Origin: Terriglobia bacterium
Lineage (GTDB): Bacteria > Acidobacteriota > Terriglobia > Bryobacterales > Bryobacteraceae
Assembly: GCA_020073345.1 (NCBI GenBank)
Contig: JAIQFI010000023.1
Location: forward strand, 1-64,000
DNA length: 64,000 bases
Direction: 5' to 3'
Below the pieces are notes generated by a model. That model saw nothing but the letters and a program-made list of their open reading frames with translations. It had not been told where the DNA came from and searched no databases. Each line of letters begins with the position of its first letter. Positions within the stretch are counted from its first letter, which is position 1. A program made the translations under genes and the position numbers. This document shows, one piece after another, positions 1 through 64,000 of this stretch.

Positions 1-1143
1 ACCAGGACGGCGACCGTAAACCTGAACGCGGCGGTGGCGGTTAGCAGTGTAAATTGCACGCCGGGTACGGTGAATGCGCCGGGATCCTCGGCCTGCACCG
101 TGACGCTGACGGGCGCGGCGCCAAGCGGCGGACTCCTGGTGACGCTATCAAGCAACAACGCGAACGCGACGGTGCCGGCGAATGTGACGGTAGGGGCAGG
201 AGCGACCACCGCGGGCTTCACGGCCACGGTGCTGTCGGTAATAACGAATCAATCGGCGCTGATTACCGCCACCAGCGGCGGCCAGTCGCAGAGTTTCACG
301 CTCAATCTGGTGGCGCCTGCGCAGTTATCTTCGGTGAGTTGTGCGCCGGGAGTACTGGGGACGGGACAGACGACCACTTGCACTGTAACACTGAGTGCAT
401 TCCCAACCGGAACCGTAACGGTGAATCTGAGCAGCAGCAGCGGGCTGTTGCCGGTGCCTGCGAGTGTGAGCATCAGCGGATCGACCACCAAGACGTTCAC
501 GGCGACGGCGGGAACCATCAGCAGCAATTCCTCGGCGACCATCACGGCCAGCTACAGCGGGCAGACCAGGACGGCGACCGTAAACCTGAACGCGGCGGTG
601 GTGGTGAGCAGTGTAAATTGCACGCCGGGTACGGTGAATGCGCCGGGATCCTCGGCCTGCACCGTGACGCTGACGGGCGCAGCGCCAAGCGGCGGACTCC
701 TGGTGACGCTATCAAGCAACAACGCGAATGCGACGGTGCCGGCGAATGTGACGGTAGGGGCAGGAGCGACCACGGCGGGCTTCACGGCCACGGTGCTGTC
801 GGTAATAACGAATCAATCGGCGCTGATTACCGCCACCAGCGGCGGCCAGTCGCAGAGTTTCACGCTCAATCTGGTGGCGCCTTCCGGGCCAGCGCAGCTG
901 TCAGGCCTGGGCTGTAATCCAGGAACATTGGGAACTGGACAGGCGGCCACGTGCACCGTAACGTTGACGGGCGTTCCAACGGGAACCGTAACGGTGAATC
1001 TCAGCAGCAGCAGCGGGCTGTTGCCGGTGCCTGCGAGTGTGAGCGTTAGCGAATCGACCACCAAGACGTTCACAGTGACGGCAGGAACCATCACCAGCGA
1101 CTCCTCGGCGACCATCACGTCTACCTACAACGGTTTTACCAGG
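1..1143 (+). repeat. Two-copy 564-bp in-frame tandem repeat
   Basis: Bases 1-564 and 565-1143 are two copies of a unit of about 188 codons (two Ig-like modules). The first ~330 bases of each copy are almost identical at the nucleotide level, with only a few substitutions. The second half has diverged more and contains a 9-bp insertion near 885. The near identity including third positions suggests recent duplication or gene conversion. The array probably continues upstream of the window, because base 1 already lies inside a unit. Confidence 0.9.
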
Positions 1144-2475
1144 ACGACCATTATCAACTTGCTGGCGAGCGATGGAGCGGGCCCTCAAGTTTCTTCTATC
1201 ACGTGCTCGCCGCTAAGTCTCAAGATATTTGAAGCGGCCACTTGCGAAGTGACAATGAACCGGCCAGTAAACGCTCCTACGTATCTCAGCCTCAGTTCCA
1301 GTGACACGATTCTTCAGACGCAGGCGGGAGTGGCAATCTCGAGCGGTCTCGCCAAGGCGAGCTTCGTTGTGACCGCCGGCGCAGCTTCCACGGACCGAGT
1401 GGTGACGCTCACGGCATCCAGCCTAGGCAGCTATGCACGAGCGTCGCTTACACTTCTGCGGCCCCCTGGACCAGTCCTTTCGGTCCCGCCATACCTGGGG
1501 ACTACGGTATCATCTCCGGTCACGTTCGGTGCATTCGCCGCCGATCCTAGCGATCTATCGGTGTCGCTCTCAGCTTCCGCGCTGCCACCCGGAGCCACGT
1601 TCAGTTCCAATGGTACTTTCAACTGGACTCCGGGAGAGGATCAAATTGGCTTGCATACCATAATAATCTCAGCCACCAACAGCGCCAACGTGGCCACGTT
1701 GAAGAGAGTAACTATTGGTGTGATTCCTTCGGCCCCCAGCGTGCGCTCCATAGTGAACGCGGCTAGCTTAACGGGAGGCGATGTTTGTAGCCCGGGTAGC
1801 TGGGCGAACATCCTGGGCGCCGGCTTCACACTGCAAGCACCCGCTTCAGTGATAGTCGATCCGCTGGAAACCAGCCTTGCCGGGGTTCAGGTATTGGTAA
1901 ACGGTTCTCCAGCTCCCCTACTTTACGCCTCGGACTCATCCATCATTTTTCAGTGTCCGCAGGTGCCGCCTGGATCTCCTCTTCAACTGACGGTGTCGAC
2001 GGAGACCGGAGCCTTGACGACCCCGGTTTCCATGACGATGCAGCGTGCCACTCCCGGAATATTCACCATGGATGCTTCAGGTACTGGTCAAGGATCCGTA
2101 GTGGTCGCGGGTACGGACCAACCCGCAGCGCCAGACGGCCGCCCCGCTCGAAAAGGAGAGTCTCTCTCCATCTATGGAAACGGTTTTGGCGAAGTAGATG
2201 GCGGAGTTCCTGCAGGGTCCCCTGCTCCTTTAGACCGCCAGCTCCGTGTGAAATATCCCGTGAAAGCGGTGCTTGGCGGCATTGAAGTGATCCCGTCCTC
2301 CGCCGGACTTGCACCCGGACAATATGGCGTGTTCGTGATTAACGTCCAAGTGCCACAAGCGGTGGCTGCTGGCTCGGCTGTGCCACTATATCTGACCGTT
2401 ACTCTCGACAATGGTACGCTTCTGACGACGAATCAGGTAACTGTGGCCATTGCCGATCCATCTGCAGCACAGTAA
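1..2475 (+). CDS. Secreted repeat protein with TIGR03437 C-terminal domain (5' end missing)
   Basis: The frame is open from base 1, so the N-terminus and any signal peptide lie outside the window; 824 codons are visible. The first ~390 residues are tandem Ig-like beta-sandwich repeats rich in Ser, Thr, Val and Gly with paired cysteines. Near residues 490-570 there is a putative Ig/cadherin-like module with the PPGATFSSNGTFNWTP signature. From about residue 580 to the end lies a TIGR03437-type domain: NAAS start, ILGAGF, a PLLYASDSSIIFQCP block, and an IYGNGFGEV block. TIGR03437 domains are typical of Solibacter-like Acidobacteria and end many secreted proteins; their function is not known. 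A surface or extracellular structural or adhesive role is inferred. A hairpin terminator follows the stop codon. Confidence 0.85.
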   Translation, partial: TRTATVNLNAAVAVSSVNCTPGTVNAPGSSACTVTLTGAAPSGGLLVTLSSNNANATVPANVTVGAGATTAGFTATVLSVITNQSALITATSGGQSQSFTLNLVAPAQLSSVSCAPGVLGTGQTTTCTVTLSAFPTGTVTVNLSSSSGLLPVPASVSISGSTTKTFTATAGTISSNSSATITASYSGQTRTATVNLNAAVVVSSVNCTPGTVNAPGSSACTVTLTGAAPSGGLLVTLSSNNANATVPANVTVGAGATTAGFTATVLSVITNQSALITATSGGQSQSFTLNLVAPSGPAQLSGLGCNPGTLGTGQAATCTVTLTGVPTGTVTVNLSSSSGLLPVPASVSVSESTTKTFTVTAGTITSDSSATITSTYNGFTRTTIINLLASDGAGPQVSSITCSPLSLKIFEAATCEVTMNRPVNAPTYLSLSSSDTILQTQAGVAISSGLAKASFVVTAGAASTDRVVTLTASSLGSYARASLTLLRPPGPVLSVPPYLGTTVSSPVTFGAFAADPSDLSVSLSASALPPGATFSSNGTFNWTPGEDQIGLHTIIISATNSANVATLKRVTIGVIPSAPSVRSIVNAASLTGGDVCSPGSWANILGAGFTLQAPASVIVDPLETSLAGVQVLVNGSPAPLLYASDSSIIFQCPQVPPGSPLQLTVSTETGALTTPVSMTMQRATPGIFTMDASGTGQGSVVVAGTDQPAAPDGRPARKGESLSIYGNGFGEVDGGVPAGSPAPLDRQLRVKYPVKAVLGGIEVIPSSAGLAPGQYGVFVINVQVPQAVAAGSAVPLYLTVTLDNGTLLTTNQVTVAIADPSAAQ

Positions 2476-2494
2476 GCATCCCAATGATCGGGAT

Positions 2495-2520
2495 CGAGGG
2501 TTGATTCCCTCGTAGTTTTC
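2495..2520 (+). terminator. Rho-independent terminator after the repeat protein
   Basis: A 6-bp GC-rich stem (CGAGGG / CCCTCG) with a TTGATT loop is followed by TAGTTTTC, 20 bases after the stop codon at 2475. Stem, loop and short T-run fit an intrinsic terminator, though the T-run is short. Confidence 0.6.
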
Positions 2521-2549
2521 AAAGCTTTCGGGCACAGCCTCAAGGCCAA

Positions 2550-2825
2550 GCCCTGCGGGCACCTGGGTCACCCGCTCCTTAGACCGGCTGCTCTATGTGA
2601 AGTGTCCCGTGAAAGCGGTGGTGGGCGGAATTGAGGCGGTCCCGCCTTTCGTTCGACTCACGCCCCGTCAGTACAGCCTCTTCGTAGTCAATGCCCAGAT
2701 ACCACCAGACGTGGCTGCTGGCGCTCGGCTGTCCCAGTATATCTGACAGTTAGGCCCGACGATGGCCCGCTCCTGACAACTAATCAGGTAACTTGGCGAT
2801 TGCTGATCTGCCTCCAGCACAGTAA
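2550..2825 (+). pseudogene. Decayed copy of a TIGR03437 domain C-terminus
   Basis: This stretch aligns with about 2200-2475, the end of the preceding gene, at an offset of 350 bp. Shared landmarks are GCTCCTT-AGACCG, a CCCGTGAAAGCGGT block, ATCAGGTAACT and the final CAGCACAGTAA. Single-base insertions and deletions break the frame (for example around 2737 and 2795) and there is no start codon. Similarity continues past the stop (CCATTATCGGGATCGA against CCAATGATCGGGATCGA), so the copied unit included the 3' flank. It is a non-functional remnant of a tandem duplication or of a lost paralogous gene. Confidence 0.8.
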
Positions 2826-2871
2826 AGAATCCCCATTATCGGGATCGATATTGATTCACCTTGGGGCGTAC

Positions 2872-3349
2872 AAAGCCTTCGAGACCAGCGAGTTGGAGCA
2901 GTACTAGGGCTAAGTATAGTACTAAGTCACTGAATTGACAGGAACTTGAGGCTGTTTTCCATCGGGATTCTTATTGACACGGCCATGCGTCTGGCATATG
3001 CTGGACAAGCCCGACAGAATAGGAAATGTTCCTAAGCTTTTGTCTGTTGGACCATTAGCTTGTTTAAACAAGGGCCGACTTACTGGTGCTCCAAGATCGT
3101 GAATGAAGGGTCCAGAAGATTGTCAATAATCGGCCAAGAGTTTGGGGTTAGTGAAGACTGCAGCCGGTGCGCGGTTGCGGGCCATACTTAGCCCTGTTTG
3201 CAACATTTTAGACGGGAGCGGTCGCTTGCATGCAGAGCGGCCAAGACGGAGGGAACAGACGCCTGAAGCTCGTCAAAATTGATTGACGAAGCGACTTCAC
3301 ATAGACTTGTGCGGCCCCATGGGGCGGCTGGCTGGTCTGTCTATACGCT
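2872..3349. other. Non-coding region upstream of the histidine kinase
   Basis: No convincing coding frame is present in these ~480 bases. AGTACT occurs twice, 18 bp apart, at 2900 and 2918. Two promoter-like hexamer pairs lie within or next to it. The rest shows nothing I can name. Confidence 0.5.
2893..3002 (+). promoter_or_regulatory. Two candidate sigma-70 promoters
   Basis: Candidate one is TTGGAG (2893-2898), 16 bp, TATAGT (2915-2920). Candidate two is TTGACA (2974-2979), 17 bp, TATGCT (2997-3002), with a perfect -35. Both point toward the kinase gene, whose start lies about 350 bp downstream, so a long leader would be implied. Acidobacterial promoter preferences are poorly known and these are pattern matches only. 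Confidence 0.3.
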
Positions 3350-4639
3350 ATGCACCCTCCCCCGGTTCAGGCTTCGACCTTCTACAACGGCGTCACGGCC
3401 AATGCGATCCTGAGGCTTTGCGTAGTCTCCGATGACCAGGATCTGATCAGTCTGTGCCGGGAAGTTCTTCGTGAGTTGCGGGATACGTCTTCGGCGCGCC
3501 AGGTGGAGTACCGCTGCGGCCCGGTCCCAAATTGCGAGGTTTGTCTTTGGGACTATGAACCGGAGCGGCCGGGGCCATCGTTTGAGGGTCCCGATTTTCC
3601 GAAGGTCTTTTATTTGGTTCATCCCACCCACTTGGAATCGTTGAGGCAGAGGGTGCCGTCTTCGGAAGGAAACGTCCTGCTAAAGCCCGTCACTCGAGCT
3701 GTGCTAGGGATCTTTCTCGCTTCCAACATGCCTGACAATGGCGCTGCTGGATTGTCGCGACCCACAAGTTCAGAACTTGGCAGCCTCCGCGCTTCGCGGG
3801 ATGACATTCTGCAGAGTTTACTGCACTCGAACCTTCGGTTACAGGAGTACGACCAGCAGCGCACAAATTTCATCGCGCGGGCAGTTCACGATTTCCGCGC
3901 TCCGCTCACTGCGTTGTCCGGTTTCTGCGGGCTTCTTGCGGGCGGCGAGCTCGGCCCATTAAACGATCAACAGCGGGAAGCTTTGCAGCGGATGCAGCAC
4001 AGCACCAAACGTATAGCTCGCATGGCGACCGCAATGTTCGACCTGAGTATTGGACTTCGAACGAACTCCAAGCCGAACCTTCAAGAAGGGGATATCCAGG
4101 AGCGGATCAAACAGGCCTTGCACGAGGTGCTGCCGCTTGCTCGGGAGAAAGAAATCTCGCTCCGCGCGGAGGATATAGTGCCGCCTCCCACTCCGCTGTA
4201 TTTCGAGCCTTCGCAAATCGAGCAGGTCCTTGTGAACTTACTGGACAATGCTTGCAAGTTTACGCCCAGGCGCGGCTCCATTGAGGTTCGGGCGTATCCG
4301 TACTTCTGGGAGCGGCGTTTCTTGGCCAAGGGAAGCGTCTCGGTGAACCGCCGAATTGGAACGCACAAGAATCCGAATGCCTATCGGGTTGACGTGGCTG
4401 ACAGCGGCCCTGGCGTTCCCCCTGATCTGCAGTCCAATATTTTCGAGGAGTATACGTCTTACTCCGGGCCGCAGGACCGGTCGGGTGGTGGCCTGGGACT
4501 CGCGATCTGCAAGCACGTCATGAGCGGGCATCAAGGCCGTGTCTGGGTGGAGTCGAATCAGAATGGCGCGGTGTTTTCTTTCGTACTTCCATACCGGCCC
4601 CAGTTTCCGGACAATGTTCTTCTGCATCCCCGATCTTAG
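3350..4639 (+). CDS. Hybrid-type sensor histidine kinase with N-terminal receiver-like domain
   Basis: A 429-residue cytoplasmic kinase without membrane segments. Residues ~20-123 resemble a receiver domain, with acidic D28/D29, a candidate phospho-acceptor D68 and K112. The HisKA dimerisation domain follows with the H-box FIARAVHDFRAPLT and likely autophosphorylated H180. The HATPase domain shows the N-box (NLLDNACKF), G1 (DSGPGVP) and G2 (GGGLGLAICKH). It lies 20 bp upstream of the sigma-54 response regulator and is probably its partner. Lack of a sensor or transmembrane domain suggests it reads an internal signal or phosphate arriving at its receiver domain. The ATG at 3350 has only a weak ribosome site. 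It is not the usual PrsK architecture of PEP-CTERM loci. Confidence 0.85.
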   Translation: MHPPPVQASTFYNGVTANAILRLCVVSDDQDLISLCREVLRELRDTSSARQVEYRCGPVPNCEVCLWDYEPERPGPSFEGPDFPKVFYLVHPTHLESLRQRVPSSEGNVLLKPVTRAVLGIFLASNMPDNGAAGLSRPTSSELGSLRASRDDILQSLLHSNLRLQEYDQQRTNFIARAVHDFRAPLTALSGFCGLLAGGELGPLNDQQREALQRMQHSTKRIARMATAMFDLSIGLRTNSKPNLQEGDIQERIKQALHEVLPLAREKEISLRAEDIVPPPTPLYFEPSQIEQVLVNLLDNACKFTPRRGSIEVRAYPYFWERRFLAKGSVSVNRRIGTHKNPNAYRVDVADSGPGVPPDLQSNIFEEYTSYSGPQDRSGGGLGLAICKHVMSGHQGRVWVESNQNGAVFSFVLPYRPQFPDNVLLHPRS

Positions 4640-4659
4640 GCGCACATCTTTAGAAAGTT

Positions 4660-6093
4660 ATGATTCTTGAGGCGACACGTCGGACGATCCTGGTGGGAGA
4701 AGACGACGCGGGGGTTCGAGATTATCTAAAGATGATGTTAGACTGCCGCGGGTATCACGTCCACTCTGCCGCCGACGGCGAGGAAGTAATGGAAGCATTG
4801 CACAAAGGGTTCCCTGTCGCTGCGATTCTGCTGGATATCATGATGCCCAACAAGGACGGCTTTGAGACGCTTCAAGAGATTCGGCAGATGAACGCCAGCG
4901 TGCCCGTAATCATGCTTTCAGGCATGTCCTCTCCGTGCAACGTTGTGCAGGCGATTAGGGCTGGAGCAACCGATTTCCTGGCTAAACCGGTAGACCACGA
5001 GGATCTTGTGAGGGCCATTCAGCGGGCGGTGGGCTCGACTCGGTCAGAGTCCGCCGATGCCTCGCCCGGCGACGGCATGTTCTGCGGGGACAACGCCACC
5101 ATGCGGGAATTGAAGGCGTGCCTGCCGAAGATCGCCAGAAGCGACGTCCCTGTTCTTATCCAGGGTGAGACGGGCACCGGGAAAGAGGTCCTTGCTCGCC
5201 AGCTGCACGCTCTGTCAACCCGCGCCAATGGCCCGTTTGTAAAGGTGAATTGTGCGTCGGTCCCGTCAGATCTGATGGAGAGTGAACTATTTGGCTATGA
5301 GCGTGGAGCATTTACCGGAGCTTTCCAGAAGAAGTTGGGAATTTTTGAGCTTGCGAACGGAGGCACGATTCTCCTTGACGAGATCGGGGACATGGACATC
5401 CGGCTGCAGGCGAAACTATTGCAAGTCTTGCAAGATCACGAGTTCCGCCGGCTCGGCGGAAAAGATAACATACGGATTCAAGTGCGCGTGATCGCGGCGA
5501 CTCATCGGGACCTTCAGGAGGCGATCAGTGACAATACGTTTCGTGAGGATCTTTACTACCGGCTCAACGTATTCACACTGAAGATCCCCTCTCTTCGTGA
5601 AAGGAGAGAGGATGTTGCAGGCCTCGCGGAGTTCTTGATTCGCCGGTACAACCCCCCTGATTCAGTTCCTGTGCCGCTCACCGCGAGACTGCGGGATGCC
5701 CTGATGACTTTCGACTGGCCTGGAAACGTCCGGCAGCTAGAGAATGTTGTGCGAAAGTTGATGGTATTACGCGACCCCGAGGTCATTGCAACTGAGCTTG
5801 AGATGCTCGCTTCAGGGCAGAATAAATATCAATTTGCGCCACGGTCAGACGAGGAACCGGCCCCCAATATGCCTCCGCAAAAGGCGTCCTCTGCCTCCAC
5901 CTCCGTCTTAGAGGAAGTCTCACGCGCAAAAGAACAGGCTGAGGCAGATGCCATTCTGGCAGCCCTCCATCAGACCCGATGGAACCGCAAGCAGGCGGCA
6001 GCCAGATTGAAGATTGAATATAAAGCCCTCCTTTACAAGATGAAGAAACTATCGATCGAGGAGCGGGCGGGCAGGCTCCCTCGCCCTGCCTGA
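4660..6093 (+). CDS. NtrC-family sigma-54-dependent response regulator
   Basis: Three domains are clear in 477 residues. The receiver (1-120) has acidic E14/D15/D16, phospho-acceptor D59 and K109. The AAA+ sigma-54 activation domain has Walker A GETGTGKE (169-176), the GAFTGA loop that contacts sigma-54 (216-221) and Walker B ILLDEIGD (237-244). A Fis-type helix-turn-helix ends the protein (NRKQAAARLKIEYKALLYKM). It should activate sigma-54 promoters when phosphorylated by the kinase just upstream. The architecture matches the PrsR/NtrC regulators found beside exopolysaccharide and exosortase genes, so the likely targets are the polysaccharide and export genes here. I found no convincing -24/-12 promoter by eye. 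Confidence 0.93.
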   Translation: MILEATRRTILVGEDDAGVRDYLKMMLDCRGYHVHSAADGEEVMEALHKGFPVAAILLDIMMPNKDGFETLQEIRQMNASVPVIMLSGMSSPCNVVQAIRAGATDFLAKPVDHEDLVRAIQRAVGSTRSESADASPGDGMFCGDNATMRELKACLPKIARSDVPVLIQGETGTGKEVLARQLHALSTRANGPFVKVNCASVPSDLMESELFGYERGAFTGAFQKKLGIFELANGGTILLDEIGDMDIRLQAKLLQVLQDHEFRRLGGKDNIRIQVRVIAATHRDLQEAISDNTFREDLYYRLNVFTLKIPSLRERREDVAGLAEFLIRRYNPPDSVPVPLTARLRDALMTFDWPGNVRQLENVVRKLMVLRDPEVIATELEMLASGQNKYQFAPRSDEEPAPNMPPQKASSASTSVLEEVSRAKEQAEADAILAALHQTRWNRKQAAARLKIEYKALLYKMKKLSIEERAGRLPRPA

Positions 6094-6234
6094 AAGGATT
6101 CGCTCAGCAGCACTGCACAGGTCATTCGGTCAGGTACTAGGCTTATCGCCGCCGGACGTCCATTGACAAGTGCTCGCTAGATCGGTCATCCTGTAGTTTC
6201 AAGATCTTATCGGAGAGTCTCAACTCGGAGTGAA

Positions 6235-6825
6235 GTGACGACGATTTCCCAGGATGGCGCAGCGCCGCCGTGCGAGCTCTACCCTTGGCTCGCGCTTCGT
6301 GTTCGTTCGAATCACGAGCGGGTTGCGTCGGCGCACCTGCGCGATCGCGGATACGAAGAGTTTTCCCCATCCTATAAGACAGAACGCCAGTGGTCCGACC
6401 GCAAGAAAACCATTGAGCGATCCCTGTTTCCCGGATATGTCTTTTGCCGTCTCGACCCCTGTAATCGCTTGCCCGTCCTAACGATTCCGGGCGTGGTTGG
6501 ATTGGTTGGCTTCGGAAGCTGGCCGACACCCATTCCCGATCATGAGATCGAGTACGTTCGCACGATGGTCCAGTCAGGCCTGCTCATCACCCCGTGGCCG
6601 TTCCTCGATCCGGGAGAGACCGTGCTGATAGAACGCGGGCCGCTCACCGGTGTGGAAGGTGTGCTCCAGGCGATCAAGGGCCATTTGCGTCTGGTCGTTT
6701 CCATCAATCTGCTCCAGAGATCAGTGTCGACTGAGGTGGATCGATCCTGGGTACGCCCCGTGAAAAAGTCCCAATCGAATGTCCGCGTGACTCGCGGAGA
6801 CGAACCAATTCCGCGCCGAATGTAA
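6235..6825 (+). CDS. NusG-family (UpxY/RfaH-like) transcription antiterminator
   Basis: This 196-residue protein has an NGN domain (residues ~15-120) with the typical pattern of WLALRVRSNHERVA, RSLFPGYVFCRLD and IPGVVGLVGFG, followed by a KOW-like domain (GETVLIERGPLTGVEGVL, about 125-150). It matches specialised NusG paralogues of the UpxY type, which load on RNA polymerase and let it read through long polysaccharide operons. The start is a GTG at 6235 with CTCGGAG just upstream. It sits between the sigma-54 regulator and the wza-like gene, and a 34-kb polysaccharide operon in the same window is the obvious target. See the ops-like element at 44418-44429. Confidence 0.9.
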   Translation: MTTISQDGAAPPCELYPWLALRVRSNHERVASAHLRDRGYEEFSPSYKTERQWSDRKKTIERSLFPGYVFCRLDPCNRLPVLTIPGVVGLVGFGSWPTPIPDHEIEYVRTMVQSGLLITPWPFLDPGETVLIERGPLTGVEGVLQAIKGHLRLVVSINLLQRSVSTEVDRSWVRPVKKSQSNVRVTRGDEPIPRRM

Positions 6826-6842
6826 GCCATGGAGATTTCGCA

Positions 6843-7868
6843 ATGATGAATCGCGTCGGTTTTGGCGGCTTTCTGACGTTTACGATTATGAGCGCGGTAG
6901 CATTCGGTCAGCCCCCTCAAGGTGGTGCGCAGAACGCTCCCGGGCTTGGGGGTCCCCAAGGAAACGCTCAAGCTTTACCGATAAACTCTGTCCGTCCAGA
7001 CTACATTTTGGGACCCAACGATCAGATTCTTATCCGAGTCCCTCAATCGGATGAGATCAACGAAAGACCTTTTCGCATCGATACCGACGGTTTCATCAAC
7101 TTACCGCTGGTGGGCCGAGTCCGGGCCGGCGGAGTCACCGTTCAGGCCCTAGAAGCAGACCTCACGACCCGGCTGCGTGAGTACATACGCGAACCCGTTG
7201 TCGGCATCACCGTAACCCAATTTCGCAGTGAACCAGTTTTCTTCTTGGGCGCATTTCGGGTGCCCGGTCTCTATCCGCTTCAGGGTCGCCGGACCCTGGT
7301 GGAAATGTTGGCCTACATCGGCGGCCTTCAGCCTAACGCCAGCCGCAGAATCAAGGTTCAGCGGCGTTCGGAGTACGGCTCGATTCCTTTACCCAACGCG
7401 GTGGTGGATCCCGACAAGAAAGTGAGCTCGGTGGAGATCAGCCTTGACAGCCTGACGCAGAATATCAACCCGGAAGAAGACCTCCTTTTGGAGCCCTTTG
7501 ACGTCATCACGTCAGATCGCGCGGAGCGCGTTTACATGTTCGGCGAGATCGGCAGGATCGGCGCCATTGAGCTTGCTGAGCGCCCGTCCATATCAGTGAT
7601 TCAAGCCTTGACCGAAGCAGGCGGTTTTAAGGAATTCGCAAGCCGCGATAAGGTGCGGATTCTCAGGCCGATTTTGGGCACCAATCGACGCGCCGAGATC
7701 GAAATTGATGTGAAGCGGGTCCTCGAAGGAAAGGACGTCGATTTCCCGCTGCTCCCCAATGATGCGCTCGTGGTTTCCCGATCGTATGCGCGCGCAACCT
7801 TTATACCGATCGGGACTGCCATGATAGGGTCGATACCTTTCATTATCATTACGTCCATTCTTCGTTGA
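6843..7868 (+). CDS. Outer-membrane polysaccharide export protein (Wza/OPX family)
   Basis: A 341-residue protein that begins with a hydrophobic signal peptide ending at ...AVAFG and has no lipobox cysteine. Residues ~55-140 are the polysaccharide export (Poly_export) domain, starting DYILGPNDQILIRV. Two SLBB domains follow (near 145-180 and 225-300, each with a PG/IGR and LTEAGGF-type core). A C-terminal hydrophobic helix (about 318-340) could be the amphipathic or membrane helix that lines the OPX pore. It would form the outer-membrane exit for the polymer, working with the Wzc-like protein at 22954-24465. GGAG lies 8 bases ahead of the ATG at 6843; a second ATG follows at once. Confidence 0.92.
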   Translation: MMNRVGFGGFLTFTIMSAVAFGQPPQGGAQNAPGLGGPQGNAQALPINSVRPDYILGPNDQILIRVPQSDEINERPFRIDTDGFINLPLVGRVRAGGVTVQALEADLTTRLREYIREPVVGITVTQFRSEPVFFLGAFRVPGLYPLQGRRTLVEMLAYIGGLQPNASRRIKVQRRSEYGSIPLPNAVVDPDKKVSSVEISLDSLTQNINPEEDLLLEPFDVITSDRAERVYMFGEIGRIGAIELAERPSISVIQALTEAGGFKEFASRDKVRILRPILGTNRRAEIEIDVKRVLEGKDVDFPLLPNDALVVSRSYARATFIPIGTAMIGSIPFIIITSILR

Positions 7869-7902
7869 GTCTTACCTCGCGCACGTGAGAATATTCTTAT
7901 AC

Positions 7903-8550
7903 ATGGACTCTTTTAAAAAGAGGCTGTTAATGCATAGCTGGCTGCCGCAAGTTCTCATCGTGCTGCTGGCCATTCCACCCAGGCTAGGAGCCCAGCAGCC
8001 AGCGCCGCCCCAGGAAGCGAAACCCACCGCTTCCCTGCCCACCGTGCAGAGCTTAAGGATTATTCCCCTCGCCGGGGATGGCGAATTCAACGACCTCGGC
8101 AAAAGCATCATGGCGCCCCTGGTGGTCCAAGTTCTCGATCAGAATGCCCGGCCGGTTGAAGGCGCGGATGTGGTCTTTCGTTTTCCTCTCATGAGCCCCA
8201 CGGCGACATTCCCGAATCAGAGGAACTCCCTGACCTTTCGCACGAACGCCGACGGTCAGGCCGCCGCCCTGGGCTGGGCTGCCACCGGTGTGGGAACGTT
8301 TCGGGTACAGGTGACCGCTTCCCGCGGGAGCGAGCAGGGGCAGATCTCGGTCACCATGACCAACGTCGCTCAGATCACGGACCAAGCCAAAAGGAAGAAA
8401 AAGCACTGGTGGTCCACCAAGTGGGGCAAGATCGGTATTATCGCCGGTGCGGCTGCGGTTGTCGCCGTCGTTGTCGTGACCACGCGCGGTAGCGGCACAA
8501 CTACGATTACCGCTGTCCCCGGATTCCCCACGATCGGGGGAGCCCAATAG
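7903..8550 (+). CDS. Secreted Ig-like (BIG1-type) protein with C-terminal membrane anchor
   Basis: An N-terminal signal sequence (KKR followed by a hydrophobic stretch ending near PRLGAQ) is followed by a Pro-rich spacer. A single invasin-like Ig module covers residues ~50-145, with the VLDQNARPVEGADVVFRFP and TNADGQAAALGW pattern of bacterial Ig-like group 1. A Lys-rich segment (AKRKKKHWW) precedes a C-terminal transmembrane helix (IIAGAAAVVAVVVV). The frame also permits a GTG at 7885 and an ATG at 7930 with an AAGAGG site; I prefer 7903 because it keeps the basic n-region. It belongs to a tight co-directional run with the wza-like gene. Precise function is unknown. Confidence 0.7.
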   Translation: MDSFKKRLLMHSWLPQVLIVLLAIPPRLGAQQPAPPQEAKPTASLPTVQSLRIIPLAGDGEFNDLGKSIMAPLVVQVLDQNARPVEGADVVFRFPLMSPTATFPNQRNSLTFRTNADGQAAALGWAATGVGTFRVQVTASRGSEQGQISVTMTNVAQITDQAKRKKKHWWSTKWGKIGIIAGAAAVVAVVVVTTRGSGTTTITAVPGFPTIGGAQ

Positions 8551-8553
8551 TTC

Positions 8554-9534
8554 ATGTTTCGGGCGTCGATTTACCTCTCGATTTGTTCTATCGGTTTACT
8601 CTCCGCTCAGCACGCCCCCTTTGCAGGACCAACTGAGGGTGTGACGTTCGATGCGCCTACAAAAAGCTTCCGGACGATTACGGGGTCCCTCGGGTCAGCT
8701 TCTCTCGGGCAAGCAGTCCTTGGTGATTTTGACTATGGATCCGTGGCACCGCACAAGCACTACGCAGTGGCGTTTCGTGACGGTCGGTGTTTCCTGGTTT
8801 CTGCGCTGGACTCCCAACAGGCTTCAGCGACCATGCTACCGGGCTGCTTCAACATGCCCGAGGACGTCGCCTGGTCGGGTGATGGATTTACTGCTGTTTT
8901 GTATTCTCGAACGGAAGGCTGGATCCAGGTACTGACTGGCGTTCCTGATTCCGTCACTCCAAGCAACTTGATCAACATTACGCCGGGGACCTCCTTATCA
9001 GCAGTTGCTGTTGATATCGACGGCGGTCACGTCGTCGTCGGGATCACTGGGGACATGCCGGGAGTCTACCAGCTCACCCAAGATCAGCTCTTCGTGCCGA
9101 TCTTGTCTCTCGGGAAGCCGGCGGCGCTAGCATTCTCCGCCGATCGCGGCGCGCTGTATGCCGTTGACGCCGCCAACAGCCAAGTGTTCGAGCTGAATAT
9201 GACCGATCTGAGCTCGCAAAGCTGGTCCATCGACGGGCTCAATGACCCGATCGCCATCGCACCGGTACGGGACGCCGAGATGCGGCGAGTGATCTATATC
9301 GCGAGTGGCAACGATCATATGCTCTACGCCTACGATACGACCAGTCATGAGCAGATCGCCACTGTAGAGCTCGATTTTGCCCCCACAATGATGGCTCCGC
9401 TTGGGCATCATAGCTTCCTCCTGCGACCCCGCCATACAGACGAGGATACGATGTGGTCCTTTGAGGATTCCTCGCCGCCTTCCGTTTATTTTATTCCTCC
9501 GACGCCGTTAACGATGTCCGGAGGGCTCCAGTAG
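8554..9534 (+). CDS. Secreted beta-propeller-like protein of unknown function
   Basis: The 326-residue product has a short signal peptide (ends near LLSAQ). The body contains repeated short strands of the type AVAVDIDGGHVVVGI, ALAFSADRGALYAVD and RVIYIASGNDHMLYAYD, the pattern of a lactonase-like or YVTN-type beta-propeller. The start lies 3 bases after the previous stop and the stop codon is followed directly by the next ATG, so it is co-translated with its neighbours. I recognise no catalytic motif. Confidence 0.7.
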   Translation: MFRASIYLSICSIGLLSAQHAPFAGPTEGVTFDAPTKSFRTITGSLGSASLGQAVLGDFDYGSVAPHKHYAVAFRDGRCFLVSALDSQQASATMLPGCFNMPEDVAWSGDGFTAVLYSRTEGWIQVLTGVPDSVTPSNLINITPGTSLSAVAVDIDGGHVVVGITGDMPGVYQLTQDQLFVPILSLGKPAALAFSADRGALYAVDAANSQVFELNMTDLSSQSWSIDGLNDPIAIAPVRDAEMRRVIYIASGNDHMLYAYDTTSHEQIATVELDFAPTMMAPLGHHSFLLRPRHTDEDTMWSFEDSSPPSVYFIPPTPLTMSGGLQ

Positions 9535-11379
9535 ATGAGACCCTACAGGCTCACCCGCTGCGCATCTCTCTTGGTCTTGCTAGCGGTGTGTGCGGCAGGC
9601 CAGCAGGCTCAATTCGCACTGAGTTACGTTCTGCAATCCGACCCGAACGCGGTGGTCTCCCTTACGCAAGGGGGGACTATCTCGTTCGGACCGACAGCTG
9701 TCAACACCATAACCCAGGCGACCTTAAGCCTGACAAATGTGGGCGCGGAACCAGGCACGATCACCTCTGTTTCGATCACCTCTGGGGCCTTCCGATTAAC
9801 GGCCCTGCCTTCGTTTCCAGTGATATTGCCGGCCGGGGGCAATCTTCAGGTGCCGGTCCTCTATCTGCCCACCGGAATCCGTTCCGACAGCGGCCAACTG
9901 ACCATCAGCTTGCAGGTGGGTTTGATCACGCTTAGTCTCCAGGGTAGCGGAAGTGTACCTAATCTGGTCTATCAACTTCCCGGGACGGATCCGCCGACGA
10001 CGGTCCCACCGGGAGGCACTATAAAGTTGCCCGACAAGAATGTGGGGCAGACCGGCAGCGTGAGTGTTCGGATTCTCAACACTGGGGCCGTATCTGGAAC
10101 GGTGAACACGGTAAGCGTCGTAGGTCAAGGTTTTCAATTGGGCACCGCTCTAGTCCTTCCGAAGACATTGGCGCCCAACGCAAGTGTGACTTTTACGGTG
10201 AATTTTACGCCTTCGCAGCCCGGGACGGTCAACGGAACCCTGGCTATTAACTCGGATGTAATCGATCTGACCGGAGTGGGCTTGGGGTCCAGACTCGAGT
10301 TCTCCTATGTGACGGCAGGAACCACTATCGCTCTCGGTGCCGGTAATACGTCGGTGGTGTTCAGCCCGGTAATGGTGACCGAGTCAGCGCAACTGAACTT
10401 TGCGGTAAAGAACACCGGAACGATCCCAGCCATCATTGCGAACATCGGAGTGGGGCAACTGAACAGCCCCTTCTCGCTTTCCGGTGTTCCCGTGCTACCA
10501 GCTAGTTTGGCTCCCGGCGCCGATTTTCAGTTTACGATCAGCTTCAAGCCAACCACTCTGGGTTTTTCGAACGGCACGATTCTAATCGACACGACAACTT
10601 TTATCTTGACCGGCTCCGGCACACAGCCGCCAGCCCTGCCGGCTTATACGATCGGAGGCGTCACTGGGGAAGTTACTCCGAGGTCACAACCGCGAGTTAG
10701 CCTGACGCTTGCGGCTCCCTATCCCGTGGCGATTTCGGGCACGCTCACGTTGACAGCTTCCGGAAACCTTCCTGCCGACCCCGCGGTCCAATTCGCTTCG
10801 GGGGGACGGAGCGTCGCATTTCTCATCCCGGCCAATAGCACCGGAGCTGTATTCGGCACCTCGGGTACCCAGATCGGGTTCCAATCTGGCACAGTAGCCG
10901 GAACGATCGTTCTAACGCCTTCCTTTGCTACTCAAGCCGGCGCCATAGATCTGACTCCCGCAACACCCAGCGTGCTGCAACTCACGATCGCTCCAGCGGC
11001 CCCCAAACTGATCGGCATTTCGCTGGGCGGCCAAACCAGTACGTCGCTGGGCGGCCAAACCGCAGCGAGCGTCTCGATCGCCGTGACCGGCTACACTACG
11101 AGCCGCTCCCTCACAAACTGGACCGTCAAGTTTACTCCTGCTGCGGGCTTCAACATGCCCAAAACCCAATTCACGATCAATGTTCAGCAGGTGGCGAGCC
11201 CGTGGTTCCTTGGCACTGCTTCCCAAACGTTTGGGGGACAGTTTATCATTACGGTGCCCTTCTCGTTTCAGGGCACAGTGGCCACAGGCGAGTCGTTGCT
11301 GAGCGGGATCGCTGCCGTCTCCGTGACAGTTGATAACGAGCTAGGCACCTCGAACTCGGTTCAGGCAACCTTACAATAA
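9535..11379 (+). CDS. Secreted multi-domain ASH/choice-of-anchor D protein
   Basis: A signal peptide (ends near VCAAG) is followed by at least three ~110-residue beta-sandwich repeats. Each has the core of LSLTNVGAEPGTI, LPAGGNLQVPVLYLP and LTISLQVGLITLSLQGSG, as in ASH or choice-of-anchor D domains. The last ~240 residues form a different beta-rich region with an internal duplication of GGQTSTSLGGQT. The gene begins directly after the upstream TAG. No enzyme motif is seen; a cell-surface scaffold role is inferred. Confidence 0.75.
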   Translation: MRPYRLTRCASLLVLLAVCAAGQQAQFALSYVLQSDPNAVVSLTQGGTISFGPTAVNTITQATLSLTNVGAEPGTITSVSITSGAFRLTALPSFPVILPAGGNLQVPVLYLPTGIRSDSGQLTISLQVGLITLSLQGSGSVPNLVYQLPGTDPPTTVPPGGTIKLPDKNVGQTGSVSVRILNTGAVSGTVNTVSVVGQGFQLGTALVLPKTLAPNASVTFTVNFTPSQPGTVNGTLAINSDVIDLTGVGLGSRLEFSYVTAGTTIALGAGNTSVVFSPVMVTESAQLNFAVKNTGTIPAIIANIGVGQLNSPFSLSGVPVLPASLAPGADFQFTISFKPTTLGFSNGTILIDTTTFILTGSGTQPPALPAYTIGGVTGEVTPRSQPRVSLTLAAPYPVAISGTLTLTASGNLPADPAVQFASGGRSVAFLIPANSTGAVFGTSGTQIGFQSGTVAGTIVLTPSFATQAGAIDLTPATPSVLQLTIAPAAPKLIGISLGGQTSTSLGGQTAASVSIAVTGYTTSRSLTNWTVKFTPAAGFNMPKTQFTINVQQVASPWFLGTASQTFGGQFIITVPFSFQGTVATGESLLSGIAAVSVTVDNELGTSNSVQATLQ

Positions 11380-11421
11380 GCTCCTGTTTTCCACAGCGGT
11401 TTCGCTGTCTGCGCCTCTGCT

Positions 11422-12861
11422 ATGCTGAGGGGGGTTATTACGAATCGAAAGTACCCAAAGAGTGCGGAACTACCGCCTGACGTCGAAGCCGAAGCGAATC
11501 TCGAGCCAGCAATCGGAAAGCGCTCCGGATATCCCATTCGTGTAACTTCTTTTATTGCTTCACTTTGTGTGCATGGCGCTTTCATTGGATTGATTGGGTT
11601 TGCCCAACTCGCTCTCCGCTCCACGACGCCAATCTACGAAGAATACAAACCATCGTTGGAGCACGCCGTTCTTTACTACCAGCCTCCCAAGCGGCTGCCC
11701 GACGTCAGTCCGGCGCGTCCAACAGGTGCCTCCACGCGATCTAGGGGGGCGGAGGTCTCGAAGCAAACCGTAATCGCAACTTCGCCTAAAGCGAAATCGG
11801 AAAAGCAGCTCATCTTTATGCCTGCCCCGAAGATCGAGCTTCAACAGGATTTGCCAGCAGCGAACCTCGTTCTTAGAGTTGCCTCTTCGATCCCCGTGCT
11901 ACCTCCTCCTCCCAAAGAAGCCCCGCCACCACGCAAGCAAGCAAAGACTTTTCAGCCCCCATCTAGGGTGGAGAAAGAACCCAAGCTACCTCCGCAGTCG
12001 GCAATCCCAGTGCCACCGCCTCCAAGTCTCAGTTCCTCGGTGGGTCCGCAACTGCCGATGAGGAACGGGATCGCCCTGCTAGCTCCTCCCCCGCCACCAG
12101 AACCGCCCTCGTTAGATACCTCCGGCAATGGCCAAGTTGATGTCGCCATCGCAAATCTCAACCCCCTTGAAAAATCACTGCCGGCGCTGCCCAACGGGGC
12201 GCGTCCGGCACAGTTCTCCAAAGCCCCGGACAAAGGGCCCCCAACGAGCGGGGCCGACAATGATCCTTCGGCTTTGAAGGTGCCAAACTTGACCAGCAGA
12301 GGTGTGGACCGCGCAAACTCAGACAAGGCTCCCGAAGGGACACGCGCCACGAGAGTTGTGATCTACGCCGAACGAGTGCAGAACCTCCCAACGGCGAGCC
12401 TTTCTGTCCCCCTGCGGCCGGCGACTCGTATGATTCCACCCGCGGTTGATGTAAAGTTCCGGGGGAAAAACGTCTATGCGATCGTGATTCCGATCGAAAA
12501 CATGCCAGTATATGGGGGGGATTGGATCGTCTGGTTCGCCGAGAAGGAGCCTAAACCGGGAGAGACTCCGCTGGTTCGCGCTCCCATTCCATTCAGGAAG
12601 GTAGAGCCCGCAGACCCACCTTCCACCAATCGGACGTCACAGCGGGTCCAGGTGGCCGCACTTCTGGAAAAGAGTGGCAAGCTCAGCACGGTTTCCGTAG
12701 TGACCTCGGCAGTACCCGGGTTGGCGGAGGCCGTGATTCAGGATATAACTTCTTGGGAGTTCAAACCCGCGACGCGTAACGGCGTTGCCATCGATGTGGA
12801 AGTCGTCATCGAAATACCCTTTAACGCTCCGTCCAGCAGCAACATGCCTGTCTCACGTTAG
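11422..12861 (+). CDS. TonB-like energy transducer protein
   Basis: This 479-residue protein has one transmembrane helix near residues 45-65 after a short cytoplasmic N-terminus. It is followed by a long periplasmic spacer very rich in proline (several PPPP runs) and basic residues, and by a C-terminal domain (about 400-475) with the TonB_C pattern VQVAALLEKSGKLSTVSVV...VIQDITSWEFKPATRNGVAIDVEVVIEIPF. TonB proteins span the periplasm and energise outer-membrane transport. No exbB, exbD or TonB-dependent receptor is in the window. It could couple inner-membrane energy to one of the secreted proteins or be an envelope structural protein. A small hairpin (11393-11408) lies between it and the preceding gene. 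Confidence 0.8.
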   Translation: MLRGVITNRKYPKSAELPPDVEAEANLEPAIGKRSGYPIRVTSFIASLCVHGAFIGLIGFAQLALRSTTPIYEEYKPSLEHAVLYYQPPKRLPDVSPARPTGASTRSRGAEVSKQTVIATSPKAKSEKQLIFMPAPKIELQQDLPAANLVLRVASSIPVLPPPPKEAPPPRKQAKTFQPPSRVEKEPKLPPQSAIPVPPPPSLSSSVGPQLPMRNGIALLAPPPPPEPPSLDTSGNGQVDVAIANLNPLEKSLPALPNGARPAQFSKAPDKGPPTSGADNDPSALKVPNLTSRGVDRANSDKAPEGTRATRVVIYAERVQNLPTASLSVPLRPATRMIPPAVDVKFRGKNVYAIVIPIENMPVYGGDWIVWFAEKEPKPGETPLVRAPIPFRKVEPADPPSTNRTSQRVQVAALLEKSGKLSTVSVVTSAVPGLAEAVIQDITSWEFKPATRNGVAIDVEVVIEIPFNAPSSSNMPVSR

Positions 12862-12991
12862 CCCCGCCAGCTCCTTCACCAGTTCTTCGTCTAATTAAAG
12901 CGCCCCAAGATCTGTCTTAAAGCGAAACGCGACCGTCCATAGGGCTGTTTGCCAATGGCTCCGACCAAGGCACCACAAGTACTATGAGTCC

Positions 12992-15496
12992 GTGACAAAA
13001 AGTACCGTCAGCGGCTCGCTTCCCGGAACGTTAACGAACACATTTGTTTTCATTGTCTTGTGCGCCGCCGTCAAGCCTGCGCATGCTCAGCAGGTCGGCT
13101 TGTGGATTGGCTCGGGCAGCGGCTCACCCGGTTCGAGTGTAGCGCTAGATGTCTCTCTGACCGTGAGCGGGGGCGCCCAGCCGACAGGGATTCAGTGGTC
13201 CATGAACTATCCCGCGGACGTGACGAATATCAGCGTGACGGCGAGCTCAGCCGCAATAGCTGCAGGAAAGAGCCTCTCTTGTTCGGCAGCCGGGGGTTCC
13301 ACAACCTGCGTTGTCTTTGGGGTGAACACAACGGCAATCGGGAACGGAGCGGTTGCCACGGCTACCATCACGATATCGCCCGCTAGCACCAGCACCAGTC
13401 TTCCAATTGCGTTGAGCGGAATTGTGGCGTCGGATGCCTTGGGAAATGCAATTCCTGCCTCCGGCACGGGAGGCGTCATCACGGTCATCCAGTCGACGGC
13501 AGCGCTGAGCGCACTTTCATGCTCGCCGACTACCGTGAACGCTCCTGGATCCTCAGCCTGTACGGTGACTCTGAGCAAGGCCGCGCCAAGCGGGGGACTC
13601 GCGGTCGCGCTATCGAGCAACAACCCCAATGCGACAGTGCCGGCGCTTGTGACGGTAGGCGCAGGCGCGACCACATCGAGCTTTGCGGCCACAGTGTCGT
13701 CGGTAACGATCGACCAACCGGCGCGGATCACAGCCACCGTCGGCGGCCAGTCCCAGAGTTACACGTTGAGCCTGGTGGCGCCGCGCTGGAGCATTTCAGG
13801 AACAATCAGCCCAGCGTCGTTTGGAAACGGGGCGATCCTGACTCTAAGCGGCGCTGGGAGCGCCACGGCAACCGCGGACACTTCGGGGAACTACACTTTC
13901 GCGGGTTTGGTCAACGGAAGCTATCACGTGACTCCGAGCAACGCCAGTACCGTATTCACGCCCGCGAACGCATCTGTCACAGTAGCCGGAGCCAATATGA
14001 GCGGGGTCAACTTCACGGCGGCTCAGACCCAGAGTTTCGCGGTACCAACGGTGGACGTGCAGACCTGGACGGATCAGTCCCGGACCGGTTCGCGCGTGAC
14101 TTCCCCGGGTTTTTCCACAGCTTCCGGGAACGAACTGCTCCTGGCTTTTATCGCCGCCGATGGAAAATCGTCCGGGAGGGACACTGTTGTGAATAGTGTC
14201 TCCGGCGCCGGGCTCACGTGGGTTCCGGTGGTCACTGCGACAACTCAAAAAGGTACGTCCGAAATCTGGCGAGCCTTTGCGTCTGCGCCACTGAAGAGCG
14301 TGACCGTGACGGCGAATCTCTCACGCAGCGTCACGTCTTCTATGACAGTGCTGAGCTTCTCTGGTGTGGACTCTTCGGGAACCAATGGCTCGGGGGCTGT
14401 GGGCGCGATCGGCGCTGGGAACGCGTCTTCGGGCGCACCAAAGGCCACCTTAGTCACAACCAGGATCAATTCCCTGGTGATGGGAGTGGGAGAGGATCCC
14501 ACCAGAGCCGCGGTACGCACGGTGGGATCAGGCCAAACTCTGTTGCACCAGTATCTGGCGCCAGATCTCGAGACTTACTGGGTCCAGCGTCTCAGCATTC
14601 CAACGGCGTTGATCGGCAGCAGTGCTATTGTCAACGACTTGGCTCCAACCAACGACGCCTACAACTTGAGTATTGTCGAAGTCCTGGGCGCTCCGACAGC
14701 AGCCGTATGGTCTTCTTCCGCTTCACTTGCCGGTCAAAACGCGAAGTCAGTCGCGGGGCAGCCGGCCGGACTGAAGCTAATGAACGCGGCGACCGGACTA
14801 GAGGAGAACGTCTGCAGCCCCGGAGGGCTCGCTACTTTAATAGGGTCCGGCTTTGCGAGTCAGGTAAGCCAGGCAGCTTCGTCGTATCCGCTGCCCACAC
14901 GTCTGGCGGGTGTGACCGTCGCGGTGAACGGCGCCGCGGCACCGCTGCTGTTCGTATCGGATTCGCAGATCAACTTCCAGTGTCCTTTGCTTCCGGCAGG
15001 ATCGCTGCTCGAAGTTGCTGCGCAGTCCGAAAGTGGTGACGTTCAGTCTGCTGAAACCACGATGCAGGCTGCGACGCCCGGGCTCTTCAGCTTCGGTGAT
15101 GCGAAGCAGGGCGCAGTGATCATAGCGGCTTCGAACGAGTTGGCGATGCCCGTGGCGGACGGGGTTCCCAGCCGTCCCGCACAAGAAGGAGATCTCCTGA
15201 CCATTTATGCCATTGGCCTGGGTGAAATACAAGAGATCGTTCCACTCGGCACACCGACTCCGTCAGATCATCGCGTTGCGGCCAGAAACACGGTTACGGT
15301 GGTTGTTGGCGGCCGCGAGATCGTGCCCGAATTTGCCGGGCTTGCGGTTGGCAAGGTTGGGTTATTCCAGATCGACGCTCGTGTGCCCAAGGGCGCCCCG
15401 GTCGGAGTCGCCGTTCCACTGTCCATCAGGGTAACGCTGCCGGACGGCAGAATTGCCGAGAGTAACGCAGTCACAGTTGCGATCGCGAATGACTAG
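12992..15496 (+). CDS. Secreted cohesin-like / Ig repeat / TIGR03437 surface protein
   Basis: An 834-residue protein with this order: signal peptide (ends PAHAQ), a cohesin-like domain (~35-165; GSPGSSVALDVSLTV and later IALSGIVASDALGN), an Ig-like repeat (170-260) closely related to the 5' repeats of the gene at 1-2475, a carboxypeptidase-regulatory or SdrB-like module (GNYTFAGLVNGSYHVTPS), a jelly-roll-like domain (~350-575), and a TIGR03437 C-terminal domain (600-834). The start is a GTG at 12992; an ATG at 12984 is out of frame. The shared Ig repeat is roughly 80% identical in DNA to the first gene, so modules have been exchanged between these loci. Confidence 0.82.
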   Translation: MTKSTVSGSLPGTLTNTFVFIVLCAAVKPAHAQQVGLWIGSGSGSPGSSVALDVSLTVSGGAQPTGIQWSMNYPADVTNISVTASSAAIAAGKSLSCSAAGGSTTCVVFGVNTTAIGNGAVATATITISPASTSTSLPIALSGIVASDALGNAIPASGTGGVITVIQSTAALSALSCSPTTVNAPGSSACTVTLSKAAPSGGLAVALSSNNPNATVPALVTVGAGATTSSFAATVSSVTIDQPARITATVGGQSQSYTLSLVAPRWSISGTISPASFGNGAILTLSGAGSATATADTSGNYTFAGLVNGSYHVTPSNASTVFTPANASVTVAGANMSGVNFTAAQTQSFAVPTVDVQTWTDQSRTGSRVTSPGFSTASGNELLLAFIAADGKSSGRDTVVNSVSGAGLTWVPVVTATTQKGTSEIWRAFASAPLKSVTVTANLSRSVTSSMTVLSFSGVDSSGTNGSGAVGAIGAGNASSGAPKATLVTTRINSLVMGVGEDPTRAAVRTVGSGQTLLHQYLAPDLETYWVQRLSIPTALIGSSAIVNDLAPTNDAYNLSIVEVLGAPTAAVWSSSASLAGQNAKSVAGQPAGLKLMNAATGLEENVCSPGGLATLIGSGFASQVSQAASSYPLPTRLAGVTVAVNGAAAPLLFVSDSQINFQCPLLPAGSLLEVAAQSESGDVQSAETTMQAATPGLFSFGDAKQGAVIIAASNELAMPVADGVPSRPAQEGDLLTIYAIGLGEIQEIVPLGTPTPSDHRVAARNTVTVVVGGREIVPEFAGLAVGKVGLFQIDARVPKGAPVGVAVPLSIRVTLPDGRIAESNAVTVAIAND

Positions 15497-15505
15497 TCAC
15501 GCAGA

Positions 15506-15886
15506 TTACTGCGCAACAAGCTCAAGATGGCGCTCAGGGACTCTCCGGGTGAGCGTGTAGTGGCCTAGACGGCAGGCCACGCCAAACGCTTCCCCCACTG
15601 CTTGCGGCACGATTCGGACGACCTCTGCCATGCAGCTAAGGACCAAGTCTTTGTCTGATGGGCAGTCGAAGGAGTCGCCCGGAATCACTAGTTCGCATTC
15701 CAACCACTCGTGCGGTGAAAAAGGCCGGCTGGAAAGACAATAAAAACCCTCGCACGTCAAGTCTTCCGTACGCGTCTCGATGGGCCGTGATTCCCCGGGT
15801 CGAGAGATGCGGACAGGATAGGCAAGCGTCAGACGAGCACGACTTCGGCGATCATGCTCCTCTAAGCTGACGAACTTTGACAGCAT
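15506..15886 (-). CDS. PilZ domain protein (probable c-di-GMP receptor)
   Basis: A stand-alone 126-residue PilZ domain. R14 and R18 in DRRSRAR form the RxxxR loop that contacts cyclic di-GMP, and D42-L-T-C-E-G47 occupies the (D/N)xSxxG site with Ser replaced by Thr. A role in adjusting polysaccharide production or surface proteins to c-di-GMP fits the neighbourhood. It converges on the upstream gene with only 9 bp between stops. Two inverted repeats lie 51-80 bp ahead of its start (15937-15966). Confidence 0.8.
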   Translation of the reverse strand: MLSKFVSLEEHDRRSRARLTLAYPVRISRPGESRPIETRTEDLTCEGFYCLSSRPFSPHEWLECELVIPGDSFDCPSDKDLVLSCMAEVVRIVPQAVGEAFGVACRLGHYTLTRRVPERHLELVAQ

Positions 15887-16437
15887 AAATTGGGGCCCCG
15901 CTTCGTTTTGAAAACGAGTACGACAGCCATGCGCAGGTAAGTCTTACTCAAGGTAGTAAGTCTTACTGCTACGCCATCCTAAGCGCCACAACTGGTTTCC
16001 ACTGTTACTGCAACGTTAAGGCTAGAACTCCACGCTATGACGTTGTGGAACGCTTGCATTCTTATCGCCACGACGCGGGAGCGGCTCCTTGGCATCTCAA
16101 GGAGTAAGTGCGTTACGGTGGTGTAATATCTCACGTTTAAAGGGGATGGTCTAGACGCCACGCGGTTGTTTCCACAGATCTAACGAACCTAGAGTCAAAT
16201 GCTTAGCATCCTATACCTGTGAATAGCTTGTGGAAAAAACATTCCGCCACGATCCGGTTTTTTGAGAATGGTACAACGGCACTGTCAGTACTAAAGTGAG
16301 ATCCGTTTTGGTCCCATTCTTGCTACTTAGTACACTCCTGTCTAGCGTCCCATCGTCCGATCAGAACACTAGGGCAGAGTGCATTGAGTGGGCAAGTTCA
16401 GGTGGTGCTTTCGAGACGATTGGGGAGGGTTATCCTG
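15887..16437. other. Divergent intergenic region between PilZ and dockerin genes
   Basis: About 550 bp with no supported gene. It holds two GTAAG-type inverted repeats near the PilZ start. A GTG-started frame at 16296 with a hydrophobic start overlaps the dockerin gene in another frame and is not credible. The GGGAGGG ribosome site of the dockerin gene lies at its right end. Confidence 0.5.
15937..15966. promoter_or_regulatory. Pair of GTAAG-T-CTTAC inverted repeats
   Basis: The 11-bp inverted repeat GTAAGTCTTAC occurs at 15937-15947 and again at 15956-15966 (the latter extends to AGTAAGTCTTACT). The two are 19 bp apart start to start, close to two helical turns. Together they lie 51-80 bp upstream of the PilZ start, a usual place for an operator. 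The left site shares CGCAGGTAAGT with the palindrome at 21402-21418, which suggests the same DNA-binding protein. Confidence 0.5.
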
Positions 16438-17622
16438 GTGGAACTGATTTCCTATCTTTCGGCAAGAGGACTTCGAGCGGTGATTGGCCTGGCCGTGGTC
16501 GTCGGCGGCATGTCTCTCCTGTGTACTCCGGCGTCGGCGCAGATTAGCTTGGTGCATGTGACCAACTGTGGTTCAGGCCCATTCCCGGGAACGGTCTGTA
16601 CGATTCCTGCGACAAGCAGCGGAAATCTAATTGTCGTCGGTATACAAAAGGGAATGGCAGGCGGTGCGGCAATTACGGTAGCCAGCGTAACCGATAATGC
16701 GGGGAATGTCTATGCAGAAGCGGGTGCAGCACGAGCAACTGTTTCAATCGGTTATGTCGGTGATATTTGGTACGCCAAGAACAGCGTGGCTGGTGCCACG
16801 TCCGTGACCGTCGCGTTTAGTCAGAGTGTTTCACAGGCCGGCGCCGTAATATGGGAGTTTTCAGGAGCCGACCAGACAGCGCCGCTCGGTCAGACGGCGG
16901 TGCTCAATGACCAGCCAGCGAGCACCAATGTTTCTGGCGCCGTCGTGACGACCACTTCAACCGGTGAGTTGGTGGTATCTATTGCCGCAGTCAGCGACAG
17001 CGTGACCGGTAGTACGAATGCGTTTATCAACGACTCTGCTCTTATGACAAACGGATGGGCACATCTCATAGCGTCCGCCCCGGGTCTGTACGGTGCTCAG
17101 TGGAACCAAGCCGTCGCCGGCACATATTGTACCAGCACCGTGAGCTTCAGGGCCGCGTCAGCAAGCGTTGGGAATGCCTGTGACTTGAACAGTGATGGAG
17201 CCGTGAATATTCTTGATGTGAATCGGATCGTAAGCATGGTTCTCGGTCAGACGGCTTGTTCTGCGAATATCAACGGAGCTGGGGTCTGCACCGTCGTCAC
17301 GGTACAGCGAGTCGTGAATGCAGCCCTGCCAGCCGGAACGTGCGTCGTCGACGGTCAACCGCCTCCCCCGCCACCGCAGCCCCACAGTGTGACGCTGAGC
17401 TGGCTAGCCAGCATTACATCAAATGTGACTTACAACATTTACCGCGGGACGACGTCCGGCGGCCCCTACGCGAAGGTTAACGGGTCACCCCTCGGGCTGT
17501 CCTATGTAGACAACTCCGTTCAATCCGGCCAGACCTACTACTATGTAGCGACAGCGGTGGATGCGAATGGCATTGAGAGCGTGTTTTCAAATCAAGCCAC
17601 GGCGGTTATACCAAGTCCCTAG
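16438..17622 (+). CDS. Secreted protein with dockerin type I and fibronectin III domains
   Basis: The start is a GTG at 16438 with an excellent GGGAGGG ribosome site 8 bases upstream; this gives a clean signal peptide ending TPASAQ. Residues ~40-220 form a beta-rich domain related to the jelly-roll-like part of the 12992 protein. A dockerin type I domain follows, with one perfect calcium loop (DLNSDGAVNILD) and a second degenerate loop (NINGAGVCTVVTV). A poly-proline linker leads to a C-terminal FnIII domain (NIYRGTTSGGPYAKVN, TYYYVATAVDANG). Dockerins bind cohesins, and cohesin-like domains occur in two nearby proteins. Confidence 0.82.
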   Translation: MELISYLSARGLRAVIGLAVVVGGMSLLCTPASAQISLVHVTNCGSGPFPGTVCTIPATSSGNLIVVGIQKGMAGGAAITVASVTDNAGNVYAEAGAARATVSIGYVGDIWYAKNSVAGATSVTVAFSQSVSQAGAVIWEFSGADQTAPLGQTAVLNDQPASTNVSGAVVTTTSTGELVVSIAAVSDSVTGSTNAFINDSALMTNGWAHLIASAPGLYGAQWNQAVAGTYCTSTVSFRAASASVGNACDLNSDGAVNILDVNRIVSMVLGQTACSANINGAGVCTVVTVQRVVNAALPAGTCVVDGQPPPPPPQPHSVTLSWLASITSNVTYNIYRGTTSGGPYAKVNGSPLGLSYVDNSVQSGQTYYYVATAVDANGIESVFSNQATAVIPSP

Positions 17623-17780
17623 CGTTGAGAACGGACGTGGCCATTGGTTACGCCTCTAGCGGAGATGACCTTTACCCCAAGATTAGGCATTTCCCTGCCC
17701 CGCCAGCCTGCTCTGTATCAGTAGAATTCCGGGGACCTCGCGCGGAGAGTATTTTGAGGAACAGCCTCTACCTGGGGACT

Positions 17781-19412
17781 TTACCAGAGGTACCACTTGC
17801 CGCCGAACAAAACGCATGCGGCAATAAGCGCGTTGGTGACACCATGCGCGACCACGGCGTCACCGATTCGACCACGCCACAGTAGCGCGCCGGCGTAGAG
17901 CATTCCCGCCGCTGCGCCGGCAAGCCAGCGGTCGCCGTGAAGAAGGCCGAAGGCAACCGAGGATACTAATATCGACAAAACCGTGACGGTTCGCATGCTT
18001 ACCGACTCGAAATCCGCGGAGATCAGGCGGCGGAGCAGAAAGCCCCGAAACGCCAGTTCCTCGGCGATCGGAACGGTGACCACCGCGGCAAGGGTTCTAA
18101 AAGCAAGCCAAGCGAACCGGCCGGATGCGGGCAGGACTGCAAGATCGGACGCTAATCCGCTGTCCTTGTGTGCTCCCGAAACTAGATCCAGACCCAGCCA
18201 GATCACAAATACCAGGCTGCCAACTATCGGCGCGACCCAACCGAAATTCCAATCGAGCTTTGCGTATTTCGGCCAGAGGAACCACAGAGTCCCCGCCGCG
18301 GCGAAGAACCTTAGCGGATAAAGCCATTCAAAGGTGCCCGACGCGGCGCGAGCAAGCATAGCCGCGGCAAGGATTGCCAAGAACGGTGTCAAATACGCGG
18401 CGGTCGGGTTCTCCGCGGAACTCTCTTCAGGTCTGCGCGCCCGCGGTCTCACGGTGAACCATTGCACCCGTTGCGCGGTCAACGAGAATCCTAGAGCAAC
18501 AGCGTTGAAAGCGATCCAACCCGCCTGCGAATGAAATCCGCCAACGGCGACGCTCGCCGCGCCCGCGTTCCCGATGAGAATCAGTACGGCAATTCGCAAG
18601 ACGTTCAGCAGCCACAAGACGCAAACGCCTGCAGGAATCAGCAGGAAGGCCTGCGGAAAACGGCATTCGCGCCGGAAAAACCAAAGCCACGCGACGCTGA
18701 ACACAAGGATCAGGCCCACGCCCTCAACGCCGGAACAGGACGCCGAGATCGTGGTCATGAACTCGCGGCTTCCTATCTCATTTGTCGTTGGGTCAGCGAC
18801 TAGGTCTGGGAGGAGGGGCCGAAGCAAGGCCCTTACCATAACGAACGTCAGGCCGGTCGCGGGTTGCCACAAGGGCGCGAAGCGACTTATCAGCTGGAGC
18901 GCTACGAATGTCGCGCCCGCGGCGTATACCCACGCCGTCCCGGTGCTGCGCAACAGATCGAGCCAGACCCGGGGAGGAACGAAGGCCGCCGCCCCCAGGC
19001 CAATAGCAAGTAAGCCTGCCAGGAGGGGGCTCTTCGAAAGAAGATTTCCGTGAAGGCCCCATTTTTCCTCCGCCAGCAGAAAGGAACTCAGGGCAGCGAA
19101 TGCAGCCATCGCACCAAAGTGGCCGACAAGCAGGCCCCACTTGATGGAGGTCCCGACAAGTTCATTGGAAATCCGTTGGAGCGCCAGCTTAGACCGGAGG
19201 TAACTAAACGTCAAAAAAAGTGCCGCGAAGGCCACGACCGCTTGAAACGCGGGCCTTCCGCTTCCCCCGAAGGCCCGTGTATCGATCCATGTCGAAACAG
19301 CGATCAGCTCTAGTGCGAAAAGGACTGCCAGAACTCCGAGCCGCTGCGGCAGTCCAAACTCGCGCCAGTCCCGAAACGCACGCCCGGTGAAATGCCCCCT
19401 GGGCAGGGTCAT
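17781..19412 (-). CDS. xrtE: Exosortase E / CAAX-type protease fusion (VPEID-CTERM system)
   Basis: A polytopic membrane protein of 543 residues. The exosortase half carries the catalytic triad: C226 in SASCSGVEG, R273 in LNVLRIAVL and H294 in GGFHSQAGW. The C-terminal half is a CPBP/CAAX-like protease with EE451-452 and R456 in AEELAFRGFLLRR, H492 in AFGLLHGDR and H523 in VAHGVTNA. This fused layout is diagnostic of exosortase E, which cleaves and sorts VPEID-CTERM proteins at the outer face of the inner membrane. The substrate gene lies just upstream (19488-19697). I start at the ATG at 19412 because GAGGGA precedes it; a GTG at 19463 or an ATG at 19442 would add up to 17 residues. Confidence 0.93.
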   Translation of the reverse strand: MTLPRGHFTGRAFRDWREFGLPQRLGVLAVLFALELIAVSTWIDTRAFGGSGRPAFQAVVAFAALFLTFSYLRSKLALQRISNELVGTSIKWGLLVGHFGAMAAFAALSSFLLAEEKWGLHGNLLSKSPLLAGLLAIGLGAAAFVPPRVWLDLLRSTGTAWVYAAGATFVALQLISRFAPLWQPATGLTFVMVRALLRPLLPDLVADPTTNEIGSREFMTTISASCSGVEGVGLILVFSVAWLWFFRRECRFPQAFLLIPAGVCVLWLLNVLRIAVLILIGNAGAASVAVGGFHSQAGWIAFNAVALGFSLTAQRVQWFTVRPRARRPEESSAENPTAAYLTPFLAILAAAMLARAASGTFEWLYPLRFFAAAGTLWFLWPKYAKLDWNFGWVAPIVGSLVFVIWLGLDLVSGAHKDSGLASDLAVLPASGRFAWLAFRTLAAVVTVPIAEELAFRGFLLRRLISADFESVSMRTVTVLSILVSSVAFGLLHGDRWLAGAAAGMLYAGALLWRGRIGDAVVAHGVTNALIAACVLFGGKWYLW

Positions 19413-19487
19413 CGTTCCCTCGTGGGTGTAAGGGTCAATCATGGTCAAGAGGACGACAGACACCCAGCGTTTGGGTCTGTGTCCCTG

Positions 19488-19697
19488 TTACTTGGCGTTC
19501 GAGCCGGAGTCCTTGGTTCTTCGGCGTCCCCGAATAGCGAGGAGCGCACCGGAAAGCAAAGTCAACGCAATCACTCCCGATCCAGGATCGATTTCTGGAG
19601 AAGTGTGGCGAATCCTATTAGTCGTAGTCGGGCCCGCGGCCAAGGCGACTCCCGATAACCCGAGGATTAACAACATCGTCGCAAAGATTTTGCTCAT
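19488..19697 (-). CDS. VPEID-CTERM sorting substrate (69 aa)
   Basis: This tiny protein has an N-terminal signal peptide (residues 1-21, ends VALAAG), then only about 11 residues, then the sorting signal SPEIDPGSG (33-41), a hydrophobic helix (42-55) and a basic tail RGRRR (56-60). This is the VPEID-CTERM tripartite signal recognised by exosortase E, with Ser in place of Val. After signal cleavage and sorting almost nothing would remain, so it may act as a short surface peptide, anchor or processed signal. The xrtE gene follows on the same strand, so they are probably co-transcribed. An 18-bp palindrome lies 46-63 bp upstream. Confidence 0.9.
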   Translation of the reverse strand: MSKIFATMLLILGLSGVALAAGPTTTNRIRHTSPEIDPGSGVIALTLLSGALLAIRGRRRTKDSGSNAK

Positions 19698-20057
19698 CGC
19701 AGGACTATATCAGAAAGGGGCGAGGAAATCCACCCCAACTAGTACCAGTACGTACTGGTAATCAATGTCCCCTAATCCCACATGTGGAGTGACGTGCAAA
19801 AATCGGGATCTCTCAAGCCCGTCATAGGCTTCCAGCGGCTGACAGTTGCCGAGCACACCGGGCATCTCAATGCCACTATGCGGCGATCGATTCGCTTATA
19901 GATGCTATGACTCGGTCCTTGAAATCACCGGAGTGCATCATCCAATCTTACACGCCGGCAATCGCACGTCCAGGAGCCTTGCTGCCCAGGAAGGCATCTC
20001 GGTTCATTACGCCAGAACCGGCGGGACCGTCTGAAGCTAGAACATTCCTGGAATTTC
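19698..20057. other. Upstream region of the VPEID-CTERM/xrtE genes
   Basis: About 360 bp without a credible gene. It carries the 18-bp palindrome at 19743-19760 and, on the minus strand, a TATAGT box ending about 8 bases before the substrate ATG (too close for an ordinary leader). Short frames here lack similarity to anything I recognise. Confidence 0.45.
19743..19760. promoter_or_regulatory. 18-bp perfect palindrome (candidate operator)
   Basis: TACCAGTAC-GTACTGGTA is a perfect 18-bp inverted repeat, 46 bp upstream of the VPEID-CTERM start codon. Length and position suit a dimeric transcription factor that controls the sorting system. The nearby CGGTACTGGTACCG at 22843-22856 shares the TACTGGTA half. 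Confidence 0.55.
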
Positions 20058-21299
20058 CTAGCCCGGTCCCACCGACAGCCATAGGCCTACGGGTGTGACA
20101 GCATTCCCGATCTCTATTACAACGGGCGTCGCCCACGCTGGGCTTGCGTTCGATGGAATGCGGACAATGACTGCCATCACCCCGCTAATCAGCTCCGGGG
20201 CGGGACCGGCATAGAGAATTTCCGCCAAGTGGCCTCCGATGGACGCGCCGGAGGCTAGCAGAAGTCGTCCCACTTCGGTTGAGCCCAGAACTCGGCCGGT
20301 GATTCCTGCCGGATCCGTCTGTCCGGCTCCTGTTAGGTAAAGTATGACCCAAGAACCCAGTGATGCCGGATTCACGGGTGTATTGATAGAGCCGTCCTGA
20401 TTACTAGCGGCAACCTGTCCGGTGCCGCTCCCATCTAGAGTGAACAGTGCAGGCACAGATGGAACAGCCGGAAGAGTAAGCGACGAGACTTGATTTCCCC
20501 CTCGCTCGACTGTTAACACCGTTGCTTGCTTCCCCAGAATCTCGTACGGAGCCACTGCGTTGATTTGGTTCGCGCTCGCATAGAGCAGCGGAGCCGGAAC
20601 ACCATCGAACTTCACGCTGGTATCGGAGGCGGTGACAGGCCAGCTACCGCCGGATGCCTGCATGATAACGGGCACCTCCGGACCGATTCCCGCGCCGAGG
20701 AGAGTGACTACCTCACCAGGAACTACGGCTCCGGGGAGCAAGCTGCCCGCGCTGAGCACACCGCCTGACTGAAGGGGTGCGATGTCGCCCGCTTGCCCCG
20801 AAACGGTAATCGTTGCCGAGCTGCCCGAGATGTCGATCGTGTCGCCGGCCGGACTGGTGGCCACGAGATTCCCTACCGAGACCGTATACGCGCCTGCGGG
20901 AGCGGTTCGACCGACGTTGACAACCAGAGTCAGGAGCGGGCCATCGGCAATTGGAGTCCGATTGAGGCCGACAATCACCAGGCGATGTTGATTGGGCGAG
21001 ATGTCCGCGGAATAGAGTGCCTTTGCAGCCAATCGCATCGCGCTTCCTGGAAGCACGCTGACGCTCATGGCCGAGCTGTCATACGTCAAGTCGAGTTGAA
21101 TTCCACTGACTTGGTGGTTCTCAGTCGTGCAGGAAACCGTCACGATCCCGCTGCTGGCGGGCGAGAGCGCGGCCGAGTTCAGCGAGACCTGTATCCCGAA
21201 TGCCAAAGCTGGCGCCAGACACATCGCCACCCCAATGGAACGGATTCTGCCGCCGTTCATCAGCCGATATTGTGACATGTCAAAGCTTGTTCGGATCAC
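20058..21299 (-). CDS. Secreted cohesin-like / TIGR03437 protein
   Basis: A signal peptide (ends ALAFG) is followed by a cohesin-like domain (~35-165; SLNSAALSPASSGIVTVSC, GIQLDLTYDSSAMSV, LVIVGLNRTPIADGPLLTLVV). A TIGR03437 domain fills the rest (~190-410; VTLLGAGIGPE, APLLYASANQINAVAPYEI, VILYLTGAGQTDP). It is the third TIGR03437 protein of the window and the second with a cohesin-like domain. The start is uncertain: GTG at 21299, or ATG at 21278 or 21260; none has a strong ribosome site, and 21260 gives the most ordinary signal peptide. Confidence 0.8.
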   Translation of the reverse strand: MIRTSFDMSQYRLMNGGRIRSIGVAMCLAPALAFGIQVSLNSAALSPASSGIVTVSCTTENHQVSGIQLDLTYDSSAMSVSVLPGSAMRLAAKALYSADISPNQHRLVIVGLNRTPIADGPLLTLVVNVGRTAPAGAYTVSVGNLVATSPAGDTIDISGSSATITVSGQAGDIAPLQSGGVLSAGSLLPGAVVPGEVVTLLGAGIGPEVPVIMQASGGSWPVTASDTSVKFDGVPAPLLYASANQINAVAPYEILGKQATVLTVERGGNQVSSLTLPAVPSVPALFTLDGSGTGQVAASNQDGSINTPVNPASLGSWVILYLTGAGQTDPAGITGRVLGSTEVGRLLLASGASIGGHLAEILYAGPAPELISGVMAVIVRIPSNASPAWATPVVIEIGNAVTPVGLWLSVGPG

Positions 21300-21729
21300 C
21301 GATGAGAAAGGGGCGATTGCTTCACTTGAAAGACGGGTGCGCCTTTCATCTGGCAGGATCCTATCGCTTGGCTTCTTTCGGCAGGTCTTAGTAAACCCCG
21401 CAGGTAAGTGACTTACCTAGGAAATTTCCTGCCAGGACGGGAACAGCGAAGCGATATCCAGGAAATAGCTCTGATTGGGTATTGTGACCACTAAAAACAG
21501 GCGACCTGCTGCTGCATCAATAGCCTCGCCACGTCTCTCGATTGGGGAATGTCCGCGTCTGATGACAATACGACTCCCGAGTAATCGTTCACGTCGTTCG
21601 TGTCGGCAAGAAAGGAGTTCGTGGCAATATTTCTCGAGCCCGAGCCGATCTCAGCTGCCTCGAAACCTAGTTGGGCCTCAATGCCTCCGTCTCGAACCGG
21701 TTTTCTTGGTGTTGCAATTAGGGCAGGGG
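21300..21729. other. Intergenic region with adjacent palindromes
   Basis: About 430 bp between the BY-kinase stop and the cohesin-like gene. It contains the palindromes at 21402-21430. No coding frame of substance is visible. Confidence 0.5.
21402..21430. promoter_or_regulatory. Two abutting palindromes upstream of the cohesin-like gene
   Basis: AGGTAAGT-G-ACTTACCT (21402-21418) is followed at once by AGGAAATTTCCT (21419-21430), both perfect inverted repeats. They lie 103-131 bp ahead of the GTG at 21299. The first shares CGCAGGTAAGT with the site upstream of the PilZ gene, so one regulator may control both. Confidence 0.5.
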
Positions 21730-22539
21730 TTACTTCTTGAGATGGTATCCGTAACCGTAGTATTGCTTGTTGAGGCCTTCGGCTCCATTGAGAACGAGGC
21801 CCGCGACGTTCTTGCGGCCGAGGATCGCAAGCGCCTGGTCAACAGCATCCTTGGGCGTGCGGTCTGCCCGTACGACCATTAAGCTAGCGTCCACAAGCCG
21901 TGACAACAATACGGTATCTGTAAGAGGTATCACAGGCGGTGTGTCAATGACAATCCACTCGAAGTGCTGGGATAATCTCCCCATTATGTTCGACATTGAA
22001 TCTGATTGCAACAGTTCTGTGGGATTACCCTTTGGCCGACCGGACTGCAGCAAGTAGCAACCCAGCGATTCCAAGCGTCGAAGTAACGACATCGGATCCA
22101 CATCTTCTTCGAGACTCTCTGCCAGTCCGGCCCGACGTTCGAGTCCCAGGCTTTGAGCCAGACTCGGCTGGTGCAGGTCCGCCTCCATCAGTAAAACTGA
22201 GCGCTTCCCCTCCTCAGCCAGAGCCACAGCCAGGTTCAGGGCGACAGTAGATTTCCCGTCTTGAGGTAAAGGGCTGGTTACAAGAATGCTCTTCAGCTTT
22301 CCCAGCGCCTGGAGTTCTCGAAGGCGCATCCGAAGAAACCTGAATCGGTCAGCGCCAGGACTCTGTGGATCGGTAAAGAAGATAAGTCGGCTCGCGGGGC
22401 TGATTCGTACCTGTTCAATTGGAACGTGCCCAAGCTCTGAGGCTACATCGGCCTCTTCCGCTACCGTACTGCGTTGAGTTGAGGACGAGTGAGTTCTCGT
22501 GCGCTGAGGCTTCCAAAGAAGCTGGGAAAAGTTGATCAT
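21730..22539 (-). CDS. BY-kinase (CpsD/CapB-type tyrosine autokinase)
   Basis: A 269-residue cytoplasmic kinase with Walker A SPLPQDGKST (89-98), Walker A' VLLMEADLHQP (116-125) and Walker B WIVIDTPPV (195-203). The C-terminal tail holds a tyrosine cluster (KQYYGYGY), the usual autophosphorylation site. BY-kinases cycle between phosphorylated and free states with the co-polymerase to control chain length and export. The Wzc-like gene lies upstream on the same strand, separated by an unusual 414-bp gap. Confidence 0.93.
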   Translation of the reverse strand: MINFSQLLWKPQRTRTHSSSTQRSTVAEEADVASELGHVPIEQVRISPASRLIFFTDPQSPGADRFRFLRMRLRELQALGKLKSILVTSPLPQDGKSTVALNLAVALAEEGKRSVLLMEADLHQPSLAQSLGLERRAGLAESLEEDVDPMSLLRRLESLGCYLLQSGRPKGNPTELLQSDSMSNIMGRLSQHFEWIVIDTPPVIPLTDTVLLSRLVDASLMVVRADRTPKDAVDQALAILGRKNVAGLVLNGAEGLNKQYYGYGYHLKK

Positions 22540-22953
22540 TAAGTGCTGCCGCTACTATCGTATCGCGCTCACCTGGCGTTACTTAGAACGTACCCACCAG
22601 AGAGGCAGACCCGAAGTTTGGTAGCCACGAATGTTGGCTTCGACCAATCTTATCGTCATAATCCTTTTGTTACACCTCTCCATACCGTTCGGCAGCCCGT
22701 CGGGCCGTTGCAGCTTTTTCAGCAGGCGATAGAGCAATGTTGATGCCCAAGCGATTATCGCCGATCACTAGCTGCCTCCCCCGTGGAAGCCACCTTCCTA
22801 ATAAACAATAACAGGAGAGTGTTGGACTAAGCTATCAGAAGTCGGTACTGGTACCGCCGTACACAAGATATAGGACCCCAAGATCGCACTACGCCACTGG
22901 TCCTATCGGGGACGAACTAGCCGCGGACGAGATCTTCTTGGAGCGAGGCCGAG
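22540..22953. other. Gap between co-polymerase and BY-kinase genes
   Basis: These 414 bp contain no supported gene. An inverted repeat CGGTAC-TG-GTACCG sits at 22843-22856. Co-polymerase and kinase genes are normally adjacent, so a separate promoter for the kinase or loss of a small gene is possible. Confidence 0.45.
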
Positions 22954-24465
22954 CTATGCGAGCAGCCTGTAGGCATAAAACTCAGTGGCGGCTATCACGG
23001 TTACAACAACGCATCCCGCGACCAACTCAAAAGCGGTTCTCCAGGTTCGAGCGCGCCGCTCCGTTGGGGTCGGCAATGCGGGGATACTAAACACCAGAGG
23101 CGGAGCGAATTTGCGCCGAAGTTCGTTCTCGCTGTGGAAAGTAGGCTTCCGAAGGTCCAGGAGAAACGCAAGGACGAAGCCCAACAGGGGGCCAGCCGCA
23201 ACTGCGCCCAAGCTTCCCGTCTGCAGCCGCTTACTCGCGGGGTGCGCGGGCAGGTTGGGGGGGTCCACCAAGCGGAATTGCTGTTGTTGCTGGCGCTTCC
23301 CCAAATCCGCAGCCAGGTCCGACTGCTGTTGTTTTCTCTGCAGTTCGGCAATTTCAACGTTAACTGCTTCCATCTCGCGCGTCGTCGTACTCAACTGCTG
23401 CTCATACACCGGGTTGGCGTTGAGGTGACTCTCGTACTCCTTGATTATGGCCGTTTGCCGCGCTGACTCTTTTAATAAATTGTCAATTTCCCGCGCGTTT
23501 GCCTCAAGCTGCCCTTCCAGCAGGGTGATGCTCGGATCCGCGGAAGCCATAGGAGTTTGACGGCCCTGGAGCGTCCTACCCCCAATCTTGATCTCCTCAA
23601 TGTCGGCCGTCAGCTGGGCAATCTCCTGGTCTTTGCTCACCACTTCCGGATACTGGGGCGTGAAACGCTTGAGCAAGACCGCTCGCTCGTTCTGGAGACG
23701 AGTGAGTCGCGCATTCAGATTTCCAGCCAACGCAGACTCCAAAGTTGCGCGTTGTTCAATGGCGCGTTCGTGGCTGGCGGTCACAGTGTCGAGCCGATAC
23801 TGGGCTTGACGCCACCGCTCCAGGTTCTCCTGTCGCGCATCCGGAAGCGCCCCGGCGTACTGCCCCTTGAGAACTCGCATACGCTGCTCGAGTTCGCTGC
23901 GTTTTCTTAGCCTCTCCGTCAACTGTTCCTCGAGAAGACCTGTAGTAGCCTCGACCTGGTTGGCTTCAAGCTGCAAGTGCCTCTGCATGAACGACTCGAC
24001 CAGCTTCTTGGCTACGTCTTGAGCTAACTGCGGTGTCTTGGCCGAGAATGCGATCCGAAACGTGAAGTTGGGGGCCGGTTCGATATCTATGTTTTTTCGC
24101 AGCAATTCAACCGCGGCATCTGGCGATGTATTGCTATCAGCGAGTCCGAATTCGTCAACGATTTGTAGCAACCGGGACTCGGATAAGACTTCGCGGGCGG
24201 CGATTTGCACCCTGTCGATCAGTGGCGTGTTCGAAAGGGGGGCCACCAAGTTGGGAGCGAGTTGCTGGTCCGCAACAAGAATCGTCGCTTCCGAACGATA
24301 TTTGTTGGGAACGAAACGAAGAACCACGTTACCGGCCACAACGGTGAGCAGTGTGGAGAACGCGATAAGCCATCGGCCATTCTTGCAAATCCTCAGGTAC
24401 TGTCGAATCGTTTCGGTAAAGTCGACGTTTGTTTCGTTCAGTTGGGTTTGAGTTTTTGGGTCCAT
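22954..24465 (-). CDS. Polysaccharide co-polymerase (Wzz/Wzc-GumC type)
   Basis: A 503-residue inner-membrane protein. The first helix (about 32-52) precedes a Wzz domain, then a long periplasmic coiled coil rich in Gln, Glu and Arg (about 165-400). A Pro-rich motif (VDPPNLPAHPASKR) leads into the second helix (about 415-437), and a third helix occupies the C-terminus (475-500). There is no fused kinase; the BY-kinase is encoded separately downstream. It should bridge inner membrane and Wza-like exporter and set polymer length. Confidence 0.9.
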   Translation of the reverse strand: MDPKTQTQLNETNVDFTETIRQYLRICKNGRWLIAFSTLLTVVAGNVVLRFVPNKYRSEATILVADQQLAPNLVAPLSNTPLIDRVQIAAREVLSESRLLQIVDEFGLADSNTSPDAAVELLRKNIDIEPAPNFTFRIAFSAKTPQLAQDVAKKLVESFMQRHLQLEANQVEATTGLLEEQLTERLRKRSELEQRMRVLKGQYAGALPDARQENLERWRQAQYRLDTVTASHERAIEQRATLESALAGNLNARLTRLQNERAVLLKRFTPQYPEVVSKDQEIAQLTADIEEIKIGGRTLQGRQTPMASADPSITLLEGQLEANAREIDNLLKESARQTAIIKEYESHLNANPVYEQQLSTTTREMEAVNVEIAELQRKQQQSDLAADLGKRQQQQQFRLVDPPNLPAHPASKRLQTGSLGAVAAGPLLGFVLAFLLDLRKPTFHSENELRRKFAPPLVFSIPALPTPTERRARTWRTAFELVAGCVVVTVIAATEFYAYRLLA

Positions 24466-24501
24466 GTATGGTGACTCTTTAAGGAACTTCGCGGAGGAAC
24501 A

Positions 24502-25629
24502 TCACTCTGCAATCGGGACCTGGCGCTCGTCCATGACCCCATGGACACGGCTCAGAATCTTGTGAACCACCCCTTCACTCAGGCGGTACACCACGACACC
24601 GAGAGTTGTACCGGCGGTGTTCGTGACGATATCAGTCATGCCTGAACTTCGAGTCGGGAGGAACCCCTGGAGTATCTCCATCGTGAGGCTCATTGTGGTG
24701 CCTAGAATCACAGTGGTCCAAACCGTCCTCGTTTTCTGCTGTGGAAAGGACAACGATAGGTAGCCGTACCAAAGGAAGCCGAACGGAACGAATCCGGCGA
24801 CATTGATCAATATGCTCTTGTAGTAACTCCAAGCCGGTTCATATTCATCCCAGGGCCTCTCCAGGAACAGCTTCCCCGCCACGAGGTAGCGCTCGGGAAT
24901 CATCAAGTCGACGCCGGAGCGGACCTGATTGTGAATGATGTTTCCAGCGCCTTCTTTGAAAAGATAGAGAGCGGCTGGATGTGCATCTTCGGTGAGAGTT
25001 GGGGGGGGCCGCTGACTCCAGCTCGCAAAGTGCTGAGATACCTCAGACGGGCTTAACTCGCGAGCATAGACCGCAAATCCGCCAATCCATCCAGACCAAC
25101 TATCGCTGATTAGGGGTGAATCGCCCAAGATGAATTGTCCAGCGAGCGCACGTTTCGAAAACCGGAGGACTTCTGTCGATTTCCTTAGGGCACCATCGAC
25201 AAAAACCGAGGTTCGACGGCCGCTTGCCGCGATCGTCAGGAAGACTGGAGTCGCTGGCCGGAAGACAGCATCGACGTACAGCGATTTGTGCGTAGGAGTG
25301 TACTCTTCCTCCTTGTTTTCACTCACTACCACTCCATCGGCGTACTGACGCAGTGATAGTAGATCTGTGCTGGCTGGACTAAAAACACTGAAGAAGTGCC
25401 TCTCGGCCCTCGTCCGGCTCGGCTGCATCCAAATCTCAATACTCCAGCCTGGGTCTTCATCCGATTCTGGCATCCGGAAGGAGCCAGAACTCATCACCGT
25501 CCCGTAGCGCCCCATCTGGACTCCATTGCGATCGGCCGACCAACTCACTTCGTTCTTCGGACTGTGAAACGGCCAAAGACATGCCACGGCAATCGCGCCC
25601 AGAATCGTGATTGCAAGCGCACGGAACAT
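24502..25629 (-). CDS. LamG-VanZ fusion membrane protein
   Basis: An N-terminal membrane helix (MFRALAITILGAIAVACLW) is followed by a LamG/concanavalin-like lectin domain (about 40-215; WSIEIWMQPSRT, VFVDGALRKSTEVL, GWIGGFAVYARELSPSEVSQHF). The C-terminal part is a VanZ-like domain with three or four helices (INVAGFVPFGFLWYG, MEILQGFLPTRSSGMTDIVTN). VanZ-like genes are common in exopolysaccharide loci, where a role at the membrane is suspected but unknown. The ATG at 25629 is preferred; a GTG at 25656 is in frame. It is co-directional with the co-polymerase gene 36 bp downstream. Confidence 0.85.
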   Translation of the reverse strand: MFRALAITILGAIAVACLWPFHSPKNEVSWSADRNGVQMGRYGTVMSSGSFRMPESDEDPGWSIEIWMQPSRTRAERHFFSVFSPASTDLLSLRQYADGVVVSENKEEEYTPTHKSLYVDAVFRPATPVFLTIAASGRRTSVFVDGALRKSTEVLRFSKRALAGQFILGDSPLISDSWSGWIGGFAVYARELSPSEVSQHFASWSQRPPPTLTEDAHPAALYLFKEGAGNIIHNQVRSGVDLMIPERYLVAGKLFLERPWDEYEPAWSYYKSILINVAGFVPFGFLWYGYLSLSFPQQKTRTVWTTVILGTTMSLTMEILQGFLPTRSSGMTDIVTNTAGTTLGVVVYRLSEGVVHKILSRVHGVMDERQVPIAE

Positions 25630-25784
25630 TGATACCGCGGTGATCGTTATCTGCACGCTGAATTCCCAGGGTTCATATGGCCAGGGCTTATGTATTCTTC
25701 ATTGTAGCTGCGGGCCAGACGACCAGAAATGTGAGGATAGGCTTAGTGAGGCTAATCTAGATGGGATGAGACGGCTGGCTCACC

Positions 25785-26984
25785 TTAGACAGCGATAAGC
25801 TGTGGAACGCACTCTGAGAGGTGCAAAGGAGAAACCAGCCATGAAGAAGCCTAGCAAAACGGGAAAGCGGATGCCAGTGGAAACGGTCGGAATCGACCTG
25901 GGCGACAAGATGAGCCGCTACTGCGTCGTCAACCAGGATGGCGAGGTGGTGGAGGAAGGCAACTTTCGCAACCAGCTGAGTTCGCTGGAAGCGCATTTCA
26001 GCGGAGAACCTCGGCGCATCGCGCTGGAAGCCGGCGCGCAGTCGGCCTGGATCAGCCGAGAGCTGAAGGGGTTGGGTCATGACGTGATTGTGGCCAACGC
26101 GCGCGAGCTAAAGTGGATCACCGCCAGCGATACCAAGAACGATCCGGCCGATGCGCGTAAGCTGGCGCTGCTGGCGCGGGCCGATGTGCAACTACTGGCA
26201 CCGGTGGAGCATCGCACGGCTGAACAGCAAGCCGAGTTGGCCGTGATTCGGGCGCGCGATGCGATTCTGCGGACCCGCACTCTGCTGATCAATAGCGCAC
26301 GCGGTATCGCTAAGGGATTCGGGGTACGACTACCGAAGTCGATCACGGCGACGTTTGGACAACGCGCTCTGGTGGATTTGCCCGTGATGCTGCGCACGGC
26401 CCTGTGCGGATTGCTGCAGCAGATCGACGCATTGAGCCAGCAGATCCGTAACTATGACCAACAAGTCAGCGCGCTGGCCGAGCAGCACGCGGAGGTAAAG
26501 CGACTGGAGAGCATTCCAGGCGTGGGTCGGCTTACGGCGATGACCTTCGTGCTCACGCTGGGCCGGGCCGAGCGGTTCGTGCACAGCCGGGATGTAGCGG
26601 GGTTCCTGGGCTTGCGGCCCAAGCAGCGGCAAAGCGGCGCGCGCGATCCGCAATTGGGGATCTCCAAGAGCGGCGATCCATATTTGCGTAAGCTGCTGGT
26701 GCAGTGCGCGCATCATGTTTTGGGGCATTGGGGAAAGGATTCAGCCCTGCGCCGGTGGGGCTTGGCCAAGAGCGAAGGTGGCAAGAAAGCTACGCTTCGG
26801 GCGATTGTCGCGGTGGCGCGAAAGTTGTCCGTGCTGCTGCACCGCTTGTGGGTGAGCGGCGAGTTCTACAAACCCTTTCCTCAGATGGTATGAATGTTCC
26901 CTTGTGATGGTAATCGCGTGCAAACCCGAGTGTTCCGGCGACTGCGATAGTGCGCTTGAGTTTCGAGCTCGTCATTTAGACAGC
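25785..26984 (+). mobile_element. IS110/IS1111-type insertion sequence (ends approximate)
   Basis: One DEDD transposase gene with short flanks separates two parts of the minus-strand polysaccharide locus. Imperfect subterminal inverted repeats are visible: GGAACGCACTC at 25804-25814 and its partner GAGTGTTCC at 26928-26936. A 9-bp direct repeat TTAGACAGC borders the element at 25785-25793 and 26976-26984. Subterminal inverted repeats and a longer right flank favour the IS1111 subgroup. The true ends cannot be fixed without another copy. Confidence 0.6.
25841..26893 (+). CDS. IS110-family transposase
   Basis: A 350-residue DEDD transposase. The N-terminal RuvC-like domain begins VGIDLGDKMSRYCV and includes SDTKNDPADARKLALLA; the C-terminal Transposase_20 domain has LESIPGVGRLTAMTFVL and FVHSRDVAGFLGLRPKQRQSG. 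The start at ATG 25841 is set by AAGGAG 9 bases upstream; a GTG at 25802 would add 13 residues. IS110 elements insert without target duplication, guided by a bridge RNA made from a non-coding end. It looks full length and so may be active. Confidence 0.93.
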   Translation: MKKPSKTGKRMPVETVGIDLGDKMSRYCVVNQDGEVVEEGNFRNQLSSLEAHFSGEPRRIALEAGAQSAWISRELKGLGHDVIVANARELKWITASDTKNDPADARKLALLARADVQLLAPVEHRTAEQQAELAVIRARDAILRTRTLLINSARGIAKGFGVRLPKSITATFGQRALVDLPVMLRTALCGLLQQIDALSQQIRNYDQQVSALAEQHAEVKRLESIPGVGRLTAMTFVLTLGRAERFVHSRDVAGFLGLRPKQRQSGARDPQLGISKSGDPYLRKLLVQCAHHVLGHWGKDSALRRWGLAKSEGGKKATLRAIVAVARKLSVLLHRLWVSGEFYKPFPQMV

Positions 26985-27119
26985 AGCGCCGGACTTCGAC
27001 CTTGAACTCAACTTGCATCGAGCCAAGCTGGATCTGGCTCACTCGAATGCGTATGGAAGCCTGGGTTGAAGTGGGGAAACGATTTTTGTTGACAATGGGC
27101 GCCGTCTCATGGAAGCGTA

Positions 27120-28085
27120 CTAGTACTTTCTCGTGCTTTGAGATCCGCCACTCGACTCCAATGTAATTGTTGAGTCGCGGGACTCGCGGAAGCATTCCGT
27201 CATGGCACCCAGGGTCGTCCAGAGATTGCGCTTAGACGCAAATCGGCGGCTGGAGCCCAGCGCTACGGTCCATCGCAGCGTCAGTATGATAGCGCGCGCG
27301 AAGAGGTGGAGCGGGATGCCCAACAAACGGGCCGTATCGGCCGGAACACCAAACTCCCGCACGTCCGCCCGGCCCTTGGCGAACCACCACGCCAAATGGT
27401 ATTGTTTTTGGAGTCGCACATCCGGCACGGGATGATAGACCACTGCGGAGGGGACATAAAACAGGTGTTCTCCAGCTGCCAAGAGTCGGCGGCCAAACTC
27501 GGTATCTTCGTTACGAATCTCGGAACCGCGGGAGGGGCCCAAGTCGGTACGAAATCCCCCGTATCTTTCAAACATGGTCTTCCGAAACGCCATGTTCGTA
27601 CCCCAGGGGGGCTCGGCAAGTTCACTAGGATCCGGACCCGGATTAAAGTGAGCAAACGGCGCCAGCGTGTACCGGCCCGCTGTCGAAAGCCAGTTAGGGG
27701 CCGAGAAACCCTGTGGAGGAAGGATGCGGCCTCCAGCGCCCGCCCAGCGTTCGTCGTGAAGAATTCCCGTCAGGTTCGCCAGCCACTCGGGCTCAACTGT
27801 CACATCATCATCCAGAAAGGCCAGGACCTCCCCTCGGGCCTCCCGAACGCCAGCATTGAGCGCATGGGACTTGCCCTGGCGAGCTTCAAACTGATAACGG
27901 AACCGGCCTGGATACTGCCGTGAGAAATCCACCACAACTTCCCGAGTTTGATCGGGCGAATTGTTGTCGACAACCAATACTTCCCACTCGACCGAGCCCG
28001 GAAGCCTTGAGGCTGCCACGCTTTGTAGTGTTCTCGCCAAACTCAGGCAGCGGTTGTAGGTACATAAGATGATCGTGATTCTCAT
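27120..28085 (-). CDS. Glycosyltransferase family 2 (tandem paralogue A)
   Basis: A GT-A fold transferase of 321 residues. It starts MRITIILCTYNRC, has EVLVVDNNSPDQT, the DxD-type metal site FLDDDV, the acceptor-side EDTEFGRRL motif and HLAWWFAKGRADVR. The ATG at 28085 leaves 41 bp after the upstream stop; an in-frame upstream start at 28184 would overlap that gene and adds an unrelated N-terminus. It is clearly a duplicate of the neighbouring gene at 28127-29071, with most motifs identical. It would add a sugar to the lipid-linked repeat; the sugar cannot be told. Confidence 0.9.
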   Translation of the reverse strand: MRITIILCTYNRCLSLARTLQSVAASRLPGSVEWEVLVVDNNSPDQTREVVVDFSRQYPGRFRYQFEARQGKSHALNAGVREARGEVLAFLDDDVTVEPEWLANLTGILHDERWAGAGGRILPPQGFSAPNWLSTAGRYTLAPFAHFNPGPDPSELAEPPWGTNMAFRKTMFERYGGFRTDLGPSRGSEIRNEDTEFGRRLLAAGEHLFYVPSAVVYHPVPDVRLQKQYHLAWWFAKGRADVREFGVPADTARLLGIPLHLFARAIILTLRWTVALGSSRRFASKRNLWTTLGAMTECFRESRDSTITLESSGGSQSTRKY

Positions 28086-28126
28086 TGTTGCATCATCGTC
28101 AGTTAAGCCATCATGCGACGGTACTT

Positions 28127-29071
28127 TCAGATACAAAGGTTCGGTTTCTGGGACGTATAGGGTTTGCGCGACTCGTCGAAGCACTCCTTAATGGCCCCGA
28201 GAGCGTTCCACAGGCTCCGCTTGAAGGCAAATCGGCGACGCGGGCTGAGAGCCAGGGTCCACCGCAAGGCCAGAATCATGGCACGCCCGAAGAGGTGCAG
28301 AGGGATACCCGACAGACGAGCACCAGATGGAACGCCAAGCTCCCGCACGTCCGCCTGGCCCTGGCCGAACCACCAGGCCAAGTGGTATTGTTCCCGGAGG
28401 CGCTCCTCCGGTACGGGATGAAAGACTACCGCGGAGGGGACATAGAAGAGACGTTCCCCAGCCGCCAATAACCGTCGGCCGAACTCGGTATCTTCATTGC
28501 GAATCTCGGAACCGGGATGCAGTCCCAGATCCGTGCGAAAGCCGCCGTGTTTTTGAAACATCGCCTTCCGGAACGCCATGTTGGCGCCCCACGGGGGCTC
28601 GGCAAGCTCACCCGCATCGGGCCGCGGATTGAAATGTGCGAACGGCCCCATCAGGTGCAGGGCCGAAGGAGAAATCCACGGCGGCAGATTGAAGCCCGAT
28701 TCCGGTAGAATCGATCCTCCGGCTCCCGCCCAGTTTCCCTCCTCGAAAACCGCTGACAACTTCGCCAGCCACGTGGGCTCGACCCTGATGTCGTCGTCCG
28801 TGAAGGCCAGGACGTCTCCTGCCGCCTCTTGAATGCCGGCGTTGCGAGCGTGAGACTGACCCTGGCGGGCTTCAAACACGTATCGAAACCTGCCGGCATG
28901 ACGGCGCGCGAAGTCCGCCACGACCTCGCGGGTTTGGTCAGTCGAATTGTTATCCACCACCAGCACTTCCCACTCCACCGAGGGCGGAAGCTGAGAAGCC
29001 GCCACGCTTTCGAGTGCCCGAACCAGACTTCCGCAGCGGTTGTACGTGCACAAAATGACAGTGACTTTCAT
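28127..29071 (-). CDS. Glycosyltransferase family 2 (tandem paralogue B)
   Basis: This GT2 enzyme begins MKVTVILCTYNRC, with EVLVVDNNSTDQT, FTDDDI as the metal-binding site and NEDTEFGRRLLAAGER. It shares most of its residues with the next gene downstream, so the two arose by local duplication. Its ATG overlaps the stop codon of the upstream gene (ATGA), which implies translational coupling. Divergence between the copies suggests different donor or acceptor sugars. Confidence 0.9.
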   Translation of the reverse strand: MKVTVILCTYNRCGSLVRALESVAASQLPPSVEWEVLVVDNNSTDQTREVVADFARRHAGRFRYVFEARQGQSHARNAGIQEAAGDVLAFTDDDIRVEPTWLAKLSAVFEEGNWAGAGGSILPESGFNLPPWISPSALHLMGPFAHFNPRPDAGELAEPPWGANMAFRKAMFQKHGGFRTDLGLHPGSEIRNEDTEFGRRLLAAGERLFYVPSAVVFHPVPEERLREQYHLAWWFGQGQADVRELGVPSGARLSGIPLHLFGRAMILALRWTLALSPRRRFAFKRSLWNALGAIKECFDESRKPYTSQKPNLCI

Positions 29072-30150
29072 CTTCGGGCGGATCGCTTCACGGGGCCGAG
29101 GCTGTGCCACAAGAGCTTCAATGGGCGCGCCAGCATCAAAGGGCGGATCGCCACTGCGCGCGCGACGGCAAGCAGGCTATTCCAGGGCTTACCGCGCTTC
29201 CAAAATAGTTTAGCTGCGGTGAACTGCAGTTCGGCGATCTGCCACGGCTCAACGAGCGTCAAGCCGGACTTGAGGAATTCCACTGCCGTGCTCAGTGCGG
29301 CCGAGTTCTCTCCGGTTAAACACATCCAGCGGATTGATCGACGCACTTCCAGTGCTAGTCTGGACTGCTGCGCGGCCTTGGTCACGCCCATCCGCCCCAG
29401 CCCGGTGGCGGTGATCTCCCCAGAAGCGTCTAAAGGATCCGGTCTTCCCGCTCTTCTTGCCGACGCAGACGCTTGAGCAGCCAGAATGCACATCGTCTGC
29501 TGAGTCCTCTTGTTTTGGGATACCTGGTGGGAATGGATGCGGTACCGGAGCACGGGTTCCTGGAGATTGGTGCTTTCCCAGCGCTCTGAAGTGCGCAACA
29601 ACAAGTCGTAATCATGCGCCAGGGCGAATGCCTCACGATATCTTCCCACCTGCTCGAATGCATCTCTCCTCATCAGGACAGTGGGGTGACAAAAGGGGCA
29701 GTTCGTCTGGAGTTCCGCTTTGATTTCGCGGTTTTCGGCCGGGTAGTGATGCCGGCGCAGGAAATTGCCCGATGCGTCAATCCATTCCGTTGCGCCCCCC
29801 ACCACGCCAACAGCGGGATGGCTCTCCAGATAGTCAAGCTCCCGTCTGAGGCGGTCCGGTAAACAGACGTCGTCCGCGTCCATGACGGCGATGTATCGCC
29901 CCTGAGCGACGGAACAACCCGAGTTGCGGGCCCGGGGCAGATTGCCGGGAGGTACTTCATGGAGCTTTACGCGGCTGTCTTTACGGGCGTATCGGCAAGC
30001 CAGGTCTTTAGATTTATCGGCCGAACCGAAGTCGGCAACGATGAACTCGAAGTCGCGGAAGGTCTGGCTCAGGACGCTCTCGATGGCCTCGCTGAGAAAC
30101 CGCTCGGCGTTGCGCACTGGCATGACGACGGAAACCACCGGTCGACTCAT
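29068..30150 (-). CDS. Glycosyltransferase family 2
   Basis: The GT-A domain starts VSVVMPVRNAERFLSEAIESVL, with the DADD metal motif in YIAVMDADDVCLP and a later AHDYDLLLR acceptor motif. The C-terminal ~120 residues are an extra helical region without recognised motif. The ATG at 30150 lies one base after the upstream TGA and is preceded by GGTGGA. It belongs to the main minus-strand operon. Confidence 0.88.
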   Translation of the reverse strand: MSRPVVSVVMPVRNAERFLSEAIESVLSQTFRDFEFIVADFGSADKSKDLACRYARKDSRVKLHEVPPGNLPRARNSGCSVAQGRYIAVMDADDVCLPDRLRRELDYLESHPAVGVVGGATEWIDASGNFLRRHHYPAENREIKAELQTNCPFCHPTVLMRRDAFEQVGRYREAFALAHDYDLLLRTSERWESTNLQEPVLRYRIHSHQVSQNKRTQQTMCILAAQASASARRAGRPDPLDASGEITATGLGRMGVTKAAQQSRLALEVRRSIRWMCLTGENSAALSTAVEFLKSGLTLVEPWQIAELQFTAAKLFWKRGKPWNSLLAVARAVAIRPLMLARPLKLLWHSLGPVKRSARR

Positions 30151-30151
30151 C

Positions 30152-31081
30152 TCAACTTGTTCCACCCTGCCGCTTCCAGCCGCAGACCTGATACGCCGCC
30201 ACGACGGCGATGATCACCAGGCAAGCGGTGATAATCGGCGTTCGAAGGCTTCGCTTTTCATGGTCTGGGCTACTGAGCGGTGTTGTGATTGCAACCGGCT
30301 GATCGGCCAGCTCAGGGCCGAAGCCGTCATTGAAAATCAGATCGGAACCCCGGGTGACCTTAACGTAGTCGATGAGTGTGGTCCAAGGTAAGCTCGTGTT
30401 GTCGACTGGTCCGCCGTAGCCGCCGACGAACGTGCTGATCTTCAAGTACATGGGAGAAGCCGGAACATACGAGCGGATAACGGTGCACGTGACCACGCCA
30501 TCAATCTTAAACACCAACGAGCCCGGAAACCAGTCCAATTGGTAGACGTGGAAGTCCCGGCTCACGTCGGACGTCGGAGCCTTACATCCGTCTTCGTGTT
30601 TGAAGCGGTCGACGTGGATCTGCTGGTTGACTTGAGTGAAATTGCCGTTCAGAATCTCAGCCACATCGATTTCCTGCTCGTTGCAGTCGTCGTCGGTGCC
30701 CGTCGGGTCGCTGGCCTGGCAGGAAGCATCCGCCATCCACACGATGGGCCAGGCGCCAGTGCGGCCGCCTCCGCCGAACTTCGCTCTAACCGCGACGGTC
30801 CCATACAGAAAATTGAACCTCCGCATGGCGACAAATCCGGATGTGTAGGGATAACTCGCGCTTTGAAGATCAAAGCTACTGCAGTTTGTGGCCTCCGCTC
30901 TGGCAGTGATCGCCAGGTAGCCCGCCGATATGCCGACATTCCTGGAAAAGAAGCATTGCAAGTTGCTGTTCGGCGCTCCGGCCCGCTCAAAGGCGATCCA
31001 TTGATCGTTGAGACCGGCTTGCGCTTTGGCCAGTGGGGTTAACCACAGCACGGCAGTAAGAATCAATGTCCGGCCGTGCAT
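30152..31081 (-). CDS. Membrane-anchored glycoside hydrolase family 16
   Basis: The signal peptide ends near LAKAQA. A GH16 beta-sandwich carries the active-site motif E137-I-D139-V-A-E142, with E137 as nucleophile and E142 as acid/base by family rule. A C-terminal transmembrane helix (TPIITACLVIIAVVAAY) would keep it at the membrane. GH16 enzymes cut beta-1,3/1,4-glucans, galactans and related polymers. In this operon it may trim or release the exported polysaccharide. The start overlaps the upstream gene by 19 bp. Confidence 0.9.
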   Translation of the reverse strand: MHGRTLILTAVLWLTPLAKAQAGLNDQWIAFERAGAPNSNLQCFFSRNVGISAGYLAITARAEATNCSSFDLQSASYPYTSGFVAMRRFNFLYGTVAVRAKFGGGGRTGAWPIVWMADASCQASDPTGTDDDCNEQEIDVAEILNGNFTQVNQQIHVDRFKHEDGCKAPTSDVSRDFHVYQLDWFPGSLVFKIDGVVTCTVIRSYVPASPMYLKISTFVGGYGGPVDNTSLPWTTLIDYVKVTRGSDLIFNDGFGPELADQPVAITTPLSSPDHEKRSLRTPIITACLVIIAVVAAYQVCGWKRQGGTS

Positions 31082-32067
31082 CGATCACCCGCTTGTTCAA
31101 GACTTGAGCGGCGCCATAGCCCCCTGATGATGCGGCCAGGATTGGCCGCCATGTGCAGCAGGTCCTTGCAGATCTTGAGCGCCAGGTAACGACGGTCCAG
31201 TGTCTCCGGCAGGGTCTTCAATCCTTCCGTGTGATACCGCCAGAAAGCGGCGTCCCGCGATCGGATCGCGCGATGCGCGAGCATGCCGTAATAGCTTCGC
31301 CGAGCCGCTTCTTCCAAAGCGGCGGCTTCCACCGGGCTGAAAAAAACCTTCGCGTAGCGCCGGACCAGGATGTACCAATCCAATAGGCCCGGCTGGAACG
31401 CGCGGGCGCCGGAAGAAATGGACTCATTTCCCGTTCGCAAGAAAGACAGCACCTGATGCACAAAGCCGAAATCCCAGCGTTCCAGAATTTGGAAACATTT
31501 CTCGGTGTCCTCATGCAACAGCGATTCGTCATAAAACGGCCCGCCATTGCGAACTAGCGAGGACCGGTACATCACGGTGGTGGGAGAACCGAACGCCCAG
31601 ACACCGCCCCGTAAATACAAACGGGCGGTTTCCCGGCCCGGCAGCATCGTGCTGCTCCTCGGGAAGCCGGAGCCGCGCACGACATCGCCCTTCAGGTCGT
31701 AGGCGCTCACTAATCCGATTCTTTCGGATTGCTCGAATGCCTGCACCATCAGGCGCAAGCACTCGGGGAAGATATAGTCGTCCGCCTGCACGATCTTGCA
31801 GTACAGGCTTGTATCAGAGATGTGCGTCAGAGCCGAATTGTAATTCTGGACTTGGGGAAGGAGCGCTGGCTGCCGAATGAGGCGGACTCTCGGATCCCGG
31901 CTTGCGTAAGACTCCGCAATGGCTCCCGCGCCATCCGTACTGCAATTGTCGACGAGGATGTACTCGAACAGCGAGTACGTCTGCCCGAGAACGCTCTCAA
32001 TACACTCTGGCAGGTACTGCGCGGTGTTGTGAAACGGAGTTACGACGCTAACCAGAGGTTGGCTCAC
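31063..32067 (-). CDS. Glycosyltransferase family 2
   Basis: A GT2 protein beginning MSQPLVSVVTPFHNTAQYLPECIESVL, with ILVDNCSTDGA, QADDYIFPECL as the metal-binding site and LHEDTEKCFQ as a distal motif. I place the start at the GTG at 32067, five bases after the upstream TAA; the longer reading from 32100 would overlap that gene. It is part of the main operon. Substrate unknown. Confidence 0.88.
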   Translation of the reverse strand: MSQPLVSVVTPFHNTAQYLPECIESVLGQTYSLFEYILVDNCSTDGAGAIAESYASRDPRVRLIRQPALLPQVQNYNSALTHISDTSLYCKIVQADDYIFPECLRLMVQAFEQSERIGLVSAYDLKGDVVRGSGFPRSSTMLPGRETARLYLRGGVWAFGSPTTVMYRSSLVRNGGPFYDESLLHEDTEKCFQILERWDFGFVHQVLSFLRTGNESISSGARAFQPGLLDWYILVRRYAKVFFSPVEAAALEEAARRSYYGMLAHRAIRSRDAAFWRYHTEGLKTLPETLDRRYLALKICKDLLHMAANPGRIIRGLWRRSSLEQAGDRCTAGH

Positions 32068-32071
32068 GAGT

Positions 32072-33106
32072 TTACCCGACACGCTCCAGCCAGATCTCAC
32101 GCCAGTACGAATAAATGCTTCGCGGACAGAACATACGATGATCGCTGAAGCGGGACTGGCAGATCACCCCGTCGAGGATCACGCACGGGGTTTTCATGTG
32201 AAGCATCTTTCCGGTTTTCTCATTGATGATTTTATCCACGCGGCGGAGCACTCGGTAAGTGCCGCCGCAATAGGGAACTTCTTCCGCATCCCAGAACATG
32301 CCGCGGTTTCGGTTGGCAGGGTTCAGCGTTTTTAGAATCTCATCGTGTGACTTGACCCGCACCAACTCACCCGCCTGCAGATTGAGCGTCTGCGCGGGTG
32401 TGGGCTGGCCGTCCGGGATGATTCCGTGCTTCCGGGGGAAAGGCGTTCCACGCCACAGCGGATAGAACGTGTCGTAAAACCAGCGCAGCGGGCGCCCAAG
32501 CTTGATGCCAGCCTTAGTCAGAGAGTAATACACGCTATAGATCCCGCCGCAAAGGATGCGCCACAAACTCACATTCCCGGACCAATAGTCTTCGAAGTAT
32601 TGACTAAACTCCCACCAGCTGAGATTCGCGGTGGCGTAGGGCAGTTGAGTGGCCTGGCAGCGATAGGAAAGTGTTCCATTGGCACCGGCCGAGGAGGCTT
32701 GCGCGATGACATCCTCTTCGGTGCATCGGGGCGCCGCCACCGGCCTGGTGTCCTGCGCCAGGGGACCGGCGAGCTCCGCGGTGCCGCCGGACGCCCCCGG
32801 AGCCGGGTTCAACCAAGCCTCCTTCCAGAAGATCAAACACCCGGCCTGGCAGCCGTCATGAGCTTCTCCGCTACACCGCGTCTCCAGATGAACGGCGCGA
32901 TGCACCCTGCGTCCGCGCACCGGAAAGACGGTGTCACAGGTCTTGTGCGCCCGCTTGTAGACCTGAAACTTCTTCCCGCAGAATGCGAACATCTCCGGCA
33001 TGAACGGCATGCCGTCGTGTTGGCCGTTCTTGTCGAGCGTCCGCAGGATCTCTTCCTTACCGCGGACCTCTACCCAATCTCCCACGCGGAGTTTGGAGCT
33101 ACTCAT
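32072..33106 (-). CDS. Duplicated Cys-rich protein of unknown function
   Basis: About 344 residues. Two homologous modules (about 5-100 and 235-340) share the plan: LRVGDWVEVR/LQAGELVRVK, EIL-x-TL, FCG or YCG, a V-x-x-R block, two to four further cysteines, and a closing FWKEAWL or YWREIWL. In the first copy the cysteine spacing is CSGEAHDGCQAGC, which suggests a metal site; the second has lost part of it. The middle segment has aromatic, weakly hydrophobic stretches. No signal peptide. It lies between a methyltransferase and a GT2 gene, so a role in glycan modification or assembly is inferred only from context. I do not recognise the family. Confidence 0.75.
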   Translation of the reverse strand: MSSSKLRVGDWVEVRGKEEILRTLDKNGQHDGMPFMPEMFAFCGKKFQVYKRAHKTCDTVFPVRGRRVHRAVHLETRCSGEAHDGCQAGCLIFWKEAWLNPAPGASGGTAELAGPLAQDTRPVAAPRCTEEDVIAQASSAGANGTLSYRCQATQLPYATANLSWWEFSQYFEDYWSGNVSLWRILCGGIYSVYYSLTKAGIKLGRPLRWFYDTFYPLWRGTPFPRKHGIIPDGQPTPAQTLNLQAGELVRVKSHDEILKTLNPANRNRGMFWDAEEVPYCGGTYRVLRRVDKIINEKTGKMLHMKTPCVILDGVICQSRFSDHRMFCPRSIYSYWREIWLERVG

Positions 33107-33133
33107 GCTCAATAACAGCGGGGCAGCCAAAGG

Positions 33134-33913
33134 TCATCCCACTCTCCGCGCGACCACAACGATGTACTGGCCGAGCCCCAGATGTTCCTTCATACGTTTG
33201 AGCACGGCGGCAAAACGGGGGCCAAACGCCTCATTTAAACGTGGCGAATTGACAAGGCGTAGCACACCCATGTTCCCTCTCGGCATGATCGTGCAAGAAC
33301 GCTCAATCACCAGTCCAGCCTGCCTGACCAAGGTCTGTAGTTCGCCCTGCGAAAGCCAGTGGCTCACAGGCCCACTTTCCAGCCGAACACCTCCGGCCCG
33401 GCGAATGCGCCGGTAGACAAACCGATTGATGGTCGTGAGCACAAGACGGCCTCCGATCCGCAAACTCTGCGCGAGCTTTCTCATTGCGAGTTGTTGATCG
33501 CGGAAGGACGACACCGCGTCGATACAAACCGTGACATCGAACGGCTGCACCGGCAGGACCCACTCGTGGAAGTCGGCCACTTCGTAAGTCGGAGGAGTCG
33601 CCCCAGCCGGTGGCGACGTTTCCTGGCCTCTTTGCCGTGCAAGGTCTATGGCGGCTGGCGAGAGGTCGAGGCCGTGGTAACTGGAGTAGACCAGCTTCCG
33701 TGAGAGGGATCCTGTACCGCAGGCGACTTCCAATACCCGACATTGTCCAGTTTTCGTTATCTCGTTGATCAGAGCCGCTGCTCGAGCAAAGAGCTCACCG
33801 GAGATCGCATCGTTGTTGTCCCTGGTGCGATAGGACGTGTTCCACACATCCCACCAGGACTTCTCAGCCATGTTCAAGGACCGATCAGGCAATGGGGCAG
33901 GGGTTTGCATCAT
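33134..33913 (-). CDS. Class I SAM-dependent methyltransferase
   Basis: A Rossmann-fold methyltransferase with motif I VLEVACGTGSLSRKL, followed by YHGLDLSPAAIDLARQRG, DVTVCIDAVSSF and a post-motif GGRLVLTTINRF. The family usually starts near MAEKSWWDVWNTSYR, which would give a start at 33871; ATGs at 33913 and 33910 are also possible. It probably methylates a sugar or a lipid-linked intermediate. Confidence 0.85.
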   Translation of the reverse strand: MMQTPAPLPDRSLNMAEKSWWDVWNTSYRTRDNNDAISGELFARAAALINEITKTGQCRVLEVACGTGSLSRKLVYSSYHGLDLSPAAIDLARQRGQETSPPAGATPPTYEVADFHEWVLPVQPFDVTVCIDAVSSFRDQQLAMRKLAQSLRIGGRLVLTTINRFVYRRIRRAGGVRLESGPVSHWLSQGELQTLVRQAGLVIERSCTIMPRGNMGVLRLVNSPRLNEAFGPRFAAVLKRMKEHLGLGQYIVVVARRVG

Positions 33914-34134
33914 TCCGCGGCCCACTAGTAGTCTCCCCCGCAGGGTTCAATTGCGCGCAGCGTGGATCGAACGAAGGCGCCCGCTCGCGATCGCGAGATC
34001 CTCGTTTCAAGCATCTGCAATCCTCGATTTGAGATTTCCATTTGTCGCTGCGATTTCTCCGCGTGACACTCGGTCCGAGCGGACCGTTCTCCAATCCGTC
34101 AACCCGGTCCCGTCGAGGTTGAGAGAGCTCAGTC

Positions 34135-35406
34135 TTATTGTGGGCTGCATTTTCTGTTGCCGACGGTGTCCTCCTTGATCGGGGAGGAGGTCGCATCCGA
34201 CGCGGGACTAATTCCCTTCTGAATCACTCTTGGGAAACAATGCGCGAAGCCGCCCACATCATCCTCCGAACTGACATAGATCGTCGCCGCGGGCGCCCAG
34301 TCGTCGTATGTTGTCTGAGTCTCATGCCTGTAAACCAGCATGCAGAGGTGGTACAAACCAGTGGTCACATTTAGACGCAGCTCAAATGTGCATCTGAAGA
34401 CGTCACCTGCCTCCAGGCTAAAGTTCCCCTCTCCAAGACGTTCTGTTGTAGTCTCAAAGATGATTTCGTTGACTTCACTAGTCATATATGGCGCAACAGC
34501 CAATTTGGTGCAGCGCGCCCGCGCGGTCAGCTCGACGTCGATCCAGGCTGTCTCCCCAGACTGGAACCGCGCGCATTCTCCGTATTTGTTGCGGACTCTG
34601 ACTTTCGAGATGATGACGGGGTTAGACGCGGCTTCGTCACTGTGTGAGGTCCGAGATTGCTTTAGATAGGCGGAAACGACTTTGTGTGCCGGACCGGTCG
34701 TGACCATTCGTCCCTTGTCCAGCAGCAGGCACCGATCGCAGAACTCTGATACATTCTTCAGATCGTGGGAAACGAACAGGACTGTAGCTCCACCACGGAT
34801 CACTTCTTTCATGCGCTCGACGCATTTTCGCTGGAAGAGGTAGTCACCTACGCTGAGGACCTCGTCCACAATCAGCACTTCAGGATCGACATGCGCGGCC
34901 ACCGAAAATCCCAGCCTAGCGTACATTCCTGTTGAATAGCGTTTGACGGGTGTATCAATGAATTCTTCGATTCCCGAGAAGGCAATAATCTTGTCGAGCT
35001 TGGATTGGATTTCGCGCCTGGTCATGCCCAGGATGGCACCGTGGAGGAAGATGTTCTCTCTCCCCGTGAGATCCGGGTGGAAGCCCGCCGTCACCTCAAT
35101 CAGCGCGGAGAGGCGTCCATTGACCACCATGCGGCCCTTAGTGGGCTTCATGATCCGGCTGAGGATCTTCAAAGCCGTACTCTTCCCGGCCCCGTTGGCG
35201 CCAATGATGCCAAATGCCTCGCCCCGTTTCACCTCAAACGAGATATCTCGGAGGGCCCAGAATTCGCGTTGATCGCTCTCGTTTAGTTCCTGCCGCCGGA
35301 ACAGCTTTCCAGTCAAGGCCGGGATCAAGTCGCGCAGCGAATTGTACATCTCGCCTTTGCGGAATTTTTTGGAGATATGCTCCATTCGGAGCGCAACGTC
35401 GGACAC
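34135..35406 (-). CDS. wzt: Polysaccharide ABC exporter ATPase with carbohydrate-binding tail (Wzt type)
   Basis: The ATPase domain (1-250) has Walker A GANGAGKST, the signature YSTGMYARLGFS and Walker B VLIVDEVLSVGD, all typical of the TagH/KpsT/Wzt group. The C-terminal region (about 265-400) is a Wzt_C-like beta-sandwich that in O-antigen systems binds the modified end of the finished glycan. The start is a GTG at 35406 with GGGGAA upstream. It pairs with the permease gene 13 bp upstream. Its presence suggests the polymer is finished in the cytoplasm and then exported. Confidence 0.93.
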   Translation of the reverse strand: MSDVALRMEHISKKFRKGEMYNSLRDLIPALTGKLFRRQELNESDQREFWALRDISFEVKRGEAFGIIGANGAGKSTALKILSRIMKPTKGRMVVNGRLSALIEVTAGFHPDLTGRENIFLHGAILGMTRREIQSKLDKIIAFSGIEEFIDTPVKRYSTGMYARLGFSVAAHVDPEVLIVDEVLSVGDYLFQRKCVERMKEVIRGGATVLFVSHDLKNVSEFCDRCLLLDKGRMVTTGPAHKVVSAYLKQSRTSHSDEAASNPVIISKVRVRNKYGECARFQSGETAWIDVELTARARCTKLAVAPYMTSEVNEIIFETTTERLGEGNFSLEAGDVFRCTFELRLNVTTGLYHLCMLVYRHETQTTYDDWAPAATIYVSSEDDVGGFAHCFPRVIQKGISPASDATSSPIKEDTVGNRKCSPQ

Positions 35407-35419
35407 TTAGGATTCCCCG

Positions 35420-36217
35420 TTAAATGCTTTCCGCGAAGACTGGCTCCAGATGCTTGAAAAAGACGTAACCACCGAGCAGAGCTGTCAAGCCGAAGATGCA
35501 ACTATACGCGAGCCAGGGCAGATCTGGCGGTTGATGGCGGACGATGCTGGCGCTGAGTCCCTCCAGGATCGGGGCCACTGGATTGAGCAACAACCAATGG
35601 CCTTTGTCGCCTAACATTCGAACGTCGTAAAAGACCGGGGTAAAGAAGATTCCGAACGTCAGCAGTACCTCGACAACATATTTCACGTCTCGGAAGAAAA
35701 GACTGGCCGCGGATACAACCATTGCAATACCCACGGCTAGAACCACCATCATCAAAAGCAATAGCGGGACCCAAACGAGTTGCGAGTTCGACCCGACCTG
35801 GATGATCAGCAGAAAGATCACCAGTGCTCCGGACGCCACTAGGAAGTCGAAGAGACTGGCCATCACCGCCGCCACAGGAAAGACCTCCTTAGGGAAATAA
35901 ACCTTGGTCACCAGGTTCTGATTGTTGATGAGGCTGTTGCAGGAAAAGCGAATGCTGGAAACCAGAAACGCCCAAGGAAGAGACTTCACCGCCACGCTCG
36001 CGACGTCCCCCGGCTGAAGCGGCTTCCCGGACGCCACCGCGTACGCATAACGGACGACGATGCCCGCGCCGATAATCAGGATCGGCATCAGAACGGCCCA
36101 GAGGAGCCCCATGATCGATTGCTTGTACCGAACTGTGACATCCCTGTAGGTGATCATGTAGAGCAGTTCGCGATATTTACATAATTCCCGCAATTCCTCT
36201 TTCATGAGTTGGGGCAT
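35420..36217 (-). CDS. wzm: Polysaccharide ABC exporter permease (Wzm/TagG type)
   Basis: An ABC-2 permease of 265 residues with six predicted helices and the family pattern LLYMITYRDVTVRYKQSIMGLLWAV... at the start and LLLNPVAPILEG before the last helices. It forms the inner-membrane channel for the Wzt-like ATPase encoded next. The ATG at 36217 is preceded by GGAGACGGGAG; a GTG at 36241 would add eight residues and run into the pseudogene upstream. Confidence 0.93.
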   Translation of the reverse strand: MPQLMKEELRELCKYRELLYMITYRDVTVRYKQSIMGLLWAVLMPILIIGAGIVVRYAYAVASGKPLQPGDVASVAVKSLPWAFLVSSIRFSCNSLINNQNLVTKVYFPKEVFPVAAVMASLFDFLVASGALVIFLLIIQVGSNSQLVWVPLLLLMMVVLAVGIAMVVSAASLFFRDVKYVVEVLLTFGIFFTPVFYDVRMLGDKGHWLLLNPVAPILEGLSASIVRHQPPDLPWLAYSCIFGLTALLGGYVFFKHLEPVFAESI

Positions 36218-36278
36218 CTCCCGTCTCCTAGTATCTCCCACAGCTCGTCTTTCATGTGCCGGTGAGTCTGCCTTCCCA

Positions 36279-36756
36279 GTTGTACCTGCGGTTCACCGGC
36301 TTTACCGGACGTCCCAACAGATGTTTCTCGACGCCGTCCTCGAGAGCTCTCACGTAGACCTGAAGTGCCTGATCGACGACATTGATGGTACGGTCGACAT
36401 CCTCGTCGGAGTGGGAAAAGCTGGACGCCTGCTGGTGCGTCAAGGTCTCTCGCTGGACTGTGGGAACGCTCAAGCCCGCATCCCCAAAACAGGCTAAAAA
36501 AGCCCGTCAACGTATAGATCATGCCCCGCAATCCGTAGTCCGCTGGAGTCAAGAGACGAGCGAGGACCACAATCGATCCGGTCTGCAATACCAGACTCAG
36601 CGCCTGGCCGAGCATGGTGACAGCACCACCTCGGACTGACCTCCCTTTCGCTTCCTTAGCTCCTATGATTCCCGAGAAGCTTTGTTGTACGTCGTCAAAG
36701 TGATCCAAGCCAGGCTTCGCGTTCGCGGTGATGCCCTCGGATGGTTCCCTCATCAA
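36279..36756 (-). pseudogene. Wzx-type flippase remnant fused to an aminotransferase tail
   Basis: From 36756 the reading gives the N-terminal ~95 residues of a PST/Wzx flippase (GRSVRGGAVTMLGQALSLV, LARLLTPADYGLRGM, LTGFFSLF). At a TTTTGGGG tract near 36490 an extra base shifts the frame; the correct continuation, DAGLSVPTVQRETLTHQQAS, lies in the next frame. At about 36422 the flippase stops and the sequence becomes the C-terminus of a class III aminotransferase (SFSHSDEDVDRT to KPVNRRYN), about 80% identical to the end of the intact gene at 38252-39559. The stop codon of that tail is lost. This is a deletion or recombination scar plus a frameshift. Confidence 0.85.
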
Positions 36757-36801
36757 GATCCAGAGTAGCGTGCCGCATCCACTAGAGACCGCACGCGCCG
36801 A

Positions 36802-38175
36802 TCACGGTGTGTGCTGGCTTCGTTGTTCCGTAGCCGCTATCGCGCTCCATACTGTGGCGGCAATTACCTTGTGCCCTTGTGCAGTGGGATGGCCATCGGC
36901 ACCGATGGGGTAAGGAGATTCACCGGCGCTCAGCGACTCGCGCAAAGCCGGCAGCGTGTCAATGTAGGAAATCCCCCTCAAATGCAGCTCCTTCTTGAGC
37001 TCGTTCCACATTTTCTGCTCCTCTTGGGCGAGCTGAGCGACAGCTAGCAGTGCGCCGTTTCCCCCGCCGCCAAAAGTGTCATAGAACACCAGTTCCTTCG
37101 TCGGGATCAGTACAATCGTAAAGCGCGCGTCAGTATCCTGCGCAATACTGGCCATCCTCGTCAGCGCCTCGATGGACGTCCGCAGTCCCTCATGTATCCG
37201 GGGATCTTCCATCTTCAACGCAGACAAGCGGTACTCGGGCACGAGGACTGTTCTCACACTTCCTCTTTCGAACAGTTCCCATAACCCGTTGCTTCGCTGA
37301 GCCCGGCTGACTTGTTGACTCCAAGTTGAATCCGCCGGGAGGGCACCGTTACTATTCTTAGTCACGACTCGTCTGGTGGCCCGAAGCAATCCCCACAGCT
37401 TGCTATGTTCCGACAAGTACTGCCTCATCCCAGTGGCGGACCGTTGATGATTATCGAAATCGAACGCCCCTATGTAAACCTGGAAAAGCCGATCGATAGT
37501 CTGATCAAGGGAACTCTCCGTTTCCGCTTTCTCAATCGCGCTTAGGATGGCTTGATCGGTGGATCGAAGGTCGCTAACCTGATGCCTCGTGTACACCATA
37601 TTGTACGCGTCATAAAGATCATTCCCGGAATAAAATGCTTCGATAACCCAGTGTGGACGAAGGGTTGTCGCACGCCTCATCAATACCAATTCGTGGACGG
37701 GCCCGTAGCCGGGAACCCCCATGTTGTAGGTCGACTGTCCGCTTAACGCTGAAAGCTGTTGTGGCCACGCTTGCTCTCTCGCCACTCCGATGCCGTATGT
37801 CTGGGAATCACCAAGTGCTACCAGATCAGCAGATTTGAGGGCAGATGCGTTCCTGAACCCAGCCTCGTCGTGGTCCGGAACATCCGGGTTAAGACGGAGA
37901 CCCAACACAGGGTCTGGTAACGACGGGTCGACTAAACCGGGTGATAGAAGCACGCGGACAGTCTTGCTTGTAGAGCTCGCAACCGATAGCGAAAACTCCA
38001 AAACCGCTATCGTCAAGACTAGGACGGTAAGCGAGCCTAGGGTGTGTTTCGCGGACCATTTGCTGAGCCACGCCATAGAGGCCATGTTTTTCTTCGCGAC
38101 TACGATTCCGTAACCCGCGTAGTAGGTGAACGCTGAATACAGTAGACCTAGCGAGTGGGGAAAGTGGATCTCCAT
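36802..38175 (-). CDS. Membrane-anchored SGNH/GDSL hydrolase-like protein
   Basis: A transmembrane helix (about 46-66) anchors an extracytoplasmic SGNH domain. Block I is VALGDSQTYG (nucleophile Ser in GDSQ, 122-125), block III YSGNDLYD, and block V DGHPTAQGH with the catalytic Asp/His. SGNH proteins of this type add or remove acetyl groups on polysaccharides (AlgJ/AlgX-like). The frame continues upstream to 38418, but that part is antisense to nothing useful and overlaps the aminotransferase; I start at ATG 38175, preceded by AAGGG. Confidence 0.8.
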   Translation of the reverse strand: MEIHFPHSLGLLYSAFTYYAGYGIVVAKKNMASMAWLSKWSAKHTLGSLTVLVLTIAVLEFSLSVASSTSKTVRVLLSPGLVDPSLPDPVLGLRLNPDVPDHDEAGFRNASALKSADLVALGDSQTYGIGVAREQAWPQQLSALSGQSTYNMGVPGYGPVHELVLMRRATTLRPHWVIEAFYSGNDLYDAYNMVYTRHQVSDLRSTDQAILSAIEKAETESSLDQTIDRLFQVYIGAFDFDNHQRSATGMRQYLSEHSKLWGLLRATRRVVTKNSNGALPADSTWSQQVSRAQRSNGLWELFERGSVRTVLVPEYRLSALKMEDPRIHEGLRTSIEALTRMASIAQDTDARFTIVLIPTKELVFYDTFGGGGNGALLAVAQLAQEEQKMWNELKKELHLRGISYIDTLPALRESLSAGESPYPIGADGHPTAQGHKVIAATVWSAIAATEQRSQHTP

Positions 38176-38251
38176 TGCCCTTGTCGCTCGCCAATGACGT
38201 AGTTGCCCACTCTGGTGCGAGTGGCTTGCATGATATTGACTTATTGGCCGT

Positions 38252-39559
38252 TTAGTTGTGACGACGGTTGACTGGCTTGACGGGACGTCCGTGAAGATGT
38301 TTCTCAACCCCATCCTCGAGAGCCTTGGCATACACCCCGAGTGCCTGATCGACGACCTCGACCGTACGGTCAATATCCTCGTCAGAGTGTGAGAAGCTGA
38401 CGACGAACGAAGGGGCAAGAATACCGCGCCCCATCAACTCCTGGAGGAACAGCGTTCGGAAGGCTTGCGAGGGTTGCCCGTTCGCGTCCCTGGTCGCGTA
38501 GATCAAATTGCAGGGCCGGCCCATGACTTCAAAGAAGCGGCCAATTCCATGGCGGGCAACAGACTCTTGGACGCTTGCGCGGAGCCGCTCTCCCTGCCGG
38601 TACAGTCGATCGACGACAATGCATCGTTGGTAGACACGGAGCGTCTCCTGAGCGGCCGCCAGCGCGTGGGTCTCTGCTCCGTGAGTGGTAGAGAGCAAAA
38701 ACACTCTCTCGCTGGCGTGATCCAATCCGCCGAGCCGCATGATCTCCCTCTTTCCGGCCAACGCGGCAATCGCGAAGCCGTTGCCGATGCCCTTGCCAAA
38801 TGTCGAAAGGTGAGGCACAACTCCATAGACAGACTGAGCGCCGTTAAGATGCCAACGGAATCCGGTGATCATCTCGTCCAGGATAAAGACCGTTCCGTGG
38901 TCTTCACATAGCTGCTTGACGGCGCTAAGAAAACCTTCCAGCGGTTCCTCAGCCGTGGCCGGCTCCATGATGAGACAAGCGATCCGGTCCGGATGACTCG
39001 AGAAAACTTCCTTCACGCTTTCAAGATCGTTGTAGTGAAACGAGACGGTAAGATTCCGGATGACTAGTGGAATTCCTGCGTTCATTTCGGTCGTGCCGAT
39101 GAACCAGTCATCCACGGAGAAAAACGGATGCTCAGCACAGACCGCGACCATGTCGCGTCCCGTGTAAGCGCGAGCCAGTTTGACGGCAGCCGTTGTTACA
39201 TCGGACCCATTCTTGGCGAACTTCACCATGTCCGCGTTTGTGATCACGCGGAGGAATTCCTCAGCGTAGTCTACCTCTATTTTCGCGGGACGACTGAAGT
39301 TTGTACCCTGCAACATCTGTCGATGTGCCGCGGTGACGACCGGCTCAAAGCCATGGCCAAGCGTCACGGTTCGGAGACCCATTCCGTACTCGATGAACTC
39401 GTTTCCGTCAGCATCCCAAATGTGACAACCCTCCCCGCGCACAATGAAAATTGGGTACTCTTCGGGATATTGGTCATCGCCTTTAGCGTAGGTGTGGGAG
39501 CCGCCTGGAATCAGGGCGTGGCTCCTTGGCTGAATGCGGCGTGACTCTTGGAATCTCAT
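38252..39559 (-). CDS. Class III aminotransferase (glutamate-1-semialdehyde aminomutase-like)
   Basis: A 435-residue fold-type I PLP enzyme. The start PRSHALIPGGSHTYAKG and IEYGMGLRTVTLGH are typical of the HemL group; FILDEMITGFRW holds the PLP-contacting Asp and STFGKGIGNGFA the Schiff-base lysine. In a polysaccharide operon this group often makes an amino-sugar or amino-acid side group rather than tetrapyrroles. Its last ~48 codons have a diverged second copy at 36279-36422. Confidence 0.9.
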   Translation of the reverse strand: MRFQESRRIQPRSHALIPGGSHTYAKGDDQYPEEYPIFIVRGEGCHIWDADGNEFIEYGMGLRTVTLGHGFEPVVTAAHRQMLQGTNFSRPAKIEVDYAEEFLRVITNADMVKFAKNGSDVTTAAVKLARAYTGRDMVAVCAEHPFFSVDDWFIGTTEMNAGIPLVIRNLTVSFHYNDLESVKEVFSSHPDRIACLIMEPATAEEPLEGFLSAVKQLCEDHGTVFILDEMITGFRWHLNGAQSVYGVVPHLSTFGKGIGNGFAIAALAGKREIMRLGGLDHASERVFLLSTTHGAETHALAAAQETLRVYQRCIVVDRLYRQGERLRASVQESVARHGIGRFFEVMGRPCNLIYATRDANGQPSQAFRTLFLQELMGRGILAPSFVVSFSHSDEDIDRTVEVVDQALGVYAKALEDGVEKHLHGRPVKPVNRRHN

Positions 39560-39610
39560 AGCGGAGACAGAATCCTCGCGAACGGCACTCCGGCCGCTAC
39601 TTCGGTGGAG

Positions 39611-40483
39611 CTAGCTGCCATAAAGGGCCACGGCTTCCTCTGGTATATGCTCGAGGTCAGTCCCGCGAAGGTAATCGCGCATGCTAGTTCCGGTACAGGC
39701 GGAATCGACATTGGGAGCCCCCACCTGTCCCCAGACGTCATCGAGATGTACCGTCCGAAAGTCTATGCTGTAGCGCGTTACTCCTGAAGTATTCGGTATG
39801 GTAGAGTGCATGTGCGCGGCTGAGAAGAGATACAAGCCGCCAACGTCACAGACCAGCCGTAGATCCGGATCCAATGCCATTGGTTCTTCCGGTTTGGGCT
39901 GTACCCGCGTATCGGCCTTGACGTGGGTGGCCGCCGTTTGACGACTCTCCCGGTTCCAGCGATCGTAGTTGTACCCATTCGATCCGTTCTTCACCGGCTG
40001 GCTCCAATAGTTCGGATGAATCGCCATACAGTTATCGGATTCGATCGGGTAGACCGGCATCCACCAGTTGATCTGGCAGAAGGGCGCCGAGTACCATGTA
40101 TCTCGATGAGGATGAAACGCGTAAGCGATTCCTGACTTCAGGTAGTCGTCGGGAAACGCGGACCGCAAGCGCGGGACGTCAAAATAAGTCTTTTCGGGGT
40201 CGCAACCAAACTCAGCCAGCATCCCCTGGATGTACTCCTTCGACTTCGGGTGATGGATGAACTTCGGTTTCAATACGGCCAGCACTTCGGCGCATCGTTC
40301 CACCGGCAGGTCTTCGTGCAGTTTAGTTGGGTCGAGCGGATGGAACGCCTCCTCAGTCAACTCCCGAGCGAGCTGGCTCAGCTTCAGACTACTCGGGGAA
40401 GGCGAATAGGTGAACAGCGAGCCGGCATACAGCCGTTCCCGGCGCGCCTCATCGGTCATTCTCGAATCTACGTAGATATTCAC
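39611..40483 (-). CDS. Phytanoyl-CoA dioxygenase-like Fe(II)/2-oxoglutarate oxygenase
   Basis: A 290-residue protein with the 2-His-1-carboxylate set of this superfamily: HRD in FHPHRDTWYSAP and a distal His in AAHMHSTIPNTSGVTRYSIDFR, where the Arg would bind 2-oxoglutarate. It probably hydroxylates a nucleotide sugar, a side group or an amino acid. The start is a GTG at 40483 (ATG 40459 is the alternative). It lies between the aminotransferase and a deacetylase, so the three may build one modified residue. Confidence 0.78.
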   Translation of the reverse strand: MNIYVDSRMTDEARRERLYAGSLFTYSPSPSSLKLSQLARELTEEAFHPLDPTKLHEDLPVERCAEVLAVLKPKFIHHPKSKEYIQGMLAEFGCDPEKTYFDVPRLRSAFPDDYLKSGIAYAFHPHRDTWYSAPFCQINWWMPVYPIESDNCMAIHPNYWSQPVKNGSNGYNYDRWNRESRQTAATHVKADTRVQPKPEEPMALDPDLRLVCDVGGLYLFSAAHMHSTIPNTSGVTRYSIDFRTVHLDDVWGQVGAPNVDSACTGTSMRDYLRGTDLEHIPEEAVALYGS

Positions 40484-40517
40484 TTTTTCAATCTGCCCTT
40501 ATTCTCGCTGCCAGGGC

Positions 40518-41174
40518 TCACAGCACCAGCTTCCGGCAATAGAACGCCTCGGCATAACCGCTGGGCGCGTTGCACTCCATTCCCCGCAACCGCATCAATG
40601 ACAGGAACGTTTCTGGTTGAAACCAGCGCTTGTCGCGCTGCGACCGGAAAGCGTCCATCAGGTTCGCGATCTTCTTCTGATATAGCTCCGTCGCGAGAGG
40701 CACGAACACGCCCGGCTGCCCTATGTCGCCGTCGTATTTCGGAATCTCGTACTCCAAAACTAGGTTGTCTCGGAACGTGTTCCAGGTCAGCTCACAGATC
40801 AGCCGGTGATCTTGATGTGCATCGTTCCCGTTGTGAGTGAAGATCAGGTCGGGAGACACCTTTGGTTTCAGGTCTTCAAAACAATCCTTGACGCTTGCGC
40901 CATCGAAGGGCATGAAGCCATCCCGAAAACTCTTTGATTCGGGACCTCGCAAGTTCGCAGAGCCGGCGAACAGCTCGGCCCCTTTTTGTGCCTCTTCTCC
41001 TCGAATCCCCGCAGCGCTGAACACTACCCAATGAAACTCGATAGCCGGATACTGTTCTCTGAGCCGCAGGATCGTTCCTCCGCAGCCAATTTCGATATCG
41101 TCGGAATGGGCGCCCAGGCACAGGACTCGAAGAGGTTCGCTATCTTTCTTCTGCGGAAGACTGAGCTGGATCAC
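40518..41174 (-). CDS. PIG-L/LmbE-family deacetylase
   Basis: The zinc-binding motif AHSDDIEIGCGG sits near the N-terminus (Ser in place of the usual Pro), and HNGNDAHQDHRL supplies the second zinc ligand. These enzymes remove N-acetyl groups from GlcNAc-type sugars. The GTG at 41174 overlaps the stop of the cytidylyltransferase gene (GTGA), so the two are coupled; a longer frame from 41219 is unlikely. Confidence 0.88.
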   Translation of the reverse strand: MIQLSLPQKKDSEPLRVLCLGAHSDDIEIGCGGTILRLREQYPAIEFHWVVFSAAGIRGEEAQKGAELFAGSANLRGPESKSFRDGFMPFDGASVKDCFEDLKPKVSPDLIFTHNGNDAHQDHRLICELTWNTFRDNLVLEYEIPKYDGDIGQPGVFVPLATELYQKKIANLMDAFRSQRDKRWFQPETFLSLMRLRGMECNAPSGYAEAFYCRKLVL

Positions 41175-41977
41175 GCCACTACTCGCGTCGCAGGCTGGCC
41201 ATTTTTCCAGACGCACCACGGGGCCGTACCCGAGGCTTCCAGTTCATCCAGGATCTGCTTGTCTTTGAAGGTATCCATACACTGCCAGAACCCCTCGCAG
41301 CGAGGCGACCAGACCTTGCCTTCGGAGATCATTCTCTGGAAGGGCTCGTATATCAGTTCCTCTCCCGGTTTGAGGTATTGAAAGATCTCCTTTCGCAGCA
41401 CAAAGTACCCCCCATTGACCCAGATGCCGGAGTCCTTCATACACTTGATCGCGCGCACGGAGCCGTCTTCGCTTGCCTGGACGGTGTCAAGACTGCTGGT
41501 CCGCGGCTGCACCGATAGAAAAGAGGCGTAGGAATCCCGGCGCGAAAAACTTTCGATCATCTGCGGCAGACAGAAATCGGTCAGGCCGTCGCTGTAGTTC
41601 GCAAGAAACATCTCCTCACCTTGCAGATATGGTTTCACCAGACGAAGCCGGTCCGCGATTGTGGAACGCAGTCCAGTGTCGACAAACGTGATCTTCCAGT
41701 CGTCGATGTCCCGTTGGGTGAACTCCAGCTTCCGGCCTCCCTGAGAGAACACGAAGTCATTGGATACGGACTCCTCGTATTCAAGAAAGTAGTTCTTGAT
41801 AACATTCGCTTTGTAGCCCAGACAAAGGATGAAGTCCTTGTGGTTGAAGTGCGCATAGTACTTCATGACATGCCACAATAAGGGCCGTGAACCGATGGTG
41901 ACCATGGGCTTGGGAACGTCTTCCGAGTAGCCCCTGAGTCTCATCCCCTCGCCACCGCAAAACAGGACAACCTTCAT
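41171..41977 (-). CDS. rfbF: Glucose-1-phosphate cytidylyltransferase-like nucleotidyltransferase
   Basis: A 268-residue sugar nucleotidyltransferase. It has the G-rich motif FCGGEGMRLRGYSEDVPKPMV, then RPLLWHVMKYYAHFNHKDFILCLGYKA (given here in part), the RfbF-type pattern, and NYSDGLTD for the metal-binding Asp. RfbF makes CDP-glucose, the start of CDP-3,6-dideoxy sugars and branched sugars. No CDP-glucose 4,6-dehydratase (RfbG) is seen in the window, so the product may be used directly or the dehydratase is elsewhere. Confidence 0.85.
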   Translation of the reverse strand: MKVVLFCGGEGMRLRGYSEDVPKPMVTIGSRPLLWHVMKYYAHFNHKDFILCLGYKANVIKNYFLEYEESVSNDFVFSQGGRKLEFTQRDIDDWKITFVDTGLRSTIADRLRLVKPYLQGEEMFLANYSDGLTDFCLPQMIESFSRRDSYASFLSVQPRTSSLDTVQASEDGSVRAIKCMKDSGIWVNGGYFVLRKEIFQYLKPGEELIYEPFQRMISEGKVWSPRCEGFWQCMDTFKDKQILDELEASGTAPWCVWKNGQPATRVVA

Positions 41978-41987
41978 GCTTGCCTCC

Positions 41988-43268
41988 TCAGCACACAGTC
42001 ACCTTAGGAATCGGGACAACAAAGCGCCCGGCCCATGCCCGGATGTAGTGCAATTGCGCGATGATTTCATCTTTGAGATTCCACGGCAAAATGACGACGT
42101 AATCCGGTTTGGTTTCGGCGATTCGGTCCGGATGATAGATCGGGATGTGGCTGCCCGGCAGAAACCGCCCCTGTTTGTATGGGCTGCGATCCACCGTGTA
42201 TTGGATCAGATCCTTGCCGATGCCGCAATAGTGTATGAGCGTGGCGCTCTTGCCTGGGGCTCCATACCCGGCCACGGACTTGCCGTCACGCGCGGCTTCA
42301 AGCAAAAACTCGACCAGTGCGATCTTCGTGTCCCTTACCTGTATTGCGAAGCCCAGGTAGCCTTCAGTGGTATCCAGGCGGGCCCTTTGCTCATCGGCGA
42401 GGACCTTGCCGACGCTTGACTCAACCGCGCGCGTTTGATCTTCCTCGCGGCAAGCATACACCCGAAGAGAGCCGCCATGTGTCGTCAGTTCTTCGACGTC
42501 GAATATTCGTAGGCCGTGGGATTTCAGAATCCGCACGGTCGTTAGCAGTGAGAAGTACGAGAAGTGCTCATGGTAAATGGTGTCGAATTCGTTGTGTTCG
42601 ATGAGCCGAAGCAGGTGAGGGAACTCGAGGGTCAATACTCCGTGAGGCTTCAACAGGATCTTCAGTCCCTCGACGAAATCATTGAGGTCCGGAACCTGTG
42701 CTAGCACGTTATTGCCAAGCACGAGGTCCGCCTGACGACCGTCCGCGACAAGCCCTTTCGCCAGATGCGTCCCGAAAAACTTCACGAGCGTGGGGACGCC
42801 CTTCTCCACCGCGACTTTTGCCACGTTTGCGGCAGGCTCGATACCCAACACAGGTACGCCGCTCTTTACGAAATACTGCAGTAGGTAGCCGTCGTTACTG
42901 GCGATCTCGATGACAAAACTACGGTCGTTCAGGCCGAAGCGGGAGGTCATGCTTCCACAATACGCGTCGCAGTGCTTCAACCACGAATCGGAATAGGAAG
43001 AGAAATATGCATAGTGACTAAAGATGTTCTCGGCGCTTTCGAATTCTTCCAGCTGTACGAGGAGACAGTTCTCGCATAAGCGGACATGCAGCGGATAGTA
43101 CATCTCTCCGCCTTTCAAGTCTGCAGCCGAAGGATAGGATTCGCAAAGCGGGGACATCCCCAGATCGACAAACGTCGTATCCAGGCCAGTCCCGCAGAAT
43201 CGGCACACCCTGCCGGTGTCGCGAGCATTCTCGGTTCGTGGAGAAAGAGGACTTGAGGTCGATAACAT
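41988..43268 (-). CDS. Sugar C-methyltransferase (Zn-binding, SAM-dependent)
   Basis: A 426-residue enzyme of the NovU/TylCIII-like three-domain family. The N-terminal zinc domain has CRFCG and CENC; the Rossmann domain has VIEIASNDGYLLQYF and GIEPAANVAKVA; YHEHFSYFSL precedes a C-terminal domain with VAGYGAPGKSATL. It would add a methyl group to carbon of a keto-sugar bound to a nucleotide. It sits 3 bp from the epimerase gene and next to the cytidylyltransferase, which supports a branched CDP-sugar route. Confidence 0.88.
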   Translation of the reverse strand: MLSTSSPLSPRTENARDTGRVCRFCGTGLDTTFVDLGMSPLCESYPSAADLKGGEMYYPLHVRLCENCLLVQLEEFESAENIFSHYAYFSSYSDSWLKHCDAYCGSMTSRFGLNDRSFVIEIASNDGYLLQYFVKSGVPVLGIEPAANVAKVAVEKGVPTLVKFFGTHLAKGLVADGRQADLVLGNNVLAQVPDLNDFVEGLKILLKPHGVLTLEFPHLLRLIEHNEFDTIYHEHFSYFSLLTTVRILKSHGLRIFDVEELTTHGGSLRVYACREEDQTRAVESSVGKVLADEQRARLDTTEGYLGFAIQVRDTKIALVEFLLEAARDGKSVAGYGAPGKSATLIHYCGIGKDLIQYTVDRSPYKQGRFLPGSHIPIYHPDRIAETKPDYVVILPWNLKDEIIAQLHYIRAWAGRFVVPIPKVTVC

Positions 43269-43271
43269 TGC

Positions 43272-44324
43272 TCAAGTCCCTACCATAATCTCCGTGGCTT
43301 GGCGGGTCCAACGCAGTGATGCGTTAAGCTTACCGGCTTGGATAAGCCTTCGTATGTGGCTGATGCGGGTGTAGGGAGTTCCGGCGAGATCGGCGGCGGT
43401 CAGCCTCACCGCGCGATAAGCCTCGTACAGTTCCTGTGCTCCCTTGCGGGCAGTCCACTGCGGATGAAAGCTCGGCAGTATCCGCCGGATCTTGTCGCAG
43501 TTCACGCGATAGCAACGCTTGTCGGGACCGCCGCCAGCGGCGTACTCAATATTGCAACCAGGAACGATCTCCGCAACGATCTCGGCGAGTTGGCTGATGC
43601 GGTAGTTCTCTTCGGTCTGGCCCACATTGAAAGTCGTGTTATGGATGGCGTCTCTCGGCGCTTCAAGAACACTCTCGACTGCCGCGGAGATATCGCGAAT
43701 GTGTGTGATGGGCCGCCACGGCGTACCGTCGCTCTTGATGTGCACGTTACCGGTCGTGTAAGCCGCCGCTACCAGATCGTTCAAAACCACATCCAACCGA
43801 AGGCGCGGAGAGACGCCATACGCCGTGGCAGGCCTCAGAAAAGTGGGGCTAAAATGATCATCCGCCATTCGGGTCAGATCTTGCTCGACCAGAAGTTTGG
43901 ATTCCGCATACGCGGTCACCGGGTTGAGTGGAGATGACTCGTCCAGAAAAGCATCTCCCGCCGCCCCATATACGCTGCAGGAGGAGAAGAAAACAAACCG
44001 GCTTGCACCCGCTTGTTTAGCAAGTTCCGCCAGCCGGACGGCAGCCTTGTGATTAATGTCGTAGGTCAAATTGGCGTCCAGGTCACCCAGCGGATCGTTC
44101 GACAATGCCGCCGGATGCACCACGGCGTCGAAGCCCTCAAGGTCGGCCTTCGTCAGATCACGAATGTCTTTGATCACCTCAGGAATCTGAGTTGACGCCT
44201 GCGCAAAGTCACAGCCTGCGAACAGATCGGTATCCAGACCGACTACTTCATGACCGGCGGAAAGCAGAACTGGCCCCGCAACGGCGCCGATATAGCCCTT
44301 GTGGCCAGTCAATAGTACTCTCAT
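43272..44324 (-). CDS. NAD-dependent epimerase/dehydratase (extended SDR)
   Basis: The Rossmann motif is GHKGYIG (Gly-x-x-Gly-x-x-Gly), followed by FFSSCSVYG with the catalytic Ser, and AYAESK with the YxxxK pair. The length and THIRDISAA motif match nucleotide-sugar 4-epimerases or reductases. It leads a sub-operon with the C-methyltransferase, cytidylyltransferase and deacetylase. A 286-bp leader with an ops-like element precedes it. Confidence 0.9.
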   Translation of the reverse strand: MRVLLTGHKGYIGAVAGPVLLSAGHEVVGLDTDLFAGCDFAQASTQIPEVIKDIRDLTKADLEGFDAVVHPAALSNDPLGDLDANLTYDINHKAAVRLAELAKQAGASRFVFFSSCSVYGAAGDAFLDESSPLNPVTAYAESKLLVEQDLTRMADDHFSPTFLRPATAYGVSPRLRLDVVLNDLVAAAYTTGNVHIKSDGTPWRPITHIRDISAAVESVLEAPRDAIHNTTFNVGQTEENYRISQLAEIVAEIVPGCNIEYAAGGGPDKRCYRVNCDKIRRILPSFHPQWTARKGAQELYEAYRAVRLTAADLAGTPYTRISHIRRLIQAGKLNASLRWTRQATEIMVGT

Positions 44325-44417
44325 GGACAGATTCCCTTACCCAGGCCTAACAGATCAAAACAACTCTTGCCGGTGTTAGCCGATTGGCTCCTGGAGCGCT
44401 TCTAGTTGCCTGGAAAA

Positions 44418-44429
44418 GCTACCGCCCCT
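44418..44429 (-). promoter_or_regulatory. ops/JUMPstart-like element in the epimerase leader
   Basis: On the minus strand the bases read AGGGGCGGTAGC, then TTTT. This equals 12 bases of the enterobacterial JUMPstart element that contains ops, the pause site recognised by RfaH. It lies 94 bp ahead of the epimerase start, and a TATAGT box at 44507-44512 (minus strand) could start the transcript about 75 bases earlier. The core GGCGGTAGC occurs at least twice more in the window inside coding sequence (near 20643 and 63988), so the core alone is weak evidence; the 12-mer and its place are what stand out. Confidence 0.4.
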
Positions 44430-44610
44430 TCGGTCCCAAGGACAAAAGCCCTCGACTCAAGCCGATAGGGTGATTGTAACCTCTTGAAGTAATCCCGCGA
44501 TATCGTACTATACTCACAGTTTCACCGTAGAACGATTTGGGGATATGATAACGGTCGTACCAGCACCAATTTGCTACCGGTTTGGGTGGATCCCTCCCCC
44601 TTTTACGTTG

Positions 44611-45936
44611 TTACCCGGCCGCGCCGTCAGGAACGACAGACAGCAGGCCATTTTGATGCAACAGTTCGGCCGCATCGCTGATCAACGGGAAAGGAAGGTC
44701 AGCACGTTCCGCAATGTCGAGCAGCGAGTGGTTTCCATCGGAAAGATTCAAAACCCAAAGGCGTGCGGACAACTCCCCCCCGTCCGCCGGACTGCCTGTT
44801 GAACGATAGAGGCCCCGCCGTCCCAGTTGCGGTTCACAAAAGGGGCTCTGGTTACAGTATCGTCGGTTATTTTCGAGCACGTCCAGTATTGCGCCGCAGA
44901 CGCGAAGAGACTCGGCCAGTTTATCCGGCCGGATAAAATCAAGATTGTCGGCGGATGTATGGTATTCAGGAAACTTTCCCCAAACACTCCGCATCAAGCA
45001 GCCGACTGGTAAATTAAAACCTGGAGAGCAGTACTGCCGCTCGTCGTAACCATCTGGCGAGAACTCTAGAATCTCCGAGGACTCGCTGAGATGGCGCAGA
45101 ACATGCGCTGCCGCCCGGTCAATCTCGGTTTTACCGCGGCGGCTCTTCTTGTAGTGGAATCCGCCGCTGTCGCCAAGGCACGTCAGCACTAATCCGTGGC
45201 GAATTTGGCTGACAGCCTTTCCATTCCGGGCGAGCCAAGTGATGGCGCCGATAGTTCCGGGAATGAATAGAAACCGGTACGAGTAACGAAGACGGCGCTG
45301 GGATAAGCGGCCAGCAAGGAAGGTCGCCACTGCCAAGCCGGAGAGATTATCGTTGGCCAATGACGGATGGCATGCATGGCAGGAAATCAGGACCTCATCG
45401 GCAAGTTCACCGGGAATATAGAATTCCCCATAGGTAAGGTGGCCGTTCGCTAGCGTAGAATCGATCCGCACCTCATAATTGCTGTCGGTCAGTGCAAGCA
45501 GTTGATTGTGAGAAAGGCAGAATCCCCAGTTCTCTTGGTAGTACGACGTACGGTAGGGAATCCACTCTGGATGATCCGGAATGGTAAAGAGGTGCGGTCT
45601 GAGCTCGCTCAGGGACATGGTGGCGTGCACAGGCACGCTGTAGTTCACAACGTGGAGGTTGTTTTTTTGGAAGTCCACCACGCGCTTCCCATTCGGACTT
45701 TTGATGTATGCGTCGCGGATGTTCCACTCCGTCGGAATGGTCCAATCAAACGCGGCGGTGCCTGTGGGAACCTCAACCGTCTCGATCGGGATGCGCTCTT
45801 GAATGACAGACAGTGTCTGGCGGATCCCCGAGCCTGTAATGCTTCTGCAGATGGGAAACAGCTCCTCGGCGAAGCTATACAATTCCCGCCCGATGTCCGC
45901 GGCCGGAGTCTGGTCGAACTCATTCAAGAGACCCAT
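44611..45936 (-). CDS. DUF4910/DUF2172 aminopeptidase-like protein
   Basis: A 441-residue protein that looks like the zinc aminopeptidase-fold family common in polysaccharide clusters. ISCHACHPSLANDNLSG holds the metal-binding His and Asp, and FPEYHTSADNLDFI another His. The N-terminal part (LFPICRSITG) and the C-terminal winged-helix region (residues ~360-440) fit DUF4910 and HTH_47. The reaction is not known; hydrolysis or formation of an amide on the glycan has been suspected for such genes, but that is inference. Confidence 0.85.
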   Translation of the reverse strand: MGLLNEFDQTPAADIGRELYSFAEELFPICRSITGSGIRQTLSVIQERIPIETVEVPTGTAAFDWTIPTEWNIRDAYIKSPNGKRVVDFQKNNLHVVNYSVPVHATMSLSELRPHLFTIPDHPEWIPYRTSYYQENWGFCLSHNQLLALTDSNYEVRIDSTLANGHLTYGEFYIPGELADEVLISCHACHPSLANDNLSGLAVATFLAGRLSQRRLRYSYRFLFIPGTIGAITWLARNGKAVSQIRHGLVLTCLGDSGGFHYKKSRRGKTEIDRAAAHVLRHLSESSEILEFSPDGYDERQYCSPGFNLPVGCLMRSVWGKFPEYHTSADNLDFIRPDKLAESLRVCGAILDVLENNRRYCNQSPFCEPQLGRRGLYRSTGSPADGGELSARLWVLNLSDGNHSLLDIAERADLPFPLISDAAELLHQNGLLSVVPDGAAG

Positions 45937-45963
45937 CCACTAATCCCCGCTTGGTTAACTTGG

Positions 45964-47190
45964 TCACGCCAAGACAGTAACCGGCGGCTCGCTGGCCTCT
46001 GTAACGTACTGGTATTTGGAATGGGCACGTCGAATGAGCGGACTCTCCAGAACTCGCCACGATACCTCGGCCAAAATCAGCACCGTGGCCAACGACAGAA
46101 CTGAGATGCACCATGTCCAGCCGGTTGGAATCGTGCCCTGTAGCGCGTATTGGAGCAGTCCGTTGATCCCTTGGTGAAAAATGTATACCGCATACGCGAT
46201 TGTCCCGAGCCTGACGAGCACGAGGTTACGGAACACGAGCCTTTCCATCCGCCCTGGATTCACTAGGACGAGGAGCAAAAGCGAAGTATAGAACATGGCT
46301 AGCCACGAGTAGCCGACGGTGTTCAGTAACCGATCCCGCGGATGGACGATGAAAACAACAAGCCCCAGTCCGAGCGCCACAAACGTAATGTAAATCTCTT
46401 TACGGTGAGAGACGAACCATGCCCATATCTCTTGATTACGACAGCCTAGCGCCAAGAGCACGCCGACACCGAGTGCGTCTGCGCGGCACGGCAGCAGAGT
46501 GTATGGGCCATAGTTTTTACCTAACATCACAAAAACGAATCGCACCACAGGAGCAAAAAGTATTGCTCCCACCGCCAAACGAACGATCCCCTTGGAACTC
46601 AACTTCCGAATCGCAAACGGAAGCAGAATGTAGAATTGTTCCTCTACGGCCAAGGACCATGTTACCAGCATCCATCCCGCTCCAAACGTAAAGTTGGATA
46701 CAACGAAAACGTTCTGAAGGAATAGAAAGTACGGCCAGACCGGTAAGTCATGATTAAATAAGGCTGCGTCTTGGTTCCACAAATAAAGACCGACTAAGAA
46801 TAACCCCAGCCATATAAAATACAACGGAAAGATACGATGGAGTCGGCGCAAATAGAAGGTTCCATAATAGCTATCGACATGCTTTGCATCGAGCAGAATG
46901 CCGCCAATCAAGAATCCAGACAGAACAAAAAATAGATCCACCCCGCTCCAACTGAGATTGAGCGGCACAAGCACATCCGACAGCCGTCCTTGAATGCCGT
47001 AATGAGTTTTGCTCCCACACACATAGTGCCAAACCAGGACCAGTAAGATTGCCAGACCTCTGATGCCATCCAACTCAGGAATTCGACCACGTAGATGCGG
47101 ATTCCGCCACACACAAGAGCCTTCGGGCATCGAATCAACGTTTTTCTGAGGTCCTGCTGGCCAGCCCGTTTCCATGCGAGATCTTAACAT
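45964..47190 (-). CDS. Acyltransferase family 3 (OafA-type O-acetyltransferase)
   Basis: An integral membrane protein with about ten helices and no SGNH tail. It begins IPELDGIRGLAILLVLVWHY, with the family R-x-x-R (RRLHRIFPLYF) and SLAVEEQFYILLP motifs. Enzymes of this type carry acetyl groups from the cytoplasm to surface polysaccharides. It may work with the SGNH protein at 36802-38175. Confidence 0.9.
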   Translation of the reverse strand: MLRSRMETGWPAGPQKNVDSMPEGSCVWRNPHLRGRIPELDGIRGLAILLVLVWHYVCGSKTHYGIQGRLSDVLVPLNLSWSGVDLFFVLSGFLIGGILLDAKHVDSYYGTFYLRRLHRIFPLYFIWLGLFLVGLYLWNQDAALFNHDLPVWPYFLFLQNVFVVSNFTFGAGWMLVTWSLAVEEQFYILLPFAIRKLSSKGIVRLAVGAILFAPVVRFVFVMLGKNYGPYTLLPCRADALGVGVLLALGCRNQEIWAWFVSHRKEIYITFVALGLGLVVFIVHPRDRLLNTVGYSWLAMFYTSLLLLVLVNPGRMERLVFRNLVLVRLGTIAYAVYIFHQGINGLLQYALQGTIPTGWTWCISVLSLATVLILAEVSWRVLESPLIRRAHSKYQYVTEASEPPVTVLA

Positions 47191-47210
47191 GCCACGTTAA
47201 TCCAGCAACG

Positions 47211-48911
47211 TCACTTAGCTGAGGGATCGGGTGACTCCCAAGCCACCTCATAGACCACGGCGTTAGCTGATTGGTAGACTAGCTGGAAGTTCTCCGGAAT
47301 TTTGCCTGACGTTGGGTCCAGCAGGAAGGAGAACTGCGGCGGATCGTGCAGTTCCCAATACCGGTCCTCGTGAGCCCGTGTATAGACAAGATAGTCCGCT
47401 CTAAGATTCGACTCGTCCATATCAGATGGGTATTTGGGCGCGTAATGCCGTAAGCGTGCACTCACGTTTTTGTAGTGTACAAGCCCGTCAACCGAGCCGG
47501 TGTATTCGAAAGGAGTGGCTAGGTACTTGGCACCCGCGTAGTAGGCCCGGGCGGGATCAAGTGACATAATTACTTTCGATGCGATTTTAGGATCGTGTGC
47601 TTTGAGTGCAAGAGTGATCTCCTCGGCATCGACCAACGACCGATAGGATGCGGGCTCGTTATGGTACTCTCTCAGAACTCGCGTACACATCAGTGCGCCG
47701 CAGATGAGAACCAGGCCCATCGCCAACCCGCCGCCATGTATTGTGTGAAAGCTGATGAATTTACCCTCGAGCCTGCGCAGGTAGCCCAGTAGAAACGCCG
47801 CGCTCACGGCGACCACCAATACGATCCACGACAACAAGTAATAGGAGTTCAGGTAAGCTTGCGAGACCATAAGTATGGATGCAGCCAGCACGCCAAAGGT
47901 CGCGAGTGACTGGTTCAGCTTGAAGCTAAAGAGGCTTTCGAGCACACCGGGCACCACTAAAAGCGCAAGAGCTCCCGCGGACCCGATCAGTAGGCTGACG
48001 GACAGAGGTATGTTCGAAACAATATTGTGAATATGAGCCGCAGTATGATGAACGATGATATCTTTGAAGCCTCTGATGTTCTGATCACCTGCCCAGCGCC
48101 ATAAGAACTGCAGCGAGTTGGTATCCCGGCCGAATACGCCCACGCTAACGTTCAAGTAATTCCAATTGTGAATCGGGGAGCCGTTGTACTTGGCATTGTA
48201 ATACCACCATGGCGACGAGATCACGGCGAAACCGGCTAAGAAAGATGCGGTACATGTGGCCGCCTTTTTCAAATTGTGAAAGGGAACCAGAGACAGTGGC
48301 AGAAGCACCAGAACGTAACTGGTGTAGCGTGTGAGCGCCGCGCACGCACAGATTGCACCGGCTAGAAACAATCGGCCGGCCCGGGGTTCCTTGATTGAAC
48401 GCAAGAAGAACAGCAGCCCGCTGTTGAAAAGCAAGGCATCCAGCATGTGGTTGTCTGACTGCAATGATTCCTGTATGTACAACGGACTGAACGCCAAATA
48501 GATCTGCGTCCAAATGCCGACGTGTTCGTGCGTGCTGAGTTCGCTGGCTAACTCGTATGCGATCAGCAAGAGCAGTGAGGCAGACAGAATCGAAATGACC
48601 TTGCCAGCGAGGAAGCCGCTGCCGAGCAGGCCACCCAAGCCCATGAGCAAGGAGAACAAGGGGGGATAAAAATGCGAGGCCCATCCGTGGTAACCGCCCC
48701 CTGAAATAAGCTCTTTGCCGCTGAAGTATTCCATGACGCCGGTCCACTCACTGAAAATCCCGTGCACGGGAGCCAGCAACAAGAGCGTTACGCCATAGAG
48801 CAGCGGCACGTAAACACGTCGATACCGCCCCAGCCGCATCATGAAGGAGTCGTCCTTCATAGACAATGACCTACTGTCTGGTAGGTCTTGTGATTCAGGA
48901 ATCGGTATCAC
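47211..48911 (-). CDS. GT39/ArnT-like membrane glycosyltransferase
   Basis: A polytopic protein of 566 residues with about eleven helices. After the first helix comes an acidic or aromatic loop and HFYPPLFSLLMGLGG, as in dolichyl-phosphate-mannose-type GT-C enzymes. The C-terminal ~150 residues are periplasmic. GT-C enzymes use polyprenyl-phosphate sugars, and the HAD-UbiA gene directly upstream could make such a donor. The GTG at 48911 overlaps the upstream stop (GTGA); an ATG at 48860 with AGTAGG upstream is an alternative. Confidence 0.85.
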   Translation of the reverse strand: MIPIPESQDLPDSRSLSMKDDSFMMRLGRYRRVYVPLLYGVTLLLLAPVHGIFSEWTGVMEYFSGKELISGGGYHGWASHFYPPLFSLLMGLGGLLGSGFLAGKVISILSASLLLLIAYELASELSTHEHVGIWTQIYLAFSPLYIQESLQSDNHMLDALLFNSGLLFFLRSIKEPRAGRLFLAGAICACAALTRYTSYVLVLLPLSLVPFHNLKKAATCTASFLAGFAVISSPWWYYNAKYNGSPIHNWNYLNVSVGVFGRDTNSLQFLWRWAGDQNIRGFKDIIVHHTAAHIHNIVSNIPLSVSLLIGSAGALALLVVPGVLESLFSFKLNQSLATFGVLAASILMVSQAYLNSYYLLSWIVLVVAVSAAFLLGYLRRLEGKFISFHTIHGGGLAMGLVLICGALMCTRVLREYHNEPASYRSLVDAEEITLALKAHDPKIASKVIMSLDPARAYYAGAKYLATPFEYTGSVDGLVHYKNVSARLRHYAPKYPSDMDESNLRADYLVYTRAHEDRYWELHDPPQFSFLLDPTSGKIPENFQLVYQSANAVVYEVAWESPDPSAK

Positions 48912-50371
48912 GGACTCACGAGTTTGGAAAGGTTGGAATTAGCCAACAACATGGCGAGCAGGATCAGCACTGCCACCAGCCAGGACACCCAGTCCTTTCC
49001 GGCGAACACAATCGGGTCGTCGTGGATATGACCGCGTATCGTCGAAAGCCAGAGGCGGCATTGCCAGAATAGAATCAGGACGACTTGTGCCCATAGAAGC
49101 TCAGGCGAACGGTAGTTCTGGGTGACGGTCGGACTCTGGACGTAAAGCGCAAGCACCAGGCAGGAAACGAAGCTGGAAGAGATGCCCATGGCCTGCAGAG
49201 TAAAAATGTCTCCTGGGCGATAGCCGCGCGATGAGTTGACCCGAGCCTGCTCTTGCAACAATAGGAGTTCCGAAACACGCTTGATGGTCGCCAGACTGAA
49301 AAACAGGAAGCAGGAGAAACTGAAAAGCCAGAAAGAAACGAAGTGACCGCTCACGACGCCGCCGGCTAACAGACGGACAGAATAGATGGCAGCAAGCAGA
49401 AACAAATCGACCAGGGGAAAACGCTTGAGACCGATCGAGTAGACGAACGAGGCGATTCCATACAGAAGTACTTCTGGCAGCACTTTGAGCGCCACGGCGA
49501 TGGCGATCGCTGCCGCTAAACCGACCGGCACGGCCCCGAACGACAGACTGAGCGGGAAGTCTCCGGAGGCGAGTGGGCGCTTTCTTTTTATGGGATGCAG
49601 CCTATCCGACTCGAGATCGACAATGTCGTTGAAGACATACAGGACGGACGCCATAAGACTGAGGGCAACGAAAAGGCCGGCGCAGCGAATCCAGGCGGTC
49701 CGGTCAGAGAGGGCGTTCGCCGTCACGATGGGCACAAACACGAGCAGGTTCTTGCACCATTGATAGGGACGCAGGAGGCGGATGAAACTCCGAATGCGCG
49801 ATCCGCGGGGAAGGTGGGCTTCCACGGAGGTGAATGCGGCGATGCGGTTGGCCTGGCGACGGCTCATACCCACGATGACCGCCGAGCTGGCCGACCGCCA
49901 GATAGCGATGTCGGATCGGGCATTGCCGACATAGGAGAAACGGTACGCCCCGAACCGCGCACGCAGCACTTCAGCCTTACCTTCTCCGCTGAGATTGTGA
50001 ACGCCGTCGGAAGCGATGACTTCATCGAAAATAGCGAGGTGAGTAGCAGTTTGCATCGCGATTTTGCGGTCGGCTCCCGTGGCCAGTACGATCTTCCGCC
50101 CGTTCCCTCGGGCGTTGTGAAGCAATTGGAGGACGCCGTTGTGGAACGGCAATGCCGCACTGTTCAGCGTCACTCGCTTTGAAATCTCAGCTTTAAAGGA
50201 GGCCTTACCCCTCAGAAGCCACAGCGGCAGCCGCAGGAGGAGCCAAGGTCTCCGCAGGGCGGCGGCTAGGCACTCGTAGAGAGAATCAGAACGTAGAAGC
50301 GTACCATCGAGATCCACGCACAACGGGGCAAGAGCCGCTCCAGTGGCCGAACCCTCAGCTCTTGTTTGCAT
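48908..50371 (-). CDS. HAD phosphatase-UbiA prenyltransferase fusion
   Basis: Residues 1-190 are a HAD domain (PLCVDLDGTLLRSD, IVLATGADRK, YVGNARSDIAIW). The rest is a UbiA-type membrane prenyltransferase with eight or nine helices and the metal-binding NDIVDLESDRLHPIKRKRPLASG region (NDxxDxxxD). Related fusions resemble decaprenyl-phosphate phosphoribose synthases plus the matching phosphatase, which make a polyprenyl-phosphate pentose. With the GT39-like gene next to it, a lipid-linked pentose donor for the polymer is likely. Confidence 0.88.
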   Translation of the reverse strand: MQTRAEGSATGAALAPLCVDLDGTLLRSDSLYECLAAALRRPWLLLRLPLWLLRGKASFKAEISKRVTLNSAALPFHNGVLQLLHNARGNGRKIVLATGADRKIAMQTATHLAIFDEVIASDGVHNLSGEGKAEVLRARFGAYRFSYVGNARSDIAIWRSASSAVIVGMSRRQANRIAAFTSVEAHLPRGSRIRSFIRLLRPYQWCKNLLVFVPIVTANALSDRTAWIRCAGLFVALSLMASVLYVFNDIVDLESDRLHPIKRKRPLASGDFPLSLSFGAVPVGLAAAIAIAVALKVLPEVLLYGIASFVYSIGLKRFPLVDLFLLAAIYSVRLLAGGVVSGHFVSFWLFSFSCFLFFSLATIKRVSELLLLQEQARVNSSRGYRPGDIFTLQAMGISSSFVSCLVLALYVQSPTVTQNYRSPELLWAQVVLILFWQCRLWLSTIRGHIHDDPIVFAGKDWVSWLVAVLILLAMLLANSNLSKLVSP

Positions 50372-50392
50372 ATAGGGACGATTACGGGAAGG

Positions 50393-50944
50393 CTACGGCT
50401 TCTGACGCACTACGCTAGCTTCAAAGTCGGGAAACGCACGGTCCCGCTCCGAAATCACTTTCACTTCGCTGGGCCAGGTGATCCCGAATTCCGGATCATT
50501 CCACCGCACGCCGCGCGCCGATTCTGGATGGTAGAACTCGGACATCTGGTAGAAGACTTCGGTTTCGTCCTCTAGCGTGAGAAACCCGTGCGCACAGCCT
50601 TCCGGCACGTACATCATGTTGCGATTAGCGGCGGATAGCAGCACGGCGATCCACTGTCGGAACGTGGGAGACTCGGGGCGGAGGTCCAGTACCACGTCAT
50701 AAATCGCGCCGCTGGTGCAACGCACTACCTTAGCCTCGGCGAAGGGAGGCGCTTGATAATGCATGCCTCGCAACGTGCCCTTTCGCGCATTGAATGAAAT
50801 GCTACACTGCACGAGGTTGGGATTGAGGCCGTTGTTTCGGAAGTCTTCTTGGCACCAGCAGCGCGCGAAGAACCCTCGCTCATCGGGAATGCTTTCGAGG
50901 CCGATCTCGAAAACTCCGGGCAGCTTGGTGTGACGAAACGTCAT
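50393..50944 (-). CDS. rfbC: RfbC/RmlC-like nucleotide-sugar 3,5-epimerase
   Basis: A cupin of 183 residues with IPDERGFFARCW, GTLRGMHYQAPP (catalytic His), VYDVVLDLR-like YDVVLDLRPESPTF and VPEGCAHGFLTLED. These mark dTDP-4-keto-6-deoxyglucose 3,5-epimerases. No RmlA, RmlB or RmlD is in the window, so it may act on a CDP- or TDP-keto sugar supplied elsewhere. Confidence 0.9.
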   Translation of the reverse strand: MTFRHTKLPGVFEIGLESIPDERGFFARCWCQEDFRNNGLNPNLVQCSISFNARKGTLRGMHYQAPPFAEAKVVRCTSGAIYDVVLDLRPESPTFRQWIAVLLSAANRNMMYVPEGCAHGFLTLEDETEVFYQMSEFYHPESARGVRWNDPEFGITWPSEVKVISERDRAFPDFEASVVRQKP

Positions 50945-51049
50945 GACGAATCAGCGGTCAGCCTGCGCAGAGACAGCAGGGCGCTCCATGAGTGCCGAAA
51001 CTCGGCGCTGTGTCCGACGCGCCGGGCTACCGAGATTCAATCTCGTGGA

Positions 51050-52387
51050 TTATCCACGACTCGATTCTTTGCTGGCAACCTCCCGACTCGCGATCTCCCT
51101 GGGGTTCGTTGGTTGCTTACGCTGGAACTGTGTCCACAGGTAGTGGTGCATAGAATAAACGAAACTCCTGTTTGGCCAAGGCCGGAGGAGTTCTTCGCTT
51201 AACTCGGGTTCTCCCCAGGGAACATCCTGGAAACTGGACTGCAACAACTCGCTGTTGGAAATCCAGGCCTGTGGGAAGTAGGCGATTAGATCGTTGTGGG
51301 TAACCGGTGGTAGCTCTTGGAGCGGTTTACCAGACAATTGCGCCAACAGCTCACCAATTAAATCTCGTCCTTTTCCAAGCCGCAGATGGCAAAGCGGTGT
51401 GCAACGAGGATTCATTTCGATGAGATAGGTCTCGCCACCGCCTTCCTCAATCACGAAATCCAAACCAAAGAAGCCAGACAGACTCAGCCGTCGCGCAATG
51501 CGTTCAGCCGCGACCATCATTTCAGGGTTGTTGACCACCCGCACCACACTGGCCGGGCCAGTGGACCCGGTTGCGCTGACCACGTCAACACCGACTCCAG
51601 CTAATACACGGCCCTCCCAGCACACGACGGCGCAGTTCGCAGGACGGCCCTGAATATATGCCTGTGCGATCACTGCCGGCTTCGACCGCCGCCACCACGG
51701 CCGCAGCAAAAATGGGTCCCGATTAACGATGAGCCGCTTGACGATCCGCGCGGTTCTATATAACTTCCGGGCATCCCAGAAAAACCGCTCGGCCGCCACA
51801 GGGGTCTGAACAATCTCCACACCAAGGCCGCCTGACGTGCCATCTATTTTCATCACCCAGGGAAAGCCCGGTCCTCCTTTAAGGTGCTCCAGATCGCCAA
51901 GTGCATTGATCGCATACGTTTCGGGCACCCGCAGGCCCATCTCGCGGGCGATTTTCAGAAATTCGTAGCGGGACGACACAATTGGGAAGCCATCGACCGC
52001 GCCCAACGAGCGCGAGAGTAGGGCCGCGATATCGTCTCTCCCTTGCAGACTCGCGCGCGCGTACAATTCATGCAAATACTCGACACTGCGGTCATCGCAC
52101 GGGATCACGATAGCGGGGTCGGATGCCTCGATCGCTGTTTGTAGTGAGTCGAGCGGATGCAGACTGCTGAAGTGCATCGTTTCGGCAATGGCCCGCGTTT
52201 TTAAAGCAGGGTGACGATTGGGGCATAGCACCGAAACAGTAGCGCCTGCCCTGGACAGGCCGATAGCAAGCCGCGCAGATGTCGCCCACCGCGCGGTGTC
52301 CGTCAGCAACACTCTTATAGGAGCGTCCACTTTGCCCGAATTGTAATCCACACTACTACGCACAGATCGAATGTTAGACAGAATCAA
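51050..52387 (-). CDS. ATP-grasp ligase-like protein
   Basis: A 445-residue ATP-grasp protein. The N-terminal domain (RVLLTDTARWATSARLAIGLSRAG) resembles a pre-ATP-grasp fold; FPWVMKIDGTSGGLGV is the glycine-rich ATP loop and TYLIEMNPRCTPL the Glu/Asn metal site. Such enzymes join carboxylates to amines or form carbamoyl-type bonds. It may attach an amino acid to the glycan. The start is unclear: a TTG at 52387, or GTG at 52351 or 52330. Confidence 0.82.
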   Translation of the reverse strand: MILSNIRSVRSSVDYNSGKVDAPIRVLLTDTARWATSARLAIGLSRAGATVSVLCPNRHPALKTRAIAETMHFSSLHPLDSLQTAIEASDPAIVIPCDDRSVEYLHELYARASLQGRDDIAALLSRSLGAVDGFPIVSSRYEFLKIAREMGLRVPETYAINALGDLEHLKGGPGFPWVMKIDGTSGGLGVEIVQTPVAAERFFWDARKLYRTARIVKRLIVNRDPFLLRPWWRRSKPAVIAQAYIQGRPANCAVVCWEGRVLAGVGVDVVSATGSTGPASVVRVVNNPEMMVAAERIARRLSLSGFFGLDFVIEEGGGETYLIEMNPRCTPLCHLRLGKGRDLIGELLAQLSGKPLQELPPVTHNDLIAYFPQAWISNSELLQSSFQDVPWGEPELSEELLRPWPNRSFVYSMHHYLWTQFQRKQPTNPREIASREVASKESSRG

Positions 52388-52544
52388 CCAGCTCTTGGCT
52401 ATCGAGAGGTCATCCGCTTGGTATCCCCATCGACGCGCGGGCCTACTGGGGATATATCGTCACTTTGTCCTTAATCCTGTAAGTGCTCTTGCTTCTGGTC
52501 GTCGGACTATGGACACGTAAGCGCGAAGTACTCGTCTCGACGGC

Positions 52545-52676
52545 CTACTTGGGGCGCGATCGCAACCAAGGCTGTTTTTCCTTAAAGTAAACGATTACGT
52601 GCTCGGCGGCCAACGCGAGTTTCGGCGCGCCGGTCGCGGCGATCCGATCCGAAGTACGTCCCCGCCGGTCGTGCAT
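52545..52676 (-). CDS. Small ORF (43 aa) coupled to the carbamoyltransferase
   Basis: The ATG at 52676 lies two bases after the carbamoyltransferase stop, and the GGAGACC just before it is a good ribosome site. The peptide is basic, with MHDRRGRTSD at the start and YFKEKQPWLRSRPK at the end. It lacks a clear membrane helix. Small genes commonly follow carbamoyltransferases, but I do not recognise this one. Confidence 0.4.
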   Translation of the reverse strand: MHDRRGRTSDRIAATGAPKLALAAEHVIVYFKEKQPWLRSRPK

Positions 52677-52678
52677 CG

Positions 52679-54385
52679 CTAGGTCTCCTTTCGAACTTCG
52701 AAGGACTCCAGAAAGAGAACGTCCACGGCTCCGCGCTTCAGCTCGCTGAGGGTGTCCGCGGGTGACCCGACGATGGGTTCTTCGTGCTTGTTAAAGCTCG
52801 TGTTGATTGCCAGCGGAAGACCAGTCTTGCGCTTGTACGCCGAAAGGGCCGCGTGCACATAGGGATCGACATCCTTCGCCACGGTTTGCGGGCGCGCCGT
52901 GCCGTCAAGGTGCACAACGCCTGGAGCCTTCTCCTTGCACAGCGGCGTACAGCGCATGCAGATGGTCATAAACTTCGCCGGGTATTTCATCCCCTCATAG
53001 TGTATGAAGTAGTCCGGAGCGTCCTCCTCCAAAATAATAGGCGCGAACGGCATGAACTCCGTCCGGGCTAGCCGCTGGTTCAGCCAGTCCATCATGGTGG
53101 TATCCGTAGGCTCGGCGAGAATGCTCCGATGCCCGAGCGCGCGGGGACCGAACTCCATCCGACCCTGGAAGATTCCGACCACTTCTTTTCTCGCCAGCGC
53201 GTCGCCGATCGCGTCCGCCGGATCGTCCAGTTTCTTCCACATCACGCCGGGTGTTGCTTTGAGCTCCGCTTCGATCCGACCCTCGCTCCACTGGTCGCCC
53301 CAATAGAGATCACGAATCTCCTCCTGGGGGAGGCCTTCGTTGCTGCCCAGATACAAATGGGCACTGCCCATCGCGATCCCGCCGTCTCCCATATGCGGAA
53401 ACACGAAGACTGACTCGACGCCCGGAATTTCGCGAATGACAAGATTCGTTCGCACGTTCGCGAAAGTGCCTCCCGCCAAGGCGAGGTGTGGGATCTTGAA
53501 CTTCTCGTAGGCTTGCATCACCGTACACCGAAAGACCTCGTCCAGGATACGCTGGGCGCCTGAAGAAAGCTCCTGAATGTCGAGGTGCTCCACTTTCTTG
53601 TGGACAAGCTGAAAAAGATCGTTGAACGCGCGCTGGCTACGATTTTCGAGGCCGCCCGTCCTTGCGCAGAATCCGAACAGTTCCGAGAGGATGGCGTAGG
53701 CTTCATCGCCAGACGAGTAGGCTGCCAGTCCGGTGATCTTTCCGCCGTGACGCTCGGGATTGAAGCCGCAGATCTGAGTGATAATCTCCCAGAAGACTCC
53801 CGCCGAGTTGAGCTTGGAGAACGTGGCGTGCTGTGTCAGCTTGCCATTCCGGCCAAGGTAGACTCCACCGGAAATTCCGTCGCCTCCGCCATCGGACGAA
53901 ATCACCAGCGCGTCCCGTTTCCCGGAGGCATAGTAAGCAGACGCCGCGTGGGAAAGATGGTGATTCATGAAGTGCACGGGCGCCGTGATACCCTGGTTCT
54001 TCAGGTTCACCTTCAGCTCTTCCTTGTTCTGCGCCATGAGTTTCATGAGTTGGAGCGAGCCGTAAGCGGCCGCTTCCGTGTTCATCATCGGCCCGAACGA
54101 CCGTACAAGCACGGAGTAAACCTTCTGATGCAGGCGAGGCTCCGCCTTGTAGTCATAGGCGGCTTCCGAATCCTCTACCATCGCCTCAAACCCCACCGTC
54201 ACGGCATCGATGTCCCGCGGCTGCACGCCGGTGTGCTGGTACATGCGTTCGAGCGCTAAATACGGGAACCCGAAATGCAGCTTCCGCCGCGAATAGCGCT
54301 CCTCGTTTGCCGCGAAAAGGACCTTTCCGCCGTCGAGAAGCGCGACACCGCTATCCTTACCGTCGTGGACTCCGAGAACCAACAT
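52679..54385 (-). CDS. Carbamoyltransferase (NodU/CmcH family)
   Basis: A 568-residue enzyme of the O-carbamoyltransferase family. The N-terminal Kae1-like domain has VLGVHDGKDSGVAL, the metal-binding HHLSHAASAYY and SSDGGGDGISG; the YrdC-like or C-terminal part carries GRMEFGPRALGHRSILA and NTSFNKHEEPIV. It transfers a carbamoyl group from carbamoyl phosphate to a sugar hydroxyl. The ribosome site AAGGATAAAGGATTAAGC precedes the ATG. The gene is part of the main operon. Confidence 0.94.
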   Translation of the reverse strand: MLVLGVHDGKDSGVALLDGGKVLFAANEERYSRRKLHFGFPYLALERMYQHTGVQPRDIDAVTVGFEAMVEDSEAAYDYKAEPRLHQKVYSVLVRSFGPMMNTEAAAYGSLQLMKLMAQNKEELKVNLKNQGITAPVHFMNHHLSHAASAYYASGKRDALVISSDGGGDGISGGVYLGRNGKLTQHATFSKLNSAGVFWEIITQICGFNPERHGGKITGLAAYSSGDEAYAILSELFGFCARTGGLENRSQRAFNDLFQLVHKKVEHLDIQELSSGAQRILDEVFRCTVMQAYEKFKIPHLALAGGTFANVRTNLVIREIPGVESVFVFPHMGDGGIAMGSAHLYLGSNEGLPQEEIRDLYWGDQWSEGRIEAELKATPGVMWKKLDDPADAIGDALARKEVVGIFQGRMEFGPRALGHRSILAEPTDTTMMDWLNQRLARTEFMPFAPIILEEDAPDYFIHYEGMKYPAKFMTICMRCTPLCKEKAPGVVHLDGTARPQTVAKDVDPYVHAALSAYKRKTGLPLAINTSFNKHEEPIVGSPADTLSELKRGAVDVLFLESFEVRKET

Positions 54386-54446
54386 GCTTAATCCTTTATC
54401 CTTTATGCTTTGTCGTTAGATTTGTGATCACCGGCGTGGTTGCAGA

Positions 54447-55394
54447 CTACGAGGTGGCTTTCGAAGGGTAGACCTTCCCTGGCGCGGCCTCTTCCCGGTA
54501 GAACCGAGCCACGTCGCGGGGTAGTGCGGACCAGAAGGTGCCCTCATACCGGTTCTGGATATACGTGATCAACTCGGCGTAATAGCGGGCCGGGAATTCG
54601 TCGCGGGCAGGTGCATCATCACCGAAGCACATGTAATCCGGATGGGTGTTCACGAGCACCATCCCGCCGCGCTCGGCCACCCAGTCCACCTTCTGCTTCC
54701 AGATTTCGTTGGTTTCGCGGAGCACCACGAACAGGTTGAAATCCTGCACCAGCGTGTACGGAAGCTCCACATACCCGCTCCCACCCGGGCCCGGCACCCA
54801 GAACGGGAAGATGGTACCGACGCCCTCGGGTTGCGGCTCGAACGGATCAGTGTCGAACGTGGAGGCATCGTATTCGACGCCCAATTCCTGCAACCACTCC
54901 AGGTTGTGGTGGAAGTACGGCGAGCGGAACCCGGCCGCCTTCCATTCGTCCAGATACGCCCGGATGCGTACCGCTCTCCGGCTAAATTCCTCCCGGGAAG
55001 AGTACAACTTTCCATCGTGCTTCAATCCGTGAACACCGATTTCGAAACCCGCGCTCTCGATTTTCCGCCGAAAGCCCTCCGACAGCCGGTATTCGCCTTC
55101 CGGCACGAAATTAAATGATGAGCGGAAGCCGAGCTGCGACTCGAGGTTCATCAACTGTTCTACGCGCCCCAATCCTTTGAGGCCTTCGACGTCATGTGTG
55201 AGAACTACACTAAAACGCTTGCCCTCGGGCCACCCCGGCCAGCCGGGAGGAACCGCGCCGGCTTTCTCGTCGATGGGCCATACCTTAGCGTGAGTTGCTC
55301 GTTTGGCATTCGCCCGCACCCGGCGCAGCGCCGTCCGCGCACCCCACGGTAAGAGTGGCTTGAGAGCGTAATAAACTCGGTTGAGATGATTCAT
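54447..55394 (-). CDS. Polysaccharide deacetylase (NodB-like)
   Basis: A 315-residue CE4-type enzyme. VVLTHDVEG supplies the first Asp and the catalytic base, GVHGLKHDG the His pair of the zinc site, GFRSPYFHHN the substrate-binding Arg, and LVNTHPDYM the late His. It would remove N-acetyl groups from the growing polymer. There is no obvious signal peptide, so it may act in the cytoplasm on the lipid-linked unit. Confidence 0.88.
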   Translation of the reverse strand: MNHLNRVYYALKPLLPWGARTALRRVRANAKRATHAKVWPIDEKAGAVPPGWPGWPEGKRFSVVLTHDVEGLKGLGRVEQLMNLESQLGFRSSFNFVPEGEYRLSEGFRRKIESAGFEIGVHGLKHDGKLYSSREEFSRRAVRIRAYLDEWKAAGFRSPYFHHNLEWLQELGVEYDASTFDTDPFEPQPEGVGTIFPFWVPGPGGSGYVELPYTLVQDFNLFVVLRETNEIWKQKVDWVAERGGMVLVNTHPDYMCFGDDAPARDEFPARYYAELITYIQNRYEGTFWSALPRDVARFYREEAAPGKVYPSKATS

Positions 55395-55494
55395 AGCTTT
55401 CAGCGGCCTCTGACAGGGACCGCTGGAGCGATGGAACCGGGACGGCGCCCGTCTGCCATTTTGACCGAAAACTGCGCGCCTTGTTGTACCGGCG

Positions 55495-56742
55495 CTAATT
55501 AGACTCTGTATTGCTTGGTGCGTTCACGAGGGTCAAATCGCCCTTTGCCAGACTGCGGGAAGCGGATCTCGCGAGGTGATGGGAGAGGCGTCTTGCGGCG
55601 AAGCCCGCCCCACACGCAAAGCGCAATACAGGTCCAAAGGTGTTCGCCGCAAGGATGCCTAGAAAATATAGATCTGGTATGGAAGACTCAAAATTCGACG
55701 AAAGGACAGGCGTTTCCTCAACGGAAGCTATTCTGGCTAAGACATTCTGATTGAAGAAGGTGATCCGGCGAAGATCTACCTTGTAGCCGGTTGCTGCGAT
55801 GACGTGGTCGGCCGACACCACGCGCCGGGCGCCCGCACTGTCCGTGAGCTCGAGGCTCACTCGGTTGTTTCGAGCTTCCACCTTCGTGATGCCGACTCCC
55901 GTGTGGAATGCTACTTTTCCAACAACTTCGTCCTTAGTAAACCAGCAGGGAGCTGGACCGAGGATTTTTCGCACGGCCTCCAGGCGAATGGATTCAGGCA
56001 ACTGCCGGAACAGCAAAGGCGCCTCGGTACAGAAGACCGACTGCCAACCTGGCCCAATCGTTGTCATTGGAGCACGAAATCGTTTTAAGAGAGGCCGGGG
56101 AAGCCGCGGCGCGCCCTGAAATCGAATCTCCGGTTTCCGAGCAATGACTTGAACCGAAGCTCCGTTCTGATGGAGGATCGCTGCCAGATCCAGGGCCGAT
56201 GCACCCGCACCGACCACAGCCACTTCACGTCCCTTGAAGCGGTCAACGGTATTATGCTTCCTGCTATGCGTTACGAATTCTTCTGAGAGCGCGGAGAGAC
56301 GTGACGGGACTTGTGCGAAGTAACTCAGGCCAACGGCGATCACTACTTTCTTTGCGGCGACCACCTCTCCGTTGTCGAGACAAATCTTAAACCCCACGGA
56401 CTCTCGACTCAACGACGTAACCAGCTTGTTTTCCAGGTTCGGAACGAATCTCTGTTGAAACTCGAGTCCGTAAGAACTAAACGTCTCTAAGGGCACCGGC
56501 AGACCTACATCCTGATACGGGAGGCCTTTCGCCTGGCAATACTTCTCCAACGTCAGCTCCGACTTCGGGTCATAAAGGCAAGATGCGAATCCTTCCGATT
56601 TCAACCTCATGCCCTTGGGCATGTGGTTCAACCAAGTGCTCATCGCGTGGCCGAAGATGCGGAAATCCACGCCCCTTGCCTTGAGGTGAGCCGCCACAGA
56701 CAGGCCATACGGCCCTGCTCCAATGATTGCTACGTCGGTCAT
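55495..56742 (-). CDS. FAD-dependent monooxygenase-like oxidoreductase
   Basis: Two dinucleotide-binding sites are visible: FAD GAGPYGLS near the start and NAD(P) VVGAGASALDLAAIL in the middle, followed by IAATGY near the C-terminus. This is the FMO/lysine-ornithine N-hydroxylase-like group. In sugar clusters such enzymes oxidise an amine or sugar hydroxyl. The substrate is not known. Confidence 0.85.
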   Translation of the reverse strand: MTDVAIIGAGPYGLSVAAHLKARGVDFRIFGHAMSTWLNHMPKGMRLKSEGFASCLYDPKSELTLEKYCQAKGLPYQDVGLPVPLETFSSYGLEFQQRFVPNLENKLVTSLSRESVGFKICLDNGEVVAAKKVVIAVGLSYFAQVPSRLSALSEEFVTHSRKHNTVDRFKGREVAVVGAGASALDLAAILHQNGASVQVIARKPEIRFQGAPRLPRPLLKRFRAPMTTIGPGWQSVFCTEAPLLFRQLPESIRLEAVRKILGPAPCWFTKDEVVGKVAFHTGVGITKVEARNNRVSLELTDSAGARRVVSADHVIAATGYKVDLRRITFFNQNVLARIASVEETPVLSSNFESSIPDLYFLGILAANTFGPVLRFACGAGFAARRLSHHLARSASRSLAKGDLTLVNAPSNTESN

Positions 56743-56837
56743 GGTCTCCTCTCGGATTTCATATTTGAATCAACGGAAGTAACGGCGGGTCAGCGACGAA
56801 GCAATCTTCTAAGGTTTGCTTCGCTTCGTACTGTCGT

Positions 56838-57728
56838 TCATTCGGTTACGTACGGCTCGCGAATCGGATGCACCCCCACCAGCGAAAGCAGCCTCCCGAG
56901 GTGGTCGCAAAGCTTGACCAACAAGGTCATGAACCGGCTCTGCCCCAAGGCCAGGGCAAACGGTAGCGCCGCGGTGTATAACGGGACCGCGACCACGGAG
57001 CGGAGGACCTGTTGCGCGCCGAAGGGCGACGTTCCTCCACGGAGCAGGGCCCTTCTCAGCATAAACGTGCGCTTCCAACGGACAGGAGGAACGGTTTCGT
57101 AGGCCATGGCTTCATGGCACCATATGAAGCGGTGGCCTTTCCCGGTCAGCCTGCGGAACAAATCCTGATCCTCTCCGGTTCGGAACTCCGGCCGGAACGG
57201 GTCCCCGGACGACAGGAGAACCTGCTTATTGAACAGCGTGTTGCCGGTAATGCCTTTTCTCCAATCAATCACCAAGCCGGTCTTATAGCTACGACGGTCA
57301 TAGAACCTGCCTTCCACAATCCAGTGAGGCGTGCCATCCTCGTAGTGTGGCTTCACCGGGCCGCACGCGCCATCGGCACCGAACTTCTGTACAGTATTGA
57401 AGAGCGTCAGAAGCCAGGTGGAGGAAGTTAGAAACTCATCGTCATCGATAAAAGCAACGTAATCGCCCCCGGCGTTCGCCACGGCCTTATTCCGGGCCAA
57501 GGCGATGTTCTGCCGGGACTCGACAACGTATTTGATGGGAACGATTGTCGAGGCCGCCAACTCCGACACCACGGTTTCTGCGGATCGCTCGCGGTCGTTG
57601 TCCACAATCACGATGGAAAGAGTGAAGAGGCCGCCCGTGTTCTGCTTTACGAGTTGCCCCAGGAGCCGTTTCAGAAGATCCGGGCGCTTGTACGTACAAA
57701 CACAAACGCTGATGTGGTGGTCGGCCAT
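56838..57728 (-). CDS. Glycosyltransferase family 2
   Basis: A 296-residue GT2 with ISVCVCTYKRPDLLKRLL, IVIVDNDRERSA, YVAFIDDDEFL (metal site) and TGEDQDLFRRL (acceptor side). The C-terminal part has two weak hydrophobic segments. Gene order and strand place it in the main operon. Confidence 0.9.
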   Translation of the reverse strand: MADHHISVCVCTYKRPDLLKRLLGQLVKQNTGGLFTLSIVIVDNDRERSAETVVSELAASTIVPIKYVVESRQNIALARNKAVANAGGDYVAFIDDDEFLTSSTWLLTLFNTVQKFGADGACGPVKPHYEDGTPHWIVEGRFYDRRSYKTGLVIDWRKGITGNTLFNKQVLLSSGDPFRPEFRTGEDQDLFRRLTGKGHRFIWCHEAMAYETVPPVRWKRTFMLRRALLRGGTSPFGAQQVLRSVVAVPLYTAALPFALALGQSRFMTLLVKLCDHLGRLLSLVGVHPIREPYVTE

Positions 57729-57889
57729 CCGAACTCCTTTGTTTGTTACGACATGGACGGTTCTGACTCGAACCGCCGCCCATTGTGGCGACGTTCAATC
57801 GCCGAGTGCAGCGGGTCAGCATCCATTTCCTGCGCGCTAAATCCGGCAAAATCCGGCCATGAAACTTGTCTCCCATGCATTCGGGACAT

Positions 57890-58657
57890 TCATGAGGACA
57901 ACGAGCCGCAGAGCGCTTTCCAAGCCTCAAATACTGGCAAGATCCGCGCTCCTGAATCTACAGCGGCCTGCAAAATCTCTTCAAAGAACTCGGGAGTACA
58001 TCCATATGGAGTGGGGGATTTGCAGACGTCGTGAGTCGCGAAAATCAGCCATCCGCGCGCCTGCGCATTCTCGCGTATCACACTCTTAACGCTCTCGGGA
58101 TCGTCCCTGCTCTTCTCCAGGAAATAGCCAGAAAGATAGTTTAGATCCGCGCAGCCAACGTTGAAAGCCTGACCGCCCCCGCGACAGCACACGAAATGCC
58201 GGCCCACTTTCCGCTTAGTACCAACCCGAGGCGGGCTAATCGGATAGGACAACGTTTTGAACCGGGCACCCGGGACCAAGTTGTCGAGTGCCCGCTGGTT
58301 GTCGATTACTGAATCTTCGAACGCACCGGCCTTCGTTTCCCAAGCGTCGCAGTGTCCAAACGTGTGACATCCCAACTCATGTCCCTGTTCGAGCGCAACC
58401 GCCAAGTCCTCGGGTAAGAAAATAGAACCGGTGGGCGCTTGCTTGCCCATGAGCCCGAAGGACGTATAGTAGGTTCCCCTGAGGCCGAAACGTTGCAGAA
58501 TCGCTCCGCCCGCGAGAAGAGCGGAACGGGGAAAGTCATCAAACGTAAATGAGACTAACGGGGTCTGAGTATTGATTGCAAGAGGGCGCTTGACACAGAA
58601 ACGGGCAGCGCTTCTAATATACCGCCCCCGCGCCCTATCCCACAATGGAACACTCAT
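57890..58657 (-). CDS. Polysaccharide deacetylase (NodB-like)
   Basis: A 255-residue CE4 domain with SFTFDDFPRSA (catalytic Asp pair), CHTFGHCD (HxxxH zinc motif) and FATHDVCKSPTPYG with the last His. It starts two bases after the stop of the FkbH-like gene (TAG-GC-ATG). This is the second NodB-like enzyme of the operon, so the polymer probably contains free amino sugars. Confidence 0.88.
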   Translation of the reverse strand: MSVPLWDRARGRYIRSAARFCVKRPLAINTQTPLVSFTFDDFPRSALLAGGAILQRFGLRGTYYTSFGLMGKQAPTGSIFLPEDLAVALEQGHELGCHTFGHCDAWETKAGAFEDSVIDNQRALDNLVPGARFKTLSYPISPPRVGTKRKVGRHFVCCRGGGQAFNVGCADLNYLSGYFLEKSRDDPESVKSVIRENAQARGWLIFATHDVCKSPTPYGCTPEFFEEILQAAVDSGARILPVFEAWKALCGSLSS

Positions 58658-58659
58658 GC

Positions 58660-60468
58660 CTAGTTTGCTCCTGGCCTCGTAATCGACATAATCTGGTCGT
58701 CAAGAACTTCCTGGCCTTGTCGAAACACAAGGGTAGAAACACCCTCCTTATCTTCGACGAATTTGAATCCCGTCTCATCGAAGACTTTGCCTGAGGGGGC
58801 ATTCTTCGCTGTTTTGCGATAGCTGGCGTAGAAGTCTTGGTTTTTCCCGATCACGAAGCGGCGCAGGAAGAAGGACAGCACTGCGTGTTCGACGCGTTTG
58901 CCCTGAACGCGGCAGCTAAACATCAGGTCAAGCAAACGCGGCTCCCGAGCGTCGACTACGGCGAAACCTACGATTCCGTAGTTGCCGAATCGGTCCGCGC
59001 AGTTGATGACGTAGGTTTCGAGGAAGCCGGACTTCACGATCTCGACAAGTTCGGCTTCCTGATATCTGTTACCCGAGAAATTCATCTGATTGGTTCGTTG
59101 CGCCAGCTCGTAAACTCTCTTGAGATTCGTGTCGTCCAGAGAGGTCATGACAACCTTCATGGCGCAGTTCCGCAAGAAACCGATATAGTCACCTTTGTGG
59201 GACTCTAGTGCAGTTCCCCTCTGCTCTTCTTCCATATACATCGCACGCCGGCTCTTGCTCTCCGCCGTCACGGGAACGTCGCATTCCGGCCGGTCGAGTA
59301 TTCCGGGATACTCTGCGGCATCGATGAGAGTTACCTGAGGCAGGGCTGCTCTGACCTCTTCGCGCTCGAACTCTTGATCGTCGACGAACGCCAGAGATTC
59401 GACACCGATATTGAGCAGCCGTGCAATTTCCGCGATGGATTGGCTCTTCGGGTGCCACGCGATCTGGGGGAAAAGGAAATATTCGTCGAGGCCGCACAAG
59501 CGCAAGACCTCCATCGCATCGTCGGGGCTGTTCTTACTGGCGATAGAGTGAAGAATTCCTCTTTGGTCGGTTTGTTTTATGACGTCCACGACGCCCTGCC
59601 GTAGGCGAATCTTCTCAGGGCCGTCCTCAATGAGAATGCCGTCCCAAAGGGTGTTATCGAGGTCCCACACGATGCATTTGAATTTCTTAGCCGACGGCCC
59701 TGGACGCTTGCCGTTTCCAGCGGCAGGACTCTCCTTCACGAAGTCCATCAATCCAAAATAGAGAACGGTGTCATCACAGTCGTTTGGCACGATCTCGACT
59801 TCAAAAGGTTGGTCAGAATCAATGCATTGCAATATTTCGTCCAATGCCACTTTTGTACGCGTGTACCCTGGCGCGATGCCGATCATGGTCTGAAACGGCC
59901 TTTCCCTTTTCCGCGTCCGATCGCGCATGGTGAGTGTCAAATTGATGGCCCGCGCGTTAGGGTTGAAACACTCGAGCAAAAAATAGTCCGGGAGCTCTCC
60001 ATTTGGCCGAGCTCTTTCCGCAGACTGTCTTTTGAGATAGTGGATTTTGGTTAGAACACGGGGCTTAATTGAACTCGGCAATGGAACATTGCGCCCAATC
60101 GCTCCTACTGCTATGTTGACCAACTCTTGCCGCGCTGCCTTCGCCAATGGATGAAGGCGAAGGTTTCCGACTGTCCAAAGTTTTGCCCACTGCTTAAACC
60201 GCAATTTTAAGACGTAAGGGCTCAATCCTTGCTTGTGGTCGATGCGCACCATCCCATCTACGAATTGGCGGCAGGCTCCGTCTCGTCTTGGGGAGTACAG
60301 TTCACACGTGGTGTAACAAACGGGCCAAACGCACTCCGTGCAGTGTTCACCCCATGGGAGGACAGTGCGTGCCACGACTCGATCGCGGAATTCCGCAAAG
60401 CGCTTTCGCACATCTAGCGGCAAAGTCTCGATTGACTCGACTAAGTCGTTTACTTCCGCTTCATACAT
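58660..60468 (-). CDS. FkbH-like HAD-IIIC protein with N-terminal Cys cluster
   Basis: Residues ~265-595 are a HAD-IIIC/FkbH domain with VWDLDNTLWDG (nucleophile D269), ASKNSPDDAMEVL, FVDDQEFEREEV and the C-terminal GNAT-like region TNQMNFSGNRY. FkbH proteins load glyceryl groups onto acyl-carrier proteins in polyketide systems, yet no carrier protein is seen here. Residues 43-66 hold five cysteines (C43, C46, C51, C55, C66), a possible metal or Fe-S site, and 165-245 look like a beta-sandwich. It appears to be the first gene of the long minus-strand operon. Confidence 0.85.
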   Translation of the reverse strand: MYEAEVNDLVESIETLPLDVRKRFAEFRDRVVARTVLPWGEHCTECVWPVCYTTCELYSPRRDGACRQFVDGMVRIDHKQGLSPYVLKLRFKQWAKLWTVGNLRLHPLAKAARQELVNIAVGAIGRNVPLPSSIKPRVLTKIHYLKRQSAERARPNGELPDYFLLECFNPNARAINLTLTMRDRTRKRERPFQTMIGIAPGYTRTKVALDEILQCIDSDQPFEVEIVPNDCDDTVLYFGLMDFVKESPAAGNGKRPGPSAKKFKCIVWDLDNTLWDGILIEDGPEKIRLRQGVVDVIKQTDQRGILHSIASKNSPDDAMEVLRLCGLDEYFLFPQIAWHPKSQSIAEIARLLNIGVESLAFVDDQEFEREEVRAALPQVTLIDAAEYPGILDRPECDVPVTAESKSRRAMYMEEEQRGTALESHKGDYIGFLRNCAMKVVMTSLDDTNLKRVYELAQRTNQMNFSGNRYQEAELVEIVKSGFLETYVINCADRFGNYGIVGFAVVDAREPRLLDLMFSCRVQGKRVEHAVLSFFLRRFVIGKNQDFYASYRKTAKNAPSGKVFDETGFKFVEDKEGVSTLVFRQGQEVLDDQIMSITRPGAN

Positions 60469-60893
60469 TGAATTCGTTTCCCCAATCGTTGTAGAGTGAT
60501 GATAGTGGCTCCTTTTTGTTCGGGCGCAAGCTGTCTGGATCGCAGCTCCAGGTTGAAACCGACAAGCTTAAGAGAACCAGGGTCCCATCGATCGCTTGCG
60601 GACTCATATGCCCCCGTGCGGCTGCCAAGCCAATCTCGTGCTCGGTGCCTCAGTCGATTGACCCATTGATATTCCTAGGGATACTGGCATACGGAGCGGC
60701 CCCCACTTCGAGATCGGGTGATTTCGGGGTTACCCTAAGGTCAACCCTTAATAGGAAGTGCACTACGAAGGTACTATCCTTTGATAGGGGCCGCCTCAGG
60801 CTGCCTCAGCCTCCATGGAGGAACCGAATCAGATTCGCGCCGTTGCCTGTCTCTGCGGTAGACTGCGCTTGAACTCCGGGTGAAGGAACTACG
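60469..60893. other. Divergent control region of the main operon and the beta-helix gene
   Basis: These 425 bp lie between two divergent genes and should contain the promoters of both. No clear sigma-54 box or sigma-70 pair stands out. A short stem CTATC-CTTT-GATAG sits at about 60773-60786, and TGCGGTAGACT near 60855 only partly resembles ops. Confidence 0.45.
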
Positions 60894-63104
60894 ATGAGAA
60901 ACAGACTACTTCTTTTCTTTTTGATACTCGCGTCTTGCGTCCCAGGCACTTTGTATGCTCAAGCCTGGTCTGGCGTCATTGCTCCCACCCGCGCGGTGGA
61001 TTGGAGCACCGCTGGCGTAGTTGGTGGCATTCCCAGCTATCCTGCCTGCACTACGGCTCAGGCTGGAAGAACCGTGCCAATCGCAGCTTATTCAGGAAGC
61101 GGCGCGATCATCAACACGGCGCTCGCGAATTGCGCTGCAGCTAACCCAAACGGTTCTTATCTCCAACTGGCGGCGGGCACATTCAATATCAATACTGTAG
61201 GAATGCAATTCGCAGGACTGAATAATGTGGTGCTTCGCGGCATGGGAGCGGATCAGACAATTATGGTGTTCAGTGCCGGGGCTCCCTGCAACGGTTATGG
61301 TGCTCTCGCCTGCATATCCCCTCCCTGGAGCACTCCTGGCGGGAGCGAAGGCAACGTGTGCGATTACACTGCGGGTTACGCCGTGGGCGCGACTACGATC
61401 ACGCTTGCCAATTGTGGCTCGACAACTCCTGCGAAAGGATCGGTCTCCAACCTCAAAGTTGGCGGCATTATTACGCTCGATCAGGTAGATTATCTGGTGG
61501 ATCCCGGTACCATTTGGTCTTGCCTAAGCTCGGTCAGCACAAATCCGTGCAGCCAAAGCGATAACGGTGGGGGAGCGCGGACCAACGGACCGTGCCTCAA
61601 TACCATCTGCAACCGTGCGCAGCAGCAGGTGGTTCGCGTTACTCAGTGCGATGGGAACGGCACTATAGGACATACGTGCGCGAGTGGCACGAACATCACG
61701 ATCAGCCCAGGTCTTTACCTTTCCTACAATGGGACTCAACTTCCACAGGCTTACTTTCCTCAGACCTCCTTAATGGGCGTTGGCAATGGCCTTGAGAATC
61801 TAAGCGTTTCGCCCATCCTCACGTGCGATTCCTTCGGGTCGAATCCCGGCACGGGTAGCCTCCCATGCAACGTAGCGGAGCAGAACCTAACCATCGCCAG
61901 TGCTTACAACTGTTGGATCAAGGGTGTGCGCTCGCTCTACGGCAACAGGAGTCACGTGCTGCCCGCGTGGAGTATGCATATTACGATCCAGGACAATTAT
62001 ATGGCCTTCAGTGTTTTTGCGGGGTCAACCAGTTATGGGATTGAGACCCGCCATTTAGAAAACAGCCTGATACAGAACAACATCATGCAGCAGATAACCG
62101 ATTCCACCCCGACCATGCTCGGAGAAGGTACGGTGGTCGCCTATAATTTCGGCATCTACACGACCTACGACAAGGGCGGTGGGTGGTTCCAGGCCAATTT
62201 TTACATGCACCACGGAGGAGACGCCTTCAATCTGTGGGAGGGAAATATCGGCTCCGGGGTCAACGCCGACAGCATTCACGGCACGCATCACTTCGGCACG
62301 TTCTTTCGCAACTATCTTCCTGGCTGGCAACGTATTTGCGGGCCAGCGGAACAAGCTGCGTGCAACAACCAGACCAACGCAATTGACCTCGCGGCCGGCT
62401 CCAGGTATTTTAACCTGATCGGGAACGTGCTCGGCACCCCTAGCTTCCATACACACTATGATTGTCTAGCCTTAAGCACAGCGAGTTGCACTGATGTGCA
62501 GCACACGATCTACTCGATTGGTTACACAGGCAACGCTGGCGGACCGTATCAAGGAAATCCTCTTAAGTACTGCACTACTCCGAGTTGCACAGCAATGGAC
62601 AACTATGACCCGGAGACGGTCAACTACCTGATGCGCTGGGGAAACTGGGACGTGGTGAACGGGACAGCCCAATGGAACACGGGCGAGGTTCCGTCAAGCA
62701 TTTCGCCCTATGGAAACCCCGTGCCTCCCAGCCACATGCTACCTGCATCGTTTTACGTCTCCGCCAAGCCTTCCTGGTGGGGTTCTCTCCCATGGCCCGG
62801 AATCGGCCCGGATGTGTCGAACGGCAACATCGGGCAGTGCTCTGGGGGCACCTACGCCCGAGTTCCCGCGATCAACAGCAGCCAATGCACTCCAGGCGGC
62901 GGCTCTCGCGTAGCCGCACTCGGAGGCACCGCAAACGCGAATGCAGCGATGAATTGCGCATTCAACGTAATGAATATGCCGGTCGACGGCAGTGGGAACG
63001 CCTTGAGCTTCAACGCTGCATCCTGTTATGGTGGCGCACCTCCGCCGCCGCCCCCTCCGAGCGGGACCGCTCCGCCGACTTCGCTCAGCTTGATCGTGCA
63101 GTGA
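60894..63104 (+). CDS. Secreted right-handed beta-helix protein
   Basis: A signal peptide (ends GTLYAQ) precedes a 700-residue protein that begins like a pectate-lyase superfamily fold: NTALANCAAANPNGSYLQLAAGTF, then repeated NN-V-x-L-RG and N-x-I-Q-NN rungs (NVVLRGMGADQT, HITIQDNYM, NSLIQNNIM). Several cysteine pairs are present. The C-terminus is a poly-proline tail followed by PPTSLSLIVQ. Enzymes with this fold cut acidic polysaccharides, but the catalytic residues are not evident, so it may only bind glycans. It is divergent from the main operon. Confidence 0.82.
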   Translation: MRNRLLLFFLILASCVPGTLYAQAWSGVIAPTRAVDWSTAGVVGGIPSYPACTTAQAGRTVPIAAYSGSGAIINTALANCAAANPNGSYLQLAAGTFNINTVGMQFAGLNNVVLRGMGADQTIMVFSAGAPCNGYGALACISPPWSTPGGSEGNVCDYTAGYAVGATTITLANCGSTTPAKGSVSNLKVGGIITLDQVDYLVDPGTIWSCLSSVSTNPCSQSDNGGGARTNGPCLNTICNRAQQQVVRVTQCDGNGTIGHTCASGTNITISPGLYLSYNGTQLPQAYFPQTSLMGVGNGLENLSVSPILTCDSFGSNPGTGSLPCNVAEQNLTIASAYNCWIKGVRSLYGNRSHVLPAWSMHITIQDNYMAFSVFAGSTSYGIETRHLENSLIQNNIMQQITDSTPTMLGEGTVVAYNFGIYTTYDKGGGWFQANFYMHHGGDAFNLWEGNIGSGVNADSIHGTHHFGTFFRNYLPGWQRICGPAEQAACNNQTNAIDLAAGSRYFNLIGNVLGTPSFHTHYDCLALSTASCTDVQHTIYSIGYTGNAGGPYQGNPLKYCTTPSCTAMDNYDPETVNYLMRWGNWDVVNGTAQWNTGEVPSSISPYGNPVPPSHMLPASFYVSAKPSWWGSLPWPGIGPDVSNGNIGQCSGGTYARVPAINSSQCTPGGGSRVAALGGTANANAAMNCAFNVMNMPVDGSGNALSFNAASCYGGAPPPPPPPSGTAPPTSLSLIVQ

Positions 63105-63162
63105 CAAGAGGCCTCGCACTTGTTTGTGTGACCATGTCAAGCTTAGTCGCGGCGGCTCCCAC

Positions 63163-64000
63163 TCACGTATCTTTCGGCTGAACCAACATCTGGGGATCTG
63201 GTTCTCGAAACGGGAGCGTTCGGGGGGGGGCGTCCAAGGAACCTCCCCCTCCACTTCCGGTCCGCGATGTAGAATCATGTGATCCGTCTCGCATCAGGAT
63301 ACTCCTGTCAACATTATGTAATACTTCGTCCCAAAAGCGCGCTATCGCCCACCGTGCGGTTGGCAGGAACACTTGGACGCGTTCGGCCATCTGCCAGCCA
63401 AATAGCTTTTCAATCCAAGAGTATTTCCGAGGCAAGGTTGGGGCTATCAGTTGGCCTCCGAGATTCCTGGCTATAGTTTGCGCCTGGTGAAAGATGTCGG
63501 GTCTTCTCGCGTAGAACAGAATCATCCCGCGCTGCAAGTACCGCACACATGCAGCTCGGGTCCTTTCGCTGTCCTCCAGCGATCGCAGGTAATCGACATG
63601 TAGTTGCATCGATATCCATTGGGCTTCGCGTTTCCGGCCCGAGAGTCCGACGTAGCTCAAGCTGTTGCGGTGTGGCAGCCGATAGTAGGCTCGCGCCTCG
63701 CGGACGAAACGGACCGAGTCAGCCGCACGAAGAAGTCGGCAAAAATACTCGCCATCGTCGTCTCCCAATAATCGACTGTCCCAGGGGCCGGCGGCTTGAG
63801 TCAGTTCACGTGAGACCAACCACGTGTCGGTTTGCATGTAGACGTTGCCGCCCATTTTGTTCAGTAGCCATTCGACAGGCGACAGATCCCGCCACAGTTC
63901 AGTCGGGGTGAACTTCGCCCGGTAATATCGACTTGCGAAGATACCGAAGGTGGACGTAAGGATGACCCGGCTGTTTTGACATTGCTTCGCTACCGCCATT
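63163..64000 (-). CDS. Glycosyltransferase family 2, C-terminal part (runs off window)
   Basis: The frame is open to the last base, so the N-terminal GT-A domain is missing. The visible 278 residues include RELTQAAGPWDSRLLGDDDGEYFCRLL, the distal acidic motif of GT2 enzymes (given in part), and a basic helical C-terminus. The in-frame ATG at 63999 is probably internal. It converges on the beta-helix gene. Confidence 0.75.
   Translation of the reverse strand, partial: MAVAKQCQNSRVILTSTFGIFASRYYRAKFTPTELWRDLSPVEWLLNKMGGNVYMQTDTWLVSRELTQAAGPWDSRLLGDDDGEYFCRLLRAADSVRFVREARAYYRLPHRNSLSYVGLSGRKREAQWISMQLHVDYLRSLEDSERTRAACVRYLQRGMILFYARRPDIFHQAQTIARNLGGQLIAPTLPRKYSWIEKLFGWQMAERVQVFLPTARWAIARFWDEVLHNVDRSILMRDGSHDSTSRTGSGGGGSLDAPPRTLPFREPDPQMLVQPKDT

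Follow-up and report, generated by a model that had tools for sequence, protein, structure and literature searches.

What does a protein-sorting enzyme do with a substrate that carries almost nothing to be sorted? The question is raised by a locus in a 64-kb window (the whole stretch of 64,000 nucleotides analyzed here, contig C63) from a Terriglobia bacterium of the family Bryobacteraceae, whose genome assembly comprises 6.23 Mb in 98 contigs. In this window, the gene for exosortase E (xrtE) starts 24 bp downstream of a small open reading frame (ORF) on the same (-) strand. The initial annotation regarded the pair as a unit of the XrtE/VPEID type with a near-empty substrate, and called the shortness of the substrate unusual. 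The former view stands, whereas the latter does not, because substrates of this size are usual in the Acidobacteriota and Planctomycetota. Our preferred reading, to which we assign a probability of about 0.55, is a dedicated sorting system in which a cargo-free substrate supplies a short peptide to be joined to an acceptor, a lipid being likelier than an exopolysaccharide.

Exosortase E and the small frame upstream

The XrtE enzyme family is known and curated, and the copy in the window scores 217.4 bits against TIGR04162, above the curated cut-off of 150. Nine residues (C243, R290, H311, E468, E469, R473, H509, H540, and N544) are invariant in 9/9 aligned XrtE sequences, including the window copy, and we take the exosortase arginine and histidine (here R290 and H311) to be active-site residues alongside the cysteine. 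Both catalytic sets are intact, as had been proposed; the residues formerly called C226, R273, and H294 are C243, R290, and H311, the earlier count having begun at an in-frame ATG 17 codons downstream of the GTG. The EExxxR and HxxxN motifs of the fused protease domain are CPBP motifs (PMC11980579). An AF2 model of XrtE, built on nine sequences, reached a pLDDT of 68.9 and a pTM of 0.55; a Foldseek search of the PDB with this low-confidence model gave no match at E <= 0.001, and the sequence itself had no PDB match up to E = 1.

Table 1. Features of the xrtE locus in the window (positions as numbered in the window)
Feature	Position	Strand	Evidence
xrtE, exosortase E fused to CPBP (Rce1-like) protease	17781..19463	-	560 aa from GTG; TIGR04162 217 bits
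CPBP glutamic protease domain (PF02517) with EExxxR, H509, HxxxN	17826..18110	-	Profile match and alignment
Exosortase core (TIGR04178) with C243, R290, H311	18477..18752	-	Profile match and alignment
Imperfect hairpin over mini stop and xrtE start, possible attenuator	19447..19489	-	z -2.1; 7/200 shuffles fold as well
Mini-substrate ORF, 69 aa	19488..19697 (stop included)	-	ORF call; TIGR04161; independent profile E=2.7e-13
PEID-type sorting signal PEIDPGSG, helix, RGRRR, residues 34-60	19518..19598	-	TIGR04161 22 bits; profile A5 E=8.1e-14; AF2 helix 38-61
Spacer, residues 21-33 (AGPTTTNRIRHTS), sole would-be mature part ahead of motif	19599..19637	-	Sequence; poorly conserved
Predicted signal peptide, residues 1-20, ending A-L-A	19638..19697	-	A-x-A rule; A20 conservation
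Perfect 18-bp palindrome, 45 bp upstream of mini ATG, possible operator	19743..19760	.	Sequence
BY-kinase-like and Wzz-like genes of large polysaccharide cluster	21733..24465	-	XrtA-system type models TIGR03018, TIGR03007, below cut-off

The small ORF (hereafter, the mini-substrate or mini) consists, in order, of MSKIFATMLLILGLSGVALA, 13 residues, PEIDPGSG, a helix, RGRRR, and a nine-residue tail. It lies next to xrtE and has the architecture of a VPEID-CTERM protein: a predicted signal peptide, the PEID motif, a helix, and a basic C-terminal part. Its tail is VPEID-CTERM-like but under the cut-off of the curated model (TIGR04161), which it matches with 21 bits as a protein (E = 2.5e-4) and 22 bits as a genome match, the cut-off being 33. 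The residue ahead of PEID is S in the window mini and V in VPEID-CTERM; among 57 minis, it is A in 37%, V in 32%, and T in 18%. The initial annotation's picture of a 69-residue protein with a signal peptide, PEIDPGSG, a helix, and RGRRR just upstream of xrtE is borne out by the sequence, the A-x-A rule, and the match to a profile of 67 tails from other organisms only (E = 2.7e-13). In the same search, the next of the 1298 window ORFs scored E = 1.9, and the best of 1413 ORFs in the reversed window, used as a control, scored E = 1.2. The E-value of 8.1e-14 obtained with profile A5 (53 tails) is not independent, because that profile includes the window mini itself. The distance between the signal peptide and the motif, previously given as about 11 residues, is 13 by the A-x-A rule, a simple rule that defines all the signal peptide ends and spacer lengths given here and misplaces some sites. 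The AF2 model of the mini has two helices, at residues 2-17 and 38-61 (pLDDT 72.6, pTM 0.38).

Such a small frame, scoring below the TIGR04161 cut-off, could be taken for a chance ORF or the truncated relic of a longer substrate. We reject this explanation, whose probability we regard as negligible: in addition to the independent profile match, frames of the same size and architecture occur at tens of loci, and the codon differences among them fall mainly in third positions. The tail of the window mini differs from those of the two other minis in the genome at 6/4/15 and 7/4/16 first, second, and third codon positions, and for 232 pairs of similar tails, drawn from a set of 90, the sums are 1487/741/3090. 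The initial annotation had asked whether homologous loci encode a longer protein, and whether the frame is conserved in relatives; relatives keep it next to xrtE, and none of the 34 Acidobacteriota loci with a substrate ORF shows one of 150 aa or more.

A true relic differs from the window frame, as can be seen in the same genome. A second xrtE is located on contig C19, and the frame directly upstream of it ends in GALLVMRGRHKK-stop. Its last 39 nt agree with the end of a mini on contig C35 at 31/39 positions, and the next best place for that mini end in the same 10-kb locus reaches 22/39. This frame looks like a decayed mini, a fossil that keeps just the last 12 residues, and it is the only mini beside the second XrtE. 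Contig C35 carries tandem minis of 52 and 53 aa and no XrtE match.

The window unit is surrounded by a large polysaccharide cluster, which includes Wza-like and ABC export genes (detected in a profile scan) and glycosyltransferase-like genes (recognized by eye). To judge from their sequences, the hairpin and the palindrome in Table 1 are possible regulatory elements, an attenuator and an operator, respectively; a promoter scan at the locus found nothing.

Occurrence, size, and conservation of the minis

Among 61 genomes of the Bryobacteraceae, XrtE is present in nine: eight have a TIGR04162 match above the cut-off, and in G023 the two halves of the gene are in different frames. Minis occur in 12 of the 61 (G000, G004, G005, G012, G023, G024, G034, G035, G041, G049, G053, and G058), including 9/9 of the genomes with XrtE (Fisher p = 1.3e-8, with related genomes treated as independent). 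The mini genomes were counted by sequence rather than by a single E-value cut: G004 (E = 0.0069) is included and reaches E = 1.9e-10 in the 53-tail search, and G036 (E = 0.0056, in a 329-aa frame) is left out, its best match in that search being 0.047. Three of the 12 mini genomes (G024, G049, and G058) have no XrtE, and no decayed xrtE was found in the stretches examined around their minis. In one of them, G049, whose assembly is 84% complete, an array of minis adjoins a fatty-acid-hydroxylase-family gene. Two tandem minis precede xrtE in both G034 and G053. Besides the 69-aa mini of the window, the family minis are 49-58 aa long, with the exception of that in G035 (94 aa, with a proline-rich spacer). 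Compared with most of 17 aligned family minis, the window mini is longer in both its spacer and its tail, so the copy is not an oddity for its shortness. In a sample of 347 genomes from the phylum, XrtE was found in three, the tail in three, and both in two; among the best 23 candidates per genome at most, no mini was detected in the third XrtE genome (G672).

We also collected XrtE loci from several phyla, using search patterns from both enzyme domains. The best 80 of the 230 loci found are considered here: 39 from the Acidobacteriota, 12 from the Planctomycetota, and 29 from other groups, as assigned by record title; most of the last set are Gammaproteobacteria, and a few are Myxococcota or deltaproteobacterial bins. 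A rule for PEID-type ORFs finds 94 ORFs in these 80 loci and eight in their reversed sequence; 13 ORF rows were removed by eye as non-substrate before the per-locus counts were made. Among these best 80 of 230, such an ORF is present at 67 loci (34/39 Acidobacteriota, 10/12 Planctomycetota, and 23/29 others); it lies within 700 bp of xrtE in 34/34, 7/10, and 20/23 cases, respectively, and in 25/34, 10/10, and 16/23, the closest of these ORFs lies upstream of xrtE and on its strand. The rule finds no substrate ORF at the other 13/80 loci (again from the best 80 of 230), seven of which have over 5 kb of sequence on either side; among these seven, L121 has a profile match about 4 kb downstream and L191 has a genome match elsewhere.

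The comparison of substrate lengths beside xrtE in other Acidobacteria, proposed in the initial annotation, showed short substrates throughout. Among the best 80 of 230 loci, the shortest substrate ORF per locus has a median length of 54 aa in the Acidobacteriota (range 50-98, 32 loci measured), 61 aa in the Planctomycetota (range 53-69, 10 loci), and 89 aa in the other groups (range 55-266, 22 loci). ORFs of at least 150 aa are absent from the measured Acidobacteriota and Planctomycetota loci and occur at four loci of the other groups. Long substrates, of 201-367 aa, are found in the Rhodocyclaceae (L179) and the Methylococcaceae (L182 and L185). Among cultured relatives, Silvibacterium bohemicum has a mini of 72 aa and Aquisphaera insulae one of 68 aa. 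In 40 measured Acidobacteriota minis, the median length of the part ahead of PE is 25.5 residues, and in 24/40 it does not exceed 27 residues; these minis are a signal peptide and little besides, ahead of PE.

Longer substrates encoded elsewhere in the genomes were sought with profile A5 in 18 family genomes, 12 with minis and six without (the six were not chosen at random, and some were picked for weak matches). Several of the tails in A5 come from the genomes searched, so the matches are not independent and the absence of long matches is the informative part. Among the matches listed, 19 have E < 1e-5; all are minis (in G049, also fragments of them) in stop-to-stop frames of 31-192 aa, and they occur in the 12 mini genomes only. 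The next match (G032, E = 7.6e-4), in a 573-aa frame, is not a C-terminal tail, because it is without the PE part and lies 93 residues ahead of the end of the frame. Thus, no long substrate appeared among the matches listed for the 12 mini-bearing genomes, in a search that strongly divergent tails would escape. In 20 named genomes from several phyla, 27 of the matches listed have E <= 0.01; each genome has between one and four of them, and the frames that hold them measure 54-188 aa from stop to stop (in some genomes of both searches, the best 150 candidates were scored). Where tested, XrtE substrates are few and small.

Within the minis, the sorting signal is conserved and the spacer is not. 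In 57 minis of at most 75 aa, the signal carries 1.5-4.3 bits, compared with 0.65-1.02 bits at positions -8 to -2 before PE, which include the end of the signal peptide in the shortest minis; the search required P and E, so these are invariant, and the signal positions after them carry 1.5-3.9 bits. In an alignment of 54 minis, the final alanine ahead of the signal peptidase cut (A20) has a conservation of at least 90%, in keeping with a secretory protein that is cleaved. The spacers of tandem copies differ in the window genome itself, G034, G053, L120, and L144, and are alike in the two copies of L129.

A fatty-acid-hydroxylase-family neighbor

When 705 gene calls of at least 120 aa from 93 loci were clustered, XrtE was present in 79 loci, the next family, of fatty-acid hydroxylases, in 11, and all others in at most eight. 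These neighbors match PF04116 with 103-116 bits (cut-off 31) in 4/4 scanned, and eight histidines (H109, H113, H122, H125, H126, H203, H206, and H207) are invariant in 10 aligned proteins. The neighbor contains HxxxH, HxxHH, and HxxHH, which we take to be the expected histidine motif pattern of the family. Among the best 80 of 230 loci, the gene is present at eight, adjacent at seven of them, compared with 0.15 expected (from 36 PF04116 matches in 27 genomes, 168 Mb; Poisson, with related genomes treated as independent).

The arrangement of the gene varies. It follows xrtE co-directionally in three gammaproteobacterial loci (20, 21, and 9 bp past the xrtE stop in L183, L192, and L195) and follows the minis in the acidobacterial L173 (6 bp). 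The gene and the last mini converge in L127, L132, G023, G049, and C35 (24, 66, 1, 34, and 9 bp from stop to stop) and overlap in L136; in L149 the gene is about 5 kb distant. The single PF04116 match in the window genome adjoins the orphan mini pair on C35, and homologues of at least 44% identity in the family sample are limited to G000, G049, G023, and G024 (cut by a contig end), all of which are mini genomes. That the gene stands beside xrtE or minis in the Acidobacteriota and Gammaproteobacteria, and beside orphan minis here, points to a lipid acceptor. This reading rests on loci other than that in the window, because the window unit is in a polysaccharide cluster and the 64-kb window contains no hydroxylase-family gene.

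Proposed function and related systems

From these observations, we infer that XrtE cuts the mini, and further infer the position of the cut and the acceptor. The mini would be exported and cut by signal peptidase after A-x-A, leaving a stub of between a few and about 15 residues that the PEID-type helix would hold in the inner membrane. The exosortase domain (Cys/Arg/His) would then cut at or near PEID and transfer the short N-terminal peptide to an acceptor, and the fused glutamic protease might deal with the freed helix or make a second cut. The product would be a lipopeptide or glycopeptide with a peptide part of about 5-15 residues. A membrane lipid is the likelier acceptor, and the hydroxylase-family enzyme would modify that lipid where it is present. 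Because little in the spacer is conserved, the identity of the peptide seems unimportant; it may be a handle attached to something, the ability to be sorted being what is kept. Because relatives also keep a near-empty partner, the enzyme is suggested to make a short modified peptide, not to anchor a real protein. More broadly, and only tentatively, XrtE in the Acidobacteriota and Planctomycetota could be regarded as a maker of short modified peptides instead of a protein anchor, its cargo-free donor being joined to a lipid that is tailored, in some lineages at least, by a co-encoded hydroxylase-family enzyme.

The main rival, which we consider unlikely, gives the mini another role: as a two-helix accessory subunit or pseudo-substrate, it would assemble with XrtE and control the enzyme, the true substrates being too divergent to detect. 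The absence of cargo would be natural in such a subunit, the AF2 model has its two helices (at modest confidence), and the N-terminal helix of the minis may be recognized beyond export, because glycine is enriched in it over control signal peptides, at -15 (20/68 versus 5/72, p = 7e-4) and at -8 (18/68 versus 6/72, p = 6e-3), two positions picked post hoc from 18, with p values uncorrected and kinship ignored. On the contrary, a subunit of XrtE would hardly be expected in tandem, away from xrtE, or in genomes without the enzyme; moreover, the A-x-A site is kept, and the tails match the PEID-CTERM type that ends the 201-367-aa proteins of some other groups. About as doubtful is the view that the system is the same but the acceptor is an exopolysaccharide, whose chain the peptide would cap or anchor. 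The window unit itself lies among Wza, Wzz, BY-kinase, and ABC export genes, several Methylobacter-type loci have polysaccharide-export-like genes (by eye) near xrtE, and exosortases are generally tied to such loci (PMC1569441, PMC12188702); however, no polysaccharide-type neighbor is widely shared among the 93 loci, where the hydroxylase family leads.

The initial annotation offered three roles for the product. The best of them is still an anchor or modified stub, which corresponds to the sorting of a cargo-free substrate that we prefer. A secreted peptide signal would agree with a peptide-sized product, but we reject it on the poor conservation of the spacer (0.65-1.02 bits), which also differs between most of the tandem copies compared (the L129 pair agrees), and no receptor or export gene recurs among the neighbors at the 93 loci. 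A decoy that reports sorting activity found no positive evidence, and we hold both of these roles to be highly improbable. It should be mentioned that minis in genomes without XrtE (3/12), loci without a substrate ORF (13/80), and the long substrates of the Rhodocyclaceae and Methylococcaceae count against the preferred reading, as do the XrtE genome without a detected mini in the phylum sample (G672), the fossil that stands in for a mini beside the second XrtE, the polysaccharide surroundings of the window unit, and the enriched glycines, through which the N-terminal helix may have a role beyond export.

Among known systems, the closest is exosortase E/protease with VPEID-CTERM (TIGR04162/TIGR04161): the enzyme is above the cut-off, and the adjacent substrate has a signal peptide, PEID, a helix, and a basic end. 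The differences are the tail below the TIGR04161 cut-off, with S for V before PEID, the lack of cargo, and the fatty-acid-hydroxylase-family gene that joins some XrtE loci. The tripartite tail, the exosortase, and the polysaccharide context are shared with the PEP-CTERM/EpsH (XrtA) system, which has many substrates per genome (a median of eight PEP-CTERM proteins in the classical system; PMC1569441), whereas XrtE has one to four small ones. Dedicated pairs of one sorting enzyme and one adjacent substrate gene are known, namely rhombosortase/GlyGly-CTERM (PMC3237569) and MrtJ/JDVT-CTERM (PMC11980579); their enzymes are unrelated or partly related (MrtJ is CPBP only), and no mention of cargo-free substrates was found for them. 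In the archaeosortase system of ArtA with PssA/PssD, artA adjoins the lipid-enzyme gene pssA in Methanosarcina, and homologues of the latter were later shown to be involved in ArtA-dependent maturation, the product being thought to be lipid-anchored (PMC7157517). That system is archaeal, with a real S-layer protein as cargo and other lipid enzymes. This precedent and the hydroxylase-family link lead us to favor a lipid as the probable acceptor.

Our literature search found nothing on cargo-free XrtE substrates or the hydroxylase-family link; it did not extend to the survey of exosortases that Haft and colleagues published in 2012, where short XrtE substrates may already be on record. The hydroxylase-family neighbor provides a specific, testable guess for the acceptor. 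A substrate of 50-70 aa in which a single part is conserved, yielding a product of about 5-15 residues, is a very simple case of exosortase sorting, and because the substrate is so simple, the product should be readable by mass spectrometry. A survey of the Alphaproteobacteria, in which just 2/289 genomes had VPEID-CTERM (the frames being 166 and 116 aa long), adds little to this picture.

Surroundings of the mini/xrtE unit in the window

The short, near-cargo-free substrate gene (mini) and the exosortase E/protease gene (xrtE) of the window are accompanied by two features that we regard as regulatory candidates (see the table). The perfect 18-bp palindrome TACCAGTACGTACTGGTA is a possible operator; no second copy occurs within the window, even when three mismatches are allowed, and its 14-bp core is absent from the loci compared, save two that overlap the same window site. 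The predicted imperfect hairpin could determine how much substrate is made relative to enzyme. Genes for a cohesin-domain protein and a protein with a dockerin-like match flank the unit.

Features of the window and of related loci
Feature	Location	Strand	Remarks
Palindrome	window 19743-19760		45 bp upstream of mini ATG
Hairpin	window 19447-19489		bridges the stop codon of the mini and the start codon of xrtE (z -2.1)
Cohesin-domain (over cut-off) + Soli_cterm gene	window 20061-21299	-	
Dockerin-like gene	window 16384-17619	+	weak match, below cut-off
VanZ-like + laminin G-like lectin gene	window 24505-25656	-	adjoins Wzz-like gene
Decayed mini tail	L013 5967-6005	-	genome G000, contig C19; directly upstream of second xrtE
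Tandem orphan minis	L014 4950-5108, 5127-5288	+	contig C35
Fatty-acid-hydroxylase-family gene	L014 5298-6149	-	contig C35
Mini array	L084 1-1111		genome G049; at least 4 tandem copies or parts
Intact mini	L085 6509-6664	-	genome G024
Intact mini	L086 2021-2167	-	genome G058
Two-frame xrtE	L082 4307-5885	+	genome G023

Further copies in the same genome

The decayed tail, which ends in GALLVMRGRHKK and a stop, is identical at 31 of 39 nt to a C35 mini in a nucleotide comparison. The tandem orphan minis are convergent with the hydroxylase-family gene (stop-to-stop gap, 9 bp), the only member of its family detected in this genome.

Minis and xrtE in other genomes

A hydroxylase-family gene also adjoins the G049 array, which is broken up by N runs; xrtE was not found in this assembly (84% complete). 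Nor was XrtE detected in the near-complete genomes G024 and G058, which have three and two other exosortase-family matches, respectively. In G023, the exosortase and protease parts of xrtE lie in overlapping frames, which may represent either a frameshift or a true split.
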